A stretch of 37,048 nt of DNA from Mycobacterium sp. (lineage in GTDB: Bacteria > Actinomycetota > Actinomycetes > Mycobacteriales > Mycobacteriaceae): NCBI GenBank assembly GCA_011620645.1, contig WOYS01000011.1:1-37048 (forward strand). The letters run 5' to 3'. This document shows, in pieces, positions 1 to 37,048 of the stretch. Every line of letters starts with the position of its first letter. The stretch's first letter is position 1. Below the pieces are notes generated by a model. That model did not search any database, was not told the origin of the DNA, and was given only the letters and a program-made list of their open reading frames with translations. A program made the translations under genes and the position numbers.

Positions 1-98
1 GGCAAAAAACAACAAACAAAAACCACCAAACACACTATTGAGTTCTCAAACAACAGACTAAAATTGTTGCGAATGTCCCGTTTCGGGGCAACCCTACC
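1..98 (-). other. rRNA operon leader (5' transcribed spacer upstream of 16S)
   Basis: Read on the minus strand, this stretch contains TTTGAGAACTCAATAGTGTG followed by a GT-rich run. I recognise it as the conserved leader of mycobacterial rRNA operons, which carries antitermination and RNA-processing signals ahead of 16S. It directly follows two promoters downstream of murA, the standard position of rrnA in mycobacteria. Transcription runs leftward and the 16S gene itself lies outside the window. The leader start is taken just downstream of the nearer -10 box and is approximate. Confidence 0.85.
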
Positions 99-127
99 AG
101 CTTAAACTATCTGAGCCAGTGAGTCAA
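99..127 (-). promoter_or_regulatory. rRNA promoter proximal to the leader (PCL1-like)
   Basis: On the minus strand there is a -35 TTGACT (122-127), a 17-bp spacer and a -10 TAAGCT (99-104). The initially transcribed segment GGTAGGGTTGCCCCGAAACG closely resembles the start of the M. tuberculosis PCL1 transcript as I remember it. The CCCG-AAA-CGGG segment can form a small hairpin. This is the last promoter before the conserved leader. Confidence 0.75.
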
Positions 128-161
128 ACTTTCGCATCCCCGTGTCCGGGGCAACTCGATT

Positions 162-191
162 AGACTAAGACTTCCGTACTTGCGAAGTCAA
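162..191 (-). promoter_or_regulatory. Upstream tandem rRNA promoter
   Basis: On the minus strand there is a -35 TTGACT (186-191), an 18-bp spacer and a -10 TAGTCT (162-167), just after the murA stop. Downstream of the -10 is GTTGCCCCG (147-155), which recurs after the second promoter at 84-92. It is followed here by a hairpin with a 5-bp stem and a GACA loop (138-151). The shared -35 and shared downstream sequence indicate a duplicated promoter module, a layout known from fast-growing mycobacteria. Confidence 0.7.
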
Positions 192-235
192 ATCCGCTGG
201 TCAGAGGCATACGGCCCTGGTTCAGCCGTCTGGGA

Positions 236-1489
236 TTAGCTTACGCGCTCGACCTCGGCACCCAGACTCACCAGGTTTTCCACGAACAACGGATAGCCAC
301 GATCGATATGATAGACGTCGTGCACCTCGGTGTCCCCGTCCGCCACCAGGCCGGCGAGCACCAAGCCGGCGCCGGCCCGAATGTCGGACGCCCACACGGG
401 CGCACTCGACAGCTGCGGCAGACCCCGGACAACAGCATGGTGACCGTCCGTCCGCGCGTCGGCCCCCAGCCGGATCATCTCCTCTACGAACCGGAACCTC
501 GCCTCGAACACGTTCTCCGTGATGATCGACGTTCCGTCCGCGATGCACGCCAGCCCGATCGCCATCGGTTGCAGATCGGTCGGGAATCCCGGGAACGGCA
601 GGGTCGCGACATTGACAGCCTTGGGCCGCTCGTATTGGACCACCCGGAATCCGTTGTCGTGCTGTGTGACCGTCGCGCCCGCATCGTGCAATTTGTGCAA
701 CACCAGCTGCAGATGGGCCGGGTCGACCCCGGTGACCGAGATATCCCCCCGGGTCATCGCCGCAGCGATCCCCCAAGTGGCCGCGACGATGCGGTCCCCG
801 ATCACCCGATGCTCGGTCGGATAGAGCTTGTCCACCCCGGTGATCGTCAGCGTCGACGACCCGGCACCGGAAATCTGTGCGCCCATCTCGTTGAGCATCG
901 TGCAGATGTCCGCGATATCGGGCTCACGTGCGGCGTTGTAAATGGTGGTGACACCTTCGGCCAGCACTGCGGCCATCAGGATGTTCTCCGTCGCACCGAC
1001 CGAGGGGAACTCGAGCTGGATCTCGGCGCCACGCAACTGATCGGCTTCGGCGACCACGCAACCGTGCTCGATATTGCATCGGGCACCGAGTTGCCGCAGG
1101 CCCGACTGATGCATGTCCAGCGGCCGGGAACCGATCGCATCACCGCCCGGCAACGCAACCTTGGCCCGTTTACCCCGGCCGACCAACGGACCCAGCACAC
1201 ACACCGAGGCCCGGAACTGGCGCACCGCGGCGAAGTCCGCGTCGTACTTGACCTCGTCCGGCGACGTCACCCGAACTGTGGACCCATCGAGTTCCACGGT
1301 GGCGCCAAGGCCGCGCAGCACCTCGGCCATCAGGGGCACATCCAGGATGTCGGGGCAGTTGGTGATGGTGCTCGTACCCTCAGCCAACAGCGTCGCCGCC
1401 ATCAGCTTGAGGACGCTGTTCTTTGCGCCCCCGACGGCGACTTCGCCCGATAACCGGCTTCCGCCCGTCACCACGAAACGATCGCTCAC
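236..1489 (-). CDS. murA: UDP-N-acetylglucosamine 1-carboxyvinyltransferase MurA
   Basis: Cytoplasmic enzyme that transfers enolpyruvate from PEP to UDP-GlcNAc, the first committed step of peptidoglycan synthesis. From the chosen GTG at 1489 the protein has 417 residues and opens with [20 protein letters not shown], aligning with the start of M. tuberculosis MurA (418 residues, from memory). A longer frame begins at a GTG at 1540, but its 17 extra residues look unrelated to the family. A promoter-like TACACT at 1497-1502 would put the transcript start at or very near the 1489 GTG. GAKN near residue 22 is the substrate-binding segment. At residue 117, in [10 protein letters not shown], Asp replaces the usual Cys, as in other mycobacteria, which gives intrinsic fosfomycin resistance. 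It lies directly upstream of the rRNA promoters, as in other mycobacteria. Confidence 0.97.
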
Positions 1490-1496
1490 GTGGGTC

Positions 1497-1502
1497 AGTG
1501 TA
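1497..1502 (-). promoter_or_regulatory. Candidate murA -10 box
   Basis: TACACT on the minus strand fits the mycobacterial TANNNT -10 pattern and ends seven bases before the preferred murA GTG. That would give a transcript with little or no 5' leader. No good -35 is seen at normal spacing. This is inferred from sequence only. Confidence 0.4.
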
Positions 1503-1560
1503 TGCAAATCCGGGGTGAGTTTCGCCAACGCTGGGGCCACAACTGCCCGGACTTGCCCGG

Positions 1561-1566
1561 TACGGT
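1561..1566 (+). promoter_or_regulatory. Candidate leaderless -10 box of the adenosyltransferase gene
   Basis: TACGGT on the plus strand fits TANNNT and is separated from the ATG at 1573 by exactly six bases (TTAACC). The predicted transcription start is therefore the A of the start codon, giving a leaderless message, a common arrangement in mycobacteria. No Shine-Dalgarno sequence precedes the ATG, which agrees with this. Confidence 0.45.
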
Positions 1567-1572
1567 TTAACC

Positions 1573-2148
1573 ATGGCCGTTCACCTGACCCGCATCTACA
1601 CCCGGACCGGCGACGATGGCACCACAGGGCTCAGTGATTTCAGCCGCGTCTCCAAGAGCGACGCCCGGCTCGAGGCATATGCGGACTGCGACGAGGCCAA
1701 CGCGGCCATCGGCGTCGCGGTGTCCCTGGGCCAGCCCGACGAGCGGATACTCCAGGTTCTCCTGCAGATTCAAAACGATCTGTTCGACGCCGGCGCCGAC
1801 CTGTCCACACCCGTGGTCGAGAACCCCGAGTACCCGCCGCTTCGAGTGCTGCAGGACTACATCGACCGGCTCGAAGGCTGGTGCGACGAATTCAACGAGG
1901 ATCTGCCGAAGCTCGACTCGTTCATCCTGCCGGGCGGCACATCATTGTCGGCGCTGCTGCATGTCGCGCGGACGGTCACCCGTCGCGCCGAGCGTTCGGC
2001 GTGGCGGGCGGTCGATGAGCACGGCGATTCCGTGAACGTACTTCCGGCGAAGTACCTCAATCGGCTGTCCGACCTGCTGTTCATTCTGTCGCGCGCGGCC
2101 AACCCGGACGGCGATGTGAAGTGGCGGCCCGGGGGTCAGCGGAGTTAG
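1573..2148 (+). CDS. PduO-type cob(I)yrinic acid a,c-diamide / cob(I)alamin adenosyltransferase
   Basis: Transfers the adenosyl group of ATP to the cobalt of cob(I)alamin, making adenosylcobalamin in the cytoplasm for B12-dependent enzymes. The 191-residue length is normal for the PduO/MMAB family, a trimeric four-helix-bundle protein. The family signatures are visible: [11 protein letters not shown] near the N-terminus for ATP binding, [19 protein letters not shown] in the middle, and [17 protein letters not shown] near the C-terminus. It corresponds to Rv1314c of M. tuberculosis, which also lies beside murA. It is transcribed away from murA, from an 83-bp gap. Its stop overlaps the stop of the convergent DUF2550 gene by four bases (TTAG at 2145-2148). 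Confidence 0.94.
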
Positions 2149-2588
2149 GTCCTTCGCCGTGCCCGGGGTGACGGCCGCGATTCCACCCATGATGTGAAAG
2201 CCGTCAACGCGCCGCGATCCAGGGCCACTTCGTAGCCGCGGCCACGCTCGACGCCGGCATCGCGCAGTTCCAGGATGGCGATGTCTTGGGTCATGATGTC
2301 GAATTCATCGCCGCGCGGGGAGCGCCGCGACACGAGCTCGAGCCCCAGTCGGCTCAGCCGCCGGTCAGGCCACCAGCGCATACTCGACAGCCGATAAAAC
2401 TCGGCCTCCCCACCTCGGTAGCGCAGCACACCGTGCCGCCAACCATGGCCCCCCTCGGCCGGATAGTCGCGCAGGATGGCAGCGGTGCCGCCCACCTGGC
2501 GCAGCTTCCACAAGCGGTAGCCCAGCGCGACGACCGCCAGCAGCAAAACGCCGACGAGCGCGGCCATGAACAACATGGACGTGCTCAT
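2145..2588 (-). CDS. DUF2550 family membrane-anchored protein
   Basis: A 147-residue protein with one predicted membrane helix at about residues 5-24 and a basic stop-transfer segment (YRLWKLR). A soluble domain follows with conserved-looking stretches such as GWRHGVLRYRGGEAEFYRLSS and the tryptophan-rich MRWWPDRRLSR. It matches the actinobacterial DUF2550 family (Rv1312 in M. tuberculosis), found directly after atpC. The function is unknown. It begins 12 bases after the atpC stop and is probably co-transcribed with the ATP synthase operon, so a role in assembling or regulating that complex is possible but unproven. Its C-terminus is rich in Arg and Pro. Confidence 0.9.
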   Translation of the reverse strand: MSTSMLFMAALVGVLLLAVVALGYRLWKLRQVGGTAAILRDYPAEGGHGWRHGVLRYRGGEAEFYRLSSMRWWPDRRLSRLGLELVSRRSPRGDEFDIMTQDIAILELRDAGVERGRGYEVALDRGALTAFTSWVESRPSPRARRRT

Positions 2589-2600
2589 CGGCGGTGCCTA

Positions 2601-2966
2601 CTAGTCGATCTGCCCGACCGCGCGCAGGCGCGCGCGGCCCCAGGCTGCAGTTGCCGGGTCGTCGGACTCGGAGTCCTGCTTGGCGGCGTCGACGTCGACC
2701 TCCGACTCGAACTGAGCATTCTCCACCAGGAGGCTCACACCGGCGTCGGTGACCGACAGGAATCCGCCGTCCACCGCGATCCGGAGGTCATCCTCGCCCT
2801 CGCGTTCGACGCGCACCATGGCATCGTCGACGAGCTGGGCGACCAACGGGATGTGCCGCGGCAGGATGCCGATCTCACCCGCGGTGGTGCGGGTGAACAC
2901 GAACGTGGCCTTTCCAGACCACAGCTCACGCTCGACGGCGACGATCTCGACGTCCAGTTCAGCCAT
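2601..2966 (-). CDS. atpC: F1Fo ATP synthase subunit epsilon
   Basis: Central-stalk subunit that contacts gamma and the c-ring and regulates coupling and ATP hydrolysis. The 121-residue length is short for bacterial epsilon (often 130-140) but typical of mycobacteria, where the C-terminal helical domain is reduced. The N-terminal beta-sandwich shows [31 protein letters not shown] and [20 protein letters not shown]. The C-terminal part ends in a short acidic then basic stretch. It starts with ATG at 2966, 63 bases after atpD, and is the last structural gene of the operon. Confidence 0.97.
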
Positions 2967-3029
2967 GCCACACCACCAATCTGTTCTTCGCGCAAGCGTT
3001 CATCACGCCTTCTGCATTGTGGCTCACCA

Positions 3030-4475
<1,446 letters not shown>

Positions 4476-4498
4476 CTAACGAGGCGTGTTTCTAAGTT

Positions 4499-5428
4499 CT
4501 ATTTCGCGTCGGCCAGCGCGTTGGCGCCGCCGACGATCTCGCTGATTTCCTGGGTGATCTGCGCCTGACGCTCGCGGTTGGCCGCCAGCGTGAGAGCCTT
4601 GATCAGGTCGTCGGCGTTGTCGGTCGCCGACTTCATGGCCCGCCGGCGCGAGGCCGACTCCGACGCAGCGGCTTCCAGCAGCGCCGCGTACACGCGGGTC
4701 GCGACGTAACGGGGCAGCAGCGCGCCGAACAGATCCTCGGCGTTCGGCTCGAACGAGAACAGCGTTTGCGGAACGCCTACGGGCTGCTCGTCGCCGACGT
4801 ACTCGACGACCATCGGGGCGATCCGCAGCGCCGCAGCCGTCTGCGACAGCATCGACCTGAACTCGGTGGACACGATGTGCAACTCGTCGACGCCGAGGAT
4901 GCCGTCGGCACCCGCGTCGTCGCCGTCATCGTCGGCACCCGACATGAAAGCGGTCACCAGGGTGTCCGCGATCTCCTTGGCGTTCTCGTAGGTGGGTCGC
5001 TCGGAGAAGCCGGTCCACGACTCCGCCACGTCACGCTGACGGAAGTTGAAGTAGCCCAGCGCCTTCCGGCCGACCACGTAGACCACCGGATCCTTGCCTT
5101 CGTCCCGCAGCAGCGCGAAGAGCTCCTCGGCCCGGCGCAGCACGTTGGCGTTGTAGCCACCGCACAGCCCACGGTCCGAGGACACGACCAGCACACCCGC
5201 CCGCTTCGGTGACTCCCGCTCCACGAGCAGCGGGTGGTCCAGCGCGCTGGCAGTGGCCAGCTCGGTGAGCATGCTGGTGATTTCGGTTGCGTAGGGCCGG
5301 GCCGCCTGGACCCGGGCCTGTGCCTTGGCGATCCGTGACGTGGCGATCAGCTCCTGTGCCTTCGTGATCTTCTTGATCGACGAAGCGGATTTGATACGTC
5401 CGCGTAGCTCGCGCAGTGTGGCTGCCAT
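4499..5428 (-). CDS. atpG: F1Fo ATP synthase subunit gamma
   Basis: Rotor shaft that couples the c-ring to the catalytic head. It has 309 residues, with the usual N-terminal helix ([30 protein letters not shown]) and C-terminal helix ([19 protein letters not shown]) that form the coiled shaft. An acidic, glycine-rich loop, [20 protein letters not shown], lies in the middle of the protein. It is the extra gamma loop described in mycobacteria and linked to c-ring contact and control of hydrolysis. The ATG is at 5428, seven bases after the atpA stop. Confidence 0.98.
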
Positions 5429-5435
5429 TGGTTAC

Positions 5436-7085
<1,650 letters not shown>

Positions 7086-7147
7086 GGTTTTTCGTCTTCC
7101 TACCTTTGATCTGGGTGATAAGTCTTCTGGATCGGGTCGATCGCTCG

Positions 7148-8503
7148 TCAGTCTGGTAGCTGGGTCTGCGCAGCAGCCAGGCGGGACGCGATGGAGCCGT
7201 CGATCACTTCGTCACCGACGGTGATCGACAGACCACCGAGCAGTTCCGGATCGACATTCAACTGGATGGCCACCGGATGCCCGTAGATGCGCGTGAGCAC
7301 TGTGGTCAGGCGGTCGCGCTGGGCGTCGGAGAGATCCGCCGCGGCGCTGACATGGGCGACAACCTCTCCGCGACGAGCAACAGCCAGCTCGGCGAGATCC
7401 ATGACCGCTTCATCGGCGCGCTCACCGCGGAGCAGCCCGACGGTCTGCGCCAGCAATGCGGCAGCGGTGCCGTTGGCACTGCTGCCGGTACCGACCACCT
7501 TGTCCAGCAGAGCGATCCGACCTGCGGCATCGGCGGTGTAGTCGCTGAGCAGGGCGCTCAGCCGCGGCTCGGCGTCGAGGACACGACCGAACTGGAACAG
7601 CTGGTCTTCCACCTCGTCGACCTCGCCGGCGACATTGGCGCGCTGCAGCAGAGCGATGCGTGCGGTGTGCTCGATGGCGTCCACGAAGTTGGCCTCGGTG
7701 GACCACCGCTGCGAGGCGGCGGTGCGAAGGAGCTTCAGCGCAGGTTCGCCGATCTTGCCGGTGAACAGCTTGTCGACGAGCGCAACCTTCGCCGTGGGGG
7801 CGTCGGTCGGCTCGGCGAGATGCTTGTTGAGGGCGCTCTCCGTGATCAGCAGCCGGGCCACCGAGGCGAGGTCGTCGGCCAGTGCCGTCAGACCGTCGGC
7901 GTCCAAACCACCTGCACCGCCGTCGTTGCCTGCCACACTGTCGAACTCGGCGACCAGGTTGGCCAGAGCCTCACGGCTGGCGGCCCGAAGGCCGGCGGTC
8001 GCACCCGTCTGGACGACGGCCCCGGAAGGCGCCATCTGATCGAGGTCGTCGAGGAATCGGTCGACGGTGGCCGCCCGGGCAGCAGGGTCGGCCACGTGGG
8101 CACGGACCAGATCAGCGGCCTTGGCGACTGCCTCGTCTCCGAGACCGACCCGAAGCTCGCGCACCAGTTGCTGACGCAACAGGAGAACCTGCTGCCCGCC
8201 CTGGGCCTTGATCCGCTCGGCGTCCACACCGGCCTGTTCGGCCAGCTGTGCCTTGATCCGCTCGGAGTCCTGCTTCGCCTCGCCGGTGACGCTGCTGGAT
8301 TCGGCAGCAGCGTCGGCCAGCGCCTTGGCGTGCATGGCATCGGCATCAGCGAGCTTCTGTGCCGCCTCGGCACTTTGGGCTAGCGCGGCGCGGATGGCCT
8401 CCTGCTGGTTGGTCATCATCCCCTTCACCAGGGGCGCGACCCACTTGACGATGATGAACACGATGACGGCGAAGCCGATCAGCTGTCCGATGAATGTCGA
8501 CAT
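7148..8503 (-). CDS. atpFH: F1Fo ATP synthase fused subunit b'-delta
   Basis: Peripheral-stalk protein that joins a b-like subunit to delta, an arrangement typical of mycobacteria. The 451 residues start with a membrane helix ([23 protein letters not shown], about residues 3-25). An Ala/Gln/Glu-rich coiled coil of the b type extends to about residue 170, and a delta domain occupies the C-terminal half, ending in the family motif [22 protein letters not shown]. The ATG at 8503 directly abuts the atpF stop with no gap, so translation is probably coupled. No frameshift is needed to explain the fusion. Confidence 0.97.
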
Positions 8504-9004
8504 CTACTTGGTCCCGCCTGATTTCACGTCGACGCCGAGGATGCGGCCGGCCAGGGTGGCTGACAGGCCTTCTACCGACGAGGCCAACTCGGCTTGAGCG
8601 GCCGAACCCTGCTGGGAAAGTTGCTCATCGGCCTGACGTACCGTCTCGGCCACCTCGCCGCTGGCCTCGGCCCGCTTGGCATCGATGACCTCGCGGCCCT
8701 CGGCACGCGCCTGGTCACGCAGAGCCGATGCCTCGGCGCGCGCGCCGGCCATCGCCTCGTTGTAGTCGGCCTGCGCGGCGGCAACCTGTTCAGCCGACTT
8801 GCGGCTGTCGGCGGCGGTTTTGGCCAGCATGGCCTCGCGCTCGGCGAGCACCTTGCTGATCGGTGGCACCACCCACTTCCAGATCACGCCGAGCGTGATC
8901 AGGAAGATGAGCAGCACCGGGAAGAAGGTGCCGTTGGGAAGCAGAAAGTTGCTGGTCCCACCGCCTTCTTCCGCGGCCACTATGGATACGGTCAGCTGGT
9001 CCAT
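8504..9004 (-). CDS. atpF: F1Fo ATP synthase subunit b
   Basis: Peripheral-stalk subunit. It has 166 residues with one membrane helix ([23 protein letters not shown], about residues 24-46) and a long charged coiled coil rich in Ala, Glu and Arg that pairs with the b'-delta fusion. It ends with a region resembling delta-binding b termini ([21 protein letters not shown]). Start ATG at 9004, nine bases after atpE. Confidence 0.97.
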
Positions 9005-9013
9005 GCTGTCGGA

Positions 9014-9346
<333 letters not shown>

Positions 9347-9359
9347 TTACGGTCAAATG

Positions 9360-10172
9360 TCAGTGCACGTGCTCTTTGGTGTTTGAGTCGTGCTCTTTTG
9401 AGTCGTGGTCGTCGTGATCGAGCTCCATCGACTGGCTGAAGTACAGGATCGTCAGCAGGCTGAAGATGAAGGCCTGGATCAGGCCGACGAACAGGTCGAA
9501 GGTCTTCCAGATGGCATTGGGCAGCCACTGGATGTACCAGGGGAACATCGCGATCAGCGCCACCAGGATGCCGCCGGCGAAGATGTTGCCGAAGAGTCGC
9601 AGTGCCAGCGAGATCGGCTTGGCGATCTCTTCGACGATATTGATCGGCGCCAGGAAGGCCACGTGACCCTTGACGACCTTCTTCAGGTAGCCGAACGGGC
9701 CGCGCCGCCAGATACCCGCCGCGTGGTAGGCGAAGAACACGAACACCGCGAGGGCCAGGACGAAGTTGATATCGGACGCCGGCGGCTTGTACACCTCGGC
9801 AGCGGCGCCGTCGGAACCGCCGTACTGCCACGGGAACACCGCAAGCCAGTTCGACACCAGGATGAACACGAAGATGGCGATCGACAGCGGCAGCACGAAC
9901 GGGGCGACCTTCATGCCGATCGAGCCCTCGATCTGCTGGCGCATCTGAATGGTCAGCGCTTCCCAGAAGAGCTGCACGCCACCGGGTACGCCGGTCGAGG
10001 TGACCTTGGTCTTCAGGTAGAAGGCGAGACCGATGACGATCAGCGCGGTGATGGCTGTGGCGAGGATGGTATCCCCGTTGAACGTCATACCGAACAGGTC
10101 GAACACCATGGTGTGGTGTCCGACGTGGATGGTGGCGCCACCCTCTTCGGCGGCGAGCACAGTCTCAGTCAT
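9360..10172 (-). CDS. atpB: F1Fo ATP synthase subunit a
   Basis: Membrane stator that forms the proton half-channels against the c-ring. It has 270 residues with five to six hydrophobic helices. The essential arginine is in the conserved segment [22 protein letters not shown], followed by [21 protein letters not shown]. The start [12 protein letters not shown] matches the mycobacterial family. The C-terminus is longer than the M. smegmatis and M. tuberculosis proteins as I remember them. About 16 extra residues (255-270) are rich in His, Asp, Glu and Lys and are encoded by an imperfect direct repeat at 9369-9404. Confidence 0.98.
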
Positions 10173-10182
10173 TCGGGTCAGC

Positions 10183-10638
10183 TCAATCCTTCGAATCCGA
10201 TGCGGAGACGTCTTCGACGTCCAAGCCGTTGGAGCGGATCTTCCGCAGCACCGGGAAGCTGGTGCTCATCACCAGCAGTGCCTGGAAGATTGCCAGCCCG
10301 AACAGCACCGCAATTCCGCCGTGTGCCTTGAAGTAGATGGCCACCACCATTGCCACTGCGGTGATGACCAACAGTCGCGTGGCGGAGTTCATGGCCATTT
10401 TCTTCTTGAGTGGGTGGTCCTCCATCGTGATCGACTCGACGGCCCGACGCACCAGCAGTGCATTGAGCAAACCGAGACCGAGCCCGATACCGAAGAACAC
10501 ACCGAAGAAAATGTTGCCGATGTAGCCGGCGGCGAGAACAGCCAGACCGGTGAGCGCGAGACAGACCACCAGGAGTCGCAGCGGGCGAAAAACGACGGAG
10601 GGAAACACCAGGGGCGCGTCCTGCGCTGGCGTCGTCAC
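10183..10638 (-). CDS. AtpI-like membrane protein (Rv1303 family)
   Basis: First gene of the ATP synthase operon. From the chosen GTG at 10638 it has 151 residues and starts [18 protein letters not shown] after the initiator, matching Rv1303 of M. tuberculosis as remembered. A GTG three codons upstream is possible, but the ribosome binding site GAGGTG at 10645-10650 stands six bases before 10638 and overlaps the upstream GTG. About four hydrophobic segments are visible, including [22 protein letters not shown] and [23 protein letters not shown]. It occupies the place of AtpI, which in other bacteria helps c-ring assembly; that role here is inferred from position. It starts ten bases before atpB. 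Confidence 0.9.
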
Positions 10639-10920
10639 GTCGTTCACCTCAATCCCGCGTCGTCGAGGGGGGTACTGATCGCTGGCTTCGATAACTCTGA
10701 AAACTGCAAAATTCCTGTGCGTGCCCGACGAGAGTATCGGAGGGCGGCGTGCGGACTGGAATCACCCAAGGGGTAGCTCCCTTTGTCGGTCGTGTATCGG
10801 CGCCGATCGGTCGGGTGGACCAATGGGCCGGGCCGGCAACCCGCGAGGTTTTTCGGGTTATGCGGGGAACCGTACCACAAGGTAGGAGGCACAAAAACAG
10901 GCCTACTACTTTTCGTCGTA
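10639..10920. other. Intergenic region between wecA and the ATP synthase operon
   Basis: About 280 bases without a convincing gene. It presumably holds the promoter of the atp operon, but none stands out. The best sigma-A-like candidate on the minus strand is TACGGT (10869-10874) with a weak TTTTTG 17 bases upstream. A 6-bp stem (AACCCG at 10838-10843 with CGGGTT at 10854-10859) could form a small hairpin in the leader. No U-tract terminator follows wecA, so readthrough from wecA is possible. Confidence 0.4.
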
Positions 10921-12120
10921 CTAGCTGTTCCGAACGTCCTCGACGGGTCTCGTGCGGCCGCGCAACAACGGAATCAGGGTGACGACACCGGCGACCAGAA
11001 TTGCGGCGAGCATCACCGCCCCGGTGTAGCGCGGGTCGAAGAAGATCGTGCCGGCGGCGCCGAGTGCCACGATGCCCACCCACAAGTAGATCAACAGCAC
11101 GACACGTCGGTGCGAATGCCCGATCTGCAGCAGCCGGTGGTGTAGATGCATCTTGTCCGGGCTGAACGGGCTCTTCCCGGCGCGGGTCCGGCGCACGATC
11201 GCCAGCAACATGTCCAGGGCAGGGACGAACATCACCGCGACGACCAACAGGAACGGCGACAGCAACGCGAACACGTCCCGCGCCCCGTAGGCATTCTGCG
11301 AGATGGGGCCGGCCGCGGTCGTGGAGGCTGCGGCGAGCATCAGGCCGATCAGCATCGACCCGGAGTCGCCCATGAAGATCCTGGCGCGGTGGAAGTTGTG
11401 CGGCAGGAAACCCAGGCAGGCGCCGGCCAGCACCACAGAGATGATCGCCGGTGGATAGAACAGCACATCGCCACCGTGGTCGCGCAGCAGGCCGACGGAG
11501 AAGATGCAGATGGCCAGGGCAGTGATCAGACCCAACCCGGCCGCGAGTCCGTCGAGACCGTCGACGAAGTTCATCGCATTGACGATGGACACCGTCAGCG
11601 CCAAGGTCAAAAGGATCGAGGTGACCTGGTCCAGCACTATGGTGCCGACGCCACCGAACGGGATGTAGAGCACGCTCCACGCCACGCCCATGGTGACCAG
11701 CACGCTGGCGGCGGTGATCTGGCCGGCGAACTTGGTGAGCGCGTCCAGACCCCACCGGTCGTCGATCAGGCCGACCAGCATGATGAGTCCGCCGGCGACC
11801 ACCACCGCGGGCATGCCGGTCGAGTACACGAACCCGCGATTGAGTGCGGGCAGCTGCGATGCCAGCAGCACCGCCACCACGACCCCGAGGTAGATGGCCA
11901 GCCCGCCCATCCGCGGCGTGGGCTCCACATGCACATCGCGTTCCCGCGGGTAGGCGACCGCGCCGACGCGTTTGGCCAACACCCGGACCCAGCCGGTGGC
12001 GAAGTAGGTGATGATCGCGGCGGTCAGACCGACGAGGGCGAGTTCGCGCAGCGGTACGCCCGCGCCGCGCTCGGAAAGGGCGAGCAGACCGTCAGCCAGA
12101 GAGACCGATTCGCTCACCAC
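10921..12120 (-). CDS. wecA: Decaprenyl-phosphate GlcNAc-1-phosphate transferase WecA
   Basis: Integral membrane enzyme that transfers GlcNAc-1-phosphate from UDP-GlcNAc to decaprenyl phosphate, the first step of the linker joining arabinogalactan to peptidoglycan. The 399 residues contain about eleven hydrophobic segments and the family motifs in order: PTPRMGGLAIYLG, the catalytic aspartate pair in LIDDRWGLDALTKFAGQ, NFVDGLDGLAAGL, FMGDSGSMLIGL and the histidine-rich KMHLHHRLLQIGHSHRR. The orthologue is Rv1302 (rfe/wecA). The start is GTG at 12120; the next codon is also GTG, so the exact start is uncertain. It lies 30 bases after the Sua5-family gene. Confidence 0.97.
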   Translation of the reverse strand: MVSESVSLADGLLALSERGAGVPLRELALVGLTAAIITYFATGWVRVLAKRVGAVAYPRERDVHVEPTPRMGGLAIYLGVVVAVLLASQLPALNRGFVYSTGMPAVVVAGGLIMLVGLIDDRWGLDALTKFAGQITAASVLVTMGVAWSVLYIPFGGVGTIVLDQVTSILLTLALTVSIVNAMNFVDGLDGLAAGLGLITALAICIFSVGLLRDHGGDVLFYPPAIISVVLAGACLGFLPHNFHRARIFMGDSGSMLIGLMLAAASTTAAGPISQNAYGARDVFALLSPFLLVVAVMFVPALDMLLAIVRRTRAGKSPFSPDKMHLHHRLLQIGHSHRRVVLLIYLWVGIVALGAAGTIFFDPRYTGAVMLAAILVAGVVTLIPLLRGRTRPVEDVRNS

Positions 12121-12150
12121 ATGGTAAACCGTACGCGAAGCTGCTGTGGC

Positions 12151-12828
12151 CTACGGGTTGGTCCCACGGGCGTCCTCGGGTGTCAGGGCGTCGGCATCCA
12201 CGCCGAGAACCCGGGCGACGTCGGCAACAGTGACGGGCCCCTCGCGCAGCACCCGTGGTTGCGGACCGGAGACGTCGACGATGGTCGACGCGGCGCCCTG
12301 CGGTGAGCGACCGCCGTCGAGGTAGACCTCGACGCGGTCGGCCAGCTGTGCCCGGGCGTCTGCGGCGGTGACCGCGGCCGGTAAACCGGAGACGTTGGCG
12401 CTGGACACCGCCATCGGCCCGACCTCACGCAGCAACTCGATGGCCACCGGATGCAGCGGCATCCGCAGCATGACGGTGCCGCTGGCATCGCCGAGATCCC
12501 AGTGCAGTGAGGGCGCGTGGCGGACCACCAGGCTCAGCGCGCCCGGCCAGAAGGCCTGGATCAGTTCGCGCGCCGCGGGCGGTACCGCGTAGACCAGGCC
12601 GTCGATGGTGTGCCAGGAACCGACCAGCACGCCCACCGGCATATCGCGGCCACGGTTCTTCGCCGCGAGCAACGCGGCGACCGCTTGGCTGTTGAAGGCG
12701 TCCGCGCCGATGCCGTAGACCGTGTCGGTGGGCAACACGACCAGTCCTCCGCCCTTGACGGCGCTGATCGCCGACGTCAGGCCGGTGGCCCGTTGTTCGG
12801 GGTCCGCGCAGTCGAACAGCTGGGTCAT
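12151..12828 (-). CDS. L-threonylcarbamoyladenylate synthase (Sua5/YrdC/YciO family)
   Basis: Condenses threonine, bicarbonate and ATP to threonylcarbamoyl-AMP, used to make the t6A37 base of ANN-decoding tRNAs. The 225 residues cover the YrdC fold only, without the C-terminal Sua5 domain. Recognisable segments are GGLVVLPTDTVYGIGADAFN, KNRGRDMPVGVLVGS, PGALSLVVRH, GTVMLRMPLHP, MAVSSANVSGLPAAVTAADA and GAASTIVDVSGPQPRVLREGPV. The orthologue is Rv1301. It follows prmC by 12 bases, so two translation-quality genes sit together between prfA and wecA. Confidence 0.94.
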   Translation of the reverse strand: MTQLFDCADPEQRATGLTSAISAVKGGGLVVLPTDTVYGIGADAFNSQAVAALLAAKNRGRDMPVGVLVGSWHTIDGLVYAVPPAARELIQAFWPGALSLVVRHAPSLHWDLGDASGTVMLRMPLHPVAIELLREVGPMAVSSANVSGLPAAVTAADARAQLADRVEVYLDGGRSPQGAASTIVDVSGPQPRVLREGPVTVADVARVLGVDADALTPEDARGTNP

Positions 12829-12840
12829 GGGCCTAGCTTC

Positions 12841-13677
12841 TCATTCGGCGCGTACCGCGGTCACGAAGCGGTGCCGACCGGCCAGGTCGCGGCGTGCCGT
12901 GACATCGGTGAAGAGGCCGGCTCTGCCGAACAGTTCGACGGTCGCCGCGGAGGTGGTGTCGTCATGCTCGACCCCGACCTGCCCCCCGGGCCGAAGCAGC
13001 CGGGAGACCAGGCCGACGATCGGCGTGATGACCGCCATCCCGTCCGGGCCGCCGAACAATGCCATATGCGGGTCATGTTCTGCCACTTCGGGTTCCAGCT
13101 GCGCACCGTCGGGGATGTAGGGCGGGTTGGAGACGACGAGGTCCACCTTGGCGTTCAGGTCGGCCAGCACATCGCGTTCGGTGACGTCGGCGCGGATCAG
13201 TTCGACGGTCGACCCGTCGACGTTGGCGCGGGCATAGTTCAGCGCGTCCGCGGACCGCTCCACCGCGATGACCCGGGTGTCGGGGCGGTAGACGGCCAGC
13301 GCCAGCGCCAGCGCACCCGATCCCGTGCACAGGTCGACGATCACGCCTCCGGCCGGCACGTGGACGGCATGGGCCCATTCCAGCAGCGCCTCGGTTTCGG
13401 GCCGCGGGATGAACACCCCTGGGCCGACGGACAGCGTCAGCGGCCCGAATGCGGCACTGCCCACCAAGTGCTGCAACGGAATTCGCCGCGCACGCTGACC
13501 GATGAGGATCCGGTAGCGGTCCAGGAAGTCGGGGCGCGGCTCGACGAACATCAGCCGGCCACGATCGATGCCGGCGACATGTGCCGCCAACTGTTCGGCG
13601 TCGGTACGCGCGGAGTCGATACCGGCTGCCGCCAGCGCGGCGGCCGCGTCGGTGATGGCGGCGCACAGTCCGGTCAT
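12841..13677 (-). CDS. prmC: Peptide chain release factor N5-glutamine methyltransferase PrmC
   Basis: Uses S-adenosylmethionine to methylate the glutamine of the GGQ motif in RF1 and RF2, improving termination. The 278-residue protein begins at the ATG at 13677 (MTGLCAAITDAAAALAAAGI). The same frame stays open far upstream, but only as an antisense-type shadow inside prfA. The SAM-binding motif VIVDLCTGSGALALALA and the catalytic NPPY (DLVVSNPPYIPDGA) are both present, as is FIPRPETEALLEWA. It follows its substrate gene prfA after 28 bases, the usual prfA-prmC pairing. It is the hemK-like Rv1300 orthologue. Confidence 0.95.
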   Translation of the reverse strand: MTGLCAAITDAAAALAAAGIDSARTDAEQLAAHVAGIDRGRLMFVEPRPDFLDRYRILIGQRARRIPLQHLVGSAAFGPLTLSVGPGVFIPRPETEALLEWAHAVHVPAGGVIVDLCTGSGALALALAVYRPDTRVIAVERSADALNYARANVDGSTVELIRADVTERDVLADLNAKVDLVVSNPPYIPDGAQLEPEVAEHDPHMALFGGPDGMAVITPIVGLVSRLLRPGGQVGVEHDDTTSAATVELFGRAGLFTDVTARRDLAGRHRFVTAVRAE

Positions 13678-13705
13678 CGGCAGATGGGGTGGAAGCAAGC
13701 TTCGC

Positions 13706-14779
13706 TCACGCCTGCCGTAGGCGCGCCTGTTTGTCGGCGGCGGCCAGTGCATCGAGCAGCGGGTCCATGTCACCGTCGAGCACCTGGTCAAGGTTGTGCG
13801 ACTTGAAGTTGATGCGGTGATCCGCGATCCGGTTCTCGGGGAAGTTGTAGGTGCGGATCCGCTCGCTGCGGTCCACCGTGCGGATCTGGCTGGCCCGGTC
13901 CGCCGAGGCGTCCGCCGAGGCCTGCTCTTCGGCGAGGGCCTGCAGCCGGGCGGCGAGCACCACCATGGCGCGCGCCTTGTTCTGCAGCTGGCTGCGCTCG
14001 TTCTGGCAGGTGACGACGATGCCGGTGGGCAGGTGGGTGATGCGGACCGCGGAGTCGGTGGTGTTGACGCCCTGACCGCCCTTGCCCGAGGACCGGTAGA
14101 CGTCGATGCGCAGGTCGGACTCGTCGATCTGGACGGCCTCGACGTCTTCGGGTTCGGGGTAGACGAGCACGCCCGCCGCCGAGGTGTGCACACGGCCCTG
14201 GGATTCGGTGACCGGCACGCGCTGCACACGGTGCACACCGCCCTCGAACTTCATCCGCGACCACACACCGTCGGCGGAATCGCCCTTGCTGGCGATGGTG
14301 ATGGTGGCGTCCTTGTAGCCGCCGAGATCCGACCACGTCTCGTCGAGCACGGTGACCGTCCAGCCGTGCCGCTCGGCGTAGCGGATGTACATGCGGGCGA
14401 GGTCGGAGGCGAACAGCGCCGATTCCTCGCCGCCCTCACCGGATTTCACCTCGAGCACCACATCGTCGGCGTCATGCGGGTCACGGGGGGCGAGCAGGTC
14501 GGTCAGCCGGGCGTCCAGCTCGGACACGCGCGCCTCGAGCTCTGGTACTTCGGCGGCGAACGCCTCGTCCTCGGCCGCCAATTCGCGGGCAGCGCCCAGA
14601 TCGCCACGCGCGGATTCCAGCTTGCGGTAGGTCGAGACGATCGGCGAGATCTGCGCGAACCGGCGTCCGATGCGGCGGGCCGCGCCGGCATCGGCATGGA
14701 GGCCGGGGTCGGCGAGCTGAGTCTCCAGGTCCGCATGCTCGGCCACCAGCGCCTCGATCGCGGGTGCTGTGTCCGTCAT
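13706..14779 (-). CDS. prfA: Peptide chain release factor 1
   Basis: Recognises UAA and UAG stop codons and triggers peptide release. From ATG 14779 it has 357 residues. This start is fixed by the perfect Shine-Dalgarno AGGAGGT at 14784-14790; the open frame extends 14 codons further but is not family-like. The codon-reading tripeptide is PVT, in [14 protein letters not shown], of the RF1 PxT type rather than the RF2 SPF type. The catalytic GGQ is in [19 protein letters not shown]. Upstream is rpmE, downstream is prmC, its methylase. Confidence 0.97.
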
Positions 14780-14783
14780 GGTG

Positions 14784-14790
14784 ACCTCCT
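14784..14790 (-). promoter_or_regulatory. prfA ribosome binding site
   Basis: AGGAGGT on the minus strand, four bases before the prfA ATG at 14779, is a full Shine-Dalgarno match. It decides the start codon against the longer open frame that begins at about 14821. Confidence 0.85.
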
Positions 14791-14851
14791 GTGAACGCAA
14801 ATCGGCGCCCGGTCCTGACACGGATGCCAGGTGCGGGCGCCGATCGGGCAG

Positions 14852-15082
14852 CTAGTTGTCTGCAGCAGCCTTGGTGTTGCGCTTACCGTAGCGCTTCTCG
14901 AAGCGGGCAACGCGGCCGCCGCTGTCGAGGATCTTCTGCTTGCCGGTGTAGAACGGGTGGCACTGCGAGCAGACCTCGACCACGATGTGGCCGTTGTCCT
15001 TGGTGCTGCGGGTGGTGAAGCTGTTACCGCAGCCGCAGACCACAGCGGTCTCGGCGTAATTGGGGTGAATACCCGATTTCAT
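14852..15082 (-). CDS. rpmE: 50S ribosomal protein L31 (zinc-binding form)
   Basis: Ribosomal protein of the large subunit that bridges to the small subunit. It has 76 residues. The zinc ligands C16, C18, C38 and C41 are all present (VVCGCGN and [11 protein letters not shown]), so this is the C+ form, which is usually replaced by a Cys-free paralogue when zinc is scarce. Start ATG 15082 is preceded by AGAGGAAA. It follows rho after 172 bases, the conserved order in mycobacteria. Confidence 0.97.
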
Positions 15083-15173
15083 GGCTTTTCCTCTGCATTC
15101 GTTGGCCGCCGGGTCGCCCGAGCCCAGACCTGGGAATTTTCGAGCGTGAACCGGAACCGAGGGTCGACGCTGA

Positions 15174-15202
15174 ATTATGCCAGGTCAACCGCCGATTGCG
15201 AA
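15174..15202 (-). promoter_or_regulatory. Candidate rpmE promoter
   Basis: On the minus strand, TTCGCA (15197-15202), a 17-bp spacer and CATAAT (15174-15179) form a sigma-A-like promoter in the rho-rpmE gap, about 90 bases before the rpmE ATG. The -10 is good and the -35 weak. It would allow rpmE-prfA-prmC to be transcribed separately from rho. Confidence 0.4.
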
Positions 15203-15254
15203 AACGCCTCACTACCGGCCGCTATTCCCGGCTTCGCGGCGCAAATTGGCGGAA

Positions 15255-17303
15255 TCAGTCGTTGTCGCTGTTGCCGCCGGGGGTGTTCTTGGAGACCTGG
15301 ACCAGGAACTCGTAGTTGGTCTTGGTCTTGCGCAGCTGGCTCATCAGCAGGTCGATGGCCTGATGCGGGTCCAGCCCCGACAGCACCCGACGCAGCTTGT
15401 GCACGACGGCGAACTCGTCGGCGCCCAGCAGCAGCTCGTCCTTGCGGGTACCGGACGGGTTGACGTCGACCGCCGGGAACACCCGGCGCTCGGCGATCTT
15501 GCGGTCCAGCTTGAGTTCGGCGTTACCGGTGCCCTTGAACTCCTCGAAGATGACCGTGTCACCGGTGGAGCCGGTTTCGACCATGGCCGTGGCGATGATC
15601 GTCAGCGAGCCACCGAACTCGATGTTGCGGGCCGCGCCGAGGAAACGCTTGGGCGGGTACAGCGCGGTCGAGTCGACACCACCGGACAGGATCCGGCCCG
15701 ACGCCGGCGACGCGTTGTTGTACGCGCGGCCCAGCCGGGTGATCGAGTCGAGCAGCACGACGACGTCCTTGCCCTGCTCGACCAGCCGCTTGGCCCGCTC
15801 GATGGCGAGCTCGGCGGCCTGGGTGTGATCGGCCGGCGGCCGGTCGAAGGTGGAGGCGATGACCTCACCCACCACCGATCGCTGCATATCGGTGACCTCT
15901 TCAGGTCGCTCGTCGACGAGTACGACCATCAGGTGGCATTCGGGATTGTTCTTGGTGATCGCGTTGGCGATGTCCTGCATGATCGTGGTCTTACCGGCCT
16001 TCGGCGGCGAGACGATCAGGGCACGCTGCCCCTTGCCGATCGGCATGATCAGGTCGATGACGCGGGTGGTCAGACGGTCCGGAGTGGTCTCCAGACGCAG
16101 CCGCTGGTTCGGGTACAGCGGGGTCAGCTTCTGGAACTCCGGCCGGTTCTTGGCGTTCTCCACCGGACCACCGTTGACGGTGTCCAGACGGACCAGTGGG
16201 TTGAACTTCTGGCGCGGATTGTTGCCGCCACCGGTGTTCTCACCCTCGCGGGCCACCCGCACGGCGCCGGTCACCGCGTCACCGCGGCGCAGACCGTTCT
16301 TGCGCACCATGTTCATGGAGACGTAGACGTCGTTGGGGCCGGCCAGGTAGCCGGAGGTCCGGACGAACGCGTAATTGTCGAGTACGTCGAGGATGCCCGC
16401 CACGGGCTGCACGACATCGTCCTCGCGCAACTCGGTATCGCGGTCGCCACGGTCGCCGCCACCGCCACTGTTGCCACCGCCACCGTCGGCACGCTCGCCG
16501 CGGCGCCTGCGATCACGGAACCGCCGGCCGCGACGGCCCTGGCGGCCGTCCTCGTCATCGTCGTTGGCGTTGTTTGCGCCGTTGTTGCTGTTGGCGTTGT
16601 TGCTGTTGGCGTTGTTGCTGTTGGCGTTGCCGCCGCGGTTGTTACCACCGCTGTTGTTCCCGCCACGGCCGTTGCGGTTGTGCTGGCCGCCGCCCTGCTG
16701 CTCGCCGCCCTCGGCGTTCTTGGGCTGGCTCTCACGTGCGTCGTTGTTCGTGTCGCGATTACCGCCGTCGCGATTCTCACTGTCGCGATCACCACCGCGG
16801 CCGGATTCCTGCGCGCCTTCGCTGCCGGCCGTCTTGGCCTCGCCGCCCTGGGAATTCGGCTCCTGCTGGCTTTCGGGGGCACCGGACTGACGCGCTGCAC
16901 TGCGGCGTTCGCGTCGCTGAGGGCCGCCCTCTGGCGCGTCGCCGGCATCGGCCGGCGCAGCCGCTGGGGCCGCCTCCGCCACCGGCGCGGGGGCTGCGGG
17001 CTCGACGGGAGCCGAGGCAGCCACTGGCGCAGCTGCCACCGGCGCGCCGGAGTTGCCGTTGCCGTCGCCGCGGTGCTCCTTGATGACGGCGATCAGTTCG
17101 CTCTTGCGCATGCCCGAGGTGCCCTTGACACCCACTTCACCGGCCAAAGCGCGCAGATCTGGGAGCAACATCGACGTCAGCGAGCCGGAACGGCCACCGC
17201 GGGTGACGCCTGCGCTCGACGCGGCTTTGCCTAAATCCACGGCAGCAGAATCAGCGGCGATCTCGCCGGTGTCGCTTGCCGTGATGAGGTCCGTATCAGT
17301 CAC
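15255..17303 (-). CDS. rho: Transcription termination factor Rho with a long low-complexity insertion
   Basis: Hexameric RNA helicase that ends transcription of untranslated RNA. It has 682 residues against about 420 in E. coli. A Rho_N-type segment (MLLPDLRALAGEVGVKGTSG) lies near residues 40-75. About 200 residues of Ala/Pro, then Asn/Gly/Arg/Asp-rich sequence follow. Next come the RNA-binding OB fold (GILDVLDNYAFVRTSGYLAG) and the ATPase core with P-loop PPKAGKTT, Walker B region MVVLVDERPEEVTDMQR, Q-loop LDSITRLGRAYN and R-loop DSTALYPPKRFLGAAR. The insertion includes three tandem 15-bp repeats at 16582-16626 encoding Asn/Ser/Ala. The start is GTG at 17303 with AGGAAA upstream. Confidence 0.97.
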   Translation of the reverse strand: MTDTDLITASDTGEIAADSAAVDLGKAASSAGVTRGGRSGSLTSMLLPDLRALAGEVGVKGTSGMRKSELIAVIKEHRGDGNGNSGAPVAAAPVAASAPVEPAAPAPVAEAAPAAAPADAGDAPEGGPQRRERRSAARQSGAPESQQEPNSQGGEAKTAGSEGAQESGRGGDRDSENRDGGNRDTNNDARESQPKNAEGGEQQGGGQHNRNGRGGNNSGGNNRGGNANSNNANSNNANSNNGANNANDDDEDGRQGRRGRRFRDRRRRGERADGGGGNSGGGGDRGDRDTELREDDVVQPVAGILDVLDNYAFVRTSGYLAGPNDVYVSMNMVRKNGLRRGDAVTGAVRVAREGENTGGGNNPRQKFNPLVRLDTVNGGPVENAKNRPEFQKLTPLYPNQRLRLETTPDRLTTRVIDLIMPIGKGQRALIVSPPKAGKTTIMQDIANAITKNNPECHLMVVLVDERPEEVTDMQRSVVGEVIASTFDRPPADHTQAAELAIERAKRLVEQGKDVVVLLDSITRLGRAYNNASPASGRILSGGVDSTALYPPKRFLGAARNIEFGGSLTIIATAMVETGSTGDTVIFEEFKGTGNAELKLDRKIAERRVFPAVDVNPSGTRKDELLLGADEFAVVHKLRRVLSGLDPHQAIDLLMSQLRKTKTNYEFLVQVSKNTPGGNSDND
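16582..16626 (-). repeat. Three perfect 15-bp tandem repeats inside rho
   Basis: On the plus strand the unit TTGTTGCTGTTGGCG is repeated three times without error at 16582-16596, 16597-16611 and 16612-16626. On the coding strand each unit adds five residues of an Ala-Asn-Ser-Asn-Asn type in the disordered insertion of Rho. The unit length preserves frame. Confidence 0.9.
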
Positions 17304-17592
17304 GGATTTCCTTTCTTTCCCCGCAAGTTGAGTTGCTGCGAGGGGATCCCCTAAGGGTCATCTGCACTCAGCCGAAGAGCTGAGCGCGTGTTCTTCCGCG
17401 GCGCCACCATCGCCTGGGCGAAGGTGGTCGCCAGGGTCCGACGCCGTGCGGCGAACCATCAGTCCACGAGTGAAACGAGAAGATTGGGTAGTCGTCCAAG
17501 TGCCGGCGCAGGTAAAACCGCTGCGATTGCTGGACGATAGCGAGGATAACCCGCATCAGAGCTGGAAGCAAGGAGCGCCACGTTTGCGCGTG
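17304..17592 (-). other. Gap between thrB and rho: probable long rho leader
   Basis: This 289-base gap has no convincing gene. On the minus strand it probably carries the rho promoter near 17543-17571 and an untranslated leader of about 230 bases. The leader contains a 12-bp perfect palindrome AGGGGATCCCCT (17341-17352) and a 6-bp hairpin, CTCAGC with GCTGAG (17367-17384), with loop UCUUCG. A short open frame at 17368-17571 is not supported by any family resemblance. Confidence 0.5.
17543..17571 (-). promoter_or_regulatory. Candidate rho promoter
   Basis: On the minus strand, TTGCTT (17566-17571) and TATCCT (17543-17548) are separated by 17 bases. Both resemble the sigma-A consensus. The predicted start near 17536 leaves a leader of about 230 bases before the rho GTG. 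It is just after the thrB stop, as expected for an independent rho unit. Confidence 0.45.
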
Positions 17593-19663
<2,071 letters not shown>

Positions 19664-19667
<4 letters not shown>

Positions 19668-20986
19668 GCGGTCACCCCTTCCATGCGAAGCACACTGTTG
19701 ACGGTCTGGACCACGTCGAGTTCGGCCAGCGCGGCCACCGTTTCCGACAGCGCCGCGTCGGTGGCCTGATGGGTGACCACCACGATCCGGGCGCCACAGA
19801 GTTCACCCTCGTCGTCGGTCACGCCCGACTGGCGCACCTCGGCGATGCTGACCTCACGCTTGCTGAATTCCGCTGCGACAGCGGACAAGACGCCCGGCCG
19901 GTCCTTGACGTTCATGTTCACGTAGTAACGCGTGGGGATGGCGCCGATCGAGGCGATCGGCAGTTTGGCGTACTTGGATTCGCGCGGTCCCCGGCCGCCC
20001 TGCACCCGGTTACGCGCCGCCATCACCAGATCACCCATCACCGCCGAGGCCGTCGGCGCACCGCCGGCGCCCTGGCCGTAGAACATCAGCCGCCCGGCGG
20101 CTTCGGCCTCCACGACCACCGCGTTGAAGGCGCCGTTGACCGAGGCCAACGGGTGATCCAGCGGGACCAGGGCGGGGTACACCCGCGCCGAAACCCGGTG
20201 CTTGCCTTTACCGGTGGTCAGTCGCTCGCAAATGGCCAGCAGCTTGATAGTGCAGCCCAGTGCCCTGGCGGATTCGAAGTCTTCCGCGCTCACCTTCGTG
20301 ATCCCTTCGCGATACACGTCGTCGGCGGTCACCCGGGTGTGAAACGCGATGGAGGCCAGGATGGCCGCCTTGGCCGCGGCGTCGTAGCCCTCGACATCGG
20401 CGGTCGGATCGGCCTCGGCGTAGCCGAGTGCACTGGCATCGGCCAGGGCGCTGTCGTAGTCGGCGCCGGTGTCGTTCATGGCCGAGAGGATGTAGTTGGT
20501 GGTGCCGTTGACGATGCCGGCCACCCGCAGGACGGTGTCTCCGGCCAACGACTGGGTCAGCGGTCGGATCACCGGAATCGCTCCGGCCACGGCCGCCTCG
20601 AAATACAGGTCCACACGCGCCTTTTCGGCCGCCTGGGCGAGCTCGCCGGTGGACTGCGCCATCAGTGCCTTGTTGGCGGTGACGACGGACTTGCCCTTCT
20701 CCAGGGCGGCCATGATAGCCTTGCGAGCCGGTTCCACCGGTCCCATCAGTTCCACCACGATGTCCACGTCGTCGCGTGACACCAGCGCGTCGATGTCGTC
20801 GGTCAGCAGATCGACCGGGATGCCGCGGTCCTTGGCCACCCGGCGCACCCCGACCCCGCGCAGTTGCAGCGGGGCGCCGATGCGTGCTTCGAGGTCCGCG
20901 GCGCTCTCGCCGATGATCCGCACGACCTCGGTGCCGACGTTGCCCAGGCCGAGTACCGCTACGCCGATGGATTTCTGGTCTGTCAT
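19664..20986 (-). CDS. hom: Homoserine dehydrogenase
   Basis: Reduces aspartate semialdehyde to homoserine with NAD(P)H, the branch point to threonine and methionine. The 440 residues start with the nucleotide-binding [15 protein letters not shown], continue with the catalytic region [14 protein letters not shown] and [20 protein letters not shown], and end in an ACT domain ([21 protein letters not shown]), the usual site of threonine feedback. The ATG at 20986 was chosen because AGGG lies five bases upstream; a GTG one codon earlier is possible. The start overlaps the lysA stop by one base (TGATG). Called thrA in M. tuberculosis. Confidence 0.97.
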
Positions 20987-22407
20987 CACTGCCCTACTTC
21001 CAAGCTCAGAAGATCTTCGACAGTCTCGCGGCGCAGGATCAGCCGCGCGGTTCCGTCCTTGACCGCGACCACCGCGGGACGGCGCACCATGTTGTACCGG
21101 CTCGACATCGAATAGCAGTACGCGCCGGTGGCGGCGACCGCCAGTAGGTCACCCGGGCTGATGTCATCGGACACCCAGGCATCGCGCACAATGATATCGC
21201 CGCTCTCGCAATGCTTTCCGACAATGCGAGCCAGAGCCGCCGGAGCATCGCTGATCCGCGACACCAGCCGCGCGTCGTACTCGGCGGCGTACAGCGCGGG
21301 ACGGATGTTGTCGCTCATACCACCGTCCACACTGACGTAGCGCCGCTGCGCGGTGGCACTGGTCGCCACGTCTTTGACGGTGCCGACCTCGTAGAGGGTG
21401 ATGGTGCCCGGCCCTGCGATGGCGCGGCCCGGTTCCACCACAAGCGTCGGGGTGGGCAGTCCGACTGCGGCCGACTCGTTCTCCATGATGGCCTTGAGCT
21501 TGTCGGCCAACTCCTGCATCGGCGGCGGATCGTCGTGCGGTAGGTACGAGATTCCCAGTCCCCCACCGAGATCGATGATGGAGATCTGGCTGGTCTTGTC
21601 CACACCGAATTCGGCGACGACATCACGCAGCAGGCCGATCAGGCGACGCGCGGCGATCTCGAAGCCGGACACGTCGAAGATCTGCGAGCCGACGTGGCAG
21701 TGCAGGCCCACCAGGCGCAGGTTGTCGGTAGCGAACACCTTGCGCACCGCGTCCATGGCGGCGCCACTGGCCAGCGACAGACCGAACTTCTGATCCTCGT
21801 GCGCCGTGGAGATGAACTCGTGGGTGTGGGCTTCCACGCCCGGCGTGACGCGCACGAACACATCCTGGACGACGCCCGCCGTGCCGGCGACGGCGTCCAG
21901 ACGCTCGATCTCGATCTCGGAGTCCAGCACGACGTGCCCGACACCGGCCTTGACCGCCAGCGAGAGTTCATCGACCGATTTGTTATTGCCGTGCACGGTG
22001 ATTCGTTCGGCAGGGAAATCTGCGTGAAGCGCGACGGCAAGTTCGCCGCCGGTAGCCACGTCCAGCGACAGGCCCTCCTGGTGCACCCAGCGCGCGATCT
22101 CCGAGCACAGGAACGCCTTGGAAGCGTAGTGGACGTGCTCCCCACCGCCGAAGGCCGCGCCGATCTCACGGCACCGCGACCGGAAGTCGTCCTCGTCGAT
22201 GACGAACAACGGAGTCCCGAACTCGGCCGCCAACTCGGTCACCGAGACACCGGCGACGGACACGACGCCGTGCTCACCGCGAACGAGGTTGCGCGGCCAC
22301 ACGTTCGGGGCCAGCAGCATGATCTCGTCGGAGGTTTGCGGCTTGGCCGGCGTACCGGTGTTCCGGTTGTCTTCGGCATGCCGTTCCCCGGCTGGGCGCG
22401 CGTTCAC
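20986..22407 (-). CDS. lysA: Diaminopimelate decarboxylase
   Basis: PLP enzyme that decarboxylates meso-diaminopimelate to lysine, the last step of lysine synthesis. It has 473 residues of the alanine-racemase-like barrel. The PLP lysine is K97 in [11 protein letters not shown], followed by HGNNKS, the glycine-rich [20 protein letters not shown] and the active-site CESGD of the partner subunit. About 25 residues at the N-terminus (Arg/Gly/Asn/Pro rich) precede the first conserved block APNVWPRN, so a downstream start is possible. The GTG at 22407 overlaps the argS stop as GTGA, which supports the long start. Confidence 0.97.
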
Positions 22408-24056
22408 ATCCGCTCCGGAGCGCTGACGCCGAGGATCGCCAGACCGTTGGCGATGACCTGGCGGGTGGCCTCACACAGCGCAAGGCGGGCCGCGTTCAAC
22501 TCACCGGCCTTCTCATCGCCCTGTGGCAGCACCCGGCAGGAGTCGTAGAACCGGTGGTAGTCCCCGGCCAGGTCTTCCAGGTACCGGCACACCCGGTGCG
22601 GTTCCCGCAGGGAGGCAGCCGTTTTCAAGATCCGGCCGAACTCGCCCAGGTTCCGGATCAGCGTGGCCTCGCGGTCATGGGTGAGCAGATCCAGGTGCGC
22701 GGTGTCCGCGGACAGACCGAGCTCGGCGGCACTGCGCGCCAACGCCGAGAGCCGAGCGTGCGCGTACTGCACGTAGTAGACCGGATTCTCGCTGGATGCC
22801 GAGGACCACAGCGCCAGGTCGATATCGATCGGGCTGTTGACCGAGGACCGGATCAGCACGTACCGGGCGGCGTCGACGCCGATCGCATCCACCAGGTCAT
22901 CGAGGGTGATGACGGTGCCGGCGCGCTTGCTCATCCGGACGGGCTGGCCATCGCGGACCAGGTTGACCATCTGCCCGATGAGAACCTCGACGGTGGCCGG
23001 GTCGTCGCCGAGTGCGGCGGCGGCGGCTTTGAGCCGGGCGATGTAGCCGTGGTGGTCGGCGCCGAGCATGTAGATGCACAGGTTGAATCCGCGCTCGCGT
23101 TTGTCCAGGTAATACGCGAGGTCGCCGGCGACATAGGCCGGGTTACCGTCGCTCTTGATGACCACCCGGTCCTTGTCGTCACCGAATTCGGTGGTGCGCA
23201 ACCAGGTTGCGCCATCCTTCTCGTAGATGCTGCCATTGTCGCGCAGCCGCGCGATGGCCTGATCCACCCGGCCGGAGGTGTGCATCGAGTCTTCGTGGGT
23301 GTACACGTCGAAGTCGGTGCCGAAGTCGTGCAGCGACTTCTTGATGTGGGTGAACATCAGGTCCACGCCGATCGCGCGGAAGGTCTCCTGTTGCTGATCG
23401 GCGGGCAGGCTCAGTGCGTCCGGGGACTGGGCCAGGATGTCGGCGGCGATGTCGTTGATATAGCTGCCGGCGTAGCCGTCCTCGGGTGCCGGCTCGCCCT
23501 TCGCGGCGGCGACCAGCGAGCGGGCGAACCGGTCGATCTGAGCGCCGTGATCGTTGAAGTAGTACTCGCGGGTCACCTTGGCGCCCTGGGTGCTCAGCAG
23601 CCGGCCCAGCGCATCGCCGACTGCGGCCCAACGGGTGCCGCCGATGTGGATGGGGCCGGTGGGGTTGGCCGAGACGAACTCCAGGTTGATGTTCTGGGCG
23701 GCCAGGTCCTCGGAGCTGCCGTAGCCGGCGGCCGCAGCCAGCACGTTGGTGACGACGACGCCCTGCGCGGACGCCTCGAGGCGCAGGTTGACGAACCCGG
23801 GTCCGGCGATCTCGGCGGCGGCGATACCGTCAGCATCGGTCAGCGCGGTGGCCAGCCAGCCGGCCAGTTCGCGCGGGTTGACCCCGACCTTCTTGCCGAG
23901 CTGCAGGGCCACGTTGGTGGCGTAATCGCCGTGCTCGGGGTTGCGCGGACGTTCGACGGTGATGGTGTCGGGCAGCGCACTGGTATCGAGGCTGTGCTCG
24001 GCCAGGACCGCGGCAGCGGTGGCCTTGAGCAGGGCAGCCAGGTCGGCAGGTGTCAC
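22404..24056 (-). CDS. argS: Arginyl-tRNA synthetase
   Basis: Charges tRNA-Arg. It has 550 residues of class Ia. The HIGH-type motif is HIGG at residues 137-140 ([15 protein letters not shown]). The KMSKS-type motif is present as RMSKRAGTV, with lysine retained, unlike some ArgRS that lack it. A C-terminal DALR anticodon-binding domain includes [12 protein letters not shown] and [11 protein letters not shown]. Start GTG at 24056. A -10-like TAGGAT ends only eight bases upstream, so the leader would be almost absent. A tRNA-Arg gene is transcribed divergently 101 bases away. Confidence 0.98.
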
Positions 24057-24064
24057 GAGGGACC

Positions 24065-24087
24065 ATCCTATGGGCTGGGGTCCCCAG
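24065..24087 (-). promoter_or_regulatory. Candidate argS promoter with a palindrome in the spacer region
   Basis: TAGGAT on the minus strand (24065-24070) fits the mycobacterial -10. Four bases upstream lies an inverted repeat CTGGGG-N-CCCCAG (24075-24087), occupying the promoter spacer. Such placement is typical of a repressor operator, but no regulator is known to me for it. No clear -35 is seen. Confidence 0.35.
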
Positions 24088-24157
24088 GTCCCGAATCCAT
24101 TACCGGTTCGCGATGCGTTACGCTGTGCACGCCCAACGGCGCAGCATCACTGTTTGC

Positions 24158-24233
24158 GCCCCCGTAGCTCAGGGGATAGAGCGTCTGCCTCCGGAGCAGA
24201 AGGCCGCAGGTTCGATTCCTGCCGGGGGCACCA
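24158..24233 (+). tRNA. tRNA-Arg (anticodon CCG)
   Basis: A 76-base cloverleaf can be drawn by eye. The acceptor GCCCCCG (24158-24164) pairs with CGGGGGC (24223-24229), then comes discriminator A and an encoded CCA. The anticodon stem TCTGC/GCAGA (24184-24188 and 24196-24200) encloses the loop CTCCGGA with anticodon CCG at 24191-24193, which reads CGG. The T-arm GCAGG-TTCGATT-CCTGC is perfect. It reads away from argS, the synthetase that charges it. Confidence 0.98.
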
Positions 24234-24335
24234 CGTTGACCAGCGGTTATGCATTCCGGCGTCGCAGCCGTGCAATCCCCCGCGGGGACACCAAGCCAGC
24301 GGCATCACCTACATCGTGCTGCTCATGCAGAAGGT

Positions 24336-25109
24336 CTAAGGCAGCAGAATCCGGTAGCTGTTCGGCCAATCCTTGCCGCTGACCAGGTATTCCGAACCGG
24401 CGACGTGGGCGATACCGCTGACCACCTGACGCTGCCGGCTGCGCTCGGCCGAGTTCCACAAGTTGGATACATCGGCGACGAGGTTCACCACACCGGTACC
24501 GGGATCGATCCGGACAAAAGTGTCATTCGGCCAGGCGACGGCCCACAGCTGCCCGTCGACGCACTCGAGTTCGTTCAATCCGTTCACGGGCTGGCCGTCG
24601 CGAGTCACCCGAACGCTAGCGATCACGGCGAATGTCGATGCGTCGTGGAATCGCAAGCGGTCACTGCCGTCGCTGCTGATGAATCGGGCACCGTCGTGGC
24701 ACAGGCCCCAGCCCTGACCTTCGACGGGTACCTCACGACGGGGTGTGAATGTCGCCTTGTCCCATTCGATCGCGACACCGTCTTTGTATGTCAGTTGCCA
24801 GATGCTCTCTCCGACAACGGCGATGCCCTCGCCGAAGTAGTCCCCTGGCAGCGCAACCGCGCGGATGACGGCCCCAGTCGCCGGATCGATCTGGCGCAGC
24901 TCGGATTTCCCCACCTCGCCGGTCGCCTCATACAGCGCCGGCCCGTCGAACTCCAGACCCTCGCTGTAGGCGCCAGGATCATGCGGCATCTCCGACAGAA
25001 CGGTGGGCACGACGACGGGCACGGGTTCGGCCTGAGCCGCCGGCGGGGCAGTCAGTGTCCCGGCGAGCACCGCAGACACCCACATCGACCCAAGAACTGC
25101 GCGTCGCAT
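24336..25109 (-). CDS. Secreted glutaminyl-peptide cyclotransferase (papaya-type glutamine cyclotransferase)
   Basis: Predicted to cyclise N-terminal glutamine to pyroglutamate outside the membrane. From ATG 25109 it has 257 residues: a signal peptide (basic MRRA, hydrophobic core, cleavage probably after AAQA) and then a beta-propeller-type domain. The segments YSEGLEFDGPALYEATGEVGKSELRQ, FGEGIAVVGESIWQLTYKDG, GWGLCHDG, SDGSDRL, LNELECVDGQLWAVAW, IDPGTGVV and VSGIAHV match the papaya-type QC family (Glu_cyclase_2). A GTG at 25121 is also possible; the ATG has GGAG 11 bases upstream. It overlaps no neighbour from this start and follows the GIY-YIG gene immediately, so the two are likely co-transcribed. 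Confidence 0.85.
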   Translation of the reverse strand: MRRAVLGSMWVSAVLAGTLTAPPAAQAEPVPVVVPTVLSEMPHDPGAYSEGLEFDGPALYEATGEVGKSELRQIDPATGAVIRAVALPGDYFGEGIAVVGESIWQLTYKDGVAIEWDKATFTPRREVPVEGQGWGLCHDGARFISSDGSDRLRFHDASTFAVIASVRVTRDGQPVNGLNELECVDGQLWAVAWPNDTFVRIDPGTGVVNLVADVSNLWNSAERSRQRQVVSGIAHVAGSEYLVSGKDWPNSYRILLP

Positions 25110-25111
25110 AT

Positions 25112-25744
25112 CTACGACCACTCCGCGAGCACGCGCATCTTGCCGGCCTTCACCGCCGCGTCCTTACGCCGCCTCTTCAACTCCGCCGCGAAAGCGTTTC
25201 GTTCGTTGTCCTGGAAGTTCAACGGCAGCACCAGCGCGCTGATCAGCTTGGGTTCCAGATGCCACGGCTCGGGGTGCAGTACCCAGGACACCGCCGCATT
25301 TTCGGCCATCCATTGCGTCAGTACGGCTTCCCCGCCCGCGAAGGTCTGTCGCTTGCCCGACCCGATCCGACGCAACGCGAAGCCAAGCTGATCACCGAGC
25401 AGGATACCGAGTGACTTACGCAGCGTGGACCCGTCCGCGCCCGCGTTGGCTGCGCCGAAGTGATAGCGGATGCGCTTGCGCAGATCCTGGGGGTGGCGCG
25501 GCTTACCATCGGATCGCGGGGGACCGGGACTGATCCCGACGTAGAGCAGTGTCCAGCCATCTCGTTGTTCGCAGCCGGCGATATCGATACCGCCAGGGAT
25601 TTCCCGGAACCACCAGCCATAGACGCCGGCTTGACCGGGCACCGGGTCCGGGTCCGCGAAGATCTCGGCGCGCGTATACCGCTGAGCAGCAATAAAATTC
25701 GCGATTGCAGTTGCGTTCCGCTTCGCGGATATCGACTCAGCCAT
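25112..25744 (-). CDS. GIY-YIG nuclease-like protein
   Basis: From ATG 25744 it has 210 residues. The GIY-YIG elements are visible: G-V-Y at residues 40-42, Y-V-G at 68-70 (TLLYVGISPGPP), the catalytic-type arginine in LRKRIRYHF (about R91), STLRKSLGILL, and a late glutamate and asparagine in EPKLISALVLPLN (E164, N176). The spacing between the first two motifs is longer than in classical homing or UvrC nucleases. The C-terminus is very basic (ELKRRRKDAAVKAGK), which suits nucleic-acid binding. Its substrate is unknown; stand-alone members are common in actinobacteria. The frame stays open upstream of 25744, but that part is not family-like. Confidence 0.75.
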   Translation of the reverse strand: MAESISAKRNATAIANFIAAQRYTRAEIFADPDPVPGQAGVYGWWFREIPGGIDIAGCEQRDGWTLLYVGISPGPPRSDGKPRHPQDLRKRIRYHFGAANAGADGSTLRKSLGILLGDQLGFALRRIGSGKRQTFAGGEAVLTQWMAENAAVSWVLHPEPWHLEPKLISALVLPLNFQDNERNAFAAELKRRRKDAAVKAGKMRVLAEWS

Positions 25745-25808
25745 ATGGCCCAGCGTAGTCGCAGCGGCCGGGGTTGCGACCGCTCGACCGCGCGTCTGGC
25801 CGGCGCCG

Positions 25809-26285
25809 TCAGGTAGGTGCGTGGCCTCGGGCCGATTCCTGGCCCAGGTAGTCACTGGCCAGCGCGGCGACGTGATCGGGCAATGACCCGGCGGCCACGT
25901 CGGCGAGGCTGGTCTCCTCCAGCACCGAACGCATGCTGGCCCGTAGCGCCCGCCAGACATCGGTCAGCGATGCCGTCGGACCCGAGTACGGCAGGTCGCC
26001 CAAGCCGATATCGCGGACGCTGGCCAACGGCCCGTCGATGCACCGCAACACATCGGCGATACTGATATCGGCGGCTGGGCGCGCCAACTCGTAACCACCG
26101 TCGCGCCCGCGGTGACTGCGCACCAGCCGGTCGCTGCGCAGATCCGAGAGAATATCGACCAGGAACTGAGCCGGAATGCCCTGCGCCTTGGCCAGATCAT
26201 CGGTTTTCACCAGTTCACCGTTGGCGACGGTGGCCAGCTGAATCATGGCGCGGACGGCGTACTCCGCCTTCGCCGACATCCGCAT
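25809..26285 (-). CDS. Rrf2-family transcriptional regulator
   Basis: DNA-binding regulator of 158 residues. The winged helix is at the N-terminus ([68 protein letters not shown]). It has one cysteine only (LRCIDG) and lacks the three-cysteine cluster of IscR, NsrR and RsrR, so an iron-sulfur sensor is unlikely. It resembles Rv1287, also next to cysDN in M. tuberculosis. The cysteine-metabolism regulator CymR of Firmicutes is also a cluster-free Rrf2 protein, so a sulfur role is a reasonable inference. The start is ATG 26285, with a second ATG two codons on. No strong ribosome binding site is seen. Confidence 0.9.
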
Positions 26286-26298
26286 ACCGCGAATTCTG

Positions 26299-26331
26299 CC
26301 ATTGTGAGCCCGGGCCATTGTCTGAGCCCGG
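26299..26331. repeat. Imperfect direct repeat upstream of rrf2
   Basis: CCATTGTGAGCCCGG (26299-26313) is followed after one base by CCATTGTCTGAGCCCGG (26315-26331), the same sequence with two added bases. It lies 14 to 46 bases upstream of the rrf2 start codon, where an autoregulatory operator would be expected. Binding by the Rrf2 protein is only a suggestion. Confidence 0.6.
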
Positions 26332-26429
26332 CTCACCTCAGCGGCGGTGCGATGTAGGCAGCGGCACCGCTTCCGAGCAGAGCACCATTCCCCTTGGTCA
26401 CACTGGTATCGGCGTTGACGAGCACATGA

Positions 26430-26502
26430 CGTTCTGGAATGTAGTACTACCTGCAGTACTGCATTTCCCGCGGTACTGCAGGTAGTACTACCTTCCAGAA
26501 CG
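26430..26502. repeat. 73-bp nested inverted repeat between cysQ and rrf2
   Basis: The left arm (26430-26459, starting CGTTCTGGAA and ending CAGTAC) and right arm (26473-26502) are 30 bases each and complementary except for one position (T at 26440 against the G-type position of the other arm). They enclose a 13-base loop. The arms contain smaller perfect palindromes, such as AGGTAGTACTACCT in the right arm and GTAGTACTAC in the left. There is no T-tract on either side, so it is not a typical terminator. It could be a very stable RNA hairpin, a cruciform, an operator array or a remnant of a small mobile element. Confidence 0.95.
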
Positions 26503-26569
26503 CGTTGTTCCCCAGCTGGCGGAGTCCGGTGTGACAGGTGGGACCGATGATCTCGCAGCGTGGGCCACG

Positions 26570-27319
26570 CTAGTGCACCTTGGTGACCGCCAGCACCGCG
26601 TCGGCCAATTCGGGACGGCACACGATCAGGTCGGGGAGCAGCACGTTGTCCTGGTTGTAGATCAGCGGCGAGCCGTCGATGCGGGAGGTGAACAGACCTG
26701 CGGCGCGGGCGACGGCCACCGGGGCTGCCGAGTCCCATTCGTACTGGCCGCCGGCATGCACATAGACATCGGAGACACCCTGCACCACCGAGGCGACTTT
26801 CGCTCCCGCCGAACCCATTTCGACCAGGGTCCCACCCAGCGCATCCCGCACTGCGAGTGCGACCGCGGGCGGCCTGGTCCTCGACACCACGACACGAGGC
26901 GCGCCCCGGGCCGCCGGGGGTGCCACCACGGTCGGCGTGGCCAGGGTGACACCCCGCGCCGGTAACGCGACCGCCCCGACGACCAGCTCACCCTGCTGCC
27001 ACAGCGCGACATGCACGGCCCAGTCCGCGCGGCCGAGCTCGGAGAACTCGCGGGTGCCGTCCAAGGGGTCGATGATCCACACCCGCTCGGCAGACAATCG
27101 AGCCTTGTCGGCCCGCTCGGTCTCGGACGCCTCTTCGGAGAGCACCGCGTCAACCGGCCGGTACTGCGCCAGCGCGGCCATCAGGAATTCGTGGGACCGC
27201 TTGTCCCCCGCTGCTTTCCGGTCAGCTGGCGCGGCATCGGCGAACTCGGTGCGCACACCGAGCAGCAGCTCGCCGGCCTCGGTGGCCAATCGGGCGGCCA
27301 GTTCGTGGTCATCACTCAT
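26570..27319 (-). CDS. cysQ: 3'(2'),5'-bisphosphate nucleotidase CysQ (inositol monophosphatase family)
   Basis: Expected to remove the 3' phosphate from PAP (and PAPS), the by-product of sulfate activation and sulfotransfer. The 249 residues carry the metal-dependent phosphatase signatures: the acidic [34 protein letters not shown] and the C-terminal [16 protein letters not shown]. It is close in sequence to M. tuberculosis CysQ (Rv2131c, from memory), which lies elsewhere in that genome. It follows cysNC after 31 bases on the same strand, so it is likely part of the cysD operon. Other members act on inositol phosphate or fructose bisphosphate; the cys context favours PAP. Confidence 0.88.
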
Positions 27320-27350
27320 GCGCGATCCGCCTTCGGCTCCTCACCGAAAG

Positions 27351-29201
27351 TCAGTCTCTGGTACCTAACAGGTCGACGACCTGCTGCGCCAGTGCGTCCG
27401 GCGACTGATCCGGCGTCAACCGCAGATCCGGATTCTTCGGCCGCTGGTAGGGGCTGTCGATACCGGTGAAGTGGGTGATTTCACCACGGCGAGCTTTAGC
27501 GTACAGACCCTTGGGATCGCGGCGCTCGCAATCCTCCAGCGGCGTATCGCAGAACACCTCGAAGAAGTCGAAACCCTGCTCGGTGTGCACCGTGCGAGCC
27601 AGCTCCCGGTGTGCTTCCAGCGGGCTGATCGCAGGAACCAGCACGATCTGCCCGGAATCGGCCAGCAGTGTCGCGATATGAGCCAGCCGGCGCAGGTTCT
27701 CGGCGCGATCGTCCATCGAGAAGCCGAGATCGGCGTTCAGACCGTGACGCACGTTGTCCCCATCGAGCACATAGGCGGGGCGGCCGGCGGCGAGCAGCTT
27801 CTGCTCGACGAGCATTGCCAACGAGGACTTTCCGGATCCGGACAGACCGGTGAACCAGACGGTGGATCCCTTGGACAGCCGGTCGGCGGCGGTCACCAGA
27901 TTCTGGTGGCGCACCGCGTTCGGGCTGGCGGCACGGTTGGCCGCCGACGTCGTGTCGCGCACCATGCCCGCGGCAACGGTGCCGTTGGTGTCGGGGTCGA
28001 TCAGGATGAACGACCCGGTGGACGGATTGCGCGAGTACTCGTCGAGCAGCAGCGGGACCTGAGTACGCAGCGTGATGCGGCCGAGTTCGTTGAGCTTCAA
28101 CGCCGTTGCGCTCTTGTCACGGTGCAGCGTGTTGACGTCGAGGCGGTAGTCCAGGGCCGCCACCCTGGCTCTGGTGGTGCGGGTGGTGTGTTTGATGATG
28201 TAGTCGCGGCCGGGCTCCAGCGCCGCGGCGTCTGCCATCCAGCACACCATGGCGTCGAACTCCTGGCTGGCGTCGGGCTGGTTGCTGGCGCGGGCGATCA
28301 TGTCCCCGCGGGAGACGTCGATATCGTCAGCCAGGCTGATCGATACCGCCATCGGCGGAAATGCCTCGGCGACAGGGCCGGTCGGCCCTTCGATCGTGGT
28401 GATGGTGCTGATCTTCCCGGCCGGCAGCACCACGATTTCGTCACCGGGGCGCAGCACACCGCTGGCGACGGTGCCCGCATAGCTGCGGTGGTCCGCATGC
28501 TCACGGGTCTGCGGCCGGATGACGTACTGCACCGGGAAGCGCACGTCGACCAGATTGCGGTCGCCGGCGATGTAGACCTCTTCGAGGTGATTCAGCAGCG
28601 CCGGGCCCTCGTACCACGGAGTGACATCCGACTTGGTGACCACGTTGTCGCCGTTGAGCGCCGACAGCGGAATGGTGGTGACATCGTGGATGTCGAGCCG
28701 GGCCGCGAATTCGTGGAAGTCGTCGCGGATCTTGTTGAACCGCTCCTCATCCCAGTCAACAAGGTCCATCTTGTTGACGGCCAGCACGATGTGCTGCACA
28801 CCGAGCAGCGAGGCCAGGAAGGCATGGCGACGGGACTGCTCGAGAAGGCCGTGACGGGCGTCGACCAGCACGATGGCCAATTGCGCGGTGGATGTGCCGG
28901 TCACCATGTTGCGGGTGTACTGCACATGCCCGGGAGTGTCGGCGATGATGAATTTGCGTTTGGAGGTGGCGAAGTACCGGTAGGCGACGTCGATGGTGAT
29001 GCCCTGTTCACGCTCGGCGCGCAGCCCGTCGGTCACCAAAGCCAGGTCGGTGTAATCGTTTCCGCGTTCCTGGGAGGTCCGCTCGACGGCCGCGAGCTGA
29101 TCCTCCATGACGGCCTTGGAGTCATAGAGCAGCCGGCCGATCAGCGTCGACTTGCCGTCGTCGACCGAACCTGCGGTCGCGATGCGAAGAAGCGTTGCCA
29201 T
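27351..29201 (-). CDS. cysNC: Bifunctional sulfate adenylyltransferase large subunit / APS kinase
   Basis: The first part (residues 1-420) is the GTPase that drives formation of APS from sulfate and ATP together with CysD. Its P-loop is GSVDDGKS (11-18), with DTPGH (88-92) and NKMD (143-146). The second part (about 430-616) is APS kinase, making PAPS, with P-loop GLSGSGKS (452-459), LDGDNVRHGLNADLGFS and PAISPLEAHRELAR. The fusion is normal in mycobacteria. Start ATG 29201 with GGGAAAA upstream; cysD ends 33 bases earlier. The products feed cysteine synthesis (APS) and sulfation reactions (PAPS). Confidence 0.98.
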   Translation of the reverse strand: MATLLRIATAGSVDDGKSTLIGRLLYDSKAVMEDQLAAVERTSQERGNDYTDLALVTDGLRAEREQGITIDVAYRYFATSKRKFIIADTPGHVQYTRNMVTGTSTAQLAIVLVDARHGLLEQSRRHAFLASLLGVQHIVLAVNKMDLVDWDEERFNKIRDDFHEFAARLDIHDVTTIPLSALNGDNVVTKSDVTPWYEGPALLNHLEEVYIAGDRNLVDVRFPVQYVIRPQTREHADHRSYAGTVASGVLRPGDEIVVLPAGKISTITTIEGPTGPVAEAFPPMAVSISLADDIDVSRGDMIARASNQPDASQEFDAMVCWMADAAALEPGRDYIIKHTTRTTRARVAALDYRLDVNTLHRDKSATALKLNELGRITLRTQVPLLLDEYSRNPSTGSFILIDPDTNGTVAAGMVRDTTSAANRAASPNAVRHQNLVTAADRLSKGSTVWFTGLSGSGKSSLAMLVEQKLLAAGRPAYVLDGDNVRHGLNADLGFSMDDRAENLRRLAHIATLLADSGQIVLVPAISPLEAHRELARTVHTEQGFDFFEVFCDTPLEDCERRDPKGLYAKARRGEITHFTGIDSPYQRPKNPDLRLTPDQSPDALAQQVVDLLGTRD

Positions 29202-29234
29202 GTTATTTTCCCGTCGCTTCGCTGGCCCGGGCCA

Positions 29235-30164
29235 TCAGAAGTACCCCTCGCGTTTGCGGTCTTCCATACCTGCCTCAGAGATGCGGTCATCGGCGCGGGT
29301 TGCGCCACGCTCGGTGAGCCGGGACACCGCGGTCTCGGCGATCACCTCAGACACGGTGCCCGCCAACGATTCGACGCAGCCGGTGCAGGTGACATCACCG
29401 ACGGTGCGGAACCGCACGGTCTTCTCGACAATCGGCTCGTCCTTGCGCGGCTGCAGGAACTTGTGCACCGCCAGCAGCATGCCGTCGCGTTCGAACACCT
29501 GACGCTGGTGGGCGTAGTAGATGGACGGCAGCTTGACCTTCTCGGCGCCGATATAGGACCAGATGTCGAACTCGGTCCAGTTCGAGATCGGGAACGCCCG
29601 GATGTGCTCACCCTTGTGGTGGCGCCCGTTATAGAGGTTCCACAGCTCCGGACGTTGCGCCTTGGGATCCCACTGACCGAACTCGTCGCGGAAGCTGAAC
29701 ACCCGTTCCTTGGCACGGGCCTTCTCCTCGTCGCGCCGAGCCCCGCCGAAGGCGGCGTCGAACTTGTTGTCCCGAATGGCGCGCAGCAGCGTGAACGTCT
29801 GCATCGGGTTGCGCGACGGGAACGTCTCGACCACGCGGCCGGCATCGATATCGTCCTGCACCTTGGCCACGACCAGGCGTACCCCACCGTCGGCGACCAA
29901 CGCGTCGCGGACCTGGAGCACCTCGTCGAAATTGTGACCGGTGTCCACGTGCATCACCGGAAACGGCAGCCGGCCCGGGCGGAACGCCTTGATGGCCAGG
30001 TGCAGCATCACGATGGAGTCCTTGCCGCCGGAGAACAGCAGCACCGGCTTCTCGAACTCGGCGGCAACCTCGCGGATGATGTGGATGGCCTCGGCCTCCA
30101 ACGAACGCAGGTGGCTCAGCTCATAGCGGGCGGCGGCCGGGTCGAGATCGGCGGGAGCCGTCAT
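29235..30164 (-). CDS. cysD: Sulfate adenylyltransferase small subunit
   Basis: Catalytic adenylyltransferase subunit that forms a complex with CysN. It has 309 residues of the PP-loop ATP pyrophosphatase type, with the loop SGGKDS at residues 45-50 (VLLFSGGKDSIVMLHLA) and HVDTGHNFDEV. FGGARRDEEKARAKERVFSFRD and WTEFDIWSYI are family-conserved, and a C-terminal TCTGC pair is present. The start is ATG 30164. It lacks a clear ribosome binding site and its ATG overlaps the stop of a 15-codon open frame, which suggests translational coupling. It opens the cysD-cysNC-cysQ unit. Confidence 0.98.
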   Translation of the reverse strand: MTAPADLDPAAARYELSHLRSLEAEAIHIIREVAAEFEKPVLLFSGGKDSIVMLHLAIKAFRPGRLPFPVMHVDTGHNFDEVLQVRDALVADGGVRLVVAKVQDDIDAGRVVETFPSRNPMQTFTLLRAIRDNKFDAAFGGARRDEEKARAKERVFSFRDEFGQWDPKAQRPELWNLYNGRHHKGEHIRAFPISNWTEFDIWSYIGAEKVKLPSIYYAHQRQVFERDGMLLAVHKFLQPRKDEPIVEKTVRFRTVGDVTCTGCVESLAGTVSEVIAETAVSRLTERGATRADDRISEAGMEDRKREGYF

Positions 30165-30208
30165 CGCATCTCGATAAAGTTGGTAGATATGACCAGAATT
30201 GCAATCAT
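30161..30208 (-). CDS. Possible leader peptide ORF upstream of cysD
   Basis: A 15-codon open frame on the minus strand encodes MIAILVISTNFIEMR and ends TGA overlapping the cysD start (ATGA). Its ATG lies nine or fewer bases downstream of a promoter-like TTGACA...TAAATA, so it could be read from a leaderless transcript. It contains no cysteine codons, unlike the cysteine-rich leader ORFs reported upstream of some mycobacterial cys operons. The overlap itself would arise in one of three frames by chance, since cysD starts ATGAC. Expression is unproven. Confidence 0.35.
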   Translation of the reverse strand: MIAILVISTNFIEMR

Positions 30209-30215
30209 GGTTGGG

Positions 30216-30245
30216 TATTTAACAGCGACGACCCGCCGGTGTCAA
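30216..30245 (-). promoter_or_regulatory. Predicted cysD operon promoter
   Basis: On the minus strand, a consensus -35 TTGACA (30240-30245) and TAAATA (30216-30221) are 18 bases apart; TTAAAT at 17 bases is the alternative -10. It lies in an AT-rich patch unlike the surrounding DNA. The transcript would start within a few bases of the small ORF at 30208. It is the best non-rRNA promoter match in the window. Confidence 0.65.
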
Positions 30246-30301
30246 CGATTTGACGCGCCGACCGAGTCACCCCAGCACGCGCCACCTGCGCACCGATCTC
30301 C

Positions 30302-30307
30302 TACCCT
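30302..30307 (+). promoter_or_regulatory. Candidate -10 box for the opp operon
   Basis: TACCCT fits TANNNT and is followed after exactly six bases by an ATG at 30314. This is the spacing of leaderless mycobacterial transcripts. No -35 is visible at normal distance. A TTGACG occurs at 30250-30255 but too far upstream for this box. Confidence 0.35.
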
Positions 30308-30313
30308 GTCCGC

Positions 30314-30343
30314 ATGCAGCCCGACCGCGGATTCACCGCATGA
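30314..30343 (+). CDS. Possible nine-codon leader ORF upstream of oppB
   Basis: An open frame encoding MQPDRGFTA ends TGA overlapping the oppB start codon (ATGA at 30340-30343). With the -10-like box six bases before its ATG it could be the first frame of a leaderless opp transcript, bringing ribosomes to oppB, which has no clear ribosome binding site. It mirrors the arrangement at cysD on the other strand. Chance is not excluded. Confidence 0.3.
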   Translation: MQPDRGFTA

Positions 30344-31317
30344 CCCGCTTCCTGGCGCGTCGGCTGCTCAACTACGTCATCCTGCTCGCGCTGGCGTCTT
30401 TTTTCACGTTCACGTTGACGTCGCTGACCTTCTCGCCGCTGGACAGTCTGCTGGAACGCAACCCGCGGCCACCGCAGGCGGTGATCGACGCCAAGGCCGC
30501 CGAGCTGAACCTCGACAAGCCGATTCCGCTGCGCTACGGGGACTGGGTGTCGGGAGCCGTTCACGGCGACTTCGGCACGACGGTCACCGGCCAGCCGGTC
30601 ACCGACGAACTGTGGCGGCGCATCGGGGTGAGCCTGCGGCTGGTGCTCATCGGGTCGGTCATCGGCACCGTCATCGGCGTCGTCGTCGGCGCCTGGGGCG
30701 CGATCCGGCAATACCGCTTCTCCGACCGCGCCGTCACGCTGGCGTCGCTGCTGATCATCAGCGCACCGACGCTCGTCGTGGCCAACCTGCTGATCCTGGG
30801 CGCGCTGAAGGTGAACTCGATTCTCGGGGTGCAGCTGTTCGAATACACCGGGGAAACCTCGCCGGACGCTATCGGCGGCTGGTGGCAACAGTTCATCGAC
30901 CGCATCCAGCATCTGGTGTTGCCCACCTTCACGCTGGCGCTGGCCTCGATCGCCGGGTTCAGCCGCTACCAACGCAACGCCATGCTCGACGTGCTGGGGC
31001 AGGACTTCATCCGCACCGCCCGGGCCAAGGGCCTCACTCGGCGCCAGGCGCTGTTCAAACACGGCCTGCGCACCGCGCTGATCCCGATGGCCACCCTATT
31101 CGCCTACAGCGTCGGCGGGTTGTTCACCGGAGCGGTGTTCGTCGAGAAGATCTTCGGCTGGCACGGCATGGGCGAGTGGGCGATCCAGGGCATCAACTCG
31201 CAGGACACCAATATCGTCGTCGCCATCACGGTCTTCGCGGGCGTCACCATCCTGCTCGCCGGCCTGCTATCGGATGTCATCTACGCCGTCCTCGACCCCC
31301 GGGTGCGTGTCTCGTGA
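30340..31317 (+). CDS. oppB: Oligopeptide ABC transporter permease OppB
   Basis: Inner-membrane permease of a peptide importer. The 325 residues begin MTRFLARRLLNYVILLALASFF (helix 1), followed by a periplasmic segment and five more helices. The coupling region that contacts the ATPase is clear: GQDFIRTARAKGLTRRQALFKHGLRTALIP. FVEKIFGWHGMGEWAIQGI near the C-terminus is typical of DppB/OppB. The orthologue is Rv1283c. The start was chosen at ATG 30340; the frame extends upstream without family resemblance. Its stop overlaps the oppC GTG (GTGA). Confidence 0.95.
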   Translation: MTRFLARRLLNYVILLALASFFTFTLTSLTFSPLDSLLERNPRPPQAVIDAKAAELNLDKPIPLRYGDWVSGAVHGDFGTTVTGQPVTDELWRRIGVSLRLVLIGSVIGTVIGVVVGAWGAIRQYRFSDRAVTLASLLIISAPTLVVANLLILGALKVNSILGVQLFEYTGETSPDAIGGWWQQFIDRIQHLVLPTFTLALASIAGFSRYQRNAMLDVLGQDFIRTARAKGLTRRQALFKHGLRTALIPMATLFAYSVGGLFTGAVFVEKIFGWHGMGEWAIQGINSQDTNIVVAITVFAGVTILLAGLLSDVIYAVLDPRVRVS

Positions 31318-32195
31318 CAGACACCGAATACCAATTCACGTCCCGGCGCACCCTGCTGCTGCGCCGGTTCCTGCGCAACAAGCCTGCGGTGATCTCGGTG
31401 GTGGTGCTCGCAGTGCTGTTCGTCAGCTGCTGGGCGCTGCCCCCGCTGCTGCCCTACTCGCACACCGATCTGGACTACTACGCGCTGCAGCAACCGCCGA
31501 CGACGACGCACTGGTTCGGCACCAATTCGATCGGCCAGGACCTGCTGGCACAAACCCTGCGGGGCATGCAGAAATCGCTGCTGATCGGGGTGGCCGTCGC
31601 ATTCATATCCACCCTCATCGCCGCCACCGTCGGTGCGATCGCCGGATACTTCGGCGGCTGGCGCGACCGCACCTTGATGTGGATCGTCGATCTGCTCCTC
31701 GTCGTGCCGAGCTTCCTGCTCATCGCGATCGTGACACCCCTCACCCGCGAGTCCGGCAGCGTGCTGTGGCTGATCCTGCTGCTCTCGACGTTCAGCTGGA
31801 TGATCAGCTCGCGCATCGTGCGCGGTATGACGATGAGCCTGCGTGAACGCGAATTCGTCTCGGCGGCAAGGTACATGGGTGTCTCGAACTGGCGGGTCAT
31901 CGTGCGGCACATCGTGCCCAACGTGGCGTCCATCCTGATCATCGACACCACGCTCAACGTCGGTATGGCGATTCTGGCCGAAACCGGGCTGAGCTACCTC
32001 GGTTTCGGTGTGCAACCGCCCGACGTGTCGCTGGGCACCTTGATCGCCGACGGCACCCGGTCGGTGACGACATTCCCGTGGGTGTTCCTGTTCCCCGCCG
32101 GGTTCCTGGTGCTCATCGTGTTGTGCGCCAACCTCATCGGTGACGGCCTGCGTGATGCGATCGACCCGGCCGCGCGGCCCAGGCGGCGCCGATGA
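31314..32195 (+). CDS. oppC: Oligopeptide ABC transporter permease OppC
   Basis: Second membrane subunit, 293 residues, paired with OppB. It has the OppC features: an N-terminal extension ([28 protein letters not shown]), the external segment [28 protein letters not shown], and the coupling motif [25 protein letters not shown], followed by [23 protein letters not shown]. Start GTG 31314, overlapping oppB by four bases; its stop overlaps oppD as ATGA. The orthologue is Rv1282c. Confidence 0.95.
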
Positions 32196-34027
32196 CGCTC
32201 CTGCAGGTGCGCGATCTGCGCGTCGAGTTCTCCACCGACACCGAAACCGTCGCCGCCGTCCGCGGGCTGAACTACCACGTGGAAGCCGGTGAAGTCGTCG
32301 CGCTGGTCGGGGAATCCGGTGCGGGCAAGTCCGCGGGCGCAATGGCCGTCATCGGGCTGCTGCCCGAATTCGCCGAGGTGTCCGGATCGGTGCGGCTGCA
32401 GGGCGACGAACTCATCGGCCTGCCCGATGCGCAGATGTCACGGATCCGCGGCGCCCGGATCGGCACCGTCTTCCAGGATCCGATGTCGGCACTGACCCCC
32501 GTCTACACCGTCGGCGACCAGATCGCCGAAGCCATCCGGATCCACCACCGCGACGTCGGGGCGCGGCAGGCCCGCAGCCGCGCGGTCGAACTGCTCGAAC
32601 TCGTCGGCATCGCCCAGCCCGAACAACGGGCCCGGGCCTTCCCGCACGAGCTGTCCGGCGGCGAACGCCAACGCGTGGTCATCGCCATCGCCATCGCCAA
32701 CGATCCCGATCTGCTGATCTGCGATGAGCCGACGACAGCGCTGGATGTGACCGTGCAGGCCCAGATCCTCGACGTGCTGCGCACCGCGCGGGACGTCACC
32801 GGCGCCGGCGTGCTGATCATCACCCACGACCTCGGCGTCGTCGCCGAGTTCGCCGACCGCGCGCTGGTCATGTACGCCGGACGGGCGGTCGAGGCGGCGC
32901 CGGTCGACGCGCTGTACCGCGACCGCCGGATGCCCTACACCGCAGGGCTACTGGGTTCGGTACCCCGGCTCGACGCCCCCCGCGGTGAACGTCTGGTCCC
33001 CATCCCGGGGGCCCCCCCGTCGCTGGCGTCGCTGCCGGCCGGCTGCCCGTTCACCCCGCGCTGCCCGCTGGCGGTCGACGACTGCCGCACCGCCGAACCG
33101 GAACTCGTCACCATCGCCCCGGCCCACCAGGTTGCCTGCATCAACCACGATCAGGTCGCCGGTCGCAGCGCGGCCGAAATCTACGGCGTGCCGGCGGCAA
33201 CCGCGACAGAAAGCACCGACGATACCGGCGAGGTCGTGCTGCGGGTGCGTGAGCTGGCCAAGACCTACGCCCTGACCAAGGGCGTGGTGTTCCGGCGGCG
33301 CGTCGGCGAGGTACGCGCGGTCGACGGTGTGAGCTTCGAGCTGCACCAGGGCCGGACGCTGGGCATCGTCGGCGAGTCGGGGTCCGGTAAGTCGACCACG
33401 CTGCACCAGATCCTCGAACTCACCGCCCCGCAGTCGGGCACCATCGAGGTGCTGGGCACCGATGTCGCGACACTGGACCGCCGCGGCCGGCGATTGTTGC
33501 GCGGCGACCTGCAGGTGGTGTTCCAGGATCCGGTCGCCTCGCTGGACCCGCGCCTGCCGGTGTTCGATGTGCTGGCAGAACCGCTGCGCGCCAACGGTTC
33601 CGAGCGCAAGGTCACCGAGGCGCGGGTGGCCGAGCTGCTGGGCCTGGTCGGGTTGCGCCGGGAGGACGCGGGCCGTTATCCGGCGGAGTTCTCCGGCGGG
33701 CAGAAACAGCGCATCGGTATCGCCCGGGCATTGGCGCTGCAGCCCAAGATCCTGGCGCTCGACGAACCGGTCTCGGCACTCGACGTGTCGATCCAGGCCG
33801 GCATCATCAACCTGCTGCTCGACCTACAGGAGAACTTCGGGCTGGCCTACCTCTTCGTCTCACACGACCTGTCGGTGGTCCGGCACCTGGCTCACCGGGT
33901 GGCCGTGATGCACAAGGGCAGCATCGTCGAACAGGGTGACAGCGCGCAGGTGTTCGAGAACCCCCAGCACGAGTACACCCGGCGTCTACTGTCGGCGGTC
34001 CCCCGCCCCCACGCCGAGGACGGTTAG
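32192..34027 (+). CDS. oppD: Oligopeptide ABC transporter tandem ATPase OppD
   Basis: One 611-residue chain with two ATPase domains, equal to OppD plus OppF of other bacteria. Domain 1 has P-loop GESGAGKS (40-47), signature LSGGERQRV and Walker [13 protein letters not shown]. Domain 2 has P-loop GESGSGKST (394-402), signature [10 protein letters not shown] and Walker [13 protein letters not shown]. Between them, in the oligo_HPY-type segment of domain 1, are four cysteines, C285, C291, C298 and C316 ([16 protein letters not shown]...VAC). In M. tuberculosis OppD a cluster of this kind is reported to bind a [4Fe-4S] centre needed for function. Coupled to oppC and followed by oppA after 11 bases. 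Confidence 0.96.
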
Positions 34028-34038
34028 AGTCTGAGCGC

Positions 34039-35706
34039 ATGAGTGCGATATCTCGGCTGCTCGCCGTCGGCGCGGCGGTGGCGCTGACCCTGACCGGCTG
34101 CTCGAGCCCGGACACCTCGGTTCCGTCGGCCGGCGGTAACGCCGAGATCGGCGTGACCGCCGATATCAACCCGCAGGATCCGGCCACCCTGCAGCGGGGC
34201 GGTAACCTGCGGCTGGCGCTGACCGGGTTCCCGCCCAATTTCAACTACCTGCACGTCGACGGCAACCTCGGCGAACTCGGCAGGATGCTGCGCGCAACGC
34301 TGCCGCGCGCGTTCGTCATCAAGCCCGACGGTGAGATGACGGTCAACAGCGACTACTTCACCAGCGTCGAGCTCACCAGCACCGAGCCGCAGGTGGTCAC
34401 GTACACGATCAACCCCAAGGCGGTCTGGTCGGACGGCTCGCCGATCACCTGGGAGGACTTCGCCGCGCAGATCAACGCCACCAGCGGCAAGGACAAGCGG
34501 TTCCTGTTCGCCTCTCCCAACGGCAGCGAGCGGGTAGCCTCGGTGACCAAGGGCGTCGACGACCGCCAGGCGGTCATCACCTTCGCCAAACACTTCGCCG
34601 ACTGGCGCGGGATGTTCGCCGGTAACGCCATGCTCCACCCCAAGACGGTGACCTCGGATCCCGAGGCCTTCAACAAGGGCTTCCTCAACGGTCCGTCGCT
34701 GTCGGCCGGGCCCTTCACGATCTCCAACGTGGACCGCGGTGCGCAGCGAATCGTGTTGACCCGCAACCCCGATTGGTGGGGCAGACCGCCGCTGCTCGAT
34801 TCGATCACCTACACGGTGCTCGACGATGCCGCCGTCATCCCGGCACTGCAGAACAACGCCCTGGACTCGGTGGGCCTGGCATCGCTGGACGATCTGGAGA
34901 ACGCCAAGCGCACCCCGGGTGTCACGATCCGCCGTGCGCCGGCACCGAACTGGTACCACCTGACCATCAACGGCAACGAGGGCGCCCTGCTGTCCGATCC
35001 CGGGCTGCGCACCGCGGTCATGAAGGGCCTCGACCGCCAGGCCATCGCGGCAGTCACCCAGCGTGGGCTGGCGGACGACCCGTCGGCGTTGAACAACCAC
35101 ATCTACCTCGCCGGCCAGGAGGGCTATCAGGACAACAGCGTCCCCTTCGATCCCGAAGCCGCCAAGAATGAACTCGACGCGCTCGGCTGGACGCAGAACG
35201 GCCAGTTCCGCGAGAAGGACGGGAAGCAGCTCAAGATCCGCAATGTCTTCTACGACGGGGCGAGCACCCGGGCGGTCGCCCAGATCGCGCAGAACCAGCT
35301 GGCGCAGATCGGTGTGAATCTTGAGCTGGTCCCCGCCTCCGGCGGCAAGTTGTTCCCCGACTACGTCACCATCGGCAACTTCGATATCGCCCAGTTCGCC
35401 TGGGGCGGTGACGCGTTCCCGTTGGCCAGCCTCACCCAGATCTACGCCGCCCAGGGCGAGAGCAACTACGGCAAGATCGGTAGCCCGGAGATCGACGCCA
35501 AGATCGAGGAGACGCTGTCCGAGCTGGACCCCGTCAAGGCCCGCGTCCTGGCCAACGAGCTCGACACGATGATCTGGCGCATCGGGCACAGCCTGCCCCT
35601 GTTCCAGGCGCCGGGCAATGTCGCCATCCGCAGCAACCTCGCCAACTACGGCCCCACCGGCATCGGCGATATCGATTACTCGACGATCGGGTTCATGAAA
35701 CCCTGA
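34039..35706 (+). CDS. oppA: Oligopeptide-binding lipoprotein OppA
   Basis: Substrate-binding lipoprotein of the importer, 555 residues (SBP_bac_5, cluster C fold). The signal peptide ends in the lipobox LTGC with the lipidated cysteine at residue 21. The mature part has FPPNFNYLHVDGNLGELGRM, KAVWSDGSPITWEDFAAQINAT, GPFTISNVDRGAQRIVLTRNPDWWG and PNWYHLTINGNEG. The orthologue is Rv1280c; the M. tuberculosis system is reported to take up glutathione and other peptides. Its last 14 bases overlap the end of the convergent hydrolase gene. Confidence 0.95.
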   Translation: MSAISRLLAVGAAVALTLTGCSSPDTSVPSAGGNAEIGVTADINPQDPATLQRGGNLRLALTGFPPNFNYLHVDGNLGELGRMLRATLPRAFVIKPDGEMTVNSDYFTSVELTSTEPQVVTYTINPKAVWSDGSPITWEDFAAQINATSGKDKRFLFASPNGSERVASVTKGVDDRQAVITFAKHFADWRGMFAGNAMLHPKTVTSDPEAFNKGFLNGPSLSAGPFTISNVDRGAQRIVLTRNPDWWGRPPLLDSITYTVLDDAAVIPALQNNALDSVGLASLDDLENAKRTPGVTIRRAPAPNWYHLTINGNEGALLSDPGLRTAVMKGLDRQAIAAVTQRGLADDPSALNNHIYLAGQEGYQDNSVPFDPEAAKNELDALGWTQNGQFREKDGKQLKIRNVFYDGASTRAVAQIAQNQLAQIGVNLELVPASGGKLFPDYVTIGNFDIAQFAWGGDAFPLASLTQIYAAQGESNYGKIGSPEIDAKIEETLSELDPVKARVLANELDTMIWRIGHSLPLFQAPGNVAIRSNLANYGPTGIGDIDYSTIGFMKP

Positions 35707-36982
35707 TCCGCGACACGATCCGGGGGACCGCCGCCGGCAACTTCGACTCGGCGGCGGAGGCGGCCGCGATGATCGTGACCGCCGCCCGGACAAGAGGATT
35801 GACGGGCAGGTTGTCCAGTGCGGCACCACGATCGGCAAGGGTGTCCACCGCGCCGGTGCGCAGCGCCCCGATGACCTCCAGCGCCGCCCGTTCGCGGGTG
35901 TCCAGCACGCTGTGACCGGAGCTCGGTAGCGTCACCAGCGTCGCGCCGGGGATCAGATCGGCCACCTGGCGGGCGACCGCGGGCGGCGTGGTCAGGTCGC
36001 GACCACCCGACAGCACGGCGGTGGGCCAACGGAATTCGGGCATCGCGGCGACCAGGTCGAACGGCTCGCGCTCGAATTCGACCGGGGGATCGTGCATCTC
36101 CCGCATCACCACCGAAGGGTCCAGCGGCAGGCCATCGGGTTCACCGGCGAAGTTCAGCTCACCGAACGCGATTCGGGCAACCAGATCTTCCTCGTTGCGG
36201 TACGGCGCCTTGCGTTGGGCGACGCGCAGCAGCCCGCTCAATCCGGCCCACAACAGGGTCCGTCCGCGCAGCAGGAGTTCGAGCTGGCGATCCAGTAGCC
36301 GCACCCCGCCGTACTCGTAGACCAGGCTGGCGACCTGCGCGGAGCCGTCTAACCGCATTCCCTCCTCGGCCAGCCTGCGCACCTTGACAGCCAGATCGCG
36401 CGCCTGGTCGGCCTGGTCAGGGTCTTCCGGCTCGTCTGCGCGGTCCGGCCCGTCCCACAGCAGCCCCCGAATCGCGGTCCGCATCTCGTCGATGTCCCCG
36501 GCCGACAGCACCGGGGAATCCAGCACCATCCCGGCGACCCGGCCGGGATGCCGCACGCCGACCCCGGCCGCGATATAGGAGCCGTACGAGGTGCCATAGA
36601 TATGGGCGGTCCCCACCGCGGCGTCGTCGAGCACCGCCGCGATATCGTCGACCACTTGCTTGACCGTGATCGCCTCCGGCGGCAGGTCCGCGCCGGCGTC
36701 ATCGTGCCGGGACAGGCCCACGCCACGGTGCTCGACCATGATCACGTCGAAGCCGGCAGCGGCCGCATGCCGCCGAAATGCCTGGTACGGCGCCACCGAC
36801 GCCAGCCCCGGCCCGCCGGGGATGACGACCACCGGGTGTGCGGATTTCCGGCCGACCCGCACGTAGTACAGGTCGAAGCTCGCATCACCGGCACGGGTCA
36901 CCGGCCGGCGGACCGGACGCACACCGGGCAGGGCGGCCAACCTGTTGTGGGCCCGGCGACGTTTCGCGGTCATGGTCATCAC
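35693..36982 (-). CDS. Alpha/beta hydrolase, proline iminopeptidase-like (S33 family)
   Basis: A 429-residue alpha/beta hydrolase. The oxyanion-type motif VVVIPGGPGLAS is near residue 55, the nucleophile is S132 in YGTSYGSYIAAG, the acid D329 in LSGGRDLTTPP, and the histidine H357 in PSSGHSVLD. VEHRGVGLSRHDD is also typical of S33 peptidases. No signal peptide is seen; the basic N-terminus (AKRRRAHNRLAAL) points to the cytoplasm. A role in trimming N-terminal residues from peptides would fit the neighbouring importer, but S33-like proteins include esterases. The start is one of GTG 36982, ATG 36979 or ATG 36973; none has a strong ribosome binding site. Confidence 0.85.
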   Translation of the reverse strand: MMTMTAKRRRAHNRLAALPGVRPVRRPVTRAGDASFDLYYVRVGRKSAHPVVVIPGGPGLASVAPYQAFRRHAAAAGFDVIMVEHRGVGLSRHDDAGADLPPEAITVKQVVDDIAAVLDDAAVGTAHIYGTSYGSYIAAGVGVRHPGRVAGMVLDSPVLSAGDIDEMRTAIRGLLWDGPDRADEPEDPDQADQARDLAVKVRRLAEEGMRLDGSAQVASLVYEYGGVRLLDRQLELLLRGRTLLWAGLSGLLRVAQRKAPYRNEEDLVARIAFGELNFAGEPDGLPLDPSVVMREMHDPPVEFEREPFDLVAAMPEFRWPTAVLSGGRDLTTPPAVARQVADLIPGATLVTLPSSGHSVLDTRERAALEVIGALRTGAVDTLADRGAALDNLPVNPLVRAAVTIIAAASAAESKLPAAVPRIVSRIRVS

Positions 36983-37048
36983 CGCCCATTCTGCCCGGCT
37001 CGCCGGACATCCACAGCTGTCTCGGCGGTGATCGACGTCGCCGCTAGG

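Follow-up and report, generated by a model that had tools for sequence, protein, structure and literature searches.

A near-perfect palindrome between two co-directional genes

Why does a Mycobacterium genome carry a long, almost fully self-complementary sequence between a gene for a CysQ-type phosphatase and a gene for an Rrf2-family regulator? The window, as we call the whole 37,048-nucleotide stretch of DNA analyzed here, holds this palindrome at 26430–26502 (no strand is assigned to it or to the boxes and outer repeat described below). Its 30-base arms, at 26430–26459 and 26473–26502, are complementary at 29 of 30 positions around a 13-base loop, with the lone mismatch at 26440. An earlier sequence-only reading had described this 73-bp geometry and the perfect palindromes within the arms, and both descriptions proved exact. 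With a score of 28, against 12.5 for the runner-up, the palindrome ranked first among the window’s inverted repeats and stood far above chance, at nearly twice the best score from 20 dinucleotide-shuffled windows (range 9.5 to 14.5). On the minus strand, 26370–26560 folded with z=−8.5, which none of 200 shuffles equaled. An outer imperfect inverted repeat (26379–26553) surrounds it, with 84-base arms that are 70% complementary and GTCACACTGG and CCGGTGTGAC near the ends.

Both neighboring genes lie on the minus strand. The CysQ-type gene (26570–27319) had CysQ as its best NCBIfam match at 104.9 bits, far below the cut-off of 228.8 bits, and the palindrome lies 67 bases past it. The rrf2 gene (25809–26285; Pfam Rrf2, E 3.5e-34) starts 144 bases beyond the palindrome at the start codon that we chose. 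As the earlier reading had remarked, there is no T-run: no terminator-like site with one, and hence no canonical intrinsic terminator, was called on either strand in 26200–26700. An Rfam scan of the window gave no family at gathering score for the palindrome; its only matches were an actinobacterial L31 ribosomal-protein leader and a tRNA, reported at 15104–15160 and 24158–24230, respectively.

A dispersed family in one Mycobacterium clade

Within the window the palindrome stands alone, as had been noted from the sequence: a covariance model built from four palindromes of the same genome (R1) matched this one place and no second copy at E≤1. The idea of a unique palindrome was nevertheless rejected, since related copies occur elsewhere in the genome and in relatives. 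The window’s own genome comprises 3.98 Mb in 128 contigs; a BLAST search of it returned three related palindromes, and R1 had matches in 12 of 248 genus genomes at E≤0.01. A second covariance model from 19 copies (R2) matched 20 of 396 genus genomes at E≤0.001, the other 376 being without a match, and two of 246 genomes across the phylum, namely the window’s own and one with a weak match. The full-length R2 match to the window copy (C84) covers 97 positions at 26419–26515 with no strand assigned (90.9 bits, E 7e-27; 82.9 bits on the minus strand), this copy being among the sequences in R2’s own alignment. The element is about 95 bp long, with a consensus of about 45 bp per arm.

The best R2 match reached 72–94 bits in eight of the 20 genomes and at most 47.4 bits in the remaining 12. 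A tree built on CysQ, Icd2, and MenC of 31 genomes grouped the eight as a clade with support 1.0 among those 31. Together they hold at least 37 copies, 3–9 each: six in the window’s own genome (G000), nine in G341, five in G377, four plus one weak in G202, and three apiece in G145, G211, G224, and G412. All these counts are lower bounds, as 150 candidates were scored per genome out of 807–1311; weak model matches (for example, L032, L033, and L041) were left out, and a copy present at two contig ends, C1 and C128, was counted once. Those two contigs of G000 (L053, L054) carry the same copy with 320 identical bases around it, so the assembly probably duplicates the stretch. At the end of another contig, C27, a tandem repeat resembling ACGCAGCCGGAGACA abuts one element copy (positions 1–55 of L004 and L048). 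Searching the arms in the genome and its relatives, the check that the earlier reading had suggested, also uncovered sites without the element. Given the dispersed copies, “REP-like,” as it had put it, is correct as a description of the family.

Among the 12 genomes with lower scores are diverged relatives of the GTATCACCGGCAGTATC type, which we call group B (for example, in G087, G133, G111, G359, and G035); in G087, G152, and G165, group B also stands beside the menC 3′ end. The element had no match in phage and plasmid collections, nor did 2 kb of the window in plasmids, and an origin from phages or plasmids was rejected on these absent matches. Pattern searches of viral contigs returned 6, 0, and 52 stretches, in which the models found no good-scoring full-length element; the best matches were L021 with R1 (30.1 bits) and L412 with R2 (32.5 bits, over part of the model). 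Five viral stretches were inspected directly (L021, L363, L384, L390, and L412). On the AT-rich contig of L021, positions 804–1010 hold a run of GTAGTACTAC-like palindromes whose spacing and flanks are unlike those of the mycobacterial element, and L412 has at 2122–2156 two back-to-back GTACTACCGGTAGTAC units, resembling the element’s two arms minus the loop.

Copies favor convergent gene ends

We fetched the 37 copies with their flanks and called genes crudely from reading frame and codon GC; by these calls the classed copies are intergenic. Sixteen of 20 scanned proteins were assigned to a Pfam family, and Icd2, MenC, UvrA, XthA, and YchF passed their NCBIfam cut-offs. Twenty-six of the 31 copies that were classed lie between convergent genes and five between co-directional genes, the latter being the window copy and C45 of the same genome, G341 g and i, and G202c. 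Six were left unclassed (C27 of the window’s genome, G341e, G412a, G224b, G224c, and G145c); in two of them, G341e and G224c, the facing gene survives as a fragment, and the next intact gene is co-directional with cysQ. Against a background of 58 convergent pairs among 315 adjacent gene pairs (15 of 90 for gaps of 60–400 bp) in a 400-kb sample of G341 only, the convergent excess is large. It has p=5e-15 by copy, where copies sharing a site are non-independent, and p=4e-7 by distinct site (12 of 15, of which two ychF-side sites may be one).

Such a position would also suit a plain two-way intrinsic terminator, or a hairpin protecting 3′ ends, that has no proper U-run and in which RNA folding alone matters, so that likeness between copies reflects common descent. 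The earlier reading had listed an RNA 3′-end hairpin, and the location of most copies at gene 3′ ends fits that part of its proposal. The very stable fold points the same way, as do a short TTT that tends to come after the outer boxes on both strands and the unrelated hairpins, described below, that some of these junctions hold in other genomes. Long stems in the G341 sample are likewise found in six of 15 convergent gaps of 60–400 bp, one of them a copy of the present family, versus one of 26 divergent and five of 49 co-directional gaps. One survey describes stem-loops as preferring convergent gaps in all bacteria studied (PMC1590033). Against a plain hairpin stands the lack of a U-tract, and the box sequences described below weigh further on this reading.

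Gene context also bears on an operator array for the neighboring Rrf2 regulator, which the earlier reading had offered as a candidate. In its favor, the element lies 144 bases upstream of rrf2 in the window, and two other cysQ-site copies, G341e and G224c, have an rrf2 gene past the element at distances of about 1.5 and 2 kb. These are three of the 37 copies, each viewed with 3–4 kb of sequence; rrf2 adjoins the element in the window copy only (one of 37) and is absent from the 3–4 kb around the remaining 34. We further searched with R2 the 80 named loci of CysQ relatives, the best 80 of 541: rrf2 is within reach of cysQ in 28 of them and the element is at the cysQ end in none, the three matches at E≤1 (in L231 and L197) all being away from that end. 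One of these loci, from Mycobacterium sp. MBM, is that of clade genome G145, with a cysQ locus identical over 3729 bp. Linkage between element and regulator is thus not seen across genomes, and an Rrf2 operator array is scarcely credible.

Several species carry copies at the same junctions

Reading the neighbor genes assigned several copies to junctions common to more than one species. The cysQ junction and the icd2 junction each hold copies in the window’s own genome, G202, G377, G341, and G224; the hicB|menC junction in the window’s own genome, G211, G145, G377, and G412; and the junction of an unnamed gene pair in the window’s own genome, G341, G377, G412, G202, and G145. The amidohydrolase|D-alanyl-D-alanine carboxypeptidase junction is occupied in the window’s own genome and G341, and the uvrA junction in G377 and G202. 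Because the same junctions are occupied in several clade species, the recent origin that the earlier reading had entertained is unsupported. That reading had also set dispersed copies with empty sites, as a sign of mobility, against conservation at one locus, as a sign of regulation; we found dispersed copies with empty sites, but also the same junctions in use across species.

Sites do lose or lack the element. G224 holds copies at three of the nine G341 sites; at the other six, which are without an intact copy, it has a truncated remnant (site h), an unrelated hairpin (g and i), neither of these (a), or other sequence in lengths of about 1 and 1.7 kb (c and f). Of 20 stretches fetched, six contain these sites, and in those six R2 matched only the remnant (E 4.2). 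The menC 3′ end of G202 (L296), compared by eye with G377, looks deletion-like, with the hairpin gone and part of one arm left. Unrelated long hairpins also occupy the element-free icd2 junction in G412, G211, and, by eye, G145; outside the clade, 19 of 22 genomes scored under 13 for a hairpin there. No long hairpin was found at the element-free G341 site a in G224 or at the cysQ junctions of G211, G145, and G412.

Turnover of this kind weighs on the reading of the element as a chromosome-organization or segregation site, where one protein would bind a handful of copies on each chromosome and convergent gaps are tolerated because little else is there. The 3–9 copies per genome suit such a site, as do the strict boxes and near-fixed spacing of the inner pair. 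Number and sites differ between sister species, though, with six of nine G341 sites lacking an intact copy in G224, which makes this role very unlikely.

REP, BIME, and ERIC repeats are short, dispersed, imperfect palindromes in intergenic DNA. The element’s dispersed, palindromic, intergenic copies are those of a REP-, ERIC-, or MITE-type repeat. It may be asked whether it is a mobile repeat of REP or MITE type that no longer moves and is without host function at most sites. The common consensus of about 45 bp per arm, the diverged relative in other genomes, and the end motifs like terminal repeats in some copies are in keeping with this. So is the mean likeness between copies, as distant same-site copies are barely more alike than different-site copies: 0.660 for the same site in different species (n=39), and 0.631 for different sites in different genomes (n=481). 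For the same reason, descent from a single insertion is supported by sequence for close pairs only (likeness up to 0.96), and repeated arrival at shared junctions is possible for distant species. The low copy number and the likeness of 0.652 between different sites of one genome, little above the between-genome value, speak against the mobile-repeat reading. Within one genome the highest likeness between copies was 0.774, with no near-identical group, and recent amplification within genomes is unsupported. Ends resembling terminal inverted repeats were seen by eye in a few copies; by eye, too, no target-site duplication was noticed, a reading that we do not count as evidence. Constraint in place, which past transposition could not have produced, is the further objection: taken with the former points, it makes a functionless mobile repeat unlikely.

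Four GTAC boxes are conserved in place

Each copy contains four boxes of the form GYRGTACYRC. In the window they are GTAGTACTAC at 26441–26450 (GTAC at 26444), GCAGTACTGC at 26453–26462 (GTAC at 26456), GCGGTACTGC at 26470–26479 (GTAC at 26473), and again GTAGTACTAC at 26482–26491 (GTAC at 26485). All four GTACs are intact in 27 of 37 copies, with the 12 bp between boxes of an arm fixed in the search. The distance between the inner boxes is 17 in 26 copies, 16 in five, 18 in four, and 15 in two, and so 16–18 in 35 of 37. Across the 136 boxes of 34 copies (the irregular G377e, G202e, and G224b left out), the GTAC letters occur 135, 136, 136, and 130 times. The two flanking letters on each side vary almost entirely by transition (T86/C49, A96/G40, T107/C28, and A83/G52; 169 transitions vs 3 transversions).

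We then compared copies at the same site. Over eight pairs from close species, substitutions numbered 2 of 128 in GTAC, 24 of 192 in the box flanks, 89 of 438 in the rest of the element, and 573 of 3402 in the surroundings, coding sequence included (GTAC vs rest of the element, p=6e-9; in two of the pairs the surroundings are partly unrelated, and some copies belong to two pairs). Both GTAC changes fall in the degenerate pair G377e/G202e. Four pairs of the window’s own genome with another gave 0 of 64, 26 of 96, 107 of 218, and 453 of 1702, respectively. As same-site likeness is weak overall, the argument for constraint in place rests on the close pairs.

Pairing between the arms does not by itself account for this pattern. 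Arm-to-arm complementarity at the flanking letters was 173 of 272, within the range of shuffles of arms between copies (167.1, sd 6.5; 201 of 1000 reach 173). Complementarity within boxes was 135, below the shuffled 154.3 (sd 6.0), as if perfectly palindromic boxes were avoided. RNAalifold on 19 sequences showed two-sided change in seven of 18 pairs, and covariation as proof of an RNA hairpin was rejected, since pairing at the variable letters stays within the shuffle range. Within elements, mismatches tend to be wobble pairs on one strand (P=0.024, with related copies counted), a hint that RNA pairing is under some constraint. The near constancy of GTAC in close pairs, together with arms that do not covary, makes it seem that selection acts in place and on box sequence more than on pairing. 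Selection for pairing, which the earlier reading had inferred from the single mismatch, is then at most part of the answer, as the GTAC boxes are constrained while flanking-letter pairing is not above the shuffles.

The same evidence bears on the readings set out above. Near-invariant GTAC amid changing arms and neighbors is unexplained by pairing alone, and the variable letters of the arms show no covariation, so a plain hairpin is a possible but doubtful account. Likewise, “REP/MITE-like” suits the dispersal and leaves the constraint in place uncovered.

Ascertainment bias was considered as a cause of the GTAC invariance and set aside, the six G341 sites in G224 holding no full-length decayed element; some may remain, because the finding models and the alignment script favor GTAC. 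We also scanned 15 genomes for box pairs with up to two mismatches. Among the matches listed, which exclude the window’s own genome, perfect pairs lay solely inside elements, one-mismatch pairs occurred elsewhere at G341:C1:4360853 and G224:C1:5593468, and two-mismatch pairs were scattered; a reversed control pattern outnumbered the box-pair pattern in every genome. Among those matches there was no perfect pair outside elements that could, as a promoter operator, have indicated a cognate regulator. A BlaI-type motif was considered as a lead to the protein that would bind the boxes and was dropped; a literature search on it gave nothing usable.

A candidate two-way transcription-end element

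The copies are dispersed, prefer convergent genes, occupy junctions common to several species, and conserve GTAC at the same site. With about even confidence, we propose from these sequence patterns that this dispersed dyad, present in few copies per genome within one Mycobacterium clade, is a two-way transcription-end element, in which a putative protein reads the DNA boxes and the hairpin is a co-signal. Four GTAC boxes kept near letter-perfect at facing gene ends, amid drifting DNA, suggest that, for transcription coming from both sides, the element probably marks the end or acts as a block. The strict boxes, flanks that change nearly by transition only, and near-fixed inner spacing fit recognition by a protein as DNA; a role in ending transcription in both directions agrees with the position at gene ends and with the unrelated hairpins that certain of these junctions hold in sister species. 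A putative protein of the clade would bind the four boxes as DNA, recognizing GTAC by direct and the flexible Y-R steps by indirect readout, and, once bound, would stop polymerase arriving from either gene. In the transcript, the hairpin would help to end or protect the message. Five co-directional copies, the window copy included, and several element-free junctions without a long hairpin count against the two-way role.

At the window junction, the gene facing cysQ would have been lost, as a mycothiol-S-transferase gene faces cysQ in three relatives (G202, G377, and G412, the last without the element there) and a fragment persists in two. The element is now located between cysQ and rrf2, where its effect would be to terminate the cysQ transcript or to insulate rrf2.

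A narrower form of the proposed two-way element is a chromosomal stoperator-like system, in which a putative DNA-binding protein of the clade sits on four GYRGTACYRC boxes, arranged as a fixed dyad, and stops polymerases that converge at a small number of gene ends. The element does have sequence-specific boxes under constraint; this form is tentative, and we consider it rather doubtful. The stoperators of mycobacteriophages (PMC9283540) are asymmetric sites in phage DNA to which the immunity repressor binds. They have in common with the element dispersed sequence-specific sites and the idea of stopping elongation, whereas the element is a chromosomal dyad whose binder is putative here.

Relation to known repeats and terminators

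Like REP, BIME, and ERIC repeats, the element consists of dispersed intergenic palindromes; it differs in the 3–9 copies found per genome, in junctions common to species, and in four GTAC boxes conserved in place. Among mycobacterial stem-loops, the Myt-1 family of M. tuberculosis has length 72 and 75 members, as we read its table row in PMC2267715; both are repeated stem-loops, a comparison by description and not by sequence.

“I-shaped” terminators are non-canonical mycobacterial terminators. The element’s stem differs from non-canonical terminators in its strict sequence signature, common to unrelated loci. Both are hairpins at gene ends without a U-tract, and PMC10937400 reports no conserved motif 3′ of the hairpin at 121 M. 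tuberculosis termination sites. It also reports few strong canonical terminators in M. tuberculosis, so how converging mycobacterial genes end is a question that matters. A family with constant sequence, and not fold alone, at convergent ends offers natural sites at which to separate hairpin termination from a protein roadblock. Our literature searches found no description of a GTAC-box element, and the 10-mer GTAGTACTAC led to no mycobacterial paper by title among the matches listed.

Two further observations concern sequences around and beside the family. Motifs of the form GTCACACYGG and CCACACCTGTCACACCAG flank the hairpin core at a distance of about 50 nt in copies C84 and C36 of the window’s genome and in some group-B copies (L052; L068, L069, L074, L079, and L088), and letters similar to the ends of the outer repeat were seen by eye near some group-B copies; judged by eye, the recurrence looks as if a longer ancestral element had carried terminal repeats. 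Gene ends also hold other long hairpins that have no long U-run, at icd2 3′ ends (L267, L265, L263, and L279), at about 9482–9587 of L342, and at about 17005 of L325; such hairpins (for example, CTACGGTTTGTGG... and CAGCCTCGATGGGG...) may be additional repeat families.
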